Positions 1 through 64,000 of a stretch of 64,000 bases of DNA are shown here, in pieces. The notes beneath the pieces were generated by a model. The model was not told the origin of the DNA. It did no database searches and saw only the letters and a program-made list of their open reading frames with translations. The stretch's first letter is position 1, and the number at the start of each line of letters is the position of its first letter. The stretch is taken from NCBI RefSeq assembly GCF_002355155.1, contig NZ_AP017369.1, positions 3,472,001 through 3,536,000 of the forward strand, read 5' to 3'. A program made the translations under genes and the position numbers. The DNA is from Corynebacterium suranareeae. GTDB lineage: Bacteria; Actinomycetota; Actinomycetes; Mycobacteriales; Mycobacteriaceae.

Positions 1-923
1 GACAATCGCTGCGGGGCATCAACGGCCTCGCGCAGACGCTGCAAACCTTCAAGGGCAGTATCAGATCCAAACGCTGCTGCAGCTCGGCGCTCAGCTTCAG
101 GGGCATCACCCGCGTTGAAAGCCAATACATAAGGCAGCACCGTGGCGTGGGTTTGCGCATGCGGAAGGTTGAATGTGCCGCCCAAAGTGTGGCAAATCTT
201 GTGGTGTAATCCGGAACCTGCGGAAGCGAAAGACACAGCTGCAAGATACGCGCCGTAGAGTGCCTGGTCCCTGCCATCGATACTGTGTGGATCTGCCACG
301 ATCTTGGGCAGTCCCTCATTCAACGCGCGGATACCTTCTGCTGCCAGCGCCGCATTGATTGGATCGGCATGTGGTCCCCACAGCGAATCAATGCAGTGCG
401 CCAAACCATTTAGCCCTGACGCCACGGACATATCAACTGGCAAAGACATGGTCAATTCAGAATCATAGATAACAGTCTGTGGCAGCACTTTTAGATCCAC
501 ACCAGTTGTTTTGCGCTGCGCTTCAGTCAAACCCCACACATTGGTAGCCTCTGAACCTGCATAGGTGGTGGGCACTGCCACGATTGGCAGGGCAGTGGTC
601 ATCGCGATTGCTTTAGCCAAACCAGTTGTCGAGCCACCACCCACACACACCAGCAAATCGATACCATTATCTGCTGCTGACTGACGGGCGCGTTCAGCTA
701 CCTCGATGGGTACGTGCATAACCACCTCGTCATACCAGAGCGCTACCTCAATGTCAGAAGTTACTTTTTGAGCAATTTCTAGTTCTCGCTCACCGGCAAT
801 GACCATGACCTTCTTGGATCCGCGGAGTTCTACTTCCTGCTTCAAAAACGTACTGGACTGCCCATATCCAAACATGACCTTTTGTGGGAGGGTGTCGTGG
901 ATGAATGCGAGTGAGTTATTCAC
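1..923 (-). CDS. tcbF: Maleylacetate reductase, iron-dependent alcohol dehydrogenase family (C-terminus cut by window edge)
   Basis: The reverse strand is open for 307 codons from a GTG at 921-923 to the window edge, so the C-terminus is missing. The translation begins VNNSLAFIHDTLPQKVMFGY, typical of maleylacetate reductases, and carries the NAD-binding glycine motif VCVGGGSTTGLAKA, then GLAHCIDSLWGPHADP and the metal-ligand region HHKICHTLGG. The enzyme reduces maleylacetate to 3-oxoadipate with NAD(P)H in hydroxyquinol/resorcinol-type ring degradation. No ATG lies further upstream in frame before the stop at 1014-1016. The transporter gene ends 90 bases upstream on the same strand, so read-through transcription is possible. 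The symbol is from memory of the gene at this position in C. glutamicum. Confidence 0.85.
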   Translation of the reverse strand, partial: MNNSLAFIHDTLPQKVMFGYGQSSTFLKQEVELRGSKKVMVIAGERELEIAQKVTSDIEVALWYDEVVMHVPIEVAERARQSAADNGIDLLVCVGGGSTTGLAKAIAMTTALPIVAVPTTYAGSEATNVWGLTEAQRKTTGVDLKVLPQTVIYDSELTMSLPVDMSVASGLNGLAHCIDSLWGPHADPINAALAAEGIRALNEGLPKIVADPHSIDGRDQALYGAYLAAVSFASAGSGLHHKICHTLGGTFNLPHAQTHATVLPYVLAFNAGDAPEAERRAAAAFGSDTALEGLQRLREAVDAPQRL

Positions 924-1013
924 GTAAAAATCACTTTCTATGTTGTAAGAGGATGGTGAAACGATTGTGGGTTGGGAACCCTGAAGCCTGCGCTCTGCGG
1001 GAGCCCGCCCGAT

Positions 1014-2516
1014 CTAGGCCTTCTTAAAAATCTGACCCGAGAAGATCGCGTGGTCTAGTTCTTCAAGTGAACGTCCCCGGGTTTCAGGGACAAACTTGGC
1101 CACGAAGGTCAAGGCAATTACTCCGACCACCGCGAAGATGAGGAAGGAGAATGTAATGCCAACTCCGGACACTAGGGCGGGGAAGAAGAGTGCTAGCACA
1201 CCGTTGACACCCCAGCCGAAGAAGACGGAGATTCCGGTGCCGATGCCCTTCATGCGGACTGGGAAAATTTCTGCCAACCAGACCCACACTGCAACGTTAA
1301 GGAAGGTCTGCATGGAGAGCACGAATCCGACAACGAGGACCATGATGGCAATGGGGCGAGCTGCATTTCCTTCTGGAAGTAACGTGCCAGCAATTGCGAT
1401 CAGAATGTGGAAGGAAGTGGTCAGGGACAAACCGATGATGAAGGTGGTGCGACGGTCAAGGCGGTCCATGTTGCGCAGTGCGATCAGGCCACCGATAACC
1501 GCTACGACACCGAAAGCAATGTTGGCCACGACTGCCATTTCTGCACTCATGCCGGATTCTTCCAGAACGCGAGTTCCGTAGTACATGATGGCGTTGATAC
1601 CGGTGAGCTGCTGGGCTACGGCGACACCGATACCTGCGATGAGCAGGCGCACCAACCACTTGTTGATCAGTACTTCTTTGATGGACATGTGGGTGTGCTT
1701 TTCATCGGCTTTCTTGGTTTTAGCGAAAGCAGCACTGTTTTCAGAGTGCACCGCGATGATTTCATCCATCTCGGTTTTCGCGCGCTCTGGGGTGCGGACG
1801 GTTTCCATGACGCGGCGGGCGTCGTCGTAACGCCCCTGGTTAACCAGCCAACGTGGTGATTCTGGCATGCGTAGCATTCCGAGGAAGAGCGCGACTGCTG
1901 GCAGGGCACAAACTGCGAACATGATGCGCCAGATACCGTCGATAACACCGTGCAGGGTCACTGCAATGATCGCGTTGATCACGAAGGCTGCTAGCTGTCC
2001 GCTAACGATTGCCAGTTCATTTCGGCCGGTCAACGATCCACGAATTTCCAGAGGTGCGAGCTCGGCAAGATAGACTGGCACGACCGTGGATGCGCCACCG
2101 ACTGCGAGGCCCAGCATGATGCGGCCTGCCACCAGCACTGCGAATCCTGGCCCGTAGAACTGTCCCATTTCTCCAGCGGGGGAGAAAACGACCAGGATGG
2201 ATCCGATAAAGAAGAGTACCGCCAAAGAAATAATTGCTTTTCGACGCCCGATTGCATCCGAAATACGCCCAGCGAACAGGGCACCTACGGCTGCAGCGAA
2301 TACCAGTGAACTGATAACAACGCCGAGCTGAAACACATTGAGCCCAAGTTCTTGTGCCATATGGCCTTCAGCACCATTGGCCACACCAGTGTCATAACCA
2401 AAGAGGAGGCCACCGAGGCAGGCGACGAGGGAGATTTGTCCCAAACGTTTTGCAGGGCGTCCTGCAATTGGTGCTGCTGTGGTCGGTTGACTTGAAGAGG
2501 CCTTGATGTCCGTCAT
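1014..2516 (-). CDS. iolT2: MFS sugar/polyol symporter, myo-inositol importer type
   Basis: This is a 500-residue major facilitator protein of the sugar porter family. It shows FGYDTGVANGAEG in the first membrane segment, GRISDAIGRRKAI between segments 2 and 3, PESPRWLVNQGR before the central loop, QQLTGINAIMYYG in segment 7 and PETRGRSLEELD at the C-terminus. The family imports hexoses or inositols by proton symport. The chosen ATG at 2514-2516 follows AAAGGACA at good spacing; a longer frame upstream has no ribosome site. It lies beside inositol-dehydrogenase-like genes and is divergent from a double IclR regulator, which supports inositol or a related cyclitol as substrate. The assignment to iolT2 rests on sequence style and position. 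Confidence 0.85.
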   Translation of the reverse strand: MTDIKASSSQPTTAAPIAGRPAKRLGQISLVACLGGLLFGYDTGVANGAEGHMAQELGLNVFQLGVVISSLVFAAAVGALFAGRISDAIGRRKAIISLAVLFFIGSILVVFSPAGEMGQFYGPGFAVLVAGRIMLGLAVGGASTVVPVYLAELAPLEIRGSLTGRNELAIVSGQLAAFVINAIIAVTLHGVIDGIWRIMFAVCALPAVALFLGMLRMPESPRWLVNQGRYDDARRVMETVRTPERAKTEMDEIIAVHSENSAAFAKTKKADEKHTHMSIKEVLINKWLVRLLIAGIGVAVAQQLTGINAIMYYGTRVLEESGMSAEMAVVANIAFGVVAVIGGLIALRNMDRLDRRTTFIIGLSLTTSFHILIAIAGTLLPEGNAARPIAIMVLVVGFVLSMQTFLNVAVWVWLAEIFPVRMKGIGTGISVFFGWGVNGVLALFFPALVSGVGITFSFLIFAVVGVIALTFVAKFVPETRGRSLEELDHAIFSGQIFKKA

Positions 2517-2600
2517 GTTGTGTCCTTTTATTTTTATGACCCACTTAGATACTGCCTGCTGTAGGGGATTAATTTCTCTACAGATTCCTTTAATCAATCT

Positions 2601-2618
2601 TTCTGAACCGATTCAGAA
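2601..2618. promoter_or_regulatory. LacI-type operator-like palindrome upstream of the inositol transporter
   Basis: TTCTGAACCGATTCAGAA has two 7-base inverted arms around a CCGA centre. It lies 85 bases upstream of the transporter start. The central CG and spacing resemble LacI-family operators. A near-identical palindrome lies inside the first oxidoreductase gene at 5015-5030. C. glutamicum has a LacI-type regulator of inositol metabolism (IpsA); I could not check whether this matches its site. Confidence 0.5.
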
Positions 2619-2784
2619 GACCTAGGGTATAAAACGGAAGTACCAGTGATCTTGAAAAGCTTGTTCCAACGACTTAAAACAACCGGGAAGGTGACCGGCC
2701 TGCGCTTTAACGCGAGACGAGACTGTGGTTTAAATCCCGCTTAACGATTCCGGCTCTCAGCTAAGGTTGCCCCCGCTTTGAACT

Positions 2785-2799
2785 ATCATCTACCGGACA
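2785..2799. promoter_or_regulatory. 15-base box shared with the oxidoreductase promoter region (copy 1)
   Basis: ATCATCTACCGGACA occurs here and, perfectly reversed, at 4486-4500. The two copies lie in the two regulatory regions that flank the tandem IclR gene, one in front of iolT2 and one in front of the oxidoreductase operon. This is the arrangement expected for an operator of the local regulator. Confidence 0.5.
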
Positions 2800-2948
2800 T
2801 CTTGTTCGTAAGATAAGCTTTTGTCAAGACTTTTTGTGCTGTAGGTTACTTTTTGTTGAAATAGTTGCCTAAACCAAGTCGTTTAGCCCTTAAAAGCACC
2901 CCATGTGGGGGCAAAATGAATAACACCCATTAGGAAATCGGATCAATT

Positions 2949-4439
2949 ATGCGCACCATTCAGTTACTCAACAAAGCCGGACTCTTAGTCAACGCTCTTG
3001 CAAAAGGACCTAAAACCCACTCTGAACTGGCTAAACAACTTGGTGAGCCCCGATCTTCCATCTACCGAATAACCTCATCTTTAGAGGAAGTGGGCTTGAT
3101 CCAGACCAACAACGAAGGCCAATTAGGACTTGGAGTTAGGATTCTGCATCTCGGTGAAAGCGCCGTAGATGCCCTGGTCAACCGCACACTCTTACGTCAA
3201 AACTTAGGTTGGCTTAGAGACCAATTAGGCATGACTGCTTTTTTCTGCACTGTGCAGCAAGATCAAATCATCTGCTTAGATAGACAAGAAGGTGCAGATA
3301 TCGATCTCATTTACCTCGCACCTGGCCGCGTTCTCCCTTCCAAAAAGGGGGCAGTGGCTCATGTTTTACAGAGAGAGGGTCCACCCAAAAGCTGGAGTTG
3401 GGATGATGGGGAACTAGCAAGTGGTGTGGCATCAGTTGCTGTTGCAGTTAAAGACTCGAGCGGAAACATTCTCGGCGCCGTTGCAGTCGCCGGACTTAGC
3501 GCCAGCATTGGAAACAACACGGAGACAATTCGGGATGCGCTGAGGAAAACTGCTGTGTCCATTGCAGATATGCCACCAGCAACTACCGAAGAGTTCGACT
3601 CCTCACGCATCAATGAACCCAATTCCCCCTCGGTGATCGTTAAAGCAGCAACGTTGTTGGAGGTGCTGCGCCACGAAGGTCAAGCAAACTCAGCTCGACT
3701 TGCCGAAGTGCTGGGGGAGCCGATCAGTTCTGTGTACCGAATGCTGCACACGTTAACCTCAATCGGTTGGGTGGAGCAGGATGGAAAACGTGGGTCATAC
3801 CGCATCGGTTTGATCATGCTCTCACTGGCTGAAGCACAGTTACGTCACATGGATTTGCGCAAAATAGCTGATCAAACCATGCGAAATATTCATGCACTGA
3901 CCGGCGAAACTACATTCTTGTGCGTTCGCCACGGCATTCGCGCAGTGTGTATCGATCGGGTCGACGGTGATCGCGTCAATAGTCGCGTACTCCAATTGGG
4001 CACGTCTTTACCCCTTCATGTTGGTGCAGCCCCACGTGCTCTCCTTGCTTTTGAGGGACGTAGGGCATGGGAAACGTATGCCACCAATTTGGGATTTGAA
4101 GGCCACAATTGGTCAAAGGGACCTTCCAGGGCTGAGCTTTTCCAGAACCTCGATGAAGACCGCAGCAAAGGATTTTGCCTGGTGGACAATGAAATTACCC
4201 CTGGGATTGCTGCAGTTGGAGCACCCATCTACAACCACAGAGGAGAAGTAGTCGCAAGCTTATCCATGAGCGGACTTCGGGAGGGAATTCTCCAGGACAA
4301 CAACGATGGCCAGTCCGCAGTTGAGTTGATTTTGCAGGGCTCAGCTGAGATCTCGAAAGCCCTTGGAGCAACGATCTTGAAAGACAATGGGGGCAACAAA
4401 ACCTTACCCCTGCCAACCCCAGTGAGTAGTGTGGTTTAA
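2949..4439 (+). CDS. Transcriptional regulator with two tandem IclR modules
   Basis: The 496-residue protein contains two full IclR units. Unit 1 has a winged helix (about residues 1-65, with ELAKQLGEPRSSIYRITSSL) and an effector domain (about 75-205). Unit 2 repeats this from about residue 227: RLAEVLGEPISSVYRMLHTL, then an effector domain with FLCVRHGIRAVCIDRV, LPLHVGAAPRALLAF and a final IAAVGAPIYNH stretch. Ordinary IclR proteins are about 250 residues with one unit. Unit 1 lacks the well-formed C-terminal part seen in unit 2 and may have lost effector binding. The gene is divergent from iolT2 and upstream of the oxidoreductase operon, which it probably controls. Confidence 0.88.
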   Translation: MRTIQLLNKAGLLVNALAKGPKTHSELAKQLGEPRSSIYRITSSLEEVGLIQTNNEGQLGLGVRILHLGESAVDALVNRTLLRQNLGWLRDQLGMTAFFCTVQQDQIICLDRQEGADIDLIYLAPGRVLPSKKGAVAHVLQREGPPKSWSWDDGELASGVASVAVAVKDSSGNILGAVAVAGLSASIGNNTETIRDALRKTAVSIADMPPATTEEFDSSRINEPNSPSVIVKAATLLEVLRHEGQANSARLAEVLGEPISSVYRMLHTLTSIGWVEQDGKRGSYRIGLIMLSLAEAQLRHMDLRKIADQTMRNIHALTGETTFLCVRHGIRAVCIDRVDGDRVNSRVLQLGTSLPLHVGAAPRALLAFEGRRAWETYATNLGFEGHNWSKGPSRAELFQNLDEDRSKGFCLVDNEITPGIAAVGAPIYNHRGEVVASLSMSGLREGILQDNNDGQSAVELILQGSAEISKALGATILKDNGGNKTLPLPTPVSSVV

Positions 4440-4485
4440 ACATTCTATTGACGTACAAAGTGATGCATGTCATGATTGAGACACT

Positions 4486-4500
4486 TGTCCGGTAGATGAT
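4486..4500. promoter_or_regulatory. 15-base box shared with the iolT2 promoter region (copy 2)
   Basis: TGTCCGGTAGATGAT is the exact reverse complement of the box at 2785-2799. It lies 128 bases upstream of the first oxidoreductase gene, within a 188-base gap that holds the presumed operon promoter. Confidence 0.5.
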
Positions 4501-4627
4501 TCTTCGTGGCTCACACCGACAGTGATCAAATTCAGCAATCAAAACCAGCCACGCTCCACCACCCATAAAATCTGCAGCACCTTAAAGCAAGCACCTTCTT
4601 TAAGGTTGCGTATTAGGAGAAAATCCC

Positions 4628-5707
4628 ATGAGTGATCAGAAAATTGTTGTCGGCTTGCTCGGTATCACCCATCCGCATGCTTCGGCTCGTGTCCGTGCAC
4701 TCCGTGAAATCGACGGGGTAGAGGTCATCGCCGCAGCTGATACCGATCCACGTCTCAACTACTTCACCGATAAATATGATGTTGAGCCTCGCGAGATCGA
4801 CGAGGTCCTGAACGATGACCGCATCAACGCCATCATGGTTCACTCTAAGAGCAAGGACATGGTCCCTCACGCCAAGCGCGCACTGGCTGCAGGCAAGTCC
4901 GTTGTCGTGGAAAAGCCCGGCGGAGGCACTGTTGCCGATCTGGAAGAACTCCTTGAGCTCAAGAACGCCGCCGATCCTTCGCAAATCGTGCAGGTTGGCT
5001 ACAACGTCCGCCTTTCTGAATCGATTCAGAGATTAAAAGAGCTTGTCGACGCCGGCCTCATCGGCGAAGTGGTCAGCGTGCAGGCACGTGGCGCTGCAAA
5101 AGTAGGTGAGCACATCACCGAACACCTCAATCAACCAGCAGATATGGGTGGAGTGCTGTGGATTCTTGGCTGCCACATGCTCGATGCCTTGGTGGAAGTC
5201 TTCGGCGCTCCAGAATCAGTGAACGCCAGGGTCCACAAAACGTCCAAGCTTTCCGACGAATCAAGTCGCGAAGATTCCGCATCAGCACTGTTGTACTACC
5301 CAGACTTCTCTGTCAGCTTCAGTTTCGATGGACACGACGATCTGGAGTGGTTCGAAAGTTCCCGCCTCACGGTCTACGGAACCAAGGGAATGATCGAGGC
5401 CGGAATTCTGCCACAGTCTTTACGCGTATACCTCAATGAATCACGTCAAGGCTGGCCACAGGGTTGGACCGAATGGACCCAGAGCTACTTCACCCCTCCG
5501 TTTGCTCGTACTGAATCGAATAAGTTCTCTGAGCTTCCAGAGCTGGAAAACATCAGCAACTTCCGCACCGAAATGCAGGGTTGGGTTAATTCCATCCGTT
5601 CCGGATCTAAAAATGTCGCACCTGTAGAAGATGCACTCACCGTCGCCCGCATCGTGCAGGCCTGCTATGAATCCGACAACAACCAGGGCATCGCAGTAAA
5701 AATCTAG
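4628..5707 (+). CDS. oxiC: Gfo/Idh/MocA family NAD(P)-dependent oxidoreductase
   Basis: A 359-residue sugar/cyclitol dehydrogenase. The N-terminal Rossmann fold starts KIVVGLLGITHPHA, where the usual GxGxxG is altered, and continues with EVIAAADTDPRL and VVVEKPGGGT, the family's EKP motif containing the catalytic lysine. The C-terminal half is the substrate and oligomer domain, with DMGGVLWILGCHMLDALVE. The start follows AGGAGAAAATCCC. It is first in an operon of four genes separated by 12-26 bases. It probably oxidises an inositol or inositol-like polyol at one hydroxyl; the precise substrate cannot be read from sequence. The symbol is from memory of the gene at this position in ATCC 13032. 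Confidence 0.8.
   Translation: MSDQKIVVGLLGITHPHASARVRALREIDGVEVIAAADTDPRLNYFTDKYDVEPREIDEVLNDDRINAIMVHSKSKDMVPHAKRALAAGKSVVVEKPGGGTVADLEELLELKNAADPSQIVQVGYNVRLSESIQRLKELVDAGLIGEVVSVQARGAAKVGEHITEHLNQPADMGGVLWILGCHMLDALVEVFGAPESVNARVHKTSKLSDESSREDSASALLYYPDFSVSFSFDGHDDLEWFESSRLTVYGTKGMIEAGILPQSLRVYLNESRQGWPQGWTEWTQSYFTPPFARTESNKFSELPELENISNFRTEMQGWVNSIRSGSKNVAPVEDALTVARIVQACYESDNNQGIAVKI
5015..5030. promoter_or_regulatory. Intragenic LacI-type palindrome
   Basis: TCTGAATCGATTCAGA is a perfect 16-base palindrome inside the first oxidoreductase gene. It differs from the one at 2602-2617 by a single central base. It may be an auxiliary operator allowing looping, or a roadblock site. Confidence 0.4.
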
Positions 5708-5733
5708 CCGTAGAAATCTAAAGGAGTAGAAAA

Positions 5734-6615
5734 ATGAAACCACAACTTATTGCGTCCTGCTGGACCAGCGCCGGAGATGCTGCACCTGATCGTGAAGATC
5801 TCAGCAGCCCAGTATCCCTCGATGAGCGCATCGCTCTTGTTGCCGAAACCGGTTGGGCAGGTATCGGACTTGTTCACGCAGATCTCATCAAAGCTCGTGA
5901 CACCATTGGTTACGAAGAACTACGTCGTCGCATCCATGCCGCCGGAATTGACATCATTGAGGTGGAATTCCTCAATGGCTGGTGGGCAACAGGTGCCGAG
6001 CGCCAAGAATCTGATGCCACCCGTGCAGATTTGTTTGCAGCAGCCAAGGCTTTGGGAGCACCTCACATCAAAGTTGGTGCAGGTGAGGGCACCAATGGAT
6101 TCGTCCCAATCGCTCAGCTCTCTAGCGCTTTTACTGATCTTGCTGCAGAAGCAGAAGATAACGGTGTGAAACTGGCACTCGAAGCCACTCCGTTTTCTCA
6201 CCTGAAAACCATCTATGACGCGCTAGAGGTGGTCAGCCACTCAGATAGTCCGTCGGCAGGTCTGATGGTTGATATCTGGCATACCGCAAAAATTGGGATT
6301 CCCAACGATGAACTCTGGCGCAACATCCCGTTGTCCAAGGTCAACGCGGTTGAGGTGGATGATGGTTTTATCGACACCCCAATTGATCTTTTCGATGATT
6401 CCACCAACCGTCGCGCCTACTGCGGCGAGGGTGAATTCGATCCCGCAAGTTTCATCCGTGGAGCCATTGATGCTGGTTGGACTGGTGCATACGGTGTGGA
6501 AATTATTTCTGCGCAGCACCGAAGCCTGCCGGTAAAAGAAGGTCTGCAGCGTGCTTTCGACACCACCATCGCTGCCTTTGAGCAAGCTGCTCGTCTTGCT
6601 CCCTCCACCAACTAA
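5734..6615 (+). CDS. Sugar phosphate isomerase/epimerase family TIM barrel
   Basis: The 293-residue protein belongs to the xylose-isomerase-like barrel family, which includes inosose dehydratase and 2-keto-myo-inositol isomerase. Visible barrel and metal-site strings include VEFLNGWW, PHIKVGAGEG, KLALEATPF, LMVDIWHTAK and GAYGVEIIS. The acidic and His residues at the ends of these strands are the expected divalent-metal ligands. It begins 26 bases after the first oxidoreductase with an AAAGGAG site. In this operon it most likely isomerises or dehydrates the keto-cyclitol made by its neighbours. The exact reaction is an inference. Confidence 0.8.
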   Translation: MKPQLIASCWTSAGDAAPDREDLSSPVSLDERIALVAETGWAGIGLVHADLIKARDTIGYEELRRRIHAAGIDIIEVEFLNGWWATGAERQESDATRADLFAAAKALGAPHIKVGAGEGTNGFVPIAQLSSAFTDLAAEAEDNGVKLALEATPFSHLKTIYDALEVVSHSDSPSAGLMVDIWHTAKIGIPNDELWRNIPLSKVNAVEVDDGFIDTPIDLFDDSTNRRAYCGEGEFDPASFIRGAIDAGWTGAYGVEIISAQHRSLPVKEGLQRAFDTTIAAFEQAARLAPSTN

Positions 6616-6639
6616 TCCTTTGAAAGGCTTTAAACTCTC

Positions 6640-7647
6640 ATGACTCTTCGCATTGCCCTTTTCGGCGCTGGCCGCATTGGCCACGTTCATGCAGCAAATA
6701 TTGTTGCTAACCCTGACCTGGAATTGGTTGTTATTGCTGATCCCTTCATCGACGGTGCAAAGCGCCTAGCCGATGCCACTGGGGCAGAGGCAGTTGCAAC
6801 ACCCGATGAGGTATTTGCCCGCGATGATATCGATGGCATTATCATCGGTTCTCCCACTGCCACCCACGTTGATCTGATCACTCGCGCAGTCGAGCATGGT
6901 ATTCCTGCACTGTGTGAAAAGCCGATTGATCTAGATATTGAAATGGTCCGTGCCTGCAAAGAAAAGATTGGTCAGGGCGCATCAAAGGTGATGTTGGGAT
7001 TCAACCGTCGTTTTGATCCTTCCTTTGCTGCTATTAATGCCCGTGTTGCAGAAAAAGAGATCGGTAACCTGGAACAACTGGTGATCATCAGTCGGGATCC
7101 TGCTCCTGCGCCCAAGGATTACATCGCAGGCTCTGGTGGAATCTTCCGCGATATGACCATCCATGATTTGGATATGGCACGCTTCTTTGTGCCCAACATT
7201 GTGGAAGTCACCGCCACCGGATCTAATGTCTTTAGCCAGGACATCGCTGAGTTTAATGACTACGACCAGGTCATCGTCACCTTGCGGGGTGCTGAGGGTG
7301 AATTGGTCAACATCGTGAACTCTCGCCACTGCTCTTATGGATACGATCAGCGCCTTGAAGCTTTTGGTTCTGAGGGCATGCTCGCAGCAGACAACATCAC
7401 ACCAACCACTGTGCGCAAGCATAATGCGGAAGGCACCAAGCAGGCTGAGCCAATCATGAACTTCTTCCTGGAACGCTATTCTGCCGCCTACCAGGCAGAA
7501 CTCGCAGCTTTTGCAAAGGGAATCCGCGATGGCCAGGGCTTTTCGCCAAGCTTTGAAGACGGCGTTATCGCCCTTGAGCTGGCCAACGCTTGCCTGGAAT
7601 CCGCACAAACTGGCCGCACAGTATCACTTACCCCAATCAACGCCTAG
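6640..7647 (+). CDS. oxiD: Inositol 2-dehydrogenase-like oxidoreductase
   Basis: The 335-residue Gfo/Idh/MocA protein is close in style to bacterial myo-inositol 2-dehydrogenases. It shows RIALFGAGRIGHVHAANI (nucleotide fold), IIGSPTATHVDL, PALCEKPIDLD (EKP motif), MLGFNRRFDPSF, GGIFRDMTIHDLDMARFF with the catalytic Asp-His region, and ECxx-less C-terminal sheet strands. It oxidises an inositol isomer to the inosose with NAD+. The third gene of the operon, it starts 24 bases after the isomerase. Paralogous to the next gene by domain, though not nearly identical. The symbol is from memory of the locus. Confidence 0.82.
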   Translation: MTLRIALFGAGRIGHVHAANIVANPDLELVVIADPFIDGAKRLADATGAEAVATPDEVFARDDIDGIIIGSPTATHVDLITRAVEHGIPALCEKPIDLDIEMVRACKEKIGQGASKVMLGFNRRFDPSFAAINARVAEKEIGNLEQLVIISRDPAPAPKDYIAGSGGIFRDMTIHDLDMARFFVPNIVEVTATGSNVFSQDIAEFNDYDQVIVTLRGAEGELVNIVNSRHCSYGYDQRLEAFGSEGMLAADNITPTTVRKHNAEGTKQAEPIMNFFLERYSAAYQAELAAFAKGIRDGQGFSPSFEDGVIALELANACLESAQTGRTVSLTPINA

Positions 7648-7659
7648 GGAGGCACTCAC

Positions 7660-8745
7660 ATGAAAAACATCACCATCGGAATGGTCGGAGTCGGCCGTAT
7701 TGGTCGCATGCACATTTCCAACATGCTCGCTGTCGCAGAAGTTTTGAAAGAGCGCGACATCAATGTTGATCTTGTACTCGCAGATGCAATGCCAGGTTTT
7801 GCGGAGCAGGTGGGCGCGGACCTGGGCGTGAAGGCGGCGGAAAGCGTCGACAAGCTTATTGAGGACGGGGTGGATGCCCTTTTCATCGCAACCAGCACCG
7901 CTGGCCACGTCGATGTTTTGCGCAAGGGCATCGAAGCAAAGCTGCCGATGTTCTGCGAGAAGCCAATCGCATCTGATGTGCCTGAATCGCTGGACATCAT
8001 CCGCGAAATCGAGGCGGCCGGCGCGACGGTGCAGGTTGGCCACCAGCGTCGTTTTGACCTCGGCTACCAGGAAGCTAAACGACGCCTAGAAGCAGGCGAA
8101 CTCGGCTGGCTCCATTCCCTCAAAGCCGTATCGGGCGATGCGTTCCCACCACCAGTATCCTATTGCGCCACCTCAGGCGGCCTTTTCCGCGACATGTCTC
8201 TGCACGATTTCGACATCATTCGCTGGCTGACCAGCCAAGACATCGTTGAAGTTTTTGCCAAAGGCAGCAACAATGGCGATCCAGAAATCGGCGCAGTCGG
8301 AGATATCGACACCGGAGCAGCCATGCTCACGCTTGCCGACGGCACCCTCGCCACCGCCATCGCCACCCGCTACAACGGTGCTGGCCACGACGTTCGACTC
8401 GATGTAATGGGATCCAAGGACTCCGCCATCGTTGGTCTTGATGAAAAAGCCGCATTCGCATCAGCCGAAGAGGGCATCACGTTCCCATCAGGTGAATCGC
8501 ACCCAACTTTTGCTGAGCGTTTCGCCGATGCATACAAAAATGAGTGCATTGCATTCGTGGAGTTGATCCTGGGAGAGCGGGAAAACCCATGTACTCCTTT
8601 GGATGCGGTCGCCGCAGCGATCGTCGCCGATGCAGCTCAGTTGTCGTTGGCCACCGGTCAACCAGTAAAGATCCCTACGGTACGTGACATCCTTGATGGT
8701 TCCGCCGAGCCAGTTGAGGTGCGTGCATTGGTTCCATCTGCTTAA
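7660..8745 (+). CDS. oxiE: Gfo/Idh/MocA oxidoreductase, inositol dehydrogenase-like
   Basis: A 361-residue paralogue of the preceding gene, with TIGMVGVGRIGRMHISNML, PMFCEKPIASD, QVGHQRRFDLGY and GGLFRDMSLHDFDIIRWL. It begins 12 bases after the previous stop with a GGAGGCACTCAC leader and is the last gene of the operon. Two such enzymes beside one isomerase suggest that several cyclitol isomers feed the same route. The symbol is from memory of the locus. Confidence 0.82.
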   Translation: MKNITIGMVGVGRIGRMHISNMLAVAEVLKERDINVDLVLADAMPGFAEQVGADLGVKAAESVDKLIEDGVDALFIATSTAGHVDVLRKGIEAKLPMFCEKPIASDVPESLDIIREIEAAGATVQVGHQRRFDLGYQEAKRRLEAGELGWLHSLKAVSGDAFPPPVSYCATSGGLFRDMSLHDFDIIRWLTSQDIVEVFAKGSNNGDPEIGAVGDIDTGAAMLTLADGTLATAIATRYNGAGHDVRLDVMGSKDSAIVGLDEKAAFASAEEGITFPSGESHPTFAERFADAYKNECIAFVELILGERENPCTPLDAVAAAIVADAAQLSLATGQPVKIPTVRDILDGSAEPVEVRALVPSA

Positions 8746-8752
8746 AGGTTTT

Positions 8753-8784
8753 GGTCGACTCACTGTTGTGGGTCGGCTTTTTGC
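8753..8784 (+). terminator. Terminator of the oxidoreductase operon
   Basis: A GTCGACTCAC/GTGGGTCGGC imperfect stem with a short loop is followed by a run of five T. It starts 8 bases after the last stop codon. Confidence 0.7.
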
Positions 8785-8905
8785 ATGCTGTTTAAACCCG
8801 ACTTGAGCCAATCTCATTAGAGGAAGATCACATTGGCTCTTGAGCAGTGCAGATTTTTGGCATGGAGGACAATTTCGGCAATAGTTTGCCATGAAAATGA
8901 GCGAT

Positions 8906-9260
8906 AGGCGTTTATCGATTGTTTGAGGCCTCGAGTTTTCTGGATGAGATTTGATATGCGGTTGACCTTGAAAACCCGTTAGAAGCGCTTCTGGGGAGGT
9001 ATGACTTTTCACGCTAACGGCCTAAATTTGAGAGCGACCACACCAGGAGACCCAGAATCCTTAAAAAAGTGGATGCTGGGTCTCTGTGTTTGGTATTGAA
9101 CGCGATACACCAAACCAGGAGACCCAGAAACTTCGAAAACGTGATTTCTGGGTCTCCTGGTTTGGTCTTATGCCGGTCTTATGCCGTTAAGTGCACGAAC
9201 GCCTAGATCCGCACGGGGCAAACAGCTATTTCGGCACTAATTCGGCCCAAGTCGGGTTAG
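8906..9260. repeat. Structured intergenic repeat, copy A
   Basis: This fills most of a 950-base gap with no credible gene. A conserved module (core 8966-9022) is followed by two long hairpins. The second has a perfect 22-base stem (9109-9130 with 9145-9166) containing AGGAGACCCAG and its complement; the first (9038-9058 with 9074-9095) is imperfect. The tail at 9231-9259 resembles the direct repeats around copy B. The element matches 43726-44065 for about 280 bases in the same orientation at high identity. Diverged relatives lie at 47405-48015 and, inverted, at 58675-58925. No T-run follows the hairpins, so simple termination is unlikely. The rest of the gap (9260-9690) shows nothing recognisable. 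Confidence 0.8.
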
Positions 9261-9703
9261 ACGGTTCAGTTGTGCAAAACCCGTATTCAGGTTCAGCCGA
9301 CTACATCCAGCTCACTATACGCAAATCTCTAAAGCTGAGGTTGAGGGTTTTCCGTATGGCTCGCAAAAACACCCCTTCTGTTTTGGCGCCTAACGGACAA
9401 ACAGGCACACTCGCATACTTGAACCCATTTAGACCACATCGACCCCTTAAAACGGCACAGAAAGCATTTTCATCTAGAGAAGCGTCTAATTCATCTTTGA
9501 ACTACCAAAAATCAACGCGAGTTTCGCCCACAGTTCATATGAATTTAATTAGAAACTTTTAATATATCTCCCAGGTGTTGGACATTCTTTAACTTGGTTA
9601 TTTTCAACCTCATCCTGCTGAAACAGCGGAATGAGGTTTAGCTTTTTGCCACATGGTGTCCGCATGAACATTTCTAATTCAACATTGGACCTTGAGGAAA
9701 CTC

Positions 9704-12700
9704 GTGAAAATTTCAAAGCTCGGCCTGAGGATCGCAGTAACAGCAACTGCAACCACCACGGCGCTTACACTCGGCAGCTCGCATATGGTGGTTGCTCAAG
9801 AAACTGATCTGCTTGGGAACGTCGCAGAAGCATTGATGGCCGTTCCGTCTGACTTGGTGGTTACGGAAATACTTCCTGATAACACGGGATATGATAATTT
9901 CGAATTTTTTGAAGTTCACAACACTGGCACTTCGCCTGTCACTATTGGGGAGGGGGAGTACACCTTTTCCTATTCTTATGATGATGCTGCCGATACTTCC
10001 CGCGATAAAGCACTAGATCTTGGTGAAACAATCACGGTTGATGCGGGGGAGACCATCGTGGTGTGGATTGAGTACTCCACTTCCACTGTTGATACTGCCG
10101 CGTTTAGTGAACAAGAATTCCGTGATTTTTATGGGATGGATTCTTCTGCACGTATCTTCCGAGCAACGGGGCAATCAGGTCTGGCCAACGGTGGGGATCG
10201 TGGCATTCGTGTCCTTTACAATGGTGAAATTTCTGGGTGGTCTCATTACCCATCGGATAGTGCTGCGGCACAAAAAGGTATTGATTTCGCACTACCGCAA
10301 GTTGGTGAACAGGCCAGTGTTCCTGTGCGCACTAAAACTGATCCCACTCCAGGAATGATTACTGCGGATCAACTAATCCCTGGAGGTCCCACAGCTCCAG
10401 ACGAGCCCGAAGATCCTGCAGGTTCACTTTTTGAAGGACTCACTTCTCCTTCCACCGCTGCGCCACTGATTCTTACCGAGCTGATGGTCAACTCCACCAA
10501 CATTGGTAGCTCTGATGGTTTTGAGTATGTGGAAATCACCAACACCACCGCTGAACCAATTGATTTTTCTGACTACACCTTGAACTACCTGTATCCACAG
10601 GACGAGTTCACCAATACTAACGCTGCAGTATGGGCTGCAGAACCTGGCGATGTGATTATTGAGCCTGGAAAATCTTTGGTGTTTTGGATTAAAAATGGCC
10701 CCAACGATGATGCAACTGTTGCAGATTTCAACGCGGAGTATGGCACTAACTTGGAGGCTGGGAAGGATCTTGTAGAGATTTCTTCCGGAGGCATGGCCAA
10801 CGGTTCCGCCAGGGGAATGCAGATCCAAACCAACACTGGTCACATGGTTAACCGTGGTTTTTACAACATGGCGGGCGCGTCTGATGTGAAGACGAACCAG
10901 GGCTTGCACTATGTGGTGGATGAGTCTGATCTGCAAAAACAATCACTTCTTGGCAGTGGAGCGCCCACCCCGGGCAGGGTACACAAAACACAACTTCCCA
11001 ACCCGTTGTCTCCCGTGGTGGCTGACTCTTCGGCGCCAAACATCACCGATAACACCGCAGGCAGCATCAACCCTGCAGAGCCTTTTACTTTTTCTTTCAA
11101 CATCGCTGACGATATCCAGGTCCGCACAGCAACATTAAATGTCACGTCCAGCGCTGGTGAAGCTGCCACAACAATTAACCTCACCGAGGACAACGGTACA
11201 TTCAGCTGGACTCTGCCTGCTGCTGATCTCACCGGTAAATCGTGGTTCGAATACACTGTGTCCGCCACCGATGGTTTCAACCATGTCACCACGGAACCGG
11301 TGCGTGTCAACGTCGACGGCGCCAACACCGACCCCTTGCGCATCAACCTTGAAGAAAACCAATGGGTCAGCGGCACCACCGATGTCATCGGCGCGTCAAA
11401 TGTTTTTGGGGACAAGCTTGAATTGCTTATCGACGACGCCCCCGCCGTCACCAACTCCAGCTTGTCAGCGGCCCCGACGTTTGCCATGGAAGTAACCCAA
11501 ACCGATACTTTCTTCCGCAACGGCATCCTCGCGGGTGGGGAAGAGCTTCATATTTTTGATCAGGGTACTTACGCCAATATCGAAACCATCTCCACACCAG
11601 TTCCGCTGTATCACATCAACGAGGACGGAACCCTCACTGTCAGTGTGTATGCGGGAACAAAGGCTGCACCTGAGATTGATTTAGATGAAAACAATGATGA
11701 TTTCCAGATCCGAAACCTCCGCCTCATCCTCCCTGATGGTCGCACTCTGACCCCTGCCGGCATTACCGATTCCAACGCATGGCTAAACATGGGAGACAGT
11801 GCCGGAAAGCTCGATTTTTTCGACGCCACATTCACTCTTCCCGAGGATGCTTTCACTGGCGTTGCCCATGCTTGGGATACCACTGAGAGCACCGACGGCG
11901 AGCACTACATCACCATTTCACGCGAAGACGGCGAGAGCATCAGCCGCACTGTTCGGGTCGATAACACCGCTCCGGAGCTTGCGGTTTCTGGTGTCGAAGA
12001 AGGACAAGAATTGCGCGGCGCCGTCGAAATCAACGCTCAAGCAAGCGATGCGGGTGCCGGGGTAAAAAGCATTGAAACGCTTCTCGACGGCGAACGCGTA
12101 CAACTTCCACTAACTACCGGCTCCATCGCTTTGGATAAAGGGGAGCACACCTTGGTTATCCGGGCGGAAGATGAAGTAGGAAATCGCACCGAGAAAACCA
12201 TCACGTTTAGCACTCCGGATGAAAACCCCATCAGTGGTGATTACGCTCCAAGCAATGGCGCCACCGTAGATGTCGGTGACGTTAAGTTATCTGCACGAGC
12301 AAGTGATCCAAGTGGTGATGCACTCAAGATGACATTCCTGGAAGCCGATGCACCGAAACTGGATAGTGGTCGCATTCGAATGTCATCCGGAACGGTGGAA
12401 GATGCCGGAAGTGTCAAGCGTAATGAGGCGAAATTGTTGGAGAGGGGAGACGTCGAAAAGCTATCTAGCCTGGATGGGCTGGGCGTGGAAGTTGCCTCCG
12501 ACGCCGCGTTGCCGTACCAGCTTTTTGAGGTCGATGCGGCGGATGCGCTCGCAGCCGACACCGATGTGCGGCTGAATTGGGCAGGTTCGGCGGATGGTCG
12601 CGCGCAGGTGATCATGTATGTTTTCTATGGCGAGGCGTGGGTTGAGGTGGATCGTTACTTGACCGGCGATGAGCTAGAAGAGTTTACGTTGCAGGGCACC

Positions 12701-14092
12701 GTCAATGCCGAAAAATTTGCGATCGACGGCACTGTCACCGTATTGATTCAGCACTCCGAAGGCTTCGCTGGAGCGGATCATTCAACCAGAATTTCCGACG
12801 TGACCGCAGCGCACCCGGATGATGTGGCCCGCTCTGAGTATAATTTCACCCTCGCGTGGGAGTCTGACACCCAGTACTACAACCAGGAATTCCACGAGCA
12901 CCAAACCAAGATTCACGATTACCTTCTTGCGGAGCGGGAGAATAAGAATATCCAATTCCTCTTCCACACTGGTGACGTTGTTGATGACTGGGATCAGCCA
13001 GCACAGTGGGATGCAGCTAACCCCGAATATCAGCGTCTCGACGAAGCCGGGCTGCCATACTCCGTGTTGGCGGGAAACCACGATGTAGGCCACACCAGCA
13101 ATGACTACACCGAGTTCAGCCGCCACTTCGGCGAGCATCGTTACGCAGACAACCCGTGGTACGGCGAATCTTACAAAGATAACCGAGGACACTACGATCT
13201 GTTTTCTGCCGGCGGAATTGACTTCATCAACGTGGCGATGGGCTGGGGTCCAGGAGATGAAGAAATCGCGTGGATGAATGATGTTCTAGCCAAGCACCCC
13301 GAACGCGTGGCGATCATCAACCTTCACGAATTCATGCTTACCACTGGCGGACTGGGACCCATTCCGCAGCGCATTCTTGATGAAGTTGCAGCGACAAACC
13401 CCAATGTTCGCATGATCATGTCCGGCCACTATCACGATGCTTTCCAACGCACCGACTCTTTTGACGATGACGGCGATGGGGTAGATGACCGCACTGTCAC
13501 CTCGATGCTTTTCGATTACCAAGGACTTCCAGAGGGCGGACAAGGATATCTTCGACTTCTACACTTTGATAACCAAGGTCAGAAAATGATGGTGCGCACC
13601 TACTCACCATCACTTGAAGATTACAACTCTGACGATCCTTCACTGATGGGACCAGCGGATGATCCAAACATGTACCAAGAGTTCGATATTTCCTACGAGC
13701 AGCTAGGCATTAAACCGGAGGGTCGAACACTCATCAGTGATTCTTTCAGTGCCGATTTTCTCACCAGCAACGAAATCGGAGCAGTGGAGAACACCCCTTC
13801 AGGTGAGGTTGCTTCTGTGGTGTGGAAAGACGTAGCTGAAGGCCGCCATAGTTGGTTTGTGCGTTCGGAAGATCAATATGGAGGCATAGAAATTTCACCG
13901 GTACAATCCTTCATCGCTGGGGAAGAGGCTAATGGAAACGAGCCGGGTGTTGGAAGTTCCAGTGGCAGTTCATCCCACGATCTATGGGGTGCGATTGCAG
14001 GATTCTTTGCTGGGGCAGCGGCCTTAGCTGGTGCGGCATTTGCGTTTGTCCCTGGAATTTGGGATTACGTGGTAGGCGCATTCAAGCGATAG
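9704..14092 (+). CDS. phoC: Giant secreted, membrane-anchored metallophosphoesterase with lamin-tail domains
   Basis: The 1462-residue exported protein starts at a GTG preceded by GAGGAAA. After a signal peptide come two lamin-tail-like domains (about 45-200 and 250-430), an Ig-like region including AGEAATTINL (about 450-530), further beta domains with a bacterial Ig-like repeat (about 750-840), and a calcineurin-like phosphoesterase domain (about 1045-1285). Its metal motifs are GDVVDDW, GNHDVGH, NLHEF and GHYHDAF. The C-terminus has a Gly/Ser linker, one hydrophobic segment (about 1428-1456) and FKR, so it probably stays at the cell envelope. It likely hydrolyses extracellular phosphoesters or nucleotides. 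The symbol is from memory of the homologous locus and the substrate is unproven. Confidence 0.85.
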   Translation: MKISKLGLRIAVTATATTTALTLGSSHMVVAQETDLLGNVAEALMAVPSDLVVTEILPDNTGYDNFEFFEVHNTGTSPVTIGEGEYTFSYSYDDAADTSRDKALDLGETITVDAGETIVVWIEYSTSTVDTAAFSEQEFRDFYGMDSSARIFRATGQSGLANGGDRGIRVLYNGEISGWSHYPSDSAAAQKGIDFALPQVGEQASVPVRTKTDPTPGMITADQLIPGGPTAPDEPEDPAGSLFEGLTSPSTAAPLILTELMVNSTNIGSSDGFEYVEITNTTAEPIDFSDYTLNYLYPQDEFTNTNAAVWAAEPGDVIIEPGKSLVFWIKNGPNDDATVADFNAEYGTNLEAGKDLVEISSGGMANGSARGMQIQTNTGHMVNRGFYNMAGASDVKTNQGLHYVVDESDLQKQSLLGSGAPTPGRVHKTQLPNPLSPVVADSSAPNITDNTAGSINPAEPFTFSFNIADDIQVRTATLNVTSSAGEAATTINLTEDNGTFSWTLPAADLTGKSWFEYTVSATDGFNHVTTEPVRVNVDGANTDPLRINLEENQWVSGTTDVIGASNVFGDKLELLIDDAPAVTNSSLSAAPTFAMEVTQTDTFFRNGILAGGEELHIFDQGTYANIETISTPVPLYHINEDGTLTVSVYAGTKAAPEIDLDENNDDFQIRNLRLILPDGRTLTPAGITDSNAWLNMGDSAGKLDFFDATFTLPEDAFTGVAHAWDTTESTDGEHYITISREDGESISRTVRVDNTAPELAVSGVEEGQELRGAVEINAQASDAGAGVKSIETLLDGERVQLPLTTGSIALDKGEHTLVIRAEDEVGNRTEKTITFSTPDENPISGDYAPSNGATVDVGDVKLSARASDPSGDALKMTFLEADAPKLDSGRIRMSSGTVEDAGSVKRNEAKLLERGDVEKLSSLDGLGVEVASDAALPYQLFEVDAADALAADTDVRLNWAGSADGRAQVIMYVFYGEAWVEVDRYLTGDELEEFTLQGTVNAEKFAIDGTVTVLIQHSEGFAGADHSTRISDVTAAHPDDVARSEYNFTLAWESDTQYYNQEFHEHQTKIHDYLLAERENKNIQFLFHTGDVVDDWDQPAQWDAANPEYQRLDEAGLPYSVLAGNHDVGHTSNDYTEFSRHFGEHRYADNPWYGESYKDNRGHYDLFSAGGIDFINVAMGWGPGDEEIAWMNDVLAKHPERVAIINLHEFMLTTGGLGPIPQRILDEVAATNPNVRMIMSGHYHDAFQRTDSFDDDGDGVDDRTVTSMLFDYQGLPEGGQGYLRLLHFDNQGQKMMVRTYSPSLEDYNSDDPSLMGPADDPNMYQEFDISYEQLGIKPEGRTLISDSFSADFLTSNEIGAVENTPSGEVASVVWKDVAEGRHSWFVRSEDQYGGIEISPVQSFIAGEEANGNEPGVGSSSGSSSHDLWGAIAGFFAGAAALAGAAFAFVPGIWDYVVGAFKR

Positions 14093-14100
14093 AAATGGAG

Positions 14101-14134
14101 AATCCTCCACGCCGGGTAGGTGTGGAGGATTTTT
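14101..14134 (+). terminator. Terminator after the phosphoesterase gene
   Basis: AATCCTCCAC pairs with GTGGAGGATT across an 11-base loop and is followed by TTTT, 9 bases after the stop codon. Confidence 0.85.
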
Positions 14135-14137
14135 CAA

Positions 14138-14153
14138 TGTTTCACGTGAAACA
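14138..14153. other. parS site (ParB-binding)
   Basis: TGTTTCACGTGAAACA is the perfect consensus parS palindrome bound by ParB for chromosome segregation. parB and parA lie at about 60-62 kb in this window. Confidence 0.95.
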
Positions 14154-14195
14154 TTGGGGAGGTGCCGGACATATTTTCAGAATCTATTTTCCGGA

Positions 14196-14211
14196 TGTTT
14201 CACGTGAAACA
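14196..14211. other. parS site (ParB-binding)
   Basis: A second perfect TGTTTCACGTGAAACA lies 58 bases after the first, in the same gap between the phosphoesterase and lipoprotein genes. Confidence 0.95.
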
Positions 14212-14329
14212 TTGGGAGTTTTGCGCGGGAGTGAAGTGGGATGAATTAAACCAAAACTTCTTTAAAGGGCAGGTTATAGTAACTTCAGTTAATTAATGAA
14301 GCTGCTACTTTCTCAATTTAGGAGCACTA

Positions 14330-15424
14330 ATGATCCTTGCCGGTATTCAATTTCGTGCGATTTCCCTGAGCAAACTTCTACCTATTTCTTGTTGCCTTTC
14401 CTTGGCATTAGTAGGGTGTAGCAACACCTCAGGCATCGCTGCTTTCGACGGACAAAGCCCCTCGAACACAACGTCACAGGTTTCACCCACCGCGCAAATT
14501 ACCTCTGCCGAACCAACTCCCGAGGAAGTTCTAACCACAAATGCAATTGCTGCATATATGGGGATTCTTTCCAATCCGAGCACATATCCCGTTAGCGAGG
14601 CAGCGCAATATGTCCCCAACGGCACCTATTCCTACGCTGTTGTAGAGGCGACCTCCGATTCCATTCCAGAACTCCTGCTTCGAGTAAACAGTGCAGAATA
14701 CTCACCAGTTTTGGTTTTCACCTACGACGAAAATACAAAAACAGCGGTCCAAGCAGAAGGAGTATTCATCGATGGCGCCTCCGGGGCAGGAGGGGCTCGA
14801 TCCCGGATTAGAGCATCAAATTCAGGGGTTGGAATCTATCAAGTCGACTGGAATTCTTTAAGAGAAATAGCCCAAAACACACTATATGGAATTCAAGACA
14901 ATACCTTAACCAAAGTCTCAGGGCCGGAAGAATTCATCTTCGCTAATTCCATGCCTGATCATCATGAAATCTCATGGATCAGTGCCAGCGATAAATCCGG
15001 GCTTTTCACCATCCAAAGAGGTGATACCAGTATTACACCAACCCTGCCCACGTCCACCCAAGCACCAGCCGCAAATCTGCATCACTTCAGCGGAATGGTG
15101 ACAATGCAAACCGCTAATGAACTCATGAAAGGGGATCCGACACCAAACGGGGAGCCTGCCACCGACCTCTATCTCGTGCTTGTTCTTGATTCCCCAATCG
15201 AAATCACCGCACAAAAGGAAGGATCAGCCGCTCAAACGAGCACCATTTCTGAGGTGAGTCTCGGACAGTACATTCCTACCAACGGCGATAATGAATGGTT
15301 AAATTTCCTCAACACCCACGTAGAGATCACCGCAAGCGCAGACCAGGTGCGGTTCCCAACTGACACCGGCCTTCCTCTTGGCATGCTTCGTCTTGGCGAT
15401 TATGTGAGCCTCCGCGTACTATAA
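14330..15424 (+). CDS. Putative lipoprotein of unknown function
   Basis: The 364-residue protein has a hydrophobic N-terminal segment ending in ALVGC, a lipobox, followed by a Ser/Thr/Pro-rich linker, so it is predicted to be lipid-anchored outside the membrane. The body has two parts: about residues 65-210 and a C-terminal part (about 240-364) with SGMVTMQTANELMKGDPTPN and EITASADQVRFPTDTGLPLG. I do not recognise a known domain. The start follows TAGGAGCACTA. It sits alone between parS sites and the terminator element. Confidence 0.7.
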   Translation: MILAGIQFRAISLSKLLPISCCLSLALVGCSNTSGIAAFDGQSPSNTTSQVSPTAQITSAEPTPEEVLTTNAIAAYMGILSNPSTYPVSEAAQYVPNGTYSYAVVEATSDSIPELLLRVNSAEYSPVLVFTYDENTKTAVQAEGVFIDGASGAGGARSRIRASNSGVGIYQVDWNSLREIAQNTLYGIQDNTLTKVSGPEEFIFANSMPDHHEISWISASDKSGLFTIQRGDTSITPTLPTSTQAPAANLHHFSGMVTMQTANELMKGDPTPNGEPATDLYLVLVLDSPIEITAQKEGSAAQTSTISEVSLGQYIPTNGDNEWLNFLNTHVEITASADQVRFPTDTGLPLGMLRLGDYVSLRVL

Positions 15425-15437
15425 ACCGGCGCAGCCA

Positions 15438-15500
15438 GGCGTCGAAAAGCGCTTTTCGACGCCCCCAGCCACCAAAAAAAGCCCGCCTTGCAGCGGGCCT
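15438..15500. terminator. Terminator/palindrome element T1 (left border of cassette 1)
   Basis: A 26-base perfect palindrome (15438-15463, centre AAAAGCGCTTTT) is followed by CCCAGCCACC, seven A and a GCCCGC/GCGGGC hairpin. Read on the reverse strand this is a strong Rho-independent terminator (GC hairpin, then seven T) for the SDR operon; the palindrome can act for the lipoprotein gene. It is nearly identical to the element at 29498-29560 and similar to 21739-21800. Confidence 0.85.
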
Positions 15501-15526
15501 TAAGGGTTTACCGGACCCGGGCTCAA

Positions 15527-15542
15527 TGTTTCACGTGAAACA
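15527..15542. other. parS site (ParB-binding)
   Basis: This is the third perfect TGTTTCACGTGAAACA in the window. It ends 2 bases before the stop codon of the SDR gene, just inside the T1 border of cassette 1. Confidence 0.95.
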
Positions 15543-15544
15543 TT

Positions 15545-16306
15545 CTATTGCGCAGCCTTGGAATCTCCATCGATGGGGAACTGCTGGCCAGAAATCGTCC
15601 TCGCATGTGGTCCTGCAAGGAAGACCGCCAAGGCCGCAATATCTTCTGGATCGGTGAATTTCTTAATGGATTGATTCGCTAAACCGGCTTCCATCTCAGC
15701 CTCAACACTTCGCCCAGAAACTTCCGCCCGTCCAGCGAAAACCTGCTCGAGGCGCGGTCCATTCACTGCGCCGGGATGAATGGAGTTAACCGTAATTCCA
15801 AACGGACCAAGTTCAAGTGACAGCGTTTTGGTAAAGCCAATCAAACCCCATTTCGAGGTTGAATAGGCAATACGGTTGGGGTAGCCGAAACGCCCAGCGA
15901 GTGACGACATGATCAAGATGGAACCACCAGAGGTTTTCAACAACGGCACAAAATGTTGCACAACATTGAATGAACCAGTGAGGTTAATATCCATCACGGC
16001 TTTCCACGCGCCTGCATCATATTCTTCGACCGGGGCAGTAGGGCCAGCGATACCAGCATTACTTACCAGCACATCAAGCCCACCCCAGCGGTTTTCCAAG
16101 TCTGATGCAAGTGCGGCTATATCTTCAACGGAGGTAACGTCTCCGATGCTGGTGCTTAAATTCTCGTGGGAACCGGCAACCTTGTCCACTGCTTCGGCGC
16201 TGACATCCACAATGTGCACCAAGCTGTTTGTATTGAGAAATGCTTGAGCTATAGCCCAACCAATCCCTCCGGCACCGGCTGTGATCAGCACTCGTTGTTG
16301 TGACAT
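15545..16306 (-). CDS. Short-chain dehydrogenase/reductase
   Basis: The 253-residue classical SDR has VLITAGAGGIGWAIA (cofactor loop), an acidic residue in HIVDVSAEA that favours NAD, NAGIAGPTAP, the catalytic Ser in ILIMSSLAGR and YSTSKWG with the Tyr/Lys pair. It probably oxidises a secondary alcohol to a ketone or the reverse. It is the last gene of the MFS-ligase-SDR operon, 6 bases after the CoA ligase. In that context the likely job is to turn a 3-hydroxy acid into the 3-keto acid used by the ligase; this is an inference. Confidence 0.85.
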   Translation of the reverse strand: MSQQRVLITAGAGGIGWAIAQAFLNTNSLVHIVDVSAEAVDKVAGSHENLSTSIGDVTSVEDIAALASDLENRWGGLDVLVSNAGIAGPTAPVEEYDAGAWKAVMDINLTGSFNVVQHFVPLLKTSGGSILIMSSLAGRFGYPNRIAYSTSKWGLIGFTKTLSLELGPFGITVNSIHPGAVNGPRLEQVFAGRAEVSGRSVEAEMEAGLANQSIKKFTDPEDIAALAVFLAGPHARTISGQQFPIDGDSKAAQ

Positions 16307-16312
16307 AAGTTT

Positions 16313-18340
16313 TTATTCCTTTGCTTCAGATCGTTGTTGAGCGTATTCCTTAAACCAGGCGAGGGCGTCTGGGTTTTTTACAGAATCAGGGTTGACTTCC
16401 CGCCCTGCAGACTGCGGACTAAAGAATTTCTTCAAGGGCACTTCGAGGCGCTTCATGGTGTGGGTGACTGGAATATCGGGGGCAACGATGATCTCATCAG
16501 GGACGTGGCGAGCACTTGTGCGAGCTCGAAGCGTGGTGCAGATCCTCTGTTGGAGGGCATCATCTAGCTCAACCCCATCTTCCAGAACTACGAACAGCGG
16601 CATCCAATATCCACCGTTGTCCTCTTCGATACCTAGCACAAGGTAGTCGGATAGTTCTTCAATATCAGTCAGTGCATCGTAAATATCAGAAGGTCCGATT
16701 CTCACACCTTGTCGGTTGAGGGTGGCATCAGCTCTGCCGTGAACAATGAACTCTCCACTGGAAGTGCGGGTGATCCAATCACCATGCATCCAAATCCCTT
16801 CACCTTCAGTGAAATAAGAGGACTTGTAGCGAGATCCATCTGTATCACCCCACAACATCACTGGCATGGAGGGAAGCGGCTTTGTCACAGCCATGGCTCC
16901 CACCTGATCAATTTGTGGCTGACCGTCTGCATCGTGAGCTTCTACGGCCACGCCTAAAAGTGGGCCTTGCAGATAGCCCAGGTGAACCGGCTCCATGGGG
17001 TTTGAGCCTAGGAATCCACCGCAAATATCAGTTCCGCCAGAATCAGATCCCAAGTGCACATCTGATTTCACGGCATCGTGCACCCAGCGCCACGTGCTTG
17101 GTGGCAGTGGGGAACCGGTAGACAAAATGGAACGCAGTGCAGAAAAATCACGACCTGCTCGGGGATCAATTCCTGCTTTTTCCACCATGGTTAAATAGGC
17201 AGCTCCAGTGGCAAACATCGTCACGCCGAAATCAGAAATGATCTGGAAGTGATGATCCTTGCCGGTGACTTTTGGTGAGCCTGCATAGGTCACTACTGAC
17301 GCTCCGGCAAGAAGATTTTGCACCAGGGTGTTCCACACCATCCATGAGGTATTCGCAGCAACGTAGTAGACATCGCCGGGACCAATATCTTGGTGGAGGG
17401 AAATATTCTTTAGTCCATCTAGGACCATTCCGCCGTGCCCATGAACAATGCCTTTGGGTTCACCGGTAGTTCCGGAAGAAAAGAGAATCCACAAAGGATC
17501 GTTGAAACCAACGCGTTCATATGCAGGTGCGTGTGGCTTGTTCACACACTCGTCGAAGGCTAGTCGCTTCACGTCTTTACCCGAAACTACTCCTGGCTCG
17601 CGTTGAGTATCCAAAATACGGACAAGTACAGTTGCGGAAAGTGAAGGCAGGCCTGCTTCCACCTCAGCGGTGTGTTCACGGCGATCAATTTCTTTACCAC
17701 CGAACACATATCCATCACTGGCCACTAGAACTTTAGGTTCCAGCTGCTTTACTCGGCGGATACTTGCTTCAGCAGAAAGGTCTGGAGAGTTAATTGTCCA
17801 TACTGCACCGATGCTGGCAGCAGCTAGAAGACCGATGATTGCTTCAGGAACATTCGGCAGCACAGCAGCGATGCGATCTCCGCGCTCAACACCAAGTTCT
17901 TTAAATATTGCAGCAAGGGACGCCACTTGGGATTCCAGCTGAACCCAGCTCAGCACCGTGTGGCTTCCATCTTCTTCTACTTGGTAGATGGCAGGCTCAT
18001 TGGCAAGCAGGGGGTTGTGCGCATGTCGGAGAACATTTTCAGCGAAATTCACCCTTGCTCCGGGAAACCAGGATGCAAATGGCATGACGTGTTCTTTGAG
18101 TACTTCAGAAGTGTCAAAGCCTTCACCAATGACATCAAAATAGCTTTGGATAGAACGCCAGAATGCTTCTACTTCTGTGACAGACCAATCCAGCAAAGAG
18201 TGGAAATCAGGTAGTGAACGTCCCGCAGGAACTTCTGAGTAGCGGGCGAAATCAGCCATTCTTGATGAACGCACTTGTTCTGGCGTTGGGTTCCAGGTGA
18301 TGGTTGCTTCCGGTGATTCAGGGGCAAAGGCGGTTGACAT
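16313..18340 (-). CDS. Acetoacetate-CoA ligase-type acyl-CoA synthetase
   Basis: The 675-residue adenylate-forming enzyme has the full-length acetoacetyl-CoA synthetase layout. The N-terminus has ITWNPTPEQV and FHSLLDWSVTEVEAFW; the ATP motif is LFSSGTTGEPKGIVHGHGG; GSDSGGTDICGGF and MLWGDTDGSRYKSSYF follow. The hinge is GRADATLNRQGVRIG, and TMKRLEVPLKKFF holds the expected catalytic lysine. It would activate acetoacetate or another 3-keto acid with ATP and CoA. The start follows ACGGAGGTCACTC. It stands between an MFS carrier and the SDR in one operon. Confidence 0.88.
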   Translation of the reverse strand: MSTAFAPESPEATITWNPTPEQVRSSRMADFARYSEVPAGRSLPDFHSLLDWSVTEVEAFWRSIQSYFDVIGEGFDTSEVLKEHVMPFASWFPGARVNFAENVLRHAHNPLLANEPAIYQVEEDGSHTVLSWVQLESQVASLAAIFKELGVERGDRIAAVLPNVPEAIIGLLAAASIGAVWTINSPDLSAEASIRRVKQLEPKVLVASDGYVFGGKEIDRREHTAEVEAGLPSLSATVLVRILDTQREPGVVSGKDVKRLAFDECVNKPHAPAYERVGFNDPLWILFSSGTTGEPKGIVHGHGGMVLDGLKNISLHQDIGPGDVYYVAANTSWMVWNTLVQNLLAGASVVTYAGSPKVTGKDHHFQIISDFGVTMFATGAAYLTMVEKAGIDPRAGRDFSALRSILSTGSPLPPSTWRWVHDAVKSDVHLGSDSGGTDICGGFLGSNPMEPVHLGYLQGPLLGVAVEAHDADGQPQIDQVGAMAVTKPLPSMPVMLWGDTDGSRYKSSYFTEGEGIWMHGDWITRTSSGEFIVHGRADATLNRQGVRIGPSDIYDALTDIEELSDYLVLGIEEDNGGYWMPLFVVLEDGVELDDALQQRICTTLRARTSARHVPDEIIVAPDIPVTHTMKRLEVPLKKFFSPQSAGREVNPDSVKNPDALAWFKEYAQQRSEAKE

Positions 18341-18374
18341 GAGTGACCTCCGTAAAAAAAATTAAAAAGTAGTT

Positions 18375-19736
18375 TTAGCCAGCAAGTGTTGCTTTAGTGC
18401 GGCCAAGCAAAAGAGTCAGTGCAGCAACACCTGCGATCATCAAAGGGATAGCGAAGTAGAGAAATACCTTTTCTGGTTCTGCACCTGCGGCGAGGATGTA
18501 TCCAACGATGATGGGTGCTGCCACAGAGACCAGGCGTCCGATACCGATCATCCAACCGATGCCGGTGGCGCGTGCCTTTGATGAGTAGATGGTTGGTGCG
18601 ACGGCGTAGAAACCTGCGATAGCTCCGGTGGTGAGCACTCCGAGGACGAAACCAACCATGATGGCAACGGGGATAATGCTGAAGACCATACCGAAGATGA
18701 TGTATGCGGCTGCTGCGGCAAACAAGGTGATAAAGAGCAGGTGGCGTCCGCTAAATCGGATCGCAAGTGCTGCGAATACGAAGCAGCCCAACACGCCACC
18801 GAGGTTTGCGCCGATACCCATTGTGGTTCCAAGCTGTGGGTCACCACTGACATTGGTCAAGATGGTGGGGATCCAGGTGTTAGCAAAGTAGTATGCAGCC
18901 ACAAGGAGTGCGTAGCCAAGCCACAATGCCATGGTCAGGCGAAGGGTTGGTGGGGAAAGAACTTCGCGGATGATGTTTTTAGTGCTTACGCGGTCTTCTT
19001 CAGTAATGGTGCGCTCTGGCAGTGCGTCTAGTGGCGCAACGTTCATCTTGCCCAGAATCTTGTTGACACGCTCAAGGGCACGGTTTGGTCGACGGCCCAG
19101 CAGGTAATCCAAAGATTCTGGTAGCAAAGCAAAAGCGCCGATGAGTGCAACAACAGCCAGGATGGTTCCAGCGATAAACATGGAATGCCATCCGAATTGT
19201 GGGATTAGTGGCCTGGCAATAAATCCTGCGACTGTAGCACCGATGGGGTAGCCGGCTGCGTAAATAGCAATCGCTGTGGTGCGTCGTTTATCAGAGGAGT
19301 ACTCCGCAACAAGAGCATTGAGGTTTGCCATCATTCCGCCGATGCCTAAACCGGTGACGATGCGCCAGACGATAAGCCACAGTGCTGTGGGTGCCGTCAA
19401 CGTTAGCGCCATACCCACAACGATGAGTGTGAGCATTGCCAAGGTAAGGGGGCGGCGACCAAAACGGTCGGCGAGGGGAGTAAGGAAGATGGAGCCGATG
19501 GCCATGCCAAAGAGGCTGCCGCTGAGCACATAACCCAAAATGTCTGGGCTGATTCCTAGTTGTTCCTGGATTTGTGGTGCTGCGAATGCCATGATGCCCA
19601 CTTCAAAACCGTCGAGGACCACCATCAGCAAGGCAATGGTGACGGTGACGATTTGGAACTTAGACATCTTATTGGAGCGGACTTCAGCAAGGATTTGCTC
19701 TGGCCCTCTAACCGATTGGTTGATTGTCGCGGTCAT
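18375..19736 (-). CDS. MFS transporter, aromatic/organic acid:H+ symporter type
   Basis: The 453-residue protein has 12 predicted membrane segments. DGFEVGIMAFAAP in segment 1, FLTPLADRFGRRPLTL in loop 2-3 and DYLLGRRPNRALERVN in the central loop match the aromatic acid:H+ symporter (PcaK/BenK) style. It probably imports an organic or aromatic acid. The start ATG at 19734-19736 follows GGGAGGTCACC; an ATG 21 bases further upstream lacks a site. It is the first gene of the operon with the CoA ligase and SDR, so its substrate is probably their precursor. Confidence 0.82.
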   Translation of the reverse strand: MTATINQSVRGPEQILAEVRSNKMSKFQIVTVTIALLMVVLDGFEVGIMAFAAPQIQEQLGISPDILGYVLSGSLFGMAIGSIFLTPLADRFGRRPLTLAMLTLIVVGMALTLTAPTALWLIVWRIVTGLGIGGMMANLNALVAEYSSDKRRTTAIAIYAAGYPIGATVAGFIARPLIPQFGWHSMFIAGTILAVVALIGAFALLPESLDYLLGRRPNRALERVNKILGKMNVAPLDALPERTITEEDRVSTKNIIREVLSPPTLRLTMALWLGYALLVAAYYFANTWIPTILTNVSGDPQLGTTMGIGANLGGVLGCFVFAALAIRFSGRHLLFITLFAAAAAYIIFGMVFSIIPVAIMVGFVLGVLTTGAIAGFYAVAPTIYSSKARATGIGWMIGIGRLVSVAAPIIVGYILAAGAEPEKVFLYFAIPLMIAGVAALTLLLGRTKATLAG

Positions 19737-19948
19737 GGTGACCTCCCGATCTTTCATCTATGAGTTGAACTGCACCTACTAAACAATGTGAGGAGCATCA
19801 TAAACAGACTGTGATCCGGATTGCATTGACTCAAGAAGAGGTTCCGTATGAAGGAATTCACGACGCAACCTTTAAACAGCAAAATCCGCCCATTTCCCCG
19901 TTCCCGCCCCAATACCCAGGCCTATCACCTGCGTAAACAAAATAATTT

Positions 19949-19981
19949 GGGGGCAGATTCCTTAATTAGGAATCTGCCCCC
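19949..19981 (-). terminator. Hairpin after the IclR regulator gene
   Basis: A perfect 14-base stem (GGGGGCAGATTCCT with its complement) with a 5-base loop lies 8 bases past the IclR stop. No T-run follows, only AT-rich sequence. It probably separates the amidohydrolase-IclR transcript from the MFS operon, whose promoter should be in 19740-19940. Confidence 0.6.
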
Positions 19982-19989
19982 ATTAGAGC

Positions 19990-20754
19990 TTAAGAGAAAA
20001 GAATTTCTTCAACTTGTGCTGTTGCTTTTCTCAAACCATCGACATACTCCGGTAACCGATTCTTGTCATAGCGTGAAACCGGGATCGCAAGAGTCATCGC
20101 CCCCACTGGCCGCGCATCACTGCCTAGAATCACCACACCAACGCCGACCACGCCCTGCTCAGTTTCCTCCATGCTCACCGCGTAGCCATCACGGCGAACT
20201 TGCGTCAGCATGCGTTTTAACATTTTCAACGAAGTCACTTTGCGGGTCGGCCATTCAATAAGACCTCGCCTGTAGATCTCTTCTACTTCCTGGTTGGATA
20301 ACCTGCCAAGAATCACCTTGCCACCGGAGGAAACGAAAGCGGGCATTTCATCACCAACCCGGCGCGACACCCTCAAGATGGCGTCTGATTCCACTCCATC
20401 GAGAAATCGAATATTTCCACCACTCAAGACCATGACTTGCACGGTTTCTCGAACTGAAGCATTGAGCTGTGTCATGGGATCCATTGCTGCAGCCCTTAAC
20501 ACGTCGTGGCTTATCTTGGGTTGCTGTGATCCCATGATGATGCCACCCAAGCGGTAGCGGCGTGAGAAGTCCTGGATGGCAAAACCTCGCCTGGCCAAGG
20601 TAGAAAGCAATCGATGAGCTGTTGATGCCGCAATATCTAGATACTCTGCTGCTTCTTTTACTGAAATGGAGTCATGGTCACGCAAATAGAGCAGCAGGCG
20701 AAGCGCGCGATCAACTGACTCGACAGGCGCAGCATCCGGGTTGGGGGAAGTCAT
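19990..20754 (-). CDS. IclR-family transcriptional regulator
   Basis: The 254-residue protein has a single IclR unit: winged helix SVKEAAEYLDIAASTAHRLLSTLARRGF (about residues 32-60) and an effector domain with VQVMVLSGGNIRFLDGVES, MPAFVSSGGKVIL and GVVGVGVVILG. Its ATG lies 2 bases after the amidohydrolase stop, so the two are co-translated. It is probably the pathway-specific regulator of cassette 1. Confidence 0.87.
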   Translation of the reverse strand: MTSPNPDAAPVESVDRALRLLLYLRDHDSISVKEAAEYLDIAASTAHRLLSTLARRGFAIQDFSRRYRLGGIIMGSQQPKISHDVLRAAAMDPMTQLNASVRETVQVMVLSGGNIRFLDGVESDAILRVSRRVGDEMPAFVSSGGKVILGRLSNQEVEEIYRRGLIEWPTRKVTSLKMLKRMLTQVRRDGYAVSMEETEQGVVGVGVVILGSDARPVGAMTLAIPVSRYDKNRLPEYVDGLRKATAQVEEILFS

Positions 20755-20756
20755 TG

Positions 20757-21641
20757 CTACTTCTTAACGCCTAGTGCACGCAAAGCGTTGTCTTTGAAAA
20801 TTTTCGGACGCACCTCATCTTTAATGGGCAGCTCTTCAAAATCTGCAAGCCACTTTTCAGGCGCAAGCAGTGGGTAGTCGGTTGCGAAAAGGACTTTGTC
20901 AGAAAGCATGTTGGACATGTAGCCAACGAGCGACTTGGGGAAATACTTTGGACGCCAGCCAGAGAGATCAATGAATACATTGGATTTGTGGATGGCAATG
21001 GAATTGGCTTCATCCTGCCACGGGACTGAAGGGTGTGCCATGATGATGCGCAGGTTGGGAAATTCGGCTGCGATATCGTCTAGCAGCAGCGGGTTGGAGT
21101 AACGCAGTTTAATGCCACCACCTCCGGCCATACCTGCGCCGATGCCATTTTGGCCGGTGTGGAAAAGTGCCGTGACACCCAGATCGGACAGTGTTTTCCA
21201 CAGTGGTCGGTACTGCGGGTCGGAAGGATCAAAACCTTGCAGCGATGGGTGGAACTTCATGCCCCACACGCCTAGATCTTCCACCTGCCGGATTGCCTCT
21301 TTAATCGCATCGTCACCGGTGCGGGGATCAACGCTTCCAAACGGAATCAGCACGTCATTGTGCTTTTGCGTGCCGGCAACTAGATCATCAATAGAGTTGG
21401 GAAGATGGCCCAGCTGGGTGCGCGCATCCACGGTAAACACCACGGCAGCCATGTTGAGCGAGCGGTATAAATCCGCGATTGTGTCAATCGACGGAACTCT
21501 TTCACCACCTTTAAAGTACGCTGCGGACGCATCCATGAATTCTTGTGGCATGGAATGATGCCCGCAGGTATCGGTTTCGTAGTGAACGTGAACGTCGATC
21601 GCCTTGATGGCGTCGAAATCTACAGCTGATTCATAACGCAT
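20757..21641 (-). CDS. Amidohydrolase-2 family hydrolase (possible beta-ketoacyl-CoA hydrolase)
   Basis: The 294-residue metal-dependent TIM-barrel hydrolase shows all expected metal-site motifs: IDVHVHYE (strand 1 HxH), MKFHPSLQG, LFHTGQNG (strand 5 His), IMAHPSVPW (strand 6 His) and FATDYPLL (strand 8 Asp). Family members are decarboxylases, hydratases and C-C hydrolases; related actinobacterial proteins are annotated as hydrolases of aryl beta-ketoacyl-CoA. Next to a beta-keto acid CoA ligase, a role in cleaving the resulting beta-ketoacyl-CoA is attractive but unproven. The ATG at 21639-21641 is preferred because the homologous sequence starts there; a longer frame reaches 21692. Confidence 0.78.
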   Translation of the reverse strand: MRYESAVDFDAIKAIDVHVHYETDTCGHHSMPQEFMDASAAYFKGGERVPSIDTIADLYRSLNMAAVVFTVDARTQLGHLPNSIDDLVAGTQKHNDVLIPFGSVDPRTGDDAIKEAIRQVEDLGVWGMKFHPSLQGFDPSDPQYRPLWKTLSDLGVTALFHTGQNGIGAGMAGGGGIKLRYSNPLLLDDIAAEFPNLRIIMAHPSVPWQDEANSIAIHKSNVFIDLSGWRPKYFPKSLVGYMSNMLSDKVLFATDYPLLAPEKWLADFEELPIKDEVRPKIFKDNALRALGVKK

Positions 21642-21738
21642 GGTGTGAATTCTTTCTGGAGGAATCAAAAGGTCACTGTTAGCGTAAATCAATGTCGTGG
21701 ATCACAAAGGAAATTGGGAGAGATTCCGGTAGGAGGAA

Positions 21739-21800
21739 TCGTCGATAAGCGCTTTTCGACGCCCCCAGCCACCTACTAGGCCCAGCCTGCAGCGGGCCTT
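21739..21800. terminator. Terminator/palindrome element T2 (between cassettes 1 and 2)
   Basis: GTCGATAAGC/GCTTTTCGAC forms an almost perfect palindrome and is followed by CCCAGCCACC and a GGCCC-GCGGGCC hairpin, the same order as in T1 and T3 but more diverged and without the A-run. It lies in the 297-base gap downstream of the RraA gene. No gene is seen in that gap. Confidence 0.75.
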
Positions 21801-21937
21801 TTACAAGCCTTTTTATTAAGGTTTGCACGCACTTTGCCTGGCGACCAAAAACGCTTATCTGCATCCAGGTTTTGGTCGTCCACGCCGGTTTTAGAAACTG
21901 CCCCCACCCAGATCTTTAAAGCTCAGCCCCGGTGCGG

Positions 21938-22426
21938 TTACTTTTGCACCTCAACCAACACACCATCGGAATCGGCGTAAATCATCGCGCCGGGATGGAT
22001 GTCCACGCCGCCGAAGTTGATGGTGATGTCCTCGCGCCCAGCGCCATCTTTCAGGCTTCGCTTCGGGTTGCTTCCTAAGGCTAGGCAGCCAAAGGGGAGG
22101 GCGGCTAGTTCATCGCGGTCGCGGATTGTGCCATTGATTATCGTTCCTGACCAGCCATTATCCAGCAGAATCTTGGCCATGTTTCCGCCGAGCAAGGTGC
22201 AGGCGAGAGATCCGTGGCCGTTGACAACCAGGACGCGGCCTTCGCCTTTTTGCTGCATGATGGTTTTGAGCAGCCCATTGTCTTCAAATAGATCAACGGT
22301 GTAGGCGGGTCCTGAGAAGAATTCGATGCCACCGAAATTGTGGAAGTCGATGGCCAAGGAATTGAAGGCATCTCCGTGAACATCGTAGAGGTCAGAGGTG
22401 CGTTGGAGGTTTTCGGTAGTGGTCAT
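21938..22426 (-). CDS. RraA-family protein, probable class II 4-hydroxy-2-oxo-acid aldolase
   Basis: The 162-residue RraA-fold protein has FFSGPAYTVDLFEDNGLLK, the conserved VLVVNGHGSLACTLLGGNMAKI, NGTIRDRDELAALPFGCLALG (the NGxxRD substrate/metal motif) and IHPGAMIYADSDGVLVE. Family members either bind RNase E or act as divalent-metal aldolases splitting 4-hydroxy-4-methyl- or 4-carboxy-4-hydroxy-2-oxo acids to pyruvate. The Arg-Asp motif is intact, so an aldolase is possible. The start lies 13 bases downstream of the aconitase stop, so it is in the same operon and probably a catabolic enzyme. The start follows GAAAGGCATATGCA. Confidence 0.78.
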   Translation of the reverse strand: MTTTENLQRTSDLYDVHGDAFNSLAIDFHNFGGIEFFSGPAYTVDLFEDNGLLKTIMQQKGEGRVLVVNGHGSLACTLLGGNMAKILLDNGWSGTIINGTIRDRDELAALPFGCLALGSNPKRSLKDGAGREDITINFGGVDIHPGAMIYADSDGVLVEVQK

Positions 22427-22439
22427 TGCATATGCCTTT

Positions 22440-25055
22440 CTAAAGGATTGAATCGAGAATTTTTGGAATTACGCCGCCGGAGCGAAGCAGATCGACGTCC
22501 ATGCCGGTTTCTACACCTGCTGTGGCAACGAAACTCCAGGTTGTATCTGGTTGTTCCACCGTTACGGTCACACCACCCCGGGGAACCAGAACATCTAGAT
22601 CGTTGTCAATGAGGATCCGGGTGGAGGCTTCGATGGTGCGCAGCTTTTGTTGGATTTCTGCAGGAACCACCAACGGCAAAATACCCATGCCAATGAGGTT
22701 GGAGCGGTGAATGCGTTCAAAGCTAGAGGCTAAGACTGCACGAACTCCCAAAAGTTGTTGCACTTTGGCAGCCCAGTCCCTGGATGATCCCATGCCATAG
22801 CGATCACCAGCGATGATGACAACAGCCTGGTTGTCTTTCTTGTACTGTTGCGCTGCATCGCAGATGGGCATCAGCTGACCCGTTGGGCCATGTGTTGTCA
22901 TGGCTGTTCCGGCATCGACAGCCAAATTGTTGACTAATGACTTGGCGTAGTAGGCGCCACGGACCATGACTTCCCAGTTGCCGCGTCGAGAAGCAAAAAC
23001 GTTGAGGTCATCGCGCTTCTCGCCACGCTCGACGAGGAAGTCAGCAATAAAGCTGTCTTGCGGGATCGCGCTGGCAGGGGAGATGTGGTCGGTGGTGACA
23101 TCATCGCCCAGCACCGCAAGCGGATAGGCTTCCAGCAATTTTTCCGGCGCGGCGTTTAACCGGGAAGCAAACGGTGGGGGACGCAAAATAGTGGAACCTT
23201 CATCCCACGGAAATAGCGGGCTGGTTGGGGCATCAATGCTTTGCCACAACCGGCTATTTGAAGCGTGCTGGAAATCGCGGTGGAAGTCTTCTGGATCAAT
23301 CGCCTGCTCAAGGACGTGATCCACCTCTTCAGGAGTAGGCCACAGATCAGCTAAAAATACCTCTTGACCTGTAGCATCAATGGCAATCGGCTCCGTGGAG
23401 ATATCTTTGTTGGCATCTCCTGCCAACGCGTATGCCACCACAAGGGGAGGGCTCATTAAAAACCCAAACTCTAAATCGGGGTGCACGCGTCCTGGGAAGT
23501 TTCGGTTTCCAGACAGCATGGCAACAGGGCGAGAGGAACCTTCACGTCGCACCTGTTCAATCACCTCTGGCAACGCACCGGAGTTACCAATGCACGTGGC
23601 ACAACCAAATCCGACGATATCGAAACCCACCGCAGAAAGATCTTCATCCAGGTGAGACCGCTTGAGATAAGACTGCGCAGCAGGGGATCCAGGCGCCAGG
23701 GAGGTTTTCACCCACGGTGCCGGTGTTAATCCGCGAAGGCGAGCTTTACGAGCAAGCAGGCCGGCGGTGATCAACAACCTTGGATCGGTGGTGTTGGTGC
23801 AACTTGTAATAGAAGCCAATGCAACTGGATACTCAGGCAGTGCCCATTCGGTGTCCGCATCACGATGGGGAGCAGGGCCTTCGTTGTTAAGAGCACTTGG
23901 GATCGAGCCCAAATCAATACGGTCCTGTGGGCGACGTGGACCTGCCACACTGGGGGTTAGTGATGAAAGATCAATGCTGATCGTGCGGCTAAACAGGGGA
24001 TTAGCTTCAGGGTTAAACCACAAGCCAGAAGCTTGAGCGTAGGTTTCTACTAACTCTTGCTGCTCCCCGCTACGCCCAGTGGATTTCAAATAGGTAAGAA
24101 CAGCGCTATCAATGGGGAAGTAGCCTGTCGTTGCACCATATTCTGGAGCCATATTGGCAATGACAGCACGATCACCAACACTTAAAGAGCTAACACCAGG
24201 CCCATAGAACTCTACGAACTCTCCCGTTACACCAATTTTGCGCAACTCTTGGGTAATCACTAAAGCAAGGTCAGTTGCCAACACGGCAGGTGGGAGAGTG
24301 CCATGTAAATACACTCCGACCACATCAGGGATCTTCAAGGTGGTGGGCATACCAAACATCACGGTCTCCGCCTCAAGTCCACCAACACCCCAACCTAAAA
24401 CACCCAGACCATTGATCATCGGAGTGTGGCTATCAGTACCCAGCATCATGTCAGGTGCAATAAGGTTCTTGCCGTCACGCTGTTCAGTAGTAACCACCGT
24501 GGCTAATTGCTCCAAGTTAATGGTGTGCATAATGCCGGTGCCCGGCGGGTTGATATGAATATTGTCCATGGACGCAGCCGCCCATTTAAGAAAACGATAA
24601 CGCTCACGGTTGCGGCGAATCTCATGCTGAATGTTTTCCCTCGCAGCATTCGGGGTGGCATAGGATTCCACTGCTAAAGAGTGATCGACTGATACCTCTA
24701 CAGGCAGCAAAGGATTAAGCAGCTCTGGGTCTTTTCCTTCTGCAGCAACAACATCACGCATGGCAGCCATATCCACCAACGCAGGAGTCGAGGTGGTGTC
24801 ATGCATGAGTAGCCGACCTGGCAGGTAATGGATTTCACGCTCACTAGTTTGAGTATCAATCCAAGAGCGTAATCCGTGTAGCATCTGCACGCGGTCTTCT
24901 TCCGCAGCGCATCGTGCAACGTTTTCTGCCAACAGACGCAGCACTACCGGCCAACGTTCAAAATCTGGACCAAGTGTGTCTGCAGCGTGAACATAAGAAT
25001 ATTCAGTTCCGCGGAAGTTTAAGGTGCGCGTTGGGGTTATCGGTGTTTTGTCCAT
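22440..25055 (-). CDS. Divergent aconitase-family hydratase
   Basis: The 871-residue protein has the AcnA/IRP1 domain order. The cluster cysteines are seen in ITSCTNTTDP and GCATCIGNSG. Other motifs are SYATPNAARENIQHEIRRN, LGTDSHTPMINGLGVLGWG, GDDVTTDHISPAS and GSSRDWAAKVQQLLG. Several positions differ from housekeeping aconitase: MHDTTSTPALVDMAAMRD in place of the usual LMQDFTG context, and STILRPPPF in place of STYIQNPPF. It is probably a specialised enzyme acting on a substituted tri- or dicarboxylate. The ATG at 25053-25055 follows AAGGACAAAACAGTC; the frame runs on upstream without homology-like sequence. It is the first gene of an operon with the RraA-type aldolase. Confidence 0.82.
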   Translation of the reverse strand: MDKTPITPTRTLNFRGTEYSYVHAADTLGPDFERWPVVLRLLAENVARCAAEEDRVQMLHGLRSWIDTQTSEREIHYLPGRLLMHDTTSTPALVDMAAMRDVVAAEGKDPELLNPLLPVEVSVDHSLAVESYATPNAARENIQHEIRRNRERYRFLKWAAASMDNIHINPPGTGIMHTINLEQLATVVTTEQRDGKNLIAPDMMLGTDSHTPMINGLGVLGWGVGGLEAETVMFGMPTTLKIPDVVGVYLHGTLPPAVLATDLALVITQELRKIGVTGEFVEFYGPGVSSLSVGDRAVIANMAPEYGATTGYFPIDSAVLTYLKSTGRSGEQQELVETYAQASGLWFNPEANPLFSRTISIDLSSLTPSVAGPRRPQDRIDLGSIPSALNNEGPAPHRDADTEWALPEYPVALASITSCTNTTDPRLLITAGLLARKARLRGLTPAPWVKTSLAPGSPAAQSYLKRSHLDEDLSAVGFDIVGFGCATCIGNSGALPEVIEQVRREGSSRPVAMLSGNRNFPGRVHPDLEFGFLMSPPLVVAYALAGDANKDISTEPIAIDATGQEVFLADLWPTPEEVDHVLEQAIDPEDFHRDFQHASNSRLWQSIDAPTSPLFPWDEGSTILRPPPFASRLNAAPEKLLEAYPLAVLGDDVTTDHISPASAIPQDSFIADFLVERGEKRDDLNVFASRRGNWEVMVRGAYYAKSLVNNLAVDAGTAMTTHGPTGQLMPICDAAQQYKKDNQAVVIIAGDRYGMGSSRDWAAKVQQLLGVRAVLASSFERIHRSNLIGMGILPLVVPAEIQQKLRTIEASTRILIDNDLDVLVPRGGVTVTVEQPDTTWSFVATAGVETGMDVDLLRSGGVIPKILDSIL

Positions 25056-25228
25056 GACTGTTTTGTCCTTGGCGGATGCTTTTAAGGTTGTGCGCTGATC
25101 TGAGTTAGAGATCAAGTGTGGGATGCCGTGTTGTTTAGGCCTTAACTGAGGTGTCATCGTGGGTGCCATTTCTGCGAGATTTCCAAAGTGATTGTCGGAG
25201 TCGTTTTACGCTCAAGCCAACCCCAATT

Positions 25229-25247
25229 TCATATCTTATAATCTATA
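25229..25247. promoter_or_regulatory. GntR-type motif, site 1 (aconitase/GntR divergent region)
   Basis: ATATCTTATAATCTATAG lies between the divergent aconitase and GntR genes. Its 13-base core TATCTTATAATCT recurs reversed in front of tctC and in similar form at 39452 and 39609. It overlaps a TATAAT -10-like element, as expected for a repressor site. Confidence 0.55.
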
Positions 25248-25411
25248 GCGTACACAAAGTGACTTACAGTACACAGTCTTTAACAGTGATAAAGTGCAAT
25301 AAGAACGTTGGGGATCCCAACAACTGCTTGAACATCTAGCCACTAGCCAAAAATTCACGTGGCAGATTTTTTAAGAGCTCGAACTACCCGCACTAGCAGA
25401 AGAAGAAACCC

Positions 25412-26098
25412 GTGACCAGATCTTTTCCTCAATCCCTGACAAAGAATGACTTTGCTTATGTGCAGTTGCGGGAATTAATTCTCACGGGCGCCCTTGAGCC
25501 CGGATCCCAACTCCAGCAAGGCCGTTTAGCCGAAGAAATGGGGGTAAGCACCACCCCCTTAAGAGAAGCTATTCGACGCCTTTCCTCCGAAGGTCTCATC
25601 ACTTTGGCCGCTCACCGCGACGCCCGCGTCACCAATGTGACTCAGCGAGAGGCCGAGGATCTCTTTACTGTGCGTAAGCAACTTGATCCACTAGCTTCAG
25701 AGCTCGCGGCCAAAGAGCGCACCGAAAAGGAACTCTCAGCAATTCAAGAAGCCGAACAAGACCTTCGACCATTAACAAATGATGGAAATGTTGAAGCATT
25801 GCTGGCTCACCGGGAGTTTCACCGCCGCATTTACCTGGCCTCCCACAATGACATTCTTATCGACATGCTCGAACGCCTCTGGGACAAAGCGGATCGCTAC
25901 CGCGTGATCGGTTTGCGTTTGCGTGGAGATTCCCCCGAAGAAACCGAACGCGTCGCCGCGGAACACCACGAATTAGTTGAAGCGATTTCCGCCCAGGATC
26001 CCGCTCGCGCCCGCAAGGCCATGGAGGATCACATCAACTCCAGCTTGGGCCGGCGCGCAATTGAGGTTTTTGAAAAAGCCAATACATCCACCACATAG
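25412..26098 (+). CDS. GntR-family regulator, FCD (FadR) subfamily
   Basis: The 228-residue protein has a GntR winged helix (about residues 15-75: LREEMGV-like RLAEEMGVSTTPLREAIRRLSSEGLI) and an all-helical FCD domain. The metal/effector residues show in DLFTVRKQLDPLASELA, HREFHRRIYLASHN and AAEHHELVEAI. It starts at a GTG, divergent from the aconitase operon and upstream of tctCBA, and most likely represses both until its acid effector appears. Confidence 0.87.
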   Translation: MTRSFPQSLTKNDFAYVQLRELILTGALEPGSQLQQGRLAEEMGVSTTPLREAIRRLSSEGLITLAAHRDARVTNVTQREAEDLFTVRKQLDPLASELAAKERTEKELSAIQEAEQDLRPLTNDGNVEALLAHREFHRRIYLASHNDILIDMLERLWDKADRYRVIGLRLRGDSPEETERVAAEHHELVEAISAQDPARARKAMEDHINSSLGRRAIEVFEKANTSTT

Positions 26099-26114
26099 GT
26101 TCCTTAAACCCCAC

Positions 26115-26150
26115 ACCCTGCACCCCCGTTTGAGGTTGCAGGGTTTTCTT
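26115..26150 (+). terminator. Terminator after the GntR gene
   Basis: ACCCTGCA pairs with TGCAGGGT and is followed by TTTTCTTCT, 17 bases past the stop. It isolates the regulator from tctCBA. Confidence 0.75.
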
Positions 26151-26263
26151 CTGCCTGGATTCAGGCAGAGGAAAACTGGCCCCTGCCTGCCATTTAACGC
26201 TCTTCAGCAACCTTAGCCATGTGAACCACGTGGCAAGAATATTCAAAATGTGATGACAAACAC

Positions 26264-26286
26264 AAAATACAGATTATAAGATACAA
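26264..26286. promoter_or_regulatory. GntR-type motif, site 2 (tctC promoter)
   Basis: AGATTATAAGATACAAG is the reverse complement of CTTGTATCTTATAATCT. It shares 13 bases with site 1 and about 16 with site 4 at 39606. It lies about 95 bases upstream of tctC. Confidence 0.55.
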
Positions 26287-26376
26287 GTTGTCACAGTATG
26301 GGGTTGCAGAACAAGCAAACCCCCCGACACCTTCCCTCATAAACAGCACCACTGAAATCAAGACAGGACTACCAAC

Positions 26377-27414
26377 ATGCCCGATAGCCCTAGCCCTGGA
26401 AATCCCAGAAACCCAGAAAAACCTCCGCGCACTCCCCTTAAAACAGCAATTTCCGCAATAGCTGCACTAGTTGGCATTGGTTTAGTCATTGCCGGTGTTG
26501 CAGACGCTTCACAATCCACATCTGGTGCCAATGCTCGTTCAAGCCTCACACTGATTGCGCCCGCAGGAGCAGGTGGCGGCTGGGATGGCGCTGCACGTGA
26601 ATCGCAACAAACACTTCGCTCCGAGGGCATCGTCAACAACCCTCAGGTTGTCAATATCCCCGGCGCGGGCGGCACCATTGGGCTAAGCCAGTTGTCCTCT
26701 ATGTCAGGTGAATCTACAACCGTCATGGTCATGGGTATCACGATGTTGGGTGCAATCAACATTAACGGTTCAGGCGTCAGCATTGATGATGTCACTCCGA
26801 TTGCACGTTTAACTGACGATTATGACGTCGTGGTGGTTGCTGCGGATTCACCGATCAATTCTGTTGATGATCTGGTTGCGGAATGGAAAAAAGATCCAAG
26901 CCATTTCCCTTTCGGCGGTGGTTCCTTGGGCAGTCTTGATCAGATGATCATTGCTCAGTTGGCGCAAGAAGCAGGGATTGAACCAAGCAGCACGAATTAC
27001 ATGGCGCATTCAGGTGGTGCAGAACTTGCTACTGCGTTGCTGTCCGGCACGATCAAAGCATCCGTGAGTGGGTTCGCTGATTTTAAAGATCAAATTGAAG
27101 CGGGTCGATTGAAGATAATTGGTGTTTCAGCCGAACAACCCATTGCAGATATCAATGCTCCCACCCTCATCGAGCAGGGTTATGACGTATCGCTGACAAA
27201 CTGGCGTGGCATTGTCGCACCTCCTGGCATCACCGATGAGGAACGTATGGAGTTGGAAGAGATTTTCCGCGAGATGATTGCAACAGATACGTGGCGTTCC
27301 ACTCTAGAACGCAATCAGTGGACAGATACCTCACTCATTGGTGATGACTTTGCCCAAAACCTCCAGCAGGAAACCGAAACTGTAGACAACATTTGGTCCA
27401 ACCTTGGCTATTAA
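26377..27414 (+). CDS. tctC: Tripartite tricarboxylate transporter, substrate-binding protein
   Basis: The 345-residue exported protein starts with a Pro-rich cytoplasmic stretch and a membrane segment/signal (ISAIAALVGIGLVIAGVADA), then the binding-protein core: LIAPAGAGGGWDGAAR, VVNIPGAGGTIGLSQL, FPFGGGSLGSLDQMI and NWRGIVAPPGITDEER. The Gly-rich loops bind carboxylates in this family. It is the first gene of tctCBA and delivers citrate-like acids to TctBA. Confidence 0.9.
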   Translation: MPDSPSPGNPRNPEKPPRTPLKTAISAIAALVGIGLVIAGVADASQSTSGANARSSLTLIAPAGAGGGWDGAARESQQTLRSEGIVNNPQVVNIPGAGGTIGLSQLSSMSGESTTVMVMGITMLGAININGSGVSIDDVTPIARLTDDYDVVVVAADSPINSVDDLVAEWKKDPSHFPFGGGSLGSLDQMIIAQLAQEAGIEPSSTNYMAHSGGAELATALLSGTIKASVSGFADFKDQIEAGRLKIIGVSAEQPIADINAPTLIEQGYDVSLTNWRGIVAPPGITDEERMELEEIFREMIATDTWRSTLERNQWTDTSLIGDDFAQNLQQETETVDNIWSNLGY

Positions 27415-27462
27415 CCTCCAGATCACCCTTCAGATCACCCCATTAACTGAAAAAGAAACACC

Positions 27463-28002
27463 ATGACTACAAACACACAATCACGTCACATTCTTAATGG
27501 CCGTGGCTCACTTTTTGTCGCGGCTGCTCTCGGTATTTTCACTCTCTATATTGTCTATGGCATTTTCACCATGGATGTTCCGGACAGTGCTCAGGCACCT
27601 GGACCAAAGCTATATCCCACGTTGTTGGCCATCGCTTCTGGTGTACTCACCATCGCATTGGTTATTGATACTTTTCGCCATCCGGATAATGAACCACCGC
27701 ATCGCTATACCGCCCCTGTTGGTGAAACAGTTGGTGAAGCCTTGATTCCGGTGAAAGAAACCGACAGAAAAAACCTCATACTCGCGCTCATTGCCGTGCT
27801 GGTTTTTGCGTTTCTTTTAGAACCCCTCGGCTGGATCATTTCAGCAGCACTTTTATTCTGGGCCATTGCATTATGCATGGGTTCAGGTCGCCCAATATTT
27901 AACATGGCTGTTGGTTTGGTGGTTTCCTCTGCCATCCAGGTTGCCTTCTCAATGGGCTTAGGCCTATCTCTACCTGCAGGAATTCTGGGAGGACTCTTCT
28001 AA
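27463..28002 (+). CDS. tctB: Tripartite tricarboxylate transporter, small membrane subunit
   Basis: The 179-residue protein has four predicted membrane segments (near residues 15-35, 50-70, 105-125 and 130-175). The family pattern DSAQAPGPKLYPTLLAI follows segment 1 and a long polar loop lies in the middle. It is the small subunit that works with TctA. Its stop overlaps the tctA start by one base (TAATG), so the two are translationally coupled. Confidence 0.87.
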   Translation: MTTNTQSRHILNGRGSLFVAAALGIFTLYIVYGIFTMDVPDSAQAPGPKLYPTLLAIASGVLTIALVIDTFRHPDNEPPHRYTAPVGETVGEALIPVKETDRKNLILALIAVLVFAFLLEPLGWIISAALLFWAIALCMGSGRPIFNMAVGLVVSSAIQVAFSMGLGLSLPAGILGGLF

Positions 28003-29507
28003 TGGATACCGTTTCACTGCTCATGGGAGGCTTTTCTGAAGCGTTTTCCCCAATGAATTTGTTGTGGGTTTTTCTAGGTGCACTGTTGGGCACAGCCGTG
28101 GGTGTTTTACCCGGTATGGGATCATCCATGGCGGTGGCTTTGTTGCTGCCGATCACGTTTAGTCTTGATCCCACTGCGGCGTTCATCATGTTTGCCGGTG
28201 TTTATTTTGGTGGTTTGTTCGGTGACTCCACGATGGCCATTTTGGTTAATACACCAGGAGGTTCGACGGCTATCGCAACTTCATTTGAGGGACACAAAAT
28301 GGCGTTGAGTGGGCGGGCTCCTCAAGCGCTTGCTACTTCTGCAATTGGTGCCTTTATTGGTGGTTTGGTTGCCACAGTTTTGGTTGTGTTTTTCGCGCCG
28401 AAACTTGCAGAGTTTGCCATCCTGTTTGGCCCAGCGGAGTACTTTGCGCTTGCCGTTTTCGCTTTCTTGGCTTGTTCTGCCGTCGTATCGGATTCTTTGA
28501 TCAAGGGGCTTGTTTCCCTAATTTTCGGATTGCTTGTTGCCACTGTGGGCATCGATGGCATTTCGGGTACGCAGCGTTTCACCTCAAGCATTCCGGAGCT
28601 TTTCGACGGCATCAGCATCATCACCATCACCGTCGGCATCCTGGCGCTCGGCGAAGTGTTTTACAAAATTTATGAACGCAAACGCCCCATCCCCACCCAA
28701 CACCGAAAAATCACTGGCACTGCCCGCTTGAGTTTCTCTGATTTTAAAGAGGCACTCCCTGCGTGGCTTCGTGGCACTAGTTTTGGTGTTCCGTTCGGAG
28801 TTATTCCAGTTGGTGGCGCTGAGGTTCCTACGTTTATGCCGTATACCACCGAGCGCAGCCTGGATGCCCGTCGGAAAAAGCCACAGTTTGGCCATGGTGC
28901 TATTCGTGGTGTTGCAGCACCAGAAGCGGCCGGCAATGCCACTGCTGGTACTGCCATGGGTGCACTGTTGGCCATGGGTCTGCCTACCTCAGCAACCGCA
29001 GCGATCATGCTCGCAGCATTCCAGCAATACGGTATTCAGCCAGGTCCTTTGCTTTTTGAACGCAACGCTGACCTCGTCTGGCCGTTGCTCGCATCACTGT
29101 TTATCGGCTTGTTTGTGCTGCTGATTCTCAACTTGCCGCTGGCACCGATGTGGGCAAAACTGCTGCTGATCCCACGTCATTACCTCTACGCCGGCATCGC
29201 GGTATTTTGTGTTTTAGGTGTCTATGCCACATCACCATCGGTGACTGATCTGCTGTTGGTGCTGGGAATTGGTTTCGTCGGATTCCTCTTCCGTCGCTAC
29301 GATTTCCCCCTTGCACCAGTCATGATCGGCGTCATCCTCGGTCCTTTGGCAGAAACCAGCTTCCGCAACGCACTGCTGTCCTCAGGCGGCGAGTACTCCA
29401 TTTTGTGGGGTTCTTCAATCACGTGGGTGCTATACGGAATGATGTTTATCGTGCTGATCGCCGCAGGTTATAAGCATTACAGCAACCTGCGCAGCGCTCG
29501 TCGATAA
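28002..29507 (+). CDS. tctA: Tripartite tricarboxylate transporter, large membrane subunit
   Basis: The 501-residue membrane protein has about 12 segments and the two TctA signature repeats: LLGTAVGVLPGMGSS...GGLFGDSTMAILVNTPGG and FGVPFGVIPVGGAEVPTFMPY...AAPEAAGNATAGTAMGALLAMGLPTSATAA. It forms the channel for sodium- or proton-driven tricarboxylate uptake. It closes cassette 2; the T3 element starts within its last codons. Confidence 0.9.
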   Translation: MDTVSLLMGGFSEAFSPMNLLWVFLGALLGTAVGVLPGMGSSMAVALLLPITFSLDPTAAFIMFAGVYFGGLFGDSTMAILVNTPGGSTAIATSFEGHKMALSGRAPQALATSAIGAFIGGLVATVLVVFFAPKLAEFAILFGPAEYFALAVFAFLACSAVVSDSLIKGLVSLIFGLLVATVGIDGISGTQRFTSSIPELFDGISIITITVGILALGEVFYKIYERKRPIPTQHRKITGTARLSFSDFKEALPAWLRGTSFGVPFGVIPVGGAEVPTFMPYTTERSLDARRKKPQFGHGAIRGVAAPEAAGNATAGTAMGALLAMGLPTSATAAIMLAAFQQYGIQPGPLLFERNADLVWPLLASLFIGLFVLLILNLPLAPMWAKLLLIPRHYLYAGIAVFCVLGVYATSPSVTDLLLVLGIGFVGFLFRRYDFPLAPVMIGVILGPLAETSFRNALLSSGGEYSILWGSSITWVLYGMMFIVLIAAGYKHYSNLRSARR

Positions 29508-29560
29508 GCGCTTTTCGACGCCCCCAGCCACCAAAAAAGCCCGCCTTGCAGCGGGCTTTA
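29498..29560. terminator. Terminator/palindrome element T3 (right border of cassette 2)
   Basis: GTCGATAAGC/GCTTTTCGAC is followed by CCCAGCCACC, six A and the GCCCGC/GCGGGC hairpin. It differs from T1 by one substitution and one indel over about 57 bases. Read on the reverse strand it ends proP with a GC hairpin and a T-run; its first bases overlap the tctA stop. Confidence 0.85.
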
Positions 29561-29563
29561 CGG

Positions 29564-31057
29564 TTATGCGTTTTGTTTTTCAGGAAACGGCATGTGGGAG
29601 AGGTCGATGTTTGGATCCTCGTCCTGGTTCTGCACGATCTCCACTGCCTCAGACTTGGTTTCCACGGTTGGGAATGAACCAAGCAATGGCTTTTGTGAAG
29701 ACTCAGTCATAAACAGCAGAGCCACACCAGCGATCGCGGAGAAGAACATGATGTAGAGCGCTGGAACGATATCCAGGCCAGTCTTCTGCAACAGGAACTG
29801 AGTAATCAACGGAGTCGTGCCACCAAACAGGGACACTGAAATATTGTAAGAAATACCCATTCCAGAAAAACGGGATGCAGTTGGGAACAATGCTGGCAAT
29901 GCAGAAGCAGACAGTGCAACATACAAACCAGTTGGAATAGCAACCATAGCCAGCGCAATCAACACAGCACCAATGGTTCCGGTGTTCATGATCAAGAAAG
30001 CAGGAACCATCAAGATCAACGTTGCAGCAACAGCAGTGGCATACACAGGCTTACGGCCAACGCGGTCACTCCACTTACCAACAAACGGCAACATCAATGA
30101 CATAACAACCAGAATTGGCACAGTTACCGCAGCAGCAGATGCAGAATGCAGACCAATCTGCTCCTCAAGGTATACAGGCATGTAGCTTGTCAGCGCGTAA
30201 CCTGCAGTATTGGTCGCTGCAACAATCGCAATACCAATTAGAAGTGGACGCCAGTGGTGGCGAATAACACCCAACAGGCCAAGGCGTGCATAAGGATCAT
30301 CAGTATCCTTTTCAATCACTGCCTCTTCCTCATCCTGGTTGTTTTCAAACGCAGGGGTCTCAGGAATACGAGTACGCAAGTACACCGCAATAATGCCCAA
30401 TGGGATCGCAGTCAGGAACGGAATACGCCAACCGAAGTCCTGCATGGCACTATCACCGTAGAAGTAAGTGGTGATCCAGGTAGTAATCGCCACGACGGAC
30501 GCACCCGCAGCAAAGCCCAGGTAGGAACCCATATCAAGGAAGGAACCAAAGAAGCCACGTCGACGATCCGGCGCAAACTCAGCCACATACGTAGTTGCAC
30601 CTGCATATTCACCACCAGTGGAAAAGCCTTGGACCATCTTCAGCACATACAACAGAACCAAAGCCCACGCGCCTATCGACGCCGCCGTTGGCAACAAACC
30701 AATCAGCGCAGTGGACACAGCCATCATAGCCATGGTCACGTACAAAACCTTCTGGCGGCCAACCTTGTCACCCAACGGTCCAAGCACTAAACCACCAAGT
30801 GGGCGTACTAAATAAGACACCGCGAAACCAAACATCACGGCCAAAAGCTGCCACTCTTGGGGCAAACCTTGGGTGAAGACCGCGGTCATCGTGACCGTTA
30901 AGTAACCATAAATTCCGAAGTCATACCACTCCATGAAGTTACCCACGACCGTGCCTTTAATCGCCGGACGGATCTTCTTTGGGGGGACTACGTTTACATC
31001 ATCAACTGTTAATCGTGGTTCGTCTTTGATTTTCTTTTTTGAGCGAATCGGGCTCAC
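29564..31057 (-). CDS. proP: ProP-type MHS-family symporter (proline/ectoine/betaine)
   Basis: A 497-residue metabolite:H+ symporter of the MFS. The family signature at segment 1 is GNFMEWYDFGIYGYLTVTM; RPLGGLVLGPLGDKVGRQKVL lies in loop 2-3, GGEYAGATTYVAEFAPDRRRGF in segment 4 and LRTRIPETPAFENNQDEEE in the central loop. Known ProP in this species takes up proline and ectoine under osmotic stress. The GTG at 31055-31057 is chosen because the protein start is conserved there and GAGAGG lies upstream; the frame is open further. Confidence 0.85.
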   Translation of the reverse strand: MSPIRSKKKIKDEPRLTVDDVNVVPPKKIRPAIKGTVVGNFMEWYDFGIYGYLTVTMTAVFTQGLPQEWQLLAVMFGFAVSYLVRPLGGLVLGPLGDKVGRQKVLYVTMAMMAVSTALIGLLPTAASIGAWALVLLYVLKMVQGFSTGGEYAGATTYVAEFAPDRRRGFFGSFLDMGSYLGFAAGASVVAITTWITTYFYGDSAMQDFGWRIPFLTAIPLGIIAVYLRTRIPETPAFENNQDEEEAVIEKDTDDPYARLGLLGVIRHHWRPLLIGIAIVAATNTAGYALTSYMPVYLEEQIGLHSASAAAVTVPILVVMSLMLPFVGKWSDRVGRKPVYATAVAATLILMVPAFLIMNTGTIGAVLIALAMVAIPTGLYVALSASALPALFPTASRFSGMGISYNISVSLFGGTTPLITQFLLQKTGLDIVPALYIMFFSAIAGVALLFMTESSQKPLLGSFPTVETKSEAVEIVQNQDEDPNIDLSHMPFPEKQNA

Positions 31058-31289
31058 GAGTAAAACCTCTCGTCTTCTCTTATGAGTGCATAACGAAATG
31101 TTCGTTTGTAGATGATCTTCATCCAACGCACCCTTGGGCGGTGTTTCCTTCTTCCTGTACGACTCCTTAAAGCTTTGCCTATAAAAGGGAAGTGAAAACA
31201 CCACCTCTCTTTTCAACATCAAACGACCTTAGTAAGGTTCGGGGTGAAATGTCAGATCGTTTTCGAGTCTCAGAGCTGCACAAATGCAA

Positions 31290-31328
31290 AAACACCCCAC
31301 ACTCACGCAGGTGAGCGGGGGTGGGTTA
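31290..31328 (-). terminator. Hairpin upstream of proP
   Basis: CCCACaCTCAC pairs with GGTGAG...GTGGG, and on the reverse strand is followed by a short T-run. It could end a transcript entering from the SPFH region or be a leader structure of proP. Apart from this and one doubtful small frame, 31223-31874 shows nothing recognisable. Confidence 0.45.
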
Positions 31329-31490
31329 CAAATTGGTTACATTTCTGAATCTGTCTGAAAAATCAATAAATTCAGCCTCTTCACGGCCTGTGTAGGGGAG
31401 AGTTTTCAATCGCCGAAAGAGTGCTATCGAAGCCGAAATAAAGCGTAAATCTTCGAAAACGACAACGTTTAATAGCAGTAAGGATTACTT

Positions 31491-31679
31491 ATGCGGGACA
31501 AAACCCGCTACAAATTGCGGCATGTCAATAATGCTACTTTGAAATGCGGAAGCCCCGCATTTCTGCAGGGCCTTCGCGCTATTAACGAACAGTTCTTGTC
31601 TGCCGTTGTTCAAAGCTCAAGAGTAGTGAAACTGCGACTACCTTGCAAGGTAATCCAACATTTAAATAATCATTTTTAA
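31491..31679 (+). CDS. Possible small protein, 62 residues, doubtful
   Basis: An ATG preceded by AGTAAGGATTACT opens a 62-codon frame that is rich in Arg/Lys and Leu. It has no known domain. Its middle overlaps a GC hairpin, and composition alone does not support coding. It is kept only because of the good ribosome site. Confidence 0.25.
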   Translation: MRDKTRYKLRHVNNATLKCGSPAFLQGLRAINEQFLSAVVQSSRVVKLRLPCKVIQHLNNHF

Positions 31680-31874
31680 CCCCTACCAGCACCTTAATCG
31701 CGCTCTAATCTCATATTCCTCAATGGCAGGCAGGTTTCATCAACAAAGCTTCTGAAGTACACAATCCGCAGAACAGTGCTACCCGCCACTGTATTTATCT
31801 TAGGTATAGATTCCTGATTAACGTAGGAAATTTTATCCATTTCGGTGCCATGGAGGGCACCAAAATGAGTAACT

Positions 31875-32617
31875 TTATTCCTTGGGATCTCCCTCACGAA
31901 CCTCAATTGTGGAACCCGGTGGGAGTGCTTCAAGCATCCGAATTTTGGCAAGAATCGGATTCTGCTCCAATACTTTCGCGCTTGCAAGACGAGCACGAGT
32001 AGTTTTCACTTCATTTCGTGCACGTTCCAAATCAGTTTCAGCTTGGATCTTCGCCACGAGCGATTCCTGCAGTGCGCCTGAGTACTCACGGGCAGATTCA
32101 AATCCTTAAGCAAAATTGACGAAACCTCTACGCCTACATTCTTTGCAGCCGCCTGGGCAGCTGCCAACACAGATTCTACATCAATGCGCACACCGATGAA
32201 ATCCTCCAATGGCATCGCGACAACCATTTCCCGCAACGCAATCTGGGCTGCCAAATAGATCTCTTCATCAGGGTTCTGCGAATCCGAAACAAACTTCACC
32301 GGATCAATCGTGCTGGCGGTCAGCGCCATTGTGATGGTTACCTGCATGGCATCAGCTGTAGGAATGGATTGCGGATGAATCTGAATAAGTCGCCTACGCA
32401 AATCCACCTGACGGAACGAATCCCCAGGACGAGAAAACTCCCGATTTTTCAACCTTGAGATTTCACCATCACGTTGCCGAAGCACAGCAAAACCCACCCG
32501 GGGAGCAAGGGAGCGCAGCACCGAGCTTTGCCATTCCGGTGCAAATGCTTCCTGCCCAGGCGCATACATCGACCAACCCATACCCGGACCTGTCGAACGT
32601 GAACGAAAAATGCCCAT
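31875..32617 (-). pseudogene. SPFH/band 7 (slipin-like) protein gene with a frameshift
   Basis: The N-terminal frame (from 32617) carries the SPFH core: FAVLRQRDGEISRLKNREF, QVDLRRRLIQIHPQSIPTAD and AAQIALREMVVAMPLEDFI. It leaves frame after LLKDLNLP at a CCC at 32090-32092. The expected continuation REYSGALQESLVAKIQAETD, typical of slipins, is in the -1 frame and runs to a stop at 31875. One missing base explains this; -1 slippage at CCC is an alternative. An intact product of about 247 residues would be a membrane-raft scaffold. Confidence 0.8.
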
Positions 32618-32782
32618 GCCATCACCTACGAAAACGTCTCTAGCGAATCGCCGCCACTGGGTCTAGTAGCAGCGGGGTTTCGGTGCGTCCCCTGAATCTA
32701 AAAACCCGAATCAGGATCGGGCCGAACCGCAGGCTTCTACCAGAAGAATCCAGTAGACGGCGACTCTATGTCAGAAAGGAGT

Positions 32783-32804
32783 ATGGGACTCGAACCCACT
32801 TAGC
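32783..32804 (-). other. tRNA-like T-arm fragment
   Basis: On the reverse strand, GTGGGTTCGAGTCCCAT has a 5-base stem around TTCGAGT, the classic T-loop, followed by ACTCCTT. No matching acceptor 5' half, D-arm or anticodon arm is found 50-70 bases upstream, so it is not an intact tRNA. It may be the remnant left by an integrated element. The surrounding 32618-33030 holds no other gene. Confidence 0.4.
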
Positions 32805-33019
32805 CCGTTTGGCTGTGCCACAATGCGGTCCACATCAGTTCAATCGGGAACACCTCGGAAATCCGGAAGCGCCCAGCAACCAATAAATGTGGTGCGTTCG
32901 CCAGGATAATGAAATTACGTAAGCAATGCGGAGCTAAAGGATTCCAATCTGTAAGTACATCCAGAATCACATACTTAACAGTTTCAGTATTCCCTGATCA
33001 GAGTTACTTTCCTTGTTAA

Positions 33020-33025
33020 TATAAT
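33020..33025 (+). promoter_or_regulatory. -10 element giving a leaderless MazG-like transcript
   Basis: A perfect TATAAT ends 5 bases before the ATG at 33031, so transcription should start at or next to the A of the start codon. Leaderless mRNAs are common in Corynebacterium. No clear -35 box is seen. Confidence 0.6.
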
Positions 33026-33030
33026 CTTCT

Positions 33031-33351
33031 ATGAATACGGAACAGGTTCTGGCGCAGCTTCAGGATTTTGCTAAGGCACGCAGCTGGGGACAATTCCATA
33101 CCCCAGAGAATCTGGCCAAAAGCATCAGCATCGAGGCAGCTGAATTGCTTGAGTGCTTTCAGTGGAGTGATGACTTCGATGAAAAGGAAGTCCGACACGA
33201 ACTCGCCGATGTCCTTACTTATTGTTATTTCCTCGCTATGAAACTGGATGTAGACCCAAATGACATCGTCATGGAGAAACTTCAAATAACTAAAGACAAG
33301 TATCCCGTCGAGCAGGCATACGGAAAGGCCAACAAATATGACCAGCTTTGA
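33031..33351 (+). CDS. MazG-like nucleotide pyrophosphohydrolase
   Basis: The 106-residue all-helical protein has the short MazG/dCTPase layout: FAKARSWGQFHTPENLAKSI, then the metal-binding EAAELLECFQW (ExxE) and DEKEVRHELADVLTYCYFLA (ExxxD). Such enzymes hydrolyse (d)NTPs to monophosphates. It overlaps the next gene by 14 bases, so the products are coupled. A single-domain MazG beside a nuclease/ATPase suggests nucleotide depletion or sensing in a conflict system rather than housekeeping. Confidence 0.85.
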   Translation: MNTEQVLAQLQDFAKARSWGQFHTPENLAKSISIEAAELLECFQWSDDFDEKEVRHELADVLTYCYFLAMKLDVDPNDIVMEKLQITKDKYPVEQAYGKANKYDQL

Positions 33352-35083
33352 AATTCAGCGATTTAATTTTGATGAATCCTTGCTCGACTCAGCCTCATCC
33401 GAGCAACGACTCCAAAATTGGCCTGTGGTTTATGTGCTGAACCGTCCAGCACAAAGAGCTAGCGGGTTGGGTCGAATTTACATTGGTGAATCTCGAAGTT
33501 TTAAAAACCGTATGAAACAGCACTTGGACGGTAAGAAAGAGCACGATTTAAAAGCAGTACGTGTTGTTCTCGATGACACCTTCAACAAGTCTGTCTGCCT
33601 CGACCTTGAATCATTTCTGATCAGCCTTGCTTTTGGTGATGGACGGAATGAAGTTCTTAACCGAAACATGGGCATTTCGGATGCTGACTACTTCGGTCGC
33701 GACACCTACCGCGATACGTTCCAAGAAATCTTTGAAGAGCTGCGAAATGAAGGCCTTTTTCAACGATCAATTCCAGAGATTATCAACTCTGAACTTTTTA
33801 AACTTTCACCGTTTAAAGCTCTCAACAATGATCAAGCCATCGCTGTCATGGATATCCTTGAAGGTTTAAGCGAAGATTTGGTATCTGATGCAAAGCCTGG
33901 CCAGTTCACATTCGTGCAAGGATCACCAGGTACCGGCAAGACTGTTGTGGCTGTCTATTTAATGAAACTACTCAAAGACATTTCAGATTTCCGAGACGGC
34001 GAAGATATTGACGGCGATGAAATGTTTTCGGAGTTTTTCCTCGAAGGAACCAGAGAACGATTCAAAGATCTCAAGATCGGCATCATCGTCCCCCAACAGG
34101 CACTTCGAAAATCTCTTGAAAGAGTTTTTGCCACCACTCCAGGTCTGAGCAAAGCAATGGTGATGTCAGCATTCACCGCTGCTGATTCACCTGAACAATT
34201 CGATGTACTAATCGTCGATGAAGCCCACCGCCTCAACCAGTACTCGGCGCAGTCGGTACCGGCACTGACAAAGAGATTTAACGAAACCAACAAAGCGCTT
34301 TTCGACGGACAAAAGCCCCACGCTTCCCAACTCGATTGGCTAAAGAAAAAGTCACGTCATGTCATCATGATGCTCGATATGGAGCAATCAGTCCGTCCCA
34401 ACGATTTACCCCAAGAAGAATTCCAAGAAATTCTCGATCAAACACCTCAAAACAGAAAGTACCGCCTCCACACTCAAATGCGCAGCATGGGTGGTGAAGA
34501 CTACATCGAGTACGTGAAGAAAGTATTCTCTAAGCTTCCACCAACCGAAAAGCTCACCTTCAACGACTACGACCTTAAGATTATCGACTCCCCATCAGAA
34601 TTCGTAGACACCATCAAGCAACACGATAGGGAAGTTGGGCTATCAAGAATTGTTGCTGGTTACGCATGGAAATGGGCAAGCAAAAACGATAAGTCTGCCT
34701 ATGACATTGATCTGGGCGATGGCGTGCAACTCCGGTGGAATTCCAAACCAGTGGACTGGGTGAATTCTAAAAATGCAGTCAATGAGTCCGGTTCCATCCA
34801 CACAATTCAGGGCTATGACCTCAACTATGCGGGTGTCATTATTGGCAAGGATCTGCAGTACACACCAGAGCGCGGACTCTTCGTTGATAAAAGCCAATAC
34901 TTCGATGCAAAGGGTAAGACCAACAACAAAATGCGTGGTCAAACAACCACCGACGAAGACCTCTTCAAGTACATCACCAATATTTACACAGTGCTGCTCA
35001 CACGAGGGATGAAGGGAACATACCTACATGTTGTTGATGATGGTCTACGCGAATACTTGGGTCGGTACTTCTCAGTTCGCTAA
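33338..35083 (+). CDS. GIY-YIG nuclease-like domain fused to DUF2075 P-loop ATPase
   Basis: In this 581-residue protein, about residues 25-110 look like a GIY-YIG domain: VYVLNRP...RIYIGES, FKNRMKQHL and a later LESFLISLAFG. About 180-580 is a DUF2075 helicase-like ATPase: Walker A VQGSPGTGKTVVAVYLMK, Walker B FDVLIVDEAHRL, sensor HVIMMLDMEQSV, an RLHTQMRS motif, SIHTIQGYDLNYAGVIIG and NIYTVLLTRGMKGTYLHV as C-terminal helicase motifs. Related architectures occur in antiphage islands. It is coupled to the MazG-like gene. The surroundings are AT-richer and full of broken genes, fitting horizontal gain. Confidence 0.82.
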   Translation: MTSFEIQRFNFDESLLDSASSEQRLQNWPVVYVLNRPAQRASGLGRIYIGESRSFKNRMKQHLDGKKEHDLKAVRVVLDDTFNKSVCLDLESFLISLAFGDGRNEVLNRNMGISDADYFGRDTYRDTFQEIFEELRNEGLFQRSIPEIINSELFKLSPFKALNNDQAIAVMDILEGLSEDLVSDAKPGQFTFVQGSPGTGKTVVAVYLMKLLKDISDFRDGEDIDGDEMFSEFFLEGTRERFKDLKIGIIVPQQALRKSLERVFATTPGLSKAMVMSAFTAADSPEQFDVLIVDEAHRLNQYSAQSVPALTKRFNETNKALFDGQKPHASQLDWLKKKSRHVIMMLDMEQSVRPNDLPQEEFQEILDQTPQNRKYRLHTQMRSMGGEDYIEYVKKVFSKLPPTEKLTFNDYDLKIIDSPSEFVDTIKQHDREVGLSRIVAGYAWKWASKNDKSAYDIDLGDGVQLRWNSKPVDWVNSKNAVNESGSIHTIQGYDLNYAGVIIGKDLQYTPERGLFVDKSQYFDAKGKTNNKMRGQTTTDEDLFKYITNIYTVLLTRGMKGTYLHVVDDGLREYLGRYFSVR

Positions 35084-35087
35084 AAAG

Positions 35088-35144
35088 ACCCCGGTCATTT
35101 GTGCGTTATCTATGTAGACAAGAGGCCTGATCGGGGATCTATCA
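35088..35144 (+). terminator. Possible terminator of the MazG/DUF2075 pair
   Basis: ACCCCGGTCA pairs with TGATCGGGGA across a 30-base loop shortly after the stop. There is no T-run, so this may be a structural end rather than an efficient terminator. Confidence 0.4.
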
Positions 35145-35215
35145 CTGCTCATTATAGTCCAGATTTGCGGTAAACAAGGACCAAAGAATCCAGTCGGGGC
35201 TGGCAGGACTATAAA

Positions 35216-35356
35216 TTACAAAAAGCTAGCCGAAGCCTTGGCGAGGTGGAGGATGGCGTCGAGGGTTCGGGAGGCAGTGTGAGCAATTTCTTTGATGAAA
35301 TTGGCGACAACCGCGTCGTCGTGGCCTTCAACGAGAGTTACCTGAATAATGGGCAT
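35216..35356 (-). pseudogene. Truncated 4-oxalocrotonate tautomerase-family gene
   Basis: A 46-codon frame starts MPIIQVTLVEGHDDAVVANF, with the catalytic N-terminal Pro and the family's VxLVEGR-like strand, and continues to SRTLDAIL. After this the expected SVRVxxxEV strand and C-terminus are absent and it stops at 35216. Full members have about 60-65 residues. No frameshift restores the tail, so it is probably a deleted remnant. Ribosome site is poor. Confidence 0.6.
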
Positions 35357-35588
35357 AGTTTTTGCTGACCGCTTAAGCGTTTGGCTCATTCTCCACAGAC
35401 CTAAGTAAAAAAGATCCAGCCCACTCCCAATGAAAATTGGGGCGAGCTGAACGATTGAAAAAGACTAGCACACAAACAGCGTGGGCATTCTCGCCGAAGC
35501 GTTGGTGTGGGGGAGGGAGGCGTCGATAAGCAATTAAGCGCGAAGCAAGCCGCAAGGCTCTGACCAGCTCAATTGCGCGGCGCGGAGG

Positions 35589-36608
35589 TTAGGAGCCGAG
35601 GATCCTTTCGATGTCATTGAGCACTTCGTTCGCCCCGATTGGGCCTAGGCCCATGAACCAGCTTTCGTCATTAACTTCCAAAGCATGCCCCTCCTGGATG
35701 GCGGGGAGATTGTGCCACAGGTCATTGGACAGCACATTGTCTCGCTCAGTGGCCTCGGGTTTTCCGTAGGTGGAGTAGAACAACCAATCGCCGTTGGCGT
35801 CGGCGATGTTTTCGGGGGAGATTTCCACGGCTAGATCATCGACGTTTTGGATTTCTGGGCGTGAAAGTCCCAGGTCCTGCAAGATCACGCCAATGAATGA
35901 GAGGTTTCCGTACAGGCGGGTGCGGCCTGGCATGAACCGGACGAGGGAAATTTCTGGGCTGCCGTCGATGGACTCGCGGACTTGATCCACGCGGGTTTGA
36001 TAATCATTAAGAATGGTCACGGCCTGCTCTTCAAGTCCAAGGGCATCGGCGGTGAGAAGGAAATTTTCCTTCCATGGGAATCCGGGGCGAATACTCAACA
36101 CGGTCGGTGCGATTTGCGCCAGCTGTTCGTAGGAATCATCCACGCGCAACTTGCTGCCCAAGATCAGATCCGGCTCTAAAGCTGCGATGGCTTCAAAATT
36201 GAGATCATCATTTGTGCCAATTACCTGCACGTTTTCCAGCTGATCTGCAAGGTATTCAGGCTGACTGGAGGCATCTTTAGGACTGGAAATTCCCACGGGA
36301 GTAACCCCAAGGCTTAAAACTTGATCGATTTCTCCGCTGTCTAGAACCACTACTCGTTCAGGGCGGCTCTCAATTGTCGTTTCACCACGTGAATGCACAA
36401 TTGTGCGGGGGAATGCACCTGGTTCAGCATCACTTCCAAGGGCTGCGGTGGCGGAATCAGCGGTGGAAAACAGTCGACCACCAACAGCCACATCATCGCT
36501 GGTGCTTGCTTCTTCATTATTAGCTGTGGCGCACCCAGAAAGCCCCAAAGCTAATACTGTGCCGATGATAAGTGCACTCCGAGAAAGAGATTTGTGAATA
36601 AAATTCAT
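35589..36608 (-). CDS. Iron-siderophore ABC transporter substrate-binding lipoprotein
   Basis: The 339-residue protein has a signal peptide ending in the lipobox LGLSGC, then the FecB/TroA fold: TTIESRPERVVVLDSGEIDQVLSLGVTPVG, NFEAIAALEPDLILGSKLR, FLLTADALGLEEQA and the C-terminal LSNDLWHNLPAIQEGHALEV. It binds ferric siderophores outside the membrane. No permease or ATPase gene is adjacent, so it must use partners encoded elsewhere. Expression is expected to be iron-controlled, but no convincing DtxR box was found. Confidence 0.87.
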   Translation of the reverse strand: MNFIHKSLSRSALIIGTVLALGLSGCATANNEEASTSDDVAVGGRLFSTADSATAALGSDAEPGAFPRTIVHSRGETTIESRPERVVVLDSGEIDQVLSLGVTPVGISSPKDASSQPEYLADQLENVQVIGTNDDLNFEAIAALEPDLILGSKLRVDDSYEQLAQIAPTVLSIRPGFPWKENFLLTADALGLEEQAVTILNDYQTRVDQVRESIDGSPEISLVRFMPGRTRLYGNLSFIGVILQDLGLSRPEIQNVDDLAVEISPENIADANGDWLFYSTYGKPEATERDNVLSNDLWHNLPAIQEGHALEVNDESWFMGLGPIGANEVLNDIERILGS

Positions 36609-36796
36609 GCGAAAATACTAACGTATGAAACTAAGGCATGGCGAGGCTTAGACATTTTGCGACCATGAAAAAAGTTGGCAGCTATGAAAAACGTTCTGAC
36701 CAGTATCTTTAATGCGATTGGAATGAGAAACGTAGGCTGGGCGTTCAACATAAGTACCTATTTTTTAGCGTTTTAAGCGGCGAGAGGAACACCACC

Positions 36797-37774
36797 ATGC
36801 GCGCAATCATTCACAACACCTTCGGCAATCCCGCTGATGTTTTACAGGTCACCGAGAAGGAAATCCCCACTCCCGGCGCAGGTCAAGTACGTATTCGGGT
36901 AACGCTGGCAACCATCCACAACCACGATTTGTGGACCGTTAAAGGCAGCTACGGCTTCGTCCCAGATCTGCCGGCCGCAGCGGGCACCGAGGCAGTCGGC
37001 ATCATCGACGCCCTCGGCGACGGCGTCGAAGGTTTCCAGGTGGGCCAGCGTGTTGCCACAGGCACCAGTTTCGGCATCTGGGCGGAGTATGCGCTTATCG
37101 ACGCCTCCGGCCTCATTCCCGTACCACCACAACTACCTGACGAAAGCGCAGCGCAGCTTGTCGCAATGCCATTCAGTGCCATCAGCCTCCTTGATTTCCT
37201 AGAAATGAAACCAGGGGAGTGGCTGATCCAAAACTCCGCAAACGGTGCGGTGGGCCGCATGCTCGCGCAACTGGCACAATCGCGAGGCATTAACGTGGTC
37301 GGCTTGGTACGCCGTGACGGCGGTGTGGAAGAACTTGCTGCTCAAGGCATTACGCAGGTTGTATCCACTGAATCTGAAGGCTGGGAAAAGCAGGTAGAAG
37401 AAATCACCGGTGGCGCAAACATCGCCGTCGCCTTGGATTCTGTTGGTGGCTCATCCTCTGCAGATCTTGTAAAACTACTGGGTGAAGGTGGCACGCTGGT
37501 CTCCTTCGGCGCGATGGGCAACCCAATCATGGACATCCCTTCCGGCCCTGTGATCTTCAAGCACATCACCATCAAAGGTTTCTGGGGAAGCAAAGTCAGC
37601 CGCGAAATGCCTGCAGAGAAGAAAGCCGAACTATTCGGTGAACTTATCGCACGTATCCTGGACGGCACACTAACCCTTCCTGTCGATTCCACTTTTGATG
37701 CCGACGACATCGTCTCCGCCGTCAACGCATCCAACGCACCTGGCCGTTCCGGAAAAGTACTGATCCGGTTTTAA
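36797..37774 (+). CDS. Zinc-free MDR-family NADPH:quinone reductase
   Basis: A 325-residue medium-chain reductase. The N-terminal GroES-like domain (MRAIIHNTFGNPADVLQV, TIHNHDLWTVKGSYG) lacks the zinc-ligand cysteines. The Rossmann domain has LIQNSANGAVGRMLAQLAQSRG and VALDSVGGSSSADL; FKHITIKGFWGSK and a C-terminal GKVLIRF follow. It probably reduces quinones or enals with NADPH. The start follows GAGAGGAACACCACC. It is 21 bases upstream of a membrane-protein gene in a probable operon. Confidence 0.85.
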   Translation: MRAIIHNTFGNPADVLQVTEKEIPTPGAGQVRIRVTLATIHNHDLWTVKGSYGFVPDLPAAAGTEAVGIIDALGDGVEGFQVGQRVATGTSFGIWAEYALIDASGLIPVPPQLPDESAAQLVAMPFSAISLLDFLEMKPGEWLIQNSANGAVGRMLAQLAQSRGINVVGLVRRDGGVEELAAQGITQVVSTESEGWEKQVEEITGGANIAVALDSVGGSSSADLVKLLGEGGTLVSFGAMGNPIMDIPSGPVIFKHITIKGFWGSKVSREMPAEKKAELFGELIARILDGTLTLPVDSTFDADDIVSAVNASNAPGRSGKVLIRF

Positions 37775-37795
37775 TCCATTTTCAAAGGACCTCAC

Positions 37796-38182
37796 ATGAT
37801 CACCATCGGAGCAATTTTCGCTATCCTTGCAGCTCTCCTGCATGTTTTCATCTTCTACATGGAATCATTCGCCTGGACCGGGGAGAAAGCACGTGGAGTT
37901 TTCGGCACCACTGAACAAGAAGCTGAAAACACCAAAGAAATGGCCTACAACCAAGGCTTCTACAACTTCTTCCTGGCAGTCATCGCCGGCGCGGGTGTTG
38001 CGTTCCTCTTTGCTGGATCAACAGGAATTGGTGCAGCGCTGACACTTGCTGGAACTGGCTCAATGCTTGCAGCCGCTGTGGTGTTGGCCCTAAGCTCACC
38101 CGACAAGCGAGGCGCGGCCTTTAAACAAGGCGCATTCCCACTACTCACGGTGGTGTTCATTGTGATTGGGTTGGTTGTTTAG
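37796..38182 (+). CDS. DUF1304 family small membrane protein
   Basis: The 128-residue protein has four membrane segments. The family start LLHVFIFYMESFAW is followed by FGTTEQEAENTKEMAYNQGFYNFFLA. Function is unknown; it is often paired with redox genes, as here with the quinone reductase, and was probably acquired into the same operon (AAAGGACCTCAC leader). Confidence 0.82.
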   Translation: MITIGAIFAILAALLHVFIFYMESFAWTGEKARGVFGTTEQEAENTKEMAYNQGFYNFFLAVIAGAGVAFLFAGSTGIGAALTLAGTGSMLAAAVVLALSSPDKRGAAFKQGAFPLLTVVFIVIGLVV

Positions 38183-38194
38183 CATCTTCCTGAA

Positions 38195-38887
38195 TCACCA
38201 TTCATCAGAAAAACGCCTCTCAGGGAATTCATATCCTTGCGGGGGCTCAATTTTGAATCCAAGTTCTTTAAGCATTTCTACTGATCGAACTAAATTTTTA
38301 CGAATTATCGTATCTGTTTGTCGTTCACGGAAGACTCTTCGGCCTTCTTGTACGCGGGTTTCCCAATTAGGATTTGCTTCCGCACGAAATTCCCGAATTA
38401 CAAGTTCAACAATGTCTTCCAAACATACACGGTATCGATGTCCTCCCATGGGAAAATGAACATCTTGTTGCTGTGCTGCTATGTCATACCTTCCAGCACG
38501 TGCAAGTAGAATAGCCAAGGGAAGCGATTCGGAATGAAACTGAAAATGTTGGACAGGCTTATTTCGAGCATGTCGTTCATACTCAAACCGCACAATGGGA
38601 ATAGGACGCTTATTTGCCTTAAACTCAACTTTGAAGCTGCTGCTCTCAACAGCTAAGTGTTTTCCTGTTGAATTCGCGCACAAATAGTACCCACAGCTAA
38701 TCGAAGCTCTATTACTTCGATCTTTTCCTAAATAAAGAACTTTCGAAGCCTCAAAATTAGCTCGAAGCCCTTCAGTTGCTACTGTTCCTTGGCGAAAGCC
38801 AGTTTCACCAGGTAGACATGTATCTAATAGATCTTTAATATCCAAGGCAAATTCTGTAGCCTGCCGTTGGAAGTCAAGTACGTCCAC
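38195..38887 (-). CDS. Unknown protein, downstream member of a two-gene pair
   Basis: A 230-residue soluble protein that I do not recognise. Visible features are an N-terminal amphipathic helix (MDVLDFQRQATEFALDIKDL), a central basic/aromatic part (KVEFKANKRPIPIVRFEYER, HFQFHSESLPLAILLARAG), VCLEDIVELVIREF and a charged C-terminal helix. It starts at a GTG 8 bases after the stop of a 62-residue acidic/helical protein. Base composition is AT-richer than the neighbours, consistent with transfer. The small-large pairing resembles toxin-antitoxin or defence pairs; evidence is only the layout. Confidence 0.65.
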   Translation of the reverse strand: MDVLDFQRQATEFALDIKDLLDTCLPGETGFRQGTVATEGLRANFEASKVLYLGKDRSNRASISCGYYLCANSTGKHLAVESSSFKVEFKANKRPIPIVRFEYERHARNKPVQHFQFHSESLPLAILLARAGRYDIAAQQQDVHFPMGGHRYRVCLEDIVELVIREFRAEANPNWETRVQEGRRVFRERQTDTIIRKNLVRSVEMLKELGFKIEPPQGYEFPERRFSDEW

Positions 38888-38895
38888 AGGCGAGA

Positions 38896-39084
38896 CTACC
38901 CGTTAATGAGCCAGGTGAGAGCCTTAATCCTATCGAGCAAATCTGCCTCCTCTGAACTGACAGCATCAGCATCACGCAATCGCTTTAACTGTTCAACGTC
39001 AAAGGGCTGTATCTTCTGGAGCAAATCATTCAGCTCAGCCTGGAGCTCATCGTTCGTCCGAAGTTCAAACATAGGTGCTGACAT
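38896..39084 (-). CDS. Small helical protein, upstream member of the pair
   Basis: The 62-residue acidic protein is predicted to be almost all helix, with heptad-like leucines (ELQAELNDLLQKI, EQLKRLRDAD, EEADLLDRIKALTW). The strong site TAGGAGGAATC precedes its ATG. Its end is separated by 8 bases from the 230-residue gene. It could be an antidote or adaptor; not recognised. Confidence 0.6.
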   Translation of the reverse strand: MSAPMFELRTNDELQAELNDLLQKIQPFDVEQLKRLRDADAVSSEEADLLDRIKALTWLING

Positions 39085-39451
39085 GATTCCTCCTAAAATT
39101 GCATGGAACTAGATCTAATTGTATCAACAACTGCAGCATATGATCTATTTCATTTTTTGCCAATACGGAAGTCTAAAACCACATCATCCACTTGCCTCAT
39201 TCCGCATCCCAAGAAGGACGCCATGTAGAGGAGTTAGCATTCTCAAAGTGCTGCTAGTGACAATAATCGATACAAGTGCGCGGCTCATGTTAAGCCGACA
39301 AGAATTAGCATAACCTTCAAACATCGATCTCCGATGATTCTGTATCGGAACATTTGTTTTCAATTCACAATTGAACCAGCCCGTTTGACGAAACGGGGGT
39401 AAAAAGGTGCTCTGCGATATATGGATAAGCAAAAACTCAACGCGTGATCAA

Positions 39452-39468
39452 TTTTATAATCTATATAG
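39452..39468. promoter_or_regulatory. GntR-type motif, site 3
   Basis: TTTTATAATCTATATAG matches the core of site 1 (TTATAATCTATA). It lies 170 bases upstream of the MFS gene at 39640 and precedes an ORF remnant. Confidence 0.45.
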
Positions 39469-39600
39469 CATAACCAGCGCAAAGCTGAACTGAGGAGCCT
39501 TAGGCGCCAACTTGGTGAAGTTTTAGCTCGCAAATATGCAGGGGTAGACCCGAAGTCTATTTACTCTCGATTAATTGACGTGATCCAAGTCTCTACCTAG
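39469..39600 (+). pseudogene. C-terminal gene remnant without a start
   Basis: After a TAG, the frame reads QRKAELRSLRRQLGEVLARK and on through DPKSIYSRLIDVIQVST to a stop at 39598-39600, with no ATG/GTG/TTG. The sequence looks like the end of a real protein. It lies between motif sites 3 and 4, so the upstream part may have been replaced by the promoter. The family is unknown. The rest of 39085-39451 holds no credible gene. Confidence 0.4.
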
Positions 39601-39605
39601 CCTAT

Positions 39606-39627
39606 CTTGTATCTTATAACCTATATA
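39606..39627. promoter_or_regulatory. GntR-type motif, site 4 (MFS/lactonase promoter)
   Basis: CTTGTATCTTATAACCTATA matches the reversed tctC site almost base for base (CTTGTATCTTATAATCTGTA). It lies 13-34 bases before the MFS start and its core overlaps the presumed -10, so binding would block transcription. Confidence 0.6.
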
Positions 39628-39639
39628 ACGGAGGATGGG

Positions 39640-40992
39640 ATGGGCACTTCTACCGCTAGTCACGCTGCATTTGAAAAAGCCACCGTCAAGAAGATCACCA
39701 GGCGAGTAATTCCTTTGGTCTTCATCATGTACATCATCAACTACATCGACCGAGCCAACATTGGCTATGCATCGCTACACATGAATACCGACCTGGGGCT
39801 CACCAGTCAGGCATTCGGATTCGCAGCCGGTCTGTTCTTTATTGGCTACTTCGTCTTCGAAGTTCCATCAAACGTCATGCTCGCCAAATTTGGTGCCCGC
39901 GTATGGATCGCCAGAATCCTCTTCACTTGGGGCGCGCTCGCCATGGCGATGGGATTGGTACAAAACGAATACCAACTCTATGCACTGCGTTTCCTTCTAG
40001 GTGTTGCTGAAGCCGGGTTCTTCCCAGGCATCATGATTTACCTTTCACAGTGGTTCCGCGGAAAGGATCGCGCCACCGCAACCGGACTGTTCGTTGCATC
40101 CATTCCGGTGTCCTACATCATTGCTGCACCTTTGAGTACATTCATCATGGATCACGTTCATTGGTTCGACTTTGCTGGATGGCGTTGGATGTTTATCATC
40201 GAAGGCGCTCCGGCAGTACTGCTGGGTTTTGTCTGCCTCTTCTACCTGGTGGAACACCCTAAGGATGCAAAATGGTTGACCGAAAAAGAACGCAACTGGA
40301 TTGTCGGAGAACTCGAAGCTGAAGAAGCTGCCAAGACTGATCCTTCACAACACCTCTCCGTGTTTAAAACACTAGCCAACCCAAAGGTGCTGTACCTGGG
40401 CGCTATCTACTTTGTGTACCAAGTAGGAAGCCTCGGTGTGGGCTACTGGCTACCGCAAATTATCAAGGGACTATCTGGAAACCTTCAGGCATGGCAAATT
40501 GGTCTGCTTGGAATGATCCCTTATGCCTTTGCCACCGCGGTGATGATCTGGTGGTCAGCCCGGTCTGATCGCCTCAACGAACGAAAACTGCATAGTTGGT
40601 TACCCATGGGTATTGCCGCAATCGCAATGTTTGCTGCCGCTCTGCTTTCTTCCACCACTTTGGTTATCATCTCCATCTCGATTGCTTTGGCTGGTCTCTA
40701 CTCCTTCAAATCTCCATTCTGGGCAGTCCCAAGCCAGTTCTTGTCTATCGCAACAGCAGGTACGGCCATTGCGGCGATTAACTCCATCGGTAACCTCGGT
40801 GGATTCGTGGGCCCATTTGTCCAAGGAATGATCGTTGATGCCACAGGTTCCCCAACAATTGGCTTGCTCTTCTTCGCCGTACTGCTGGTGATTGCCACCA
40901 TCATGATGTTCGGTATGAAATTGGCACCGACGAAATCCACCGAAGCGGAAGGAAACGTCGAAAAGCAAAAAGCCCACGAGGCAACCGCATGA
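39640..40992 (+). CDS. MFS transporter, anion:cation symporter (ACS) family
   Basis: A 450-residue protein with 12 segments. MYIINYIDRANIGYASLHM is the family's segment 1, then FFIGYFVFEVPSNVMLAKFGARVWIARI, GVAEAGFFPGIMIYLSQWF and a central LVEHPKDAKWLTEKERNWI. ACS members carry hexuronates, phthalate, tartrate or other organic anions. The start follows GGAGG at 5 bases. Its stop overlaps the lactonase start (ATGA). A GntR-type motif in front links it to the tctCBA/aconitase cassette. Confidence 0.85.
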   Translation: MGTSTASHAAFEKATVKKITRRVIPLVFIMYIINYIDRANIGYASLHMNTDLGLTSQAFGFAAGLFFIGYFVFEVPSNVMLAKFGARVWIARILFTWGALAMAMGLVQNEYQLYALRFLLGVAEAGFFPGIMIYLSQWFRGKDRATATGLFVASIPVSYIIAAPLSTFIMDHVHWFDFAGWRWMFIIEGAPAVLLGFVCLFYLVEHPKDAKWLTEKERNWIVGELEAEEAAKTDPSQHLSVFKTLANPKVLYLGAIYFVYQVGSLGVGYWLPQIIKGLSGNLQAWQIGLLGMIPYAFATAVMIWWSARSDRLNERKLHSWLPMGIAAIAMFAAALLSSTTLVIISISIALAGLYSFKSPFWAVPSQFLSIATAGTAIAAINSIGNLGGFVGPFVQGMIVDATGSPTIGLLFFAVLLVIATIMMFGMKLAPTKSTEAEGNVEKQKAHEATA

Positions 40993-42056
40993 CCCGCGCT
41001 ACGTACGCGCTGGTGGGCACCCGCACCACTGCGCGCCGGGGAACCGGCCCGGGAATCGTCGTGTACGAAGTGGTGGACAATGCATGGGTGCACCGCAGCA
41101 CGACGACTGCAACCAACCCTGGATTCCTGGCCTCACACCCAGACGTGCCTGTTGTTTATGCAGCTCACGGCGACGGAACGACCGTAAGCGCTTTCCGGCT
41201 GGGTGAAGCAGGGCAATTGGAGCTCATAAATGACGTATCGACTGAGGGCACAAACCCAGCGCATATCACCATTTCACCTGATGGCAATCACTTGCTTGGA
41301 ATCAACCACACCTCAGGAAGCTTGTTCAGCATCGCTTTAAACGCTAATAAATCTTTAGGTGAACTTGTCCAGGTGCATCATTTTGACGGCGAGCCGGGGC
41401 CACATCGCACCGACCAACCTGGCTCTAAACCACACCAGGTTGTCTTTAGCCCGGATGGAAAACTTGTGATTGTGCCCGACAAGGGGCTAGATGTTGTGCA
41501 CCTTGGGGACTTTCACGAAGCCGATGGAACCGTGGAATTTACCCGTTCGATTAGGTTGCGAGAATTCAGCGGACCCCGTCACGTGGCCGTGCATCCCACA
41601 CTTCCGGTGGTCTATGCAATTAATGAGCTGTCGTCTACAGTTGCTGTGATTTCTTTTGCAGACGGAGAAGTAAAACAGTATCTGAGCACGCTCAACGACA
41701 CCGATGTGCGAGATTCCCGGGGTGCTGGCATTGCGATTAATGCCGCGGGAACACATCTTTATGCATCGAATCGATCTGGCGCTGGAGACCACATGCCGCC
41801 GGGACCTGGAAATGACACGATTGCACATTTCCATATTCGTTCCGATGGACTCTTATCGCTTGGGGAGATACCCACGGTGCAAGGGCAACGACCTCGGTTT
41901 ATCGCACTGAACAACGACGATGAAAATCTGCTTGTTGCAATGGAAAAATCCGCCCAGATCCATGCACTTTCCTTGGATCCAAGCGGATCAATAGTGGAAG
42001 AAAAAGTTCTGGCAGACGTTGAATCCCCAGTGTGCGTTATCTTCCACACTGTTTGA
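40989..42056 (+). CDS. Lactonase-family seven-bladed propeller (6-phosphogluconolactonase/carboxymuconate cyclase type)
   Basis: The 355-residue beta-propeller of the YbhE family shows repeated blade motifs: NPGFLASHPDVPVVYAAHGD, NPAHITISPDGNHLLGINH, PHQVVFSPDGKLVIVPDKG, PRHVAVHPTLPVVYAINEL and PRFIALNNDDENLLVAMEKS. Members hydrolyse sugar lactones or cyclise muconates. It is translationally coupled to the ACS transporter, so it probably opens a lactone of the imported acid. Substrate unknown. Confidence 0.83.
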   Translation: MTRATYALVGTRTTARRGTGPGIVVYEVVDNAWVHRSTTTATNPGFLASHPDVPVVYAAHGDGTTVSAFRLGEAGQLELINDVSTEGTNPAHITISPDGNHLLGINHTSGSLFSIALNANKSLGELVQVHHFDGEPGPHRTDQPGSKPHQVVFSPDGKLVIVPDKGLDVVHLGDFHEADGTVEFTRSIRLREFSGPRHVAVHPTLPVVYAINELSSTVAVISFADGEVKQYLSTLNDTDVRDSRGAGIAINAAGTHLYASNRSGAGDHMPPGPGNDTIAHFHIRSDGLLSLGEIPTVQGQRPRFIALNNDDENLLVAMEKSAQIHALSLDPSGSIVEEKVLADVESPVCVIFHTV

Positions 42057-42857
42057 TTACTTGTTATCTTCCGCCAACCACACAGAGGTAAACGGCGCGT
42101 TGGATGCAACAGCATCCTTCACGGCGCGGGTGACTACTCGCTTAGCGGTGGTCACCGCATCAACAAAAGAGCTTCCCTTAGCAAGCTCCGCGGTGATTAC
42201 AGCTGCGAAAGTGCAACCAGCACCAGAAACGCGCTCGTTGCCGATCTTTGGTTCGGAGAAAACGTGGTAGTCGGAGCCGTCGAAAAGCACATCAACCGCG
42301 TTGTCACCTGGGAAGTCGATACCACCCTTCACAACAACGTACTGAGGTCCCTGCTCGTGAATGAGGCGGGCAGCTTCCTTCAGATCTTCAATGGTCTCCA
42401 GCTTGTCCAGTCCTGACAAGGTAGTGGCCTCAAAGTTATTAGGAGTAACCACGGTTGCTTGAGGCAACACCTTCGCGCGAAGTGCAGTGTCAGTATCAAG
42501 TGCCGCGCCAGGCTCCTGGCCCTTGCAGATCAACACAGGATCTAAAACAACATGTTTGAAGCTGTTTTCCTGCAGCGCAGTAGCCACAGTATCGATCGTT
42601 GCCGGAGTACCCAACATGCCGATCTTCACCACATCAAGATCATGCGCAGCCGTAGCAGCCTCAATCTGATTAGCAATAACTTGCGCATCAACCGGCACAA
42701 AACGGTGATTCCAATTGTCTTTAGGATCAAAGGCCACCAAGCACGTAATGGCACCAATGCCATAAACATCAAGATGCTGGAAAGTCTTCAAATCAACCTG
42801 AATGCCGGCGCCGCCGGTAGCTTCTGAACCTGCAATAACGAATGCGTAATTAACCAC
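42057..42857 (-). CDS. pdxK: Pyridoxine/pyridoxal kinase, ThiD-like
   Basis: The 266-residue ribokinase-fold kinase has AFVIAGSEATGGAGIQVDLKT, FDPKDNWNHRFVPVDA, VVLDPVLICKGQE and the catalytic NERVSGAGCTFAAVITAELA with the GAGC anion hole. The NWNH and PVxxCKG features match the Bacillus-type PdxK better than ThiD, which acts on hydroxymethylpyrimidine phosphate. It starts at a GTG. It converges on the lactonase gene with no gap. A ThiD role cannot be excluded. Confidence 0.75.
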   Translation of the reverse strand: MVNYAFVIAGSEATGGAGIQVDLKTFQHLDVYGIGAITCLVAFDPKDNWNHRFVPVDAQVIANQIEAATAAHDLDVVKIGMLGTPATIDTVATALQENSFKHVVLDPVLICKGQEPGAALDTDTALRAKVLPQATVVTPNNFEATTLSGLDKLETIEDLKEAARLIHEQGPQYVVVKGGIDFPGDNAVDVLFDGSDYHVFSEPKIGNERVSGAGCTFAAVITAELAKGSSFVDAVTTAKRVVTRAVKDAVASNAPFTSVWLAEDNK

Positions 42858-42942
42858 ACTTCAAACCTAGACCCTCACGCTTAAGATTCCGACATTACCG
42901 CCTCAAAAAATTTCAGCAGTAACCTCCCGTAGGCTAAAGAGC

Positions 42943-43290
42943 ATGCCGAAAACGATCATTGTGCGCACCGAAATTGAAATCCCCGGACACCCCACCGCCA
43001 TTCATATCGCAGAAATGCAAGAACTCCCTGAATCTGCCACTCAAGATGGTGTTGCTATGTGCAAAATGCAGCGCATTATTGAACTAGCTGGAACTGCCGA
43101 AGGTGATATCGTCACTGGTGCTGGCGTTATTGGTGGAGCAAATTTCCAACTCAATAATGAACCCAATGAAGTAGTTCCACATCCAGATACCTACGCTGAT
43201 TTTCCTGATATCAAAGCCGAAGTCATTTCAGCTGAAGCCTTTGAAGGACTGTGGTTGGAAGCTGGAGCTAAATTCCCTGGGTTGAAGTAA
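42943..43290 (+). CDS. Conserved small protein of unknown function
   Basis: A 115-residue acidic soluble protein that I do not recognise. It has MPKTIIVRTEIEIPGHPTAI at the N-terminus, two close Met-Cys-Lys residues (VAMCKMQRI), and a Gly-rich stretch GAGVIGGANF. Codon use looks like genuine coding. It stands upstream of the copper chaperone gene but is separated from it by the CsoR-like operator, so it has its own promoter. Confidence 0.65.
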   Translation: MPKTIIVRTEIEIPGHPTAIHIAEMQELPESATQDGVAMCKMQRIIELAGTAEGDIVTGAGVIGGANFQLNNEPNEVVPHPDTYADFPDIKAEVISAEAFEGLWLEAGAKFPGLK

Positions 43291-43299
43291 CCCCTTGTT

Positions 43300-43320
43300 A
43301 TATACCCCGGTGGGGTATAT
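43300..43320. promoter_or_regulatory. CsoR-type copper operator
   Basis: ATATACCCC, a 3-base spacer GGT, then GGGGTATAT form a perfect inverted repeat with 9-base arms. It has the TACCCC/GGGGTA core of CsoR-family operators and lies 42 bases upstream of the copper chaperone start. Confidence 0.8.
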
Positions 43321-43362
43321 TCTTTATTGTTAGAAGCTGCCAAAAGGAAAGGAGCCAATAAT

Positions 43363-43566
43363 ATGGCTATCAAGAACTACACCGTCGAAGGCATGACCTG
43401 CGAACACTGCGTTTCCTCCGTAAAAGAAGAAGTCGGAGAAGTCGCTGGCGTATCCGCAGTAGATGTCACCCTAGAAACCGGATCCGTGCAGGTCACAGGC
43501 GAAGGCTTCACCGACGAGGCTGTCGAAGCCGCCGTCACTGAGGCTGGCTACAAGGTTGTTTCATAA
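43363..43566 (+). CDS. copZ: Copper chaperone, heavy-metal-associated domain
   Basis: The 67-residue HMA-domain protein has the metal-binding MTCEHCVSSVKEEV (MxCxxC) and the C-terminal EAGYKVVS. It binds Cu(I) and passes it to an exporter; no copA is adjacent here. The ATG at 43363 follows AAAGGAGCCAATAAT; the frame extends 12 codons upstream without support. Confidence 0.9.
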   Translation: MAIKNYTVEGMTCEHCVSSVKEEVGEVAGVSAVDVTLETGSVQVTGEGFTDEAVEAAVTEAGYKVVS

Positions 43567-43593
43567 ACCTTCTCCATACCTTTCAGAAATCTA

Positions 43594-43626
43594 AAAGCCG
43601 CTCCCATTAGTAGGGCGGCTTTTTGC
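43594..43626 (+). terminator. Terminator after copZ
   Basis: AAAAGCCGC pairs with GGCGGCTTTTT, with an 11-base loop. It is a strong Rho-independent terminator. Confidence 0.85.
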
Positions 43627-43685
43627 GTTGCGACATGGCTTGGCCCAGGTTGGTGCGCGAAGTTCATTCTTGGCACTTAGGTAAA

Positions 43686-44065
43686 TTTCCGCACTAATTT
43701 GACCCAAGTCAGGAAATTGAGGTCAAGGCGTTTATTGCCCGTTTAAGGGGTTAAGTTTTTCGAATGAATGTTTGTACAGATAAGGCCTTGAAAACCCGTT
43801 AGAAGCGCTTCTGGGGAGGTATGATTTTTCAAGGTAACGGCCTAAATTTGAGAGCGACCAAACCAGGAGACCCAGAATCTTCAAAAACTTAAATGTTGGG
43901 TCTCTGTGTTTGGTACCTAGCGCGATACACCAAACTAGGAGACCCAGAAACGTCGAAAAAGTGATTCCTGGGTCTCTGTGTTTGGTCCTATGCAGCCAAG
44001 CGTAAGAACGCCTAAAACCACACGGGGTAAACAATTATTTCCGCACTAATTTGACCCAAGTCAGG
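43686..44065. repeat. Structured intergenic repeat, copy B, with flanking 28-base direct repeats
   Basis: It has the same module (core 43786-43842) and twin hairpins (43858-43914 and 43928-43987) as copy A at 8906-9260, in the same orientation. A perfect 28-base direct repeat flanks it (43686-43713 and 44038-44065, including GCACTAATTTGACCCAAGTC). Copy A keeps only a degenerate form of the right one. No gene lies in 43627-44152. Confidence 0.82.
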
Positions 44066-44076
44066 GCCCAAGTCAG

Positions 44077-44124
44077 AAAAAAGCCACCCTCACTCCGTGC
44101 TGAAACGGGGAGTGGGTGGCTTTT
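44077..44124. terminator. Bidirectional terminator
   Basis: AAAAGCCACCC...CACTCC pairs with GGGAGTG...GGTGGCTTTT, with A and T runs on both sides. It would end the azlC-azlD operon arriving on the reverse strand. Confidence 0.8.
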
Positions 44125-44152
44125 AGCGTCGAAAAGCGTGCTTTTTAGCGTT

Positions 44153-44500
44153 TTAAAAAACCACGTTGACCAGCAGCATGTATGCCAAAGTGCCGCCGAC
44201 AATGGATAGCCCGGCGGACCGTCGCCACCAATGAAGCAGCGCGGTAAACCCGACCGCGATCAGCGAGGCTCCCACACCTCCCGGCGCGCTGACCTGGCCG
44301 AACAGGGTGTAAATGACCAGCACAACCATGACACCCACCGGCATGGTGCGCCCCAAAACGCCCATCAGTTGGTTGTTTTTTACCCGCTTCATCGCAGCGT
44401 ATGGGAACTGGCGCAGCAAAACAGTGATTATGGCAACCGGGATTAAAACAGCCGCGACGTTAAAAAGCGTGACGCCTTCAGGCAGACCGTACTCACTCAT
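44153..44500 (-). CDS. azlD: AzlD-family small subunit of an amino-acid exporter
   Basis: The 115-residue protein has three or four membrane segments: VTLFNVAAVLIPVAIITVLL, the conserved RQFPYAAM and MPVGVMVVLVIYTLF. It pairs with AzlC-type proteins that export branched-chain amino acids; the species also has BrnFE of this class elsewhere. Its start overlaps azlC by 8 bases. Last gene of the cca operon. Confidence 0.82.
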   Translation of the reverse strand: MSEYGLPEGVTLFNVAAVLIPVAIITVLLRQFPYAAMKRVKNNQLMGVLGRTMPVGVMVVLVIYTLFGQVSAPGGVGASLIAVGFTALLHWWRRSAGLSIVGGTLAYMLLVNVVF

Positions 44501-45206
44501 GTTTGGTCCTGATCTCGAGTTTCTTATCCAGGTTGGGGAATCGAACGCGGCAGAGAAGAATCACAAAGTAGGTGGTCAGCGCGATAACAAGCATCTGTTC
44601 AGGGGCAACAAAACCTGCAACCAAGGCCAGCACCACCGCAAATAAGGGCAGTGAATAATCCTTATTGTTTTTGAATGCTTCCCAGGCCAGCACCACGAAA
44701 AGGGCAGTGAGCGCGAAATCCATACCTTTGAGGTCATCTGGCAAAACCTGACCAACCAAGGCTCCGATAATGCCAGGGATAACCCACAGCGCTTGGCACA
44801 GAATCTGGATGGTCAGCACCCTTGTGCCGCTGATTTTCCCAGGTGGGCGGGCTGAGACGATGGCGTAGGACTCGTCGGTAAGCGCATATGTTGAGTAAAC
44901 GCGACCCGTGCCGGAGTTGATGGTGTGGCGTGGGAAGGTGAGGCCGTAGAAAATATGTCGGAAATTGACCATGAACCCCGCCACCAGCGCGGAAAATGGG
45001 CCGATACCTGCGGTGACCATGCCGATCGCCAAATACTCCATCGATCCGGCATAGATAACGATGGAGAAAATTGGTGTCCACCACCAGGCGAAACCCGTTT
45101 GAACCATCAACAGCCCAAACGCCAAACCCAAAGGGATTAGCCCCAATCCGACAGCTAGAGTCTCAGAAACTCCTCCGCGGATTTCCTTTAACGTTTCGGC
45201 GCTCAT
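44493..45206 (-). CDS. azlC: AzlC-family large subunit of an amino-acid exporter
   Basis: The 237-residue membrane protein has LGLIPLGLAFGLLMVQTGFAWW, IYAGSMEYLAIGMVTAG, the family signature FMVNFRHIFYGLTFP and ALTDESYAIV. Together with AzlD it probably exports branched-chain amino acids or analogues. It starts directly after the stop of the yqgE gene, with no gap, so the genes are co-translated. Confidence 0.85.
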   Translation of the reverse strand: MSAETLKEIRGGVSETLAVGLGLIPLGLAFGLLMVQTGFAWWWTPIFSIVIYAGSMEYLAIGMVTAGIGPFSALVAGFMVNFRHIFYGLTFPRHTINSGTGRVYSTYALTDESYAIVSARPPGKISGTRVLTIQILCQALWVIPGIIGALVGQVLPDDLKGMDFALTALFVVLAWEAFKNNKDYSLPLFAVVLALVAGFVAPEQMLVIALTTYFVILLCRVRFPNLDKKLEIRTKHE

Positions 45207-45812
45207 TTAATTGTGCGACGGATCCGCAGGGAAGGTGGAATACAACGGCAAAGGCATTGCTTGTCGACGCATCACATCACCCCAAATATCCACGCGACCA
45301 GGCGCTATAATGTCCGAAGGCAGCGCGGGAGTTACAAACCAATCACCCTGTTCAATCTCCTCATTAAGCTGACCTGGTGCCCACTCCGCATAACCTGCGA
45401 AAAAGCGCATTCCTTCTAAATAATCAGCAACATCCTCAGGCTCTGAACGCAGATCAACATGCACCAGACGGTTAGCCAACTTGTTGAAACTAGTCGACTT
45501 TTCAATATCCACACCCGGTTTAGTAACTCCCAAACCAACCACAGCCTGCTGACTCAGTGGGCCACCAATATAAAGAGCCTGCGGCTTAGCAGTCAGGTCC
45601 ACCCACTCCGGCAACACATTTGCCACAGCAACATCGGAACGTGAAGAAATATTTACACCAAAAGTGGTGGCAGGGGAATGCTCAATGATCAAAACAATAC
45701 TGCGCTCAAACTCCTCCGAAGCCATATCCGGCGCAGACACCAACAACATGCCTGGAGAAACCTCATTGCGCTCCAACGCATTAAACAACCTATCGGCGTA
45801 AAAATCACTCAT
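45207..45812 (-). CDS. YqgE/AlgH family protein (UPF0301)
   Basis: The 201-residue protein has the family's VSAPDMASEEFERSIVLIIEHSPATTFGVNI, LYIGGPLSQQAVVGLG and FAGYAEWAPGQLNEEIEQGDW. Function is not established. It overlaps cca upstream by 8 bases. Confidence 0.85.
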   Translation of the reverse strand: MSDFYADRLFNALERNEVSPGMLLVSAPDMASEEFERSIVLIIEHSPATTFGVNISSRSDVAVANVLPEWVDLTAKPQALYIGGPLSQQAVVGLGVTKPGVDIEKSTSFNKLANRLVHVDLRSEPEDVADYLEGMRFFAGYAEWAPGQLNEEIEQGDWFVTPALPSDIIAPGRVDIWGDVMRRQAMPLPLYSTFPADPSHN

Positions 45813-47307
45813 TGTTTTCTCCTTCCCACCAACTTTTCAGCTCTGCGATGGCTTCATCTCGATCCAAAGGACCACGCTCCAAACGGAGCTCCTTCAAAAA
45901 CGCCCACGCTTTACCCACGACAGGTCCAGCCGGAATGTTTAGAATCTCCATGATCTCATTGCCATCCAAATCAGGACGCACCCTGGCTAGATCTTCCTTT
46001 GCGGCGATCTCTGCGATGCGTTCTTCCAAATGATCGTAGGTTGCCTGCAGCCTGGCTGCTTTCCTTTTATTCCTCGTGGTGCAATCAGCGCGAACCAACT
46101 TATGTAGCCGTGGAAGAAGCTCCCCAGCATCCGCAACATATCGACGCACTGCTGAATCTGTCCACTGACCTTCACCAAAGCCGTGGAAACGCATGTGCAA
46201 AAACACCAACTGGCCAACATCGCCCACCATCTGCTTGGAGTACTTCAGCTTGCGCATCCGCCGCCTCACGAGCTTCGCTCCCACCACCTCGTGCTGATGG
46301 AAACTCACCCGACCTTCTTCATTGAAGTCACGGGTATCTGGCTTTCCACAATCGTGCAGCAACGCAGCCCATCGAAGCACCAGGTCAGGACCATCTTCTT
46401 CCTGATCAATAGCTTGACGCATCACCTGCAATGAATGCGCATACACATCCTTGTGCTGCATATGCTCATCTTGAGTCATCTGCATCGCAGGAATCTCCGG
46501 GTAAATAATCTGAGCAAGCCCAGACTCCACCATGAGATCAATACCCGCCTCCGGGTTTTTACCAAGAATCAACTTATCCAACTCAACTTGCATGCGCTCA
46601 ACCGTGATCCGAGTAATCTGCTGCGCCATCTCAGACATGGCAGTAAACACACGAGGAGCAAGAGCAAAATCGAGCTGCGACACAAAACGAGCCGCCCGCA
46701 GCATCCTCAACGGATCATCATTGAACGACTGCTCCGGTGTAGCTGGGGTATCTAAAGTATGGGTCAGCAAATCTTCCAACCCACCCACAGGGTCATGGAA
46801 CTTTAACTCTCCATCTGCTTGAATCTCCACAGCCATGGCGTTGACCTTGAAATCACGCCTGATCAGATCACCTTCCAAGGTGTCGCCGAACGTCACCTCA
46901 GGGTTACGAGAGTTTCCGTCATAAAGATCAGAACGGAACGTGGTGATCTCAATCTGCTGACCATGCTTTTCCGCAGACAAAGTGCCAAACGCAATGCCGG
47001 TATCCCACACCACATCCGCATAATCATCCAAGATCGCCTTTGTTTCCTCCGGCCTAGCAGACGTTGTGAAATCAAGGTCATGGCCCAATTCCCCCAAGAA
47101 AGCATCCCGGACAGAGCCACCCACCAAGTACAAGGAGTGACCTTTTTCCGTAAACGCTGCCGCCAAAGGCACAAGAATGTCAGAAAGTTTCCCAATAGCC
47201 TGGTGAGCGCGCGCCATTAACGCAAGGCGATCTACTTCCTGATCCACGTGCTGTGGCGGAACTTGGTTCTGGGCATTTTGAGCATCCTGGGCATCCTGGG
47301 AATTCAC
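45805..47307 (-). CDS. cca: CCA-adding tRNA nucleotidyltransferase with HD domain
   Basis: The 500-residue class II enzyme has the nucleotidyltransferase head LYLVGGSVRDAFLGELGHDLDFTTSA with the DxD pair, GDLIRRDFKVNAMAVEI, and DPLRMLRAARFVSQL. The HD domain follows (VYAHSLQVMRQAI, RWAALLHDCGKPDTR). It adds or repairs the 3' CCA of tRNAs. The proposed GTG at 47305-47307 has no ribosome site but has TAGACT 8 bases upstream, so the mRNA may be leaderless. The first codons carry a short tandem repeat giving DAQDAQNAQNQ. An ATG at 47212-47214 is an alternative. Confidence 0.88.
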   Translation of the reverse strand: MNSQDAQDAQNAQNQVPPQHVDQEVDRLALMARAHQAIGKLSDILVPLAAAFTEKGHSLYLVGGSVRDAFLGELGHDLDFTTSARPEETKAILDDYADVVWDTGIAFGTLSAEKHGQQIEITTFRSDLYDGNSRNPEVTFGDTLEGDLIRRDFKVNAMAVEIQADGELKFHDPVGGLEDLLTHTLDTPATPEQSFNDDPLRMLRAARFVSQLDFALAPRVFTAMSEMAQQITRITVERMQVELDKLILGKNPEAGIDLMVESGLAQIIYPEIPAMQMTQDEHMQHKDVYAHSLQVMRQAIDQEEDGPDLVLRWAALLHDCGKPDTRDFNEEGRVSFHQHEVVGAKLVRRRMRKLKYSKQMVGDVGQLVFLHMRFHGFGEGQWTDSAVRRYVADAGELLPRLHKLVRADCTTRNKRKAARLQATYDHLEERIAEIAAKEDLARVRPDLDGNEIMEILNIPAGPVVGKAWAFLKELRLERGPLDRDEAIAELKSWWEGENNE

Positions 47308-47404
47308 GAATCTGAGTCTACCCAGTAGAACTGTGGGCAAAAACTGCTCTGTTGAGGAGGGCCAAATAGGTTCCCATATCCAAGGCAGCGGGGGAGCACT
47401 TTTA

Positions 47405-48015
47405 ACGATTGCACGAATCCACCACAAATCTTAAATTTCCCGTGGTTTGTGGTGGATTGGTGCATGATTAGGCCTAAAATCTGCACGAATCCACCACAAA
47501 CATGTTCGATTTAAAGATTTGTGGTGGGGATTTGCATGTGCGAGGCCAGCAACCAGGTTTTAAGCTTGGAGTCCTAATCAATAAAAGGAGCGCAGAAACC
47601 CCTTCTGCCACAGCAGGCGATTTAAGGGGTTGGACTTTCTCAAATGAGTCTAGGTGTGGGTATGCCTTTATTAAGCGCTTACAAGCGATTCTAGGAGGGG
47701 TCAGTTTTGGGGCTATTGTGACTAATGTGAAACCTGGAAGTTTGCTGATCAAATTCTCGTCCCCGTCTGCACTGACTGGGCTGAATCTGGTCGAAAATTC
47801 GCATTTTCAACCCTCCATTATGCAAATATTCGTTCGATTCCAGTAACTCGCCCAGCAAACCGAACGAATATTCGCATCCGGGCTACACTCGCGTGCCAAT
47901 CCACCATTTTTCACCACCCGCCACCTGAAAATGGTGAATCCTAACGCTTTTCGACCCCCAAAAGCGTGCCAATTCACCAGTAAACTCAACCCGCCGAGGA
48001 TTAATGGTGAATCCT
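47405..48015. repeat. Diverged structured repeats C and D in the cca/NUDIX gap
   Basis: Two hairpins with stems GCACGAATCCACCACAAA and near complements lie at 47411-47463 and 47483-47536. A diverged copy of the conserved module lies at 47617-47716, with the TTAAGGGGTT and AAGCGCTTACAAGCGATTCT positions recognisable. A third set of hairpins follows: 47821-47836 with 47861-47876 (ATATTCGTTCG), then two with GGTGAATCC-type stems at about 47894-47945 and 47967-48015. The 850-base gap therefore holds at least five long hairpins and no credible gene; a 114-codon frame at 47502-47846 lies in this repeat and is not counted. Confidence 0.7.
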
Positions 48016-48141
48016 AACCAACATCCGACATCACTCGGAAACCCAAAAGAAACTCAAGCGAAGTTGACCACGTGAAGACGCATATAAGAAGTCATTTAAC
48101 CCCCGGGCGGTTCATTAGTACCGAATACCCACCTCTCACGA

Positions 48142-48147
48142 TACGAT
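48142..48147 (+). promoter_or_regulatory. -10 element of a leaderless NUDIX/DUF6049/murJ transcript
   Basis: TACGAT ends 7 bases before the ATG at 48155, so the transcript probably begins at the start codon. No Shine-Dalgarno sequence is present. Confidence 0.5.
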
Positions 48148-48154
48148 TGGTTGA

Positions 48155-49081
48155 ATGAGTGACTTGAAACCCGAGGGGACTACTAGCGGAGCGCCTAAAC
48201 GCAGGCGTCGTCGCCGTTCTCGCCGTCCTTCAGGTCAGAACCAACAGAACCAACAGAACCAGCAGAACCAACAAAACCAGACCCAACAACCAAGCCAGCA
48301 AACACAGCAAGCCCAAACCCAACCCCAAAACCAACAAGGGTCTGAGAAAACCTCTCAACGGCCTAAGCGCCGTCGTTCTCGCAGGGGGCCAAACAAAAAA
48401 CAAAACAACTCCCAGCAAAGCACCCAACAGAAAGAAAGCCAGCAGAAAGAAACTCAGCAAACCCGCCAGAAGCAATCCTCCAAACAATCCCTGGAGAAGA
48501 CCCGGGGTAAGGGTAGGAGGTCTCCAACGAGGAGGCGTCCTAACAATAGGGTGCATCAGGCAGGCCAGCAGTCTCGGATGGTTACCTCTGATGAGACGTC
48601 GGCGGGTGGACTTGTTGTTTCTGGTCTTTCTGAGGCTGTGAATGAGCACAATGAAGTAGATCTGTCGAAGATTTATGTGGCGCTGATTGGTCGATTGGAT
48701 CGTCGTGGTCGTTTGTTGTGGTCTATGCCGAAGGGTCATGTTGAGCCTGGTGAGGGTAAGGCTGCGACTGCGGAGCGTGAGGTCTGGGAAGAAACAGGCA
48801 TCCATGGTGAGGTGTTCACTGAGTTGGGTGTGATTGATTATTGGTTCGTTTCGGAAGGGAAACGGATCCATAAGACGGTGCATCATCATTTGTTGCGTTA
48901 TGTGGATGGTGATTTAAATGATGAGGATCCGGAGGTCACGGAGGTGGCGTGGATTCCGGCGAATCAGTTGATTGAGCATTTGGCTTTTGCGGATGAGCGG
49001 AAGTTGGCTCGTCAGGCGCATGATTTGCTTCCTGAGTTTGCGTTGAAGGAGAAGGCGGAGGGAAGGTCTACCCCGAGGTGA
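48155..49081 (+). CDS. NUDIX hydrolase with long Gln/Arg-rich N-terminal tail
   Basis: The 308-residue protein has a highly basic start (KRRRRRRSRRPSGQ), a stretch of Gln/Asn repeats up to about residue 120, then a NUDIX domain with the complete box GHVEPGEGKAATAEREVWEE followed by TGIHGEV. The C-terminal domain resembles diadenosine/nucleotide-diphosphate hydrolases. The tail may bind RNA or polyphosphate. It overlaps the next gene by four bases (GTGA). Confidence 0.85.
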   Translation: MSDLKPEGTTSGAPKRRRRRRSRRPSGQNQQNQQNQQNQQNQTQQPSQQTQQAQTQPQNQQGSEKTSQRPKRRRSRRGPNKKQNNSQQSTQQKESQQKETQQTRQKQSSKQSLEKTRGKGRRSPTRRRPNNRVHQAGQQSRMVTSDETSAGGLVVSGLSEAVNEHNEVDLSKIYVALIGRLDRRGRLLWSMPKGHVEPGEGKAATAEREVWEETGIHGEVFTELGVIDYWFVSEGKRIHKTVHHHLLRYVDGDLNDEDPEVTEVAWIPANQLIEHLAFADERKLARQAHDLLPEFALKEKAEGRSTPR

Positions 49082-51597
49082 GTCGTTCGCTACGTTGTGT
49101 GTCGGTGTTGGCAGCCACAGCGGCCACGGCAGCCACAGTGGCCACAGCAGCCGTAACTATCGCCAGTTTCAGCACAGCACCAGTCCACGCGTTGCCGATT
49201 CCGCTTGATCCTTCTGATCCGACGGTGTCGGAGTTGTGGGTGAATCCGAGTGCGCGTGCTGATGATGAGATTTCTGATGTGGATCTGGAGATCTCAAGTT
49301 TCACAATGCCTAACAATGGGCTTGCGGCGCGGGTGGGGGAGTCGGTAAAGGCGCAGGTTAAGGTCACTAATCGTACGTCGCAGACGTTGAGCAATATTAC
49401 GTTGCAGGCGCGTCGTCAGGAGGCGTCTTTTGATGTGGCGAGTGCCCGGGTGGCGGCGACAAGTAATGCTTATGGTTATTTTGGTGCTGCGTCAACTCTA
49501 GATAGTGAGCTTGAGCCGGGGGAGAGCGTTGAGGTGGATCTGGAGATCCCTCTTGATAGTTTGTTGATTTCTCAGGCTGGTTCTTTTCCCACGATGTTGG
49601 AGTTGTCGGGTCAGCTTGATGGGGTGGCGTCGCATTTGGATTCGCAGCGGTTTTTGCTGCCGGTTGTCGATGATGCACAAGAGCTCGATGCCCCGACCCC
49701 GACGACGATGATTTACCCAATTTCGGCGCAGACAAATGTGTTGGGTGGTGAAACTGGTGAGGCGCCAGAAGATCCGCCTTTGCTGGTCAGCTCCGACGCA
49801 CTCGCTGGCGAGTTGGAGGCAAGCGGGCGTTTGCAAAAGCTTATCGACGCCTACCTCCATTCTTCCCCCGCCGTTCAACAAGCTACCTGTCTTGCCATTG
49901 ATCCTCAGCTTCTTGATGTTGTTGATCGCATGACCGGCGGTTACACCGTGACGGACACTCGCCCCAGCACGGTGCGTCAAAATCAGCGACTTCGTGAGTT
50001 GTGGACTGCCGATAATCAACCCAACCCGGGCACACCTGGTACTGGCGCGGAAGATGCGGCAGTGTTTTTAGAAAAGCTTCGCCAAGCAGCAGCTAGTTCA
50101 TGCACAGTGGCGTTGCCGTGGGCGAATACTGATTTGAATGCGGTGAGTGAAACCGGCAATCAGTGGCTGATGCGTGAAGCGTTGCAGCGCGGGGTGTCTA
50201 CGTTTGAGGAAGTTTTAGGCGTTGTTCCAGAGTCCAATGTGGTGATTCCTGGAAATGGTTATGTTGATCCATCGACCGCGGGTGATTTGGGTTGGGCAGA
50301 TAATGCGTTGGCTCCAGATCAGGCGTGGGAGGTGCAATCGCAGGATTTGGTTGCTTCTGCTGATGCTTCGGAGCAAAGCGCGTTGGATAATCCAAAGCCA
50401 ACTCCGGGAAATGTAGAGGCTCCAACGCCGACCACTCCGGTGTCTGTGTTGGTGTCTGATAATACGGTGTGGCGGACCACGAGTGCGGATCGTTTCCATT
50501 CTTTGGCGCCGGGGGTTACTGCGGTGTCGTATCAGGGTTCGTTGTCGGCAACGTTGGCTACATTGGGCGAAAATCCGGAAACGGTGGGGTATTCCAATCC
50601 GGATTCGCGTTATGACTACGCGATGGATTCTGAAAGTGCCCGCAATCTCACAGGCCAGGCAGCGCTGCGGCTCACGGTGGATAATGGCGATGAGGATTCA
50701 CCGGTGTTAGTCATGCCCAGTGCGGTGCTGGGCGCCGACGACGGCGAGATGTTGCTGCGCACCACCGAGGAATTGCTTCTTGACGGCTCCGCCCGACCTT
50801 TTTCCCTCAAGGACTACCTCACTACTAATGCTGAGCAACAAAGCATCTTAAATGCCGCCACGACCCCACCTGATGACACCGCTTTCGGAGCCCCTTATGA
50901 TGATCCTGCTACGCTGACGGAAACGGAAATTTTACGCACCACGCAGCAGGCGGAATACATCGATGACTTAACGGGGATTATGTTTAATGATCCCAGCATT
51001 GCGTTGACTCGTTATGGTTTCACGGCACCGCTGCGCCATGATTTGTTGCGTGCTTTAAGTATTAATGAGCGTCGCTCAGTTGCCCGTCACTCCGAAGCGG
51101 CTTCAAGGGCAGATCGACTCCTTAACGGCAACCGCGATACTTTGCAGAAATTGCGCAGCTCTGTGGCATTGCTGCCACCGGGGAATGTGTATACCCGTAC
51201 CTCTGATTCCTCGCCGTTGCTTATTGTTGCGCAAAATGGTTTGCCGCTTCCTGCTGAGACCCAGATTTTGTATTCCGGGAATCAGCAAGCACATATCAAT
51301 ACCCCCGGTGTGGTTCGAATTCCAGCGCAGGGTTCCATCACGTTGCAAATGACTGCTGATTTGCCGGATGAAAGTGCGCGTACTGATCTGACATTGTGGT
51401 TGGCATCCCCAGATGGGGCCACCATTAGTGAACCTGTAGAAATTACTGTCCAGCCTCGTCCCAACCTAAGCATCACGCTCTTTTTCGTGGCAGCAGGCAT
51501 TCTGGCAGTGGGTGGGTTGTTGTTTATGAAGAAGAAACGAAACGTCGAAAAGCGTTTGCCCGGTACGGGATCGCCCAAACCGCCCCCAACCCACTAA
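49078..51597 (+). CDS. DUF6049-family secreted/membrane-anchored protein
   Basis: The 839-residue protein has an N-terminal signal (AATAATAATVATAAVTIASF), a long extracellular region with beta domains (VKVTNRTSQTLSNITLQARR) and large alpha/beta parts, and a C-terminal membrane anchor LFFVAAGILAVGGLLFM followed by KKKR. A homologue at the same position, between a NUDIX gene and murJ, is found across mycobacteria and corynebacteria (Rv3909 type); its function is unknown but is thought to concern the cell wall. Start GTG overlaps the previous stop. Confidence 0.82.
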   Translation: MSRSLRCVSVLAATAATAATVATAAVTIASFSTAPVHALPIPLDPSDPTVSELWVNPSARADDEISDVDLEISSFTMPNNGLAARVGESVKAQVKVTNRTSQTLSNITLQARRQEASFDVASARVAATSNAYGYFGAASTLDSELEPGESVEVDLEIPLDSLLISQAGSFPTMLELSGQLDGVASHLDSQRFLLPVVDDAQELDAPTPTTMIYPISAQTNVLGGETGEAPEDPPLLVSSDALAGELEASGRLQKLIDAYLHSSPAVQQATCLAIDPQLLDVVDRMTGGYTVTDTRPSTVRQNQRLRELWTADNQPNPGTPGTGAEDAAVFLEKLRQAAASSCTVALPWANTDLNAVSETGNQWLMREALQRGVSTFEEVLGVVPESNVVIPGNGYVDPSTAGDLGWADNALAPDQAWEVQSQDLVASADASEQSALDNPKPTPGNVEAPTPTTPVSVLVSDNTVWRTTSADRFHSLAPGVTAVSYQGSLSATLATLGENPETVGYSNPDSRYDYAMDSESARNLTGQAALRLTVDNGDEDSPVLVMPSAVLGADDGEMLLRTTEELLLDGSARPFSLKDYLTTNAEQQSILNAATTPPDDTAFGAPYDDPATLTETEILRTTQQAEYIDDLTGIMFNDPSIALTRYGFTAPLRHDLLRALSINERRSVARHSEAASRADRLLNGNRDTLQKLRSSVALLPPGNVYTRTSDSSPLLIVAQNGLPLPAETQILYSGNQQAHINTPGVVRIPAQGSITLQMTADLPDESARTDLTLWLASPDGATISEPVEITVQPRPNLSITLFFVAAGILAVGGLLFMKKKRNVEKRLPGTGSPKPPPTH

Positions 51598-51649
51598 CGT
51601 ATCGCATAGTTATTTTCGTCGTGCGCGCCGTTAAGGCGTGCACTTGTAC

Positions 51650-54600
51650 ATGAATGGTCAACAAGTGAGTTCTTCGCTTTCGAATAATTCGGAGCCTTCC
51701 GGTCTACGTGCCCGGATCGTTGCTCCTGCACCGCCGGCGCCTGTGCCTGAGGCGCGCAAGAAGGCTGTCGCACGCACAGATGGTGATCGCTCGAGTTTGA
51801 AAAACTCGCCCACAGCACCTGTGGCGCCTGTAACTGCCCAGCGTGAACCGGAGCCAGAAAAGCACACCTCCGATTCTGATGTGGTGCGCTCGACTGGGTC
51901 GATGGCGATCGCCACGCTGCTAAGCCGTATCACGGGATTCTTGCGCACCGTCATGATTGGTGCGGCTCTGTCCCCGGCGATTGCATCAGCGTTTAATACC
52001 GCAAACACTCTGCCCAACCTGATCACGGAGATTGTGTTGGGTGCGGTACTGACGTCGCTGGTGATTCCGGTGCTGACCCGCGCGGAGAAGGAAGACGCCG
52101 ACGGGGGATCAGGATTTTTTAGGCGCCTGCTCACGTTGTCGGTGACGTTGCTGGGTGGTGTGACCATCCTGTCGATTATCGGCGCGCCACTGCTGACTCG
52201 GATGATGCTGTCGTCTGAGGGCCAAGTCAACGTGGTCATGTCCACGGCGTTTGCCTATTGGCTGTTGCCTCAAGTCTTCTTCTACGGACTGTTTGCACTG
52301 TTCATGGCGGTGTTGAATACCCGTGAGGTGTTTAAACCCGGCGCGTGGGCGCCTGTGGTCAACAACGTCATCACGCTCACTGTGCTGGGTGTGTACATGG
52401 TGCTGCCTGCACGTTTGCATCCGCATGAGCACGTTAGTGTGCTGGATCCTCAGATTTTGTTCTTAGGCATCGGTACCACTGCTGGTGTGGTTGCACAGTG
52501 TTTGATCATGATTCCGTACCTGCGTCGCGCGGGTATTGATATGCGCCCGCTGTGGGGCATTGATGCACGTTTGAAGCAATTTGGTGGCATGGCGCTGGCG
52601 ATTATCGTCTATGTGGCTATTTCCCAATTTGGCTACATCATCACCACCCGCATTGCGTCGATTGCTGATGATGCTGCACCGTTTATTTATCAGCAGCACT
52701 GGATGTTGCTGCAGGTTCCTTATGGCATCATTGGCGTCACGTTGCTCACTGCCATCATGCCGAGGCTGTCCCGAAATGCGGCAGATGGCGATGATAGGGC
52801 AGTGGTGTCTGATCTTCAGCTTGGTTCCAAGCTGACGTTTATTGCGCTGATTCCGATCGTGGTGTTTTTCACTGCGTTTGGTGTGCCGATTGCCAACGCG
52901 CTTTTTGCCTACGGTCAGTTTGATGCCAATGCCGCCAATATTCTTGGTTGGACGTTGAGCTTTTCCGCCTTCACGTTGATTCCTTATGCATTAGTACTGC
53001 TGCACCTGCGTGTGTTTTATGCACGTGAAGAGGTCTGGACTCCTACCTTCATCATCGCCGGTATCACTGCCACCAAGGTTGTGCTGTCACTGCTGGCACC
53101 GGTGCTATCTAGTTCGCCTGAGCGCGTAGTGGTGCTCCTGGGTGCTGCCAATGGCTTCAGTTTCATCACCGGCGCGGTGATTGGTGCGTATTTGTTGCGA
53201 AAGAAACTGGGCCTGTTGGGCATGCGTTCTTTGGCGATCACCTCACTGTGGGCCTTGGGTTCCGCAGCAGTAGGCGCCGCTGCAGCGTGGGCGCTTGGAT
53301 GGGCTATTCAAGCCGTTGTGGGTGATTTCCTCTTGGGCACCCTAAGTTCTGTGGGATACCTGTTGTACTTAGGTGTGCTTGGTGTCTTCTTCATCATTGT
53401 CACTGGTATCGTGCTGTCGCGTTCGGGTCTGCCGGAAGTACAAAACTTGGGCCAGGCGCTAACGCGTATCCCAGGTATGAGCCGATTTATTCGCCCCAAC
53501 ACCAAGATCTCTTTGGATGTCGGCGAAGTGTCCGAGCAAGATTTCTCCACGCAGCTGGTTGCTCCAAGCGAGTTCGCAGCCACACCTGTTCCACCACCAA
53601 TGTCTGCCGGTATCGTTCGTGGTCCCCGTTTGGTTCCGGGCGCACCTGTGGGCGATGGCCGATTCCGTTTGCTTGCTGATCACGGCGGCGTCCAAGGCGC
53701 ACGCTTCTGGCAGGCGCGTGAAATTGCCACCGGCAAGGAAGTGGCATTGGTGTTTGTGGATACCTCCGGCAACGCGCCTTTCGCACCGCTGTCTTCCGCA
53801 GCTGCAGCAGGTATTGCCTATGAGGTGCAGCGCCGCACTAAGAAGCTGGCAAGCTTTGGCAGCACGGCGGTGGCCTCTAATATCCGCACCGAGGCGTACC
53901 GCAATGGCTGTTTGATTGTGGCTGATTGGGTTCCAGGGTCCAGCCTCAGCGCCGTTGCCGAAGCCGGCGCTGATCCACGCGCCGCAGCGTTCGCGCTTGC
54001 TGAACTCACCGAAACCATCGGCATCGCCCACAGCAAGGGCATCCCCGCCGGCCTGGATAACAAATCCCGGATCCGCATCAACACCGACGGCCATGCCGTC
54101 CTCGCCTTCCCGGCGATTTTGCCCGACGCCTCAGAGCAGCGCGACGCTAAGTCCTTGGCCTCGGCCACCGAAATGCTTATCGACGCCACCCTCGCCCCCA
54201 ATGACGTCAAGGCGATGATCACCCAAGCCCAAGATCTCGCAACAGCAGAAAACCCTGATTACGCATCACTGGCCATGGCGATGCGCACCTGTGGCCTGTT
54301 CACCGAAGAACCAACCCATCTGGTGGTGAAGAAAGAAAAGACACCAAAGCCGGCTAAACGCGATGGTTTCGGTGCCTCTGACTACACCGCCAAAGGCATG
54401 GCCGGTATCGCAGCAGTGGTAATTATTTTGGTCTCCCTCGTTGCTGCTGGCACTGCATTCCTCACCAGTTTCTTCGGCAGCACCAATGAACAATCCCCGT
54501 TGGCTCCTGTCGAAACCACTACCTCCGAAGCCCCGGAGCCAGTGGGACCACCTGTGTATCTAGAACTAGATCAAGCCCGCGAATGGGATGAAGGTGCAGG

Positions 54601-54985
54601 CGGTGCGGTAGCTGATGTCACCGATGGCGATACCTCTACCGCGTGGACTTCTACCGGCGGCGATGGCATCCTGGTTGACCTTTCCACACCAGCACAGCTG
54701 GACCGCATCATCTTAACCACAGGCTCTGGCTCAGATAGCTCAGTAACCTCCACCGTGAAGATCTACGCATTCCAAGATGCCTCACCGCATTCACTTACTG
54801 ACGGCATCGAAATCGGCACCGTGGATTACTCCGGCCGCAGCTTAAGCCACAGCATCCGCGAATCCTCCAAACTTCCAGGGCAAGTGGAATCAGTGGTGAT
54901 TTTGGTTGATGAGGTTCATTCCTCGAAGGCTGACAGCACCAGTCCACAAATGCAGATCGCCGAAGTACAACTTGTGGGTTGGTAA
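51650..54985 (+). CDS. murJ: Lipid II flippase MurJ/MviN fused to pseudokinase
   Basis: The 1111-residue protein begins with a disordered Pro/Ala-rich N-terminus. The MurJ body (about 80-590, about 14 segments) has MAIATLLSRITGFLRTVMIG, NLITEIVLGAVLTSLVIPVL and RVFYAREEVWTP. A kinase-like domain (about 670-880) lacks recognisable catalytic HRD/DFG. One membrane segment (about 916-940, IAAVVIILVSLVAAGTAFL) leads to an extracellular discoidin-like domain (about 970-1111). In mycobacteria this pseudokinase is phosphorylated by PknB and recruits FhaA to control peptidoglycan synthesis. Start is uncertain between ATG 51650 and GTG 51638. Confidence 0.88.
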   Translation: MNGQQVSSSLSNNSEPSGLRARIVAPAPPAPVPEARKKAVARTDGDRSSLKNSPTAPVAPVTAQREPEPEKHTSDSDVVRSTGSMAIATLLSRITGFLRTVMIGAALSPAIASAFNTANTLPNLITEIVLGAVLTSLVIPVLTRAEKEDADGGSGFFRRLLTLSVTLLGGVTILSIIGAPLLTRMMLSSEGQVNVVMSTAFAYWLLPQVFFYGLFALFMAVLNTREVFKPGAWAPVVNNVITLTVLGVYMVLPARLHPHEHVSVLDPQILFLGIGTTAGVVAQCLIMIPYLRRAGIDMRPLWGIDARLKQFGGMALAIIVYVAISQFGYIITTRIASIADDAAPFIYQQHWMLLQVPYGIIGVTLLTAIMPRLSRNAADGDDRAVVSDLQLGSKLTFIALIPIVVFFTAFGVPIANALFAYGQFDANAANILGWTLSFSAFTLIPYALVLLHLRVFYAREEVWTPTFIIAGITATKVVLSLLAPVLSSSPERVVVLLGAANGFSFITGAVIGAYLLRKKLGLLGMRSLAITSLWALGSAAVGAAAAWALGWAIQAVVGDFLLGTLSSVGYLLYLGVLGVFFIIVTGIVLSRSGLPEVQNLGQALTRIPGMSRFIRPNTKISLDVGEVSEQDFSTQLVAPSEFAATPVPPPMSAGIVRGPRLVPGAPVGDGRFRLLADHGGVQGARFWQAREIATGKEVALVFVDTSGNAPFAPLSSAAAAGIAYEVQRRTKKLASFGSTAVASNIRTEAYRNGCLIVADWVPGSSLSAVAEAGADPRAAAFALAELTETIGIAHSKGIPAGLDNKSRIRINTDGHAVLAFPAILPDASEQRDAKSLASATEMLIDATLAPNDVKAMITQAQDLATAENPDYASLAMAMRTCGLFTEEPTHLVVKKEKTPKPAKRDGFGASDYTAKGMAGIAAVVIILVSLVAAGTAFLTSFFGSTNEQSPLAPVETTTSEAPEPVGPPVYLELDQAREWDEGAGGAVADVTDGDTSTAWTSTGGDGILVDLSTPAQLDRIILTTGSGSDSSVTSTVKIYAFQDASPHSLTDGIEIGTVDYSGRSLSHSIRESSKLPGQVESVVILVDEVHSSKADSTSPQMQIAEVQLVGW

Positions 54986-55021
54986 ATTACGCGATTGTGA
55001 TTGACCCCCATTAAGGTGCGC

Positions 55022-55056
55022 CCGCCCTCAGTTTTTCTAACTGAGGGCGGATTTTT
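55022..55056 (+). terminator. Terminator after murJ
   Basis: CCGCCCTCAGTT pairs perfectly with AACTGAGGGCGG, with a short T-rich loop, and ATTTTT follows. Confidence 0.9.
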
Positions 55057-55241
55057 ACGTTCATCTAAAAGAATCAGCTCAGGGATAATTCCGAAGATTT
55101 CTTTGCACAAACTTCAAAGAATCAAGTTTCCTACCTCCCACCATGATGGGCGCTGACAACTTCCTCGCAGGAAAAACTCAGCCCATACTAAGTCCCATGC
55201 GGGATGTGAGGTGCATCCCTGCACTACACCGGGGGATTTTT

Positions 55242-55832
55242 ATGACACTGCTGTCAAGGCAAAAAGAAGTAAGTGAGATCAGTGATGCTCAACTAGTCAA
55301 ACGTTTCATCTCCGGCGATGCACGTGCATTCTCCACCATCGTTGATCGCCATGAACGCCACATGTTAAAAGCAGCTAAAAGATACAGCCGCAAACCAGAA
55401 GACGCCCAAGACATCCTCCAAGAAGCTCTTTTTAGAGCAAGCCGGAATATGCATCTTTATCGGGCAGAAGCATCACTTGGAACCTGGCTTCACACATTAG
55501 TCCTGAATAGCGGCTTTGATTGGGCCACCCACCGCTGCCAAGTAGAGTTCCCCGTCCTACATGAGCCCGTTATTGATTTGGACAAAGATCCACGCATTGC
55601 CGTAGATCCCTTGGGCTACCTCGATGTTGCCATGACGATTAGAAAAGCCATTGATCAACTCCACCCTGATCAAAGGATCGCCATCATCTTGGTGGACCTT
55701 GGTGGCTACACCGTAGAAGATGTGGCCGAAATCGAAGGAGTGAAAGTAGGCACCGTTAAATCACGCCGAGGGCGCGCACGTAAAGCACTGCGCGCCCTTT
55801 TGCATGCGGATTTCTTCGGCCCTGAAGACTAA
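55242..55832 (+). CDS. sigM: ECF sigma factor SigM
   Basis: The 196-residue ECF sigma factor has region 2 (SDAQLVKRFISGDARAFSTIVDRH, SRKPEDAQDILQEALFRASR) and region 4 (LHPDQRIAIILVDLGGYTVEDVAEIEGVKVGTVKSRRGRA). It directs a disulfide/oxidative stress regulon, consistent with thioredoxin genes next door. The ATG at 55242 follows GGGGGATTTTT; a longer frame starts at 55143. No anti-sigma gene follows, unlike SigM loci in mycobacteria, so it may be controlled at transcription. Confidence 0.9.
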   Translation: MTLLSRQKEVSEISDAQLVKRFISGDARAFSTIVDRHERHMLKAAKRYSRKPEDAQDILQEALFRASRNMHLYRAEASLGTWLHTLVLNSGFDWATHRCQVEFPVLHEPVIDLDKDPRIAVDPLGYLDVAMTIRKAIDQLHPDQRIAIILVDLGGYTVEDVAEIEGVKVGTVKSRRGRARKALRALLHADFFGPED

Positions 55833-55868
55833 CCCATAACTGCGGTGACTGCCGGTTAGAAAGTAACT

Positions 55869-55895
55869 GGAACTTTTTCGGCAGTGTCTGACGTT
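55869..55895 (+). promoter_or_regulatory. SigH-type stress promoter upstream of trxB
   Basis: GGAAC, 19 bases, then GTTG fits the GGAA/GTT pattern of SigH promoters in this group. It lies 78 bases upstream of the trxB start, giving the thioredoxin system its own stress promoter. Confidence 0.55.
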
Positions 55896-55973
55896 GAAAA
55901 CGAAGAGTTCACAACTAGGGTGAATGGTGCACATGAAGCTGCACTTTTAACGTTAACTACTTTGAGGGAAACA

Positions 55974-56927
55974 ATGTCTGAAGAACAATCCGCCGTAGCA
56001 CCAAAGATTCATGATGTCGCGATCATCGGTTCCGGCCCAGCTGGCTACACCGCAGCGGTATATGCAGCCCGCGCCGATCTCAACCCCATCATGTTCGAGG
56101 GCTATGAATACGGCGGATCTTTGATGACCACCACGGATGTGGAAAACTTCCCAGGCTTTGAAAAAGGCATCCTGGGCCCAGAACTCATGGAAAACATGCG
56201 CGCACAGGCCGAGCGTTTCGGCACCGACATGCACATGGAGTTGGTTGATCGCGTTGACCTCACCGGAGACATCAAAAAGCTGTGGGTTGGCGATGATGAA
56301 TACCACGCACGCGCTGTCATTTTGTCCATGGGTTCTGCACCTCGCTACTTAGGTGTCAAGGGCGAGCAGGAACTTCTTGGCCGTGGTGTATCTGCATGTG
56401 CAACCTGCGACGGTTTCTTCTTCCGCGATCAAGATATCGCTGTTATCGGTGGTGGCGATTCCGCCATGGAAGAAGCCACCTTCCTCACCAAGTTCGCCCG
56501 CAGTGTCACTATCGTGCACCGCCGCGAAGAGTTCCGTGCCAGCGCCATCATGCTGGAGCGTGCGCAGCAAAACGAGAAGATCCGCTTTGTCACCAACAAG
56601 ACCGTGGAAGAAGTCATTGAAACCGACGGCAAAGTCAGCGGCTTGAAGCTCAATGACACCGTCACCGGCGAAGACTCTGTACTCGATGTCACCGCGATGT
56701 TCGTTGCCATTGGCCACGACCCACGTTCGGAAATCCTCAAGGGCCAAGTTGAGGTAGATCCTGCCAACTACGTTTTAGTTCAGGAACCTTCCACCCGCAC
56801 CAACCTCAGCGGCGTCTTCGCTGCAGGCGACCTGGTGGATAGCCACTACCAGCAGGCCATCACCGCAGCAGGATCCGGTTGCCGCGCAGCTATCGACGCA
56901 GAGCATTACCTAGCTTCTCTGGCCTAA
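55974..56927 (+). CDS. trxB: Thioredoxin reductase
   Basis: The 317-residue flavoprotein has an FAD motif [20 protein letters not shown], the redox CATCDG (CxxC), an NADPH motif [15 protein letters not shown] and a C-terminal FAD motif [21 protein letters not shown]. It reduces thioredoxin with NADPH. The ATG at 55974 follows GAGGGAAACA; the frame is open to 55884 but lacks homology there. Confidence 0.95.
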
Positions 56928-57016
56928 TTCACAGTTAGCCTTTATTCAAACCATGTACCAATGAATGTCGGGATTTCTTTTGAAGTCCCGTCATTTATTA
57001 ATTTAGGAGAAAATTC

Positions 57017-57340
57017 ATGAGCAACGTTGTTGCAGTAACTGAGCAAACCTTCAAGTCCACCGTCATCGATTCCGACAAACCAGTCATCGTTGATTTCTGG
57101 GCAGAGTGGTGCGGACCGTGCAAGAAGCTCAGCCCCATCATTGAAGAAATCGCCGGCGAATATGGCGACAAGGCAGTTGTCGCTAGCGTTGATGTCGATG
57201 CAGAGCGTACCTTGGGCGCAATGTTCCAGATCATGTCCATCCCATCTGTGCTCATTTTCAAAAATGGTGAGAAAGTTGAAGAATTTGTCGGCTTACGCCC
57301 CAAGGGTGAAATTGTGGAAAAGCTAGAAAAGCACCTCTAA
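57017..57340 (+). CDS. trxC: Thioredoxin
   Basis: The 107-residue thioredoxin has the active site FWAEWCGPCKKLSP and the cis-Pro in MSIPSVLIF. It carries electrons from TrxB to disulfides. It starts 89 bases after trxB with TTAGGAGAAAATTC; a weak GGGAtttC/GaagTCCC hairpin at 56973-56994 lies in the gap and may tune expression. Confidence 0.95.
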   Translation: MSNVVAVTEQTFKSTVIDSDKPVIVDFWAEWCGPCKKLSPIIEEIAGEYGDKAVVASVDVDAERTLGAMFQIMSIPSVLIFKNGEKVEEFVGLRPKGEIVEKLEKHL

Positions 57341-57445
57341 CTGGTATTCTTACTGCAGTTACTTGGATGAACTTTATCCATTGTGAATTTTCCCCAAACA
57401 CCCCCAAATTTCGGGGTTTTGAAGATGAATAACGGAAGGAGCAGG

Positions 57446-58636
57446 GTGTCTAAAGTCCTGAGAGTTGGCGATCGCAGCCCGCGCGTAGCTGAAGTGCGCA
57501 CTACGCTCGCTCGCCTCGGCGTGATTGAAGGCTATTCCCGGGAAATGTCCGCCAAGACAGAATCCCAGAAGTTCCACGAAGAAGAGACGCTTTTCGACGA
57601 AGAACTCAGCCTCAGCATTAAATCATTCCAGCAAGCTCGAGGTGTCGTACCTTCCGGGCTTATCGACGACCTCACCCTGCGCGTAATCCGCGAAGCCTCC
57701 TACACTCTCGGAACACGTGTCCTGGCCTACCAGCCGGGCAACCAACTTGTTGGCGACGACGTCGTAGAGATCCAATCACACCTCCAAGAGCTGGGTTTCT
57801 ACGCTGATCGCGTGGACGGTCACTTCGGCGAGTTAACGCACAAAGCCGTGATGAACTACCAGCTGAATTACGGCATGCAAGCAGATGGCATCTGCGGCCC
57901 AGACACCATCCGTGCACTGTCCCGGTTAGGTCTACGCATCAAGGGTGGATCAGCTCAAGCCATCCGTGAACGCGAACGCATGCGCAACGCAGGACCGCGC
58001 CTTGCCGGTAAACGTGTGGTGATTGATCCAGCACTCGGCGGCCCCAACAAGGGACAGATCGTCAAAGGCCCTTACGGTGACATCTCTGAGGAAGAAATTC
58101 TTTGGGATCTAGCCACCCGCCTCGAAGGTCGCATGATCGCAGCAGGAATGGAAACCATCCTGTCACGCCCTCACATGGATGATCCCAGCAGTCGCGACCG
58201 GGCCTCCATCGCCAATGCTTTCAGCGCCGACCTCATGTTAAGCCTGCACTGTGATTCCTACCCGAATGACAAAGCCAACGGTGTGGCCAGTTTCTACTTC
58301 GGTTCAGAAAACGGCACCAACTCACTCACCGGTGAAACACTGTCGGCATATATCCAAAAGGAAATCGTCGCCCGCACCCCCTTAAACAACTGTGGCAGCC
58401 ACGCCCGAACATGGGAAATGCTGCGTCTGACCCGCATGCCGATGGTGGAAATTGTCACCGGCTACCTCACCAACCCCGATGATGTCGCCGTGCTTACCGA
58501 CCCTAAAATGCGTGATCGCATCGCCGAAGCCATCGTGGTCGCCGTCAAGCGTCTCTACCTTCTCGATGAGGAAGCCCAACCCAAGACCGGCACCTTCAAA
58601 TTCGACGAGCTTCTACGTTCCGAGCAAACCGGTTAA
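57446..58636 (+). CDS. cwlM: N-acetylmuramoyl-L-alanine amidase-like CwlM
   Basis: The 396-residue protein has two peptidoglycan-binding repeats (about 1-75: LRVGDRSPRVAEVRTTLARLG; about 90-165: GDDVVEIQSHLQELGFYADR) and an Amidase_3 domain (about 185-385: VVIDPALGGP, MLSLHCDSYPN, LRLTRMPMVEIVTGYLTNPDD). The first metal ligand of true amidases (DPGHGG) is replaced by DPALGG, so hydrolytic activity may be lost, as in mycobacterial CwlM, which regulates MurA. The GTG at 57446 follows AAGGAG; it was preferred to an ATG at 57425. Confidence 0.88.
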   Translation: MSKVLRVGDRSPRVAEVRTTLARLGVIEGYSREMSAKTESQKFHEEETLFDEELSLSIKSFQQARGVVPSGLIDDLTLRVIREASYTLGTRVLAYQPGNQLVGDDVVEIQSHLQELGFYADRVDGHFGELTHKAVMNYQLNYGMQADGICGPDTIRALSRLGLRIKGGSAQAIRERERMRNAGPRLAGKRVVIDPALGGPNKGQIVKGPYGDISEEEILWDLATRLEGRMIAAGMETILSRPHMDDPSSRDRASIANAFSADLMLSLHCDSYPNDKANGVASFYFGSENGTNSLTGETLSAYIQKEIVARTPLNNCGSHARTWEMLRLTRMPMVEIVTGYLTNPDDVAVLTDPKMRDRIAEAIVVAVKRLYLLDEEAQPKTGTFKFDELLRSEQTG

Positions 58637-58674
58637 CCAGAACGCCATCGTAGGTTACTGAGAGCATCTGATTA

Positions 58675-58925
58675 CTCCGACCAAACATAGATGACAAGAT
58701 TTTCGATTTTCACGAATCTTTGTCATCCCTGTCCGGTTTGAGGCGAGATAAACCAAACATATGTGTCAAGATTTTGAGTTTTCTGGTTTTCTTGGCACCC
58801 ATGTTTGGCCTGGCGTGGGTGGTCGAAATTTTGGCGGCTAACCTCCCGAAATGCGAGGCTCCAGAATCGTTTCTGACGGCTTTTCAAGGCCCTACCTACA
58901 CCAAGGATCATCGCAGATTTTGGAC
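58675..58925. repeat. Structured intergenic repeat, inverted copy E
   Basis: Two long hairpins (58690-58705 with 58713-58727, and 58753-58770 with 58791-58808, stem CCAAACATATGTGTCAAG) precede a segment at 58833-58891. That segment's reverse complement matches the conserved module core of copies A and B (GGCCTTGAAAA...TTCTGG...). The order module-then-hairpins is preserved when read on the reverse strand. Confidence 0.7.
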
Positions 58926-58967
58926 GCCTTAAAAACGCTCTAAGTGTGCCGCCAACTTAAGGGCGAT

Positions 58968-59125
58968 TTCTTAAGTTCGATACCGCACTTCCGATACCTC
59001 ACGCTCAATTTCTTAATACCGATTTCAGTGCGATTTCCACTTAAAACCGACTGGTATTGAATGTGCGAAATTGAGGATAAGGAATTGGAAACGCGAAATC
59101 GAAGTTAAGGTATCGAAGTTAAGGT
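58968..59125. repeat. Long imperfect hairpin beside copy E
   Basis: TTAAGTTCGATACC at 58971 pairs with GGTATCGAAGTTAA at 59109, CTCAATTTC at 59004 with GAAATTGAG at 59067, and AATACC with GGTATT inside. Together they form one nested hairpin of about 150 bases between cwlM and the GNAT gene. Confidence 0.6.
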
Positions 59126-59140
59126 AGGGGACGGCCTTGG

Positions 59141-59770
59141 TTAGTAGGCTCCCATTTCCGCCAGTAGCCGTTGGGCATCCTTCGCGGTTAAAAGCACCGT
59201 TGCAGGTGGCAGTTCCATCCGCAGACGGGGCAATACGGGATGGTCGGCGACGATTTCAAAACCTGCAGATTGCAAAGCGTCAACATCAATAAGGCCGATG
59301 TCTAAACGTTTTGCCACGATCTCATCTGTTTCAGAATTAGCTGTGCTGTCGGTGCGATAGCCAAAGGCCTCGACGGCTGGATAATCGAGGCGGATTAGTT
59401 CCATGAGGGAGGCGTCGAGAAGCGCCGATTCCATGCCCGTGCCCCGGAAAACCTCGTCGATGAACAGACTGCTGATGATCGCGGCGTCAGAGGATATCGG
59501 TGCCGTAGGCAGCGCTTTCGCACCTGGGGCGGCATCGCGGTCGCAGAAAATAACTGACGCCAGCGCCGGAGTCCCGTTGCGGTAACCAATGTTAAAACCG
59601 CAGGATTGGGACTCCAACAAAGTGGTGGACAGCCACGCTTCCTTCTCAAACACCGGATCCGCCTTCATGGCAACCTCCGGGGCAAGCTCCCAAAACACCG
59701 ACTTACGAGCCTGCGGGTGCAGGAAATCTAGGTGTTCCTGCACGATGGGGAAAAGTGAAGCCTGCAGCAT
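59141..59770 (-). CDS. GNAT-like acetyltransferase next to parB
   Basis: A 209-residue protein with a GNAT core: ISSLFIDEVFRGTGMESALLDASL, where RGTGME corresponds to the acetyl-CoA loop, then LDYPAVEAFGYRTD. A gene of this type is conserved downstream of parB in corynebacteria and mycobacteria (Rv3916c type). Substrate unknown. Its stop-to-start distance to parB is 15 bases, so it is in the parAB operon. Confidence 0.75.
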   Translation of the reverse strand: MLQASLFPIVQEHLDFLHPQARKSVFWELAPEVAMKADPVFEKEAWLSTTLLESQSCGFNIGYRNGTPALASVIFCDRDAAPGAKALPTAPISSDAAIISSLFIDEVFRGTGMESALLDASLMELIRLDYPAVEAFGYRTDSTANSETDEIVAKRLDIGLIDVDALQSAGFEIVADHPVLPRLRMELPPATVLLTAKDAQRLLAEMGAY

Positions 59771-59785
59771 GGCACCAAACCCAGA

Positions 59786-60913
59786 TTAACGACCCTGGAT
59801 CAAGGACATAATGCGCTCGAAATCATCCTTGTCGCCGAATTCCACCACGAGCTTACCCTTCTTCTTACCCATCATCACAGAAACCTTGGTGTCCAAATTA
59901 TCCGCCAAAGATTCCGCTGCACGAGTAAACACCTCAGGAGTTTCAGCCTTTTCGCGGGGCTTTTTCTCCTCTGGCTGATCGCCACGGTTGTGCAGCAGCA
60001 CCAATTCCTCCGTAGCACGCACGGATAGGCCTTCAGCGATAATGCGCGTAGCCAGGCTATCTTGAGCTTCTTCACCAGCTTTAAGGCCCAGCAATGCTCT
60101 TGCATGGCCGGCTGACAACACTCCAGCCGCCACCTTGGTCTGCACATTCACTGGAAGACCAAGCAAACGAATCATATTGGTGATCACCGGACGGGAACGG
60201 CCCAACTTATCGGCCAACTCTGCTTGGGTCACACCAAATTCTTCTAGCAGCTGCTGATACGCAGCGGCTTCTTCCAAAGGATTCAGCTGCACCCTGTGGA
60301 TGTTTTCCAGCAGGGCGTCGCGCAGCATCGCGCCATCTTCGGTCTCTCTGACAATTGCCGGAATGACCTCAAGGCCAGCACGCTTGGATGCACGCCAACG
60401 ACGTTCACCCATGATGAGCTCAAAGCCCTCATCGGCTCTGCGCACCACGATTGGCTGCATGAGACCGAACTCAGTAATTGAGTGCACCAACTCATCCAGC
60501 GCCTGTGGATCAAACTCATGGCGAGGCTGCTGTGGATTAGGGCGAATCTGCTCAACGGGAATCTCTTGGTAGGAGGCGCCGAAATCAGTTGTCTGTGCTG
60601 GTTCTTTAGTGACCTCCGGGGTAGTGACCTCCGGGGTAGTGGCCTTGTCAGCGCTCTTGTCTACCTCAGTGGCAGCAGGCTTAGCTTCTTGTTTAGGCGC
60701 CTGGCGTTCTGGAGCAGCTGGCTTAGGTGGCACACTGGTCTTCGTTGAGATGTTGCGAGCACCAACCGTGCCGCCAAGAATAATATCAGCCGCACCGCCG
60801 CCAAGACCTGGGGAATTACTTGGTCCTGAGGGAATAAGTGCGGCCAGACCGCGCCCCAGACCGCCCTTACGCTTTTCCGTCTGGGACTTGTCGGAACCCT
60901 TGTTCTGAGCCAT
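59786..60913 (-). CDS. parB: Chromosome partitioning protein ParB
   Basis: The 375-residue protein starts with the ParA-activating segment [13 protein letters not shown], followed by a Pro/Ala/Thr-rich linker containing a repeated [11 protein letters not shown], the CTP-binding ParB domain with [14 protein letters not shown] and [10 protein letters not shown], the helix-turn-helix [23 protein letters not shown], and the C-terminal dimer domain. It binds the parS sites at 14.1 and 15.5 kb and spreads. Start could also be GTG at 60928. Confidence 0.94.
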
Positions 60914-60972
60914 CGCTCTTAGACGCACCTTTCGTACAGCACAACAATTAACGTATTCAAAGAAGTTTACTG

Positions 60973-61896
60973 CTATTTAGCAGGTTTTAGGCCGATCGGA
61001 CCGGATTCTTCACTAGGTAAGAAATCCCCACGAGTGGCAAGCTCTTTTGCAGCATCCAAATAAGCCATCGCACCCCGAGAGCCCGGATCATATTCAATAA
61101 CAGTCTGGCCATAGCCTGGAGCCTCAGAGACCTTGACGGAACGTGGGATTTTGTTCTTCAACACCACGTCACCAAAGTGATCGTTGACCTCGGTGGCTAC
61201 CTGTTCTGCCAAGTTGGTACGGGCATCGTACATGGTTAACAAAATGGCAGAAATATGCAGCTGGCGGTTAAGGTGCTGGCGCAACATGGTGATGTTGTTG
61301 AGCAGCTGACCCACACCTTCCAGTGCGTAGTATTCACACTGAATAGGGATCAACACTTCATTCACGGCGGTCATCGCATTGATGGTCAACAGACCCAACG
61401 ATGGTGGGCAGTCAATGATCATGTAATCAAAATCGTGCTTGTCAATGAACTCACGGCCCAAGGCATCTGCCAAGCGGTACTCGCGGCGCACCAAACTGAC
61501 CAACTCAATTTCTGCACCAGCAAGATCTAACGTTGCAGGAATGCAGAATAGGTTTTCATGTGCCGTGGACGGCTGCATGGCTTCTTCTGCGGTGCATTCA
61601 CCGATCAACAGTTCATAAGACGATAAGGTGCCAGAACGGTGCTCAACGCCCAAAGCTGTCGACGCATTTCCCTGTGGATCCAAATCCACAACCAAAACTT
61701 TCAGCCCATGAATTGCCAAAGACGCAGCCAAATTCACCGTCGACGTGGTCTTACCAACGCCACCTTTTTGGTTCGCGATAGTAATCAGACGTGGTTCTTG
61801 AGGTTTCGGCAACGTCAGGGAATTGGGTGTCATCACCTGAGCTGCGCGACGCGCTGCCGCAGCAATTGGTGTGTCTTCCCAAGTAGTGTCTTCCAT
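60973..61896 (-). CDS. parA: Chromosome partitioning ATPase ParA
   Basis: The 307-residue protein has the deviant Walker [28 protein letters not shown] and [17 protein letters not shown]. It binds DNA non-specifically as an ATP dimer and moves the ParB-parS complex. It precedes parB by 59 bases. The ATG at 61894-61896 is preferred; a TTG 9 bases upstream, nearer to AGGGA, is possible. Confidence 0.94.
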
Positions 61897-62001
61897 CGAC
61901 GTCAACCATCCCTATCTTTCTGTGCATAAGAAGTGCTCATACACACGCCATCGATTCCACATTAGTGCTTAATGCTGTACCCATTCCACCACAGTGGAAG
62001 G

Positions 62002-62631
62002 TTACTTTTCTCTACGGATTGAAATAAGTGTCGTGGGCTCAGCCAGCAGCTTTTCACCCACTGTATAAACCTTAATATCGGCGCCACCAGCCTTGCGGAT
62101 CTGCTGGGCATCACGCTCAATTTCTTCCTCCACGCTGGAGCCTTTCATAGCCACCATGCGTCCACCAATCTTCACCAACGGTAAAGACCAGGCGGCAAGT
62201 TTGCCCAACGGTGCCACAGCACGAGAGGTCACAACATCAACCTGCCCGACCTGCTTGCGCACAACTTTTTCCTCAGCGCGACCACGAATGACAGTTACAT
62301 TATCTAGTTGCAGAGCCTCTTTGACCTCATTGAGATACACCGAACGCTTCAGCAACGGCTCAATGAGTGTGATGGAAAGATCTGGACGTGCAATAGCAAG
62401 AGGAATACCAGGTAGTCCTGCACCAGAACCAATATCTGCGACTGAAATACCTTCATCCATGGCTTCGCCAATGACACCGCAGTTAAGAATATGGCGATCC
62501 CACAGACGCGGAACTTCACGTGGGCCAATGAATCCACGAACAGATCCATCAGTTGCCAGAGACTCATGATATGCAATGGCTTTCTCGAGGTTGTCCCCGA
62601 AAATTTCAGCGGCTGCTGGTGGCGTAGTCAT
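62002..62631 (-). CDS. rsmG: 16S rRNA (guanine527-N7)-methyltransferase
   Basis: The 209-residue enzyme has VADIGSGAGLPGIPLAIARP (SAM site), LLKRSVYLNEV and VTSRAVAPLGKLAAWSLPL, matching GidB/RsmG. It methylates G527 of 16S rRNA. A terminator separates it from yidC upstream, and no jag (R3H/KH) gene is present between them, unlike many bacteria. Confidence 0.93.
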   Translation of the reverse strand: MTTPPAAAEIFGDNLEKAIAYHESLATDGSVRGFIGPREVPRLWDRHILNCGVIGEAMDEGISVADIGSGAGLPGIPLAIARPDLSITLIEPLLKRSVYLNEVKEALQLDNVTVIRGRAEEKVVRKQVGQVDVVTSRAVAPLGKLAAWSLPLVKIGGRMVAMKGSSVEEEIERDAQQIRKAGGADIKVYTVGEKLLAEPTTLISIRREK

Positions 62632-62745
62632 GAAAAAAGTCCCCTTCGGACACGTAATTAAAGCGGTACAACACTTAACTATAACGACTCAACGCGCAAT
62701 GCTTGAGTGTTGGCTGCCGAATGGTGGTTTTTAGCGTCGAAAAGC

Positions 62746-62785
62746 AATAAAAAACCGCCACCCCGTAGGTGCGCGGGATAGCGGT
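62746..62785 (-). terminator. Terminator after yidC
   Basis: On the reverse strand AACCGCtatccCGCGC... pairs with ...GGGGTGGCGGTT and is followed by TTTTTATT. One of the GTCGAAAAGC motif copies sits directly beside it. Confidence 0.75.
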
Positions 62786-62805
62786 TGTTGGTGAAAGAAG
62801 GCGTT

Positions 62806-63759
62806 TTACTTCTTCCGCTTTTTTGTGTTTTGCGGCTTGACGCCAGGCTTTGGAGCGGTGGTGCGCTTTGCTGCGCGCTTTGCTTCCTCCTCGGCTTCTT
62901 CTTCGGCATCCATCTTGCTGAAAATGTAGCGCTGCTGGAAGAAGGTCCACACGTTGTTCGACATCATGTACACAAGCAAACCGATGGTCCAGATAAAGCC
63001 GGTGAACAAAATGGTAGCTGGCATGAACCACAGCATCATCTTGTTCATCATCTGCATCTGCATAGCCATCTGATCGCTTGACGCTGCCTGCTGCTTGCCA
63101 GCTGCCTTGCGGGCTTCCTGACGGTTGACAGACAAACGCGCGTTCATGTGGGTTGCTACAACAATGATCAAAATCATTGGGGCTGCAACAAGTGCGATGT
63201 TAAGGCGGGAGACATCCAGACCTAAGAAAGCGTCGAATGCATCAGCTGGCATGGTGATGTAGGACGACAGCGGTGCACCGAAAAGATCAGCGCGCAGGAA
63301 GGACTGAACCTCATCAACACCGAAGATGTAGTTAGCGGTGTTGGCGTTTTCTTCCACCGTCATGCCCAGCTGGCCGACACCTTCACCGGTACGGTTGAAG
63401 GAACGCAGCACGTGGAACAGGCCCAGGAACACCGGGATCTGCACCAGCATTGGCAAACAGCCGGCAATGGGGTTAACGCCCACTTCCTTTTGGAGTTTGC
63501 GAGTCTCCTCCATCATCTTCTGCTGGTCATTTTTGTACTTCTCGCGAATGGCCTGCATTTTTGGAGCCATGTCTTGCATTTTGCGCTGGGAACGCATCGT
63601 GTTGACCATTGGCTTGACCAAGACTATACGCACGGTGAAGGTCAAGAACATGATCGACAAGGCCCAGGTGATTCCGGAGTCTGGGCTCAACACAAAGCTA
63701 AACGCTTTGTGCCAGAACCACAGAATGGCCGAAATTGGCCAATAAATAAAATTGAGCAC
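62806..63759 (-). CDS. yidC: Membrane protein insertase YidC/OxaA
   Basis: The 317-residue protein has the YidC core: KPMVNTMRSQRKMQDMAPKMQAIREKY, NPIAGCLPMLVQIPVFLGLF and IGLLVYMMSNNVWTFFQQRYI, with five segments and a basic C-terminal tail (KRAAKRTTAPKPGVK). It inserts membrane proteins alone or with Sec. GTG start with AAGGAG upstream. Confidence 0.93.
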   Translation of the reverse strand: MLNFIYWPISAILWFWHKAFSFVLSPDSGITWALSIMFLTFTVRIVLVKPMVNTMRSQRKMQDMAPKMQAIREKYKNDQQKMMEETRKLQKEVGVNPIAGCLPMLVQIPVFLGLFHVLRSFNRTGEGVGQLGMTVEENANTANYIFGVDEVQSFLRADLFGAPLSSYITMPADAFDAFLGLDVSRLNIALVAAPMILIIVVATHMNARLSVNRQEARKAAGKQQAASSDQMAMQMQMMNKMMLWFMPATILFTGFIWTIGLLVYMMSNNVWTFFQQRYIFSKMDAEEEAEEEAKRAAKRTTAPKPGVKPQNTKKRKK

Positions 63760-63813
63760 TGTGAGTCGAAACTCCTTGGGATTAATTGGGACTATGTACT
63801 TTTATCAGGATTT

Positions 63814-64000
63814 CTAGGTCACTGTTTCAGTGAACCAAAATCCATGGTTTGGCACCGGGTCGAATCCTCCAGGATGCCAGGGCCCACATTTGGACAACCG
63901 TGCAGCGGAGAGAATAGTTCCCTTAAAAGCCCCATGAACTGAGACTGCTTTCAATGCATAGGTGCTGCAGACTGGATCAAAACGACAGGTGGAACCCATC
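63814..64000 (-). CDS. yidD: YidD membrane insertion efficiency factor (N-terminus cut by window edge)
   Basis: The frame is open to the window end and shows the YidD core [20 protein letters not shown], then [12 protein letters not shown]. Family members are 70-100 residues, so only the N-terminal part is missing. It usually lies between rnpA and yidC, placing rnpA, rpmH and the origin just beyond the right edge. Confidence 0.92.

Follow-up and report, generated by a model that had tools for sequence, protein, structure and literature searches.

Background

The described systems closest to the repeats reported here are MITEs of the IS1634 (IS1549) family, RAYT-associated REP and BIME sequences, and stem-loop repeats of the ERIC/NEMIS type. 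IS1634 and IS1549 have been reported to make repeats of 8-514 bp (PMC2266710), and PMC3733652 gives REPs as 20-40 bp. The stem-loop repeat survey PMC1590033, again in its available part, describes intergenic stem-loop families near gene 3' ends and names one Corynebacterium, C. diphtheriae.

We analysed a family of intergenic repeats that is represented in a 64,000-nucleotide stretch of Corynebacterium suranareeae (NZ_AP017369.1, positions 3,472,001 to 3,536,000), here called the window. Its commonest class, class I, is like the MITEs of the IS1634 family in its terminal repeats, in lacking a transposase gene and in the long, variable direct repeats around some copies. It differs from them in having a conserved module and long twin palindromes with a fixed 72-nt spacing and exchangeable stems; moreover, the C. 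suranareeae genome holds no full IS of that family and the other classes have no recognised terminal repeats. REP and BIME sequences share with our family the many palindromic intergenic copies, the mosaic make-up, the alternating orientation and the location at gene 3' ends, but the arms and elements found here are much longer. A RAYT-type REP was ruled out by the lack of a Y1 (HUH) transposase: PF01797 had 0 matches in the C. suranareeae genome and was positive in 5 of 14 named control genomes. The ERIC/NEMIS-type repeats are likewise intergenic stem-loop families near gene 3' ends, but twin stems at fixed spacing with exchangeable sequence do not appear in the available part of the survey. 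In the accessible parts of the literature, mostly non-subscription papers without their supplements (including PMC4046766, PMC1590033, PMC3890552, PMC8715038 and PMC10969869), we recognised no earlier description of the family.

Results and discussion

Copies in the window

An earlier note on this DNA had placed a related module at four positions in the window, with a pair of hairpins directly after it in copies A, B and the inverted copy, D. A sequence-only model, R2, built from 80 copies that include these four, finds all of them (E values 3e-25 to 4e-20) together with a decayed fifth (Table 1). The coordinates confirm the twin palindromes directly after the module in A, B and D, and the second palindrome of copy A reaches the 22 perfect pairs claimed as the maximum. 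In copy C, palindromes of other classes flank the module on both sides. That the stem differs from copy to copy is true of A and B against C and against D, but A and B share one stem class.

Table 1. Modules, palindromes and terminal repeats of the family in the window (positions count from the first letter of the window)
Feature	Position	Strand	Remark
Copy A left terminal repeat AACCCGACTTGAGCC	8795..8809	+	inverted partner of 9244-9258
Copy A module, class I	8906..9035	+	model R2 match 8910-9031
Copy A first palindrome	9037..9094	+	
Copy A second palindrome	9109..9166	+	arms 9109-9130/9145-9166, 22 nt, 100% complementarity; start 72 nt past the first
Copy A right terminal repeat, IS1634-family type	9228..9258	+	
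Fifth module copy, decayed	9359..9461	-	model R2, E 3e-6; absent from the earlier list
Copy B 29-nt terminal-repeat copy	43685..43713	+	direct repeat of 44037-44065
Copy B module, class I	43727..43856	+	model R2 match 43730-43851
Copy B twin palindromes	43857-43914, 43929-43986	+	starts 72 nt apart
Copy B right terminal repeat	44037..44065	+	
Class III palindrome pair upstream of copy C	47410..47538	+	starts 72 nt apart
Copy C module	47612..47734	+	model R2 match 47614-47732
Copy C class V palindrome	47820-47877	+	
Copy C class IV palindrome pair	about 47891-47945 and 47964-48018	+	starts 73 nt apart
Copy D module, class II	58821..58946	-	model R2 match 58822-58945
Copy D twin palindromes	58752-58809, 58680-58737	-	starts 72 nt apart

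Two other repeats occur nearby. One family, GATACCAGTCGG...GAAATCGAACTTAAGAAACCAAGG, with long imperfect inverted arms, lies at 58949-59130 in the window and also at loci L086, L087, L103, L119, L129, L133 and L136. It often stands directly to the left of class II and class VI modules, and the constant junction that several copies show gives the impression of two joined repeats. A further repeat is the motif GGCGTCGAAAAGC, which also occurs as its complement and is frequently adjacent to CCTCCCTCC. It is found at about 44128-44138 in the window and in the flanks of L002, L023, L112 and L020, and recurs in many intergenic flanks at gene ends.

Family size and distribution

Model searches bear out the proposal of a repeat family with further copies. 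With R2 at E<=0.001 we found at least 150 module copies in the C. suranareeae genome (all 150 of the 150 scored candidates), while 100 of 150 scored candidates matched in a relative, G100 (3,309,401 bp), which may be Corynebacterium glutamicum ATCC 13032. In a third genome, G076, 48 of 150 matched. A genus-wide search with stricter filters and at most 14 candidates scored per genome gave R2 matches in 9 of 242 Corynebacterium genomes at E<=1e-4, the 233 genomes without a match serving as control. Model R1 under strict filters had placed the family in 1 of 41 relatives, fewer than the later R2. A narrower module model from 27 copies yielded at least 143 matches in the C. suranareeae genome at E<=1 (150 of 1004 candidates scored); leaving out the 24 of these 143 with E above 7.8e-4 gave the set of 119 copies analysed below.

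A blastn search of the same genome with copy A had 88 first-look candidates. Scoring 40 of them gave at least 40 places with a bit score of 231 or above, about half of which cover nearly the whole element. Copy B had blastn matches in 4 of 242 genus genomes, G209 among them through the terminal repeat only. As to a plasmid or phage origin, copy B was unmatched among 72,556 plasmid and 50,697 phage records. Two pattern scans of a set of named genomes that may omit near relatives gave no match in one and three unrelated, chance-like matches in the other.

Palindromes with fixed spacing and different stems

A copy consists of a module of about 130 nt and one or two palindromes of about 58 nt, in an element of about 300-460 bp with no gene inside. 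The arms measure about 22 nt and the loop and gap about 14 nt each, so that the period is 36 nt for the arms, whose orientation alternates, and 72 nt for the palindromes. Among the 119 copies, 49 of 60 pairs of neighbouring palindromes have a centre-to-centre distance of 72 nt; at the threshold used, two or more palindromes were detected in 58 copies, a single one in 41 and none in 20. Assigned by counting motifs up to about 215 nt from the module, the stem classes number 59 copies for class I, 25 for II, 19 for VI, 3 for V, 2 for IV and 2 for III, with 9 unclassified. Class VI palindromes are short and mostly fall below the threshold (3 of 19 copies counted), and the figures for spacing and mispairs thus rest on classes I and II.

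The earlier note had also held that pairing is kept whatever the stem. We found several unrelated stem families, each pairing with itself: taking one palindrome per cluster, an arm pairs at 0.89 with its own partner and at 0.25 with the partner from another cluster. The clustering produced 20 clusters from 167 of 182 palindromes, after removal of 15 whose arms were shorter than 18 nt. Some of these clusters represent ordinary terminators or repeat one stem in a shifted register. The corollary that selection does not act on stem sequence goes too far. The stem families are indeed unrelated, but class I stems are nearly alike across 30 aligned copies and most of the variation lies between families. 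Such near-identity suggests that class I is one lineage that has multiplied.

The genomes G100 and G072 carry partly different stem families, self-pairing too, and some copies of both show the 72-nt spacing. At the matched loci L166 and L114 the modules begin at about the same base and the stems are wholly different, both still paired. For the pair L151 and L075, the G100 partner of L075 is short of one palindrome unit, leaving a 62-nt gap. The fixed spacing is kept while the stem sequence differs between copies and species.

IS1634-type ends and direct repeats

The earlier note had recognised no insertion sequence, which is wrong for class I, the commonest class (59 of 119 copies, including A and B), whose terminal inverted repeats match those of IS1634-family elements. 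Read by eye, about 27 of 30 aligned copies have TTTCGGCACTAATTTGACCCAAGTCGGG or a close variant as their right end; a left end was found in 12 of the 30, two of them doubtful. With up to 3 mismatches the right-end pattern occurs in 18 of 242 genus genomes, the C. suranareeae genome included. At the two loci where a transposase next to such an end was looked for, L173 and L189, the pattern adjoins ORFs that NCBIfam names as IS1634 family, at 311 and 338 bits (cut-off 100 bits).

Long direct repeats of 25-110 bp, 84-96% identical, accompany 9 of 59 class I copies, consistent with the long and variable target duplication typical of the IS1634 family. Such repeats were found in 2 of 19 class VI copies and in 0 of 41 other copies, and the control with mismatched flanks gave 1 of 119, a stem. 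The scan excluded by rule all matches holding element motifs, and of the nine class I matches one spans just 25 bp (E 9e-5). Neither A nor B belongs to these nine copies, a detectable long repeat being absent from 50 of 59 class I copies. In the few copies inspected by eye, the repeats abut the element ends; the left repeat of L112, a class VI copy, stops where the module starts. Classes II-V show neither terminal repeats recognisable by eye nor long direct repeats, and no IS1634-type terminal repeats were recognised by eye in class VI. The IS1634-type ends and the long direct repeats in part of class I are established. We conclude that class I consists at least in part of IS1634-type MITEs, unusual in their interior. 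Classes II-VI share the module and palindromes with class I and presumably moved likewise, the long repeats of two class VI copies being the only such repeats among them.

Genome G250 offers a parallel. Its loci L212-L215 hold four identical 1681-bp IS1634-family elements with matching left and right ends; direct repeats of 56 and 114 bp flank two of them, and for the other two none was read within 120 bp. They are a second actinobacterial case of odd target duplications in the IS1634 family.

No IS1634 transposase reached the cut-off of 100 bits in the C. suranareeae genome (best 27.8 bits) or in G100 (28.3 bits), the positive control G250 scoring 338 bits, and class I therefore has no autonomous partner in its own genome. 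Such a partner may have been lost, and its absence weakens the claim of present activity, not that of origin. We propose that an IS1634-family transposase, no longer encoded here, would have moved class I in trans.

RNA or DNA level

The earlier note had explained the paired stems by selection on structure. If that structure is RNA, the transcribed module and twin hairpins would be kept as double-stranded RNA, for example as RNase III substrates or small RNAs. Consistent with this, the predicted RNA folds of copies A, B and D are stable against dinucleotide shuffles (z -6.4, -4.0 and -3.6) and unrelated stems keep their pairing, but such a fold excess is expected of any long palindrome. In the module, RNAalifold predicted no pair in the consensus of 80 diverse copies and a weak consensus structure in the 27-module set, ruling out a structured RNA module, and Rfam has no match within the window. 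Pairing is kept in the various stem families, but without strand preference, unlike covariation on one strand.

Selection on one RNA strand is expected to leave more G-T than A-C mispairs. Their ratio is 147:131 in the C. suranareeae genome (159 palindromes), 28:16 in G100, leaning to G-T (23 palindromes), and 16:24 in G072, G061 and G076 together, leaning to A-C (21 palindromes). Pooled, it is 191:171 (p 0.32), with the caveat that relatedness within a class makes the counts interdependent. Selection on an RNA strand of the stems is thus unsupported by the mispairs, and the copies also have no preferred direction relative to transcription, 17 lying along it and 24 against it in tandem gene contexts. 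Of 12 class II copies, 8 (e.g. L082, L092 and L097) have a T-run right behind the second palindrome, against a background of 5.5%, which speaks in favour of the RNA reading; class I has none (0 of 42 copies, 0 of 101 palindromes). Its presence in class II suggests that some of these copies may have been reused as transcription terminators. For the family as a whole, we consider a structured RNA very improbable.

The near equality of G-T and A-C mispairs makes the palindromes look symmetrical, as expected for sites acting at the DNA level or for correction by template switching. The second of these would dispense with selection: template switching and repeat recombination would correct the arms towards each other, and conversion between related copies would leave the stems paired and similar within one genome. 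The symmetrical mispairs, the stem families that partly differ between genomes and the palindrome unit gone from the G100 partner of L075 all fit such a mutational origin, but it leaves unexplained why classes with unrelated stems, in G100 and G072 too, have the 72-nt spacing in common. We regard it as possible but rather unlikely. We favour instead palindromes that act at the DNA level, where they would be putative spaced sites bound by the transposase or by a host protein.

Genomic position and turnover

Gene context could be scored by a simple longest-ORF rule for 95 of the 119 copies. Convergent gene pairs surround 49 of them and divergent pairs are rarely hit (5 of 95). This distribution, like the T-runs of class II, could indicate elements that serve the host as bidirectional terminators or in organising the chromosome, having spread when mobile and been retained where genes converge. 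Nevertheless, class I palindromes are never followed by a T-run, some of the gaps already have an ordinary terminator, and rarity in promoter regions is equally expected from purifying selection; a host function is therefore improbable in our estimate. Under the mobile-element reading that we prefer, copies would persist at the 3' ends of genes because their presence is nearly harmless there.

Within 400 kb of G100, both flanks could be located for 21 C. suranareeae copies, in 20 gaps. The matching G100 gap holds a module for 9 of the copies and none for 12. Among the 12 are clean empty sites, e.g. opposite C. suranareeae positions 687701 and 603625; the module-less gaps opposite 325323 and 3329359 are long rather than clean. 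The presence of copies opposite empty sites in a relative is thus as well established as the copy number and the anatomy. In the nine shared gaps the orientation is the same in 5 and opposite in 4 (3139689, 2509206, 293229 and 3224952), which suggests that some gaps were hit more than once. Viewed from the other genome, the flanks of 15 of 20 G100 copies match the locus of a C. suranareeae copy by eye, and the element is reversed in 5 of these 15 (L155, L157, L159, L164 and L165). The idea that shared loci are retained copies is weakened by this, since reversed elements represent separate insertions or inversions.

At the G100 locus L195 (about 16070-18171), opposite C. suranareeae position 384928, about 2 kb of additional DNA comes after the module and, judged from its sequence, resembles an IS inserted at or near the element.

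Conclusions

Taken together, these results suggest that the family probably consists of non-autonomous, MITE-like mobile DNA elements of one Corynebacterium branch, with palindromes at the DNA level. It is conceivable, as a tentative extension, that some further DNA-binding or transposase protein recognises the palindrome arms. The sites, a hundred or more per species, would have been rewritten in step with the changed protein, and the 36/72-bp spacing would be the fixed part that a protein complex measures. If this holds, the family would be one in which the spacing is conserved and the sequence is not.

Fixed spacing with replaceable stems amounts to a natural experiment on how palindromes endure, through selection for a binding array or through correction by template switching, and the shared and empty sites found here make that question testable. 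If G100 is indeed C. glutamicum, an industrial model organism carries about 100 copies of an apparently undescribed element family, with consequences for annotation, for IS-free chassis work and for the reading of intergenic transcription.
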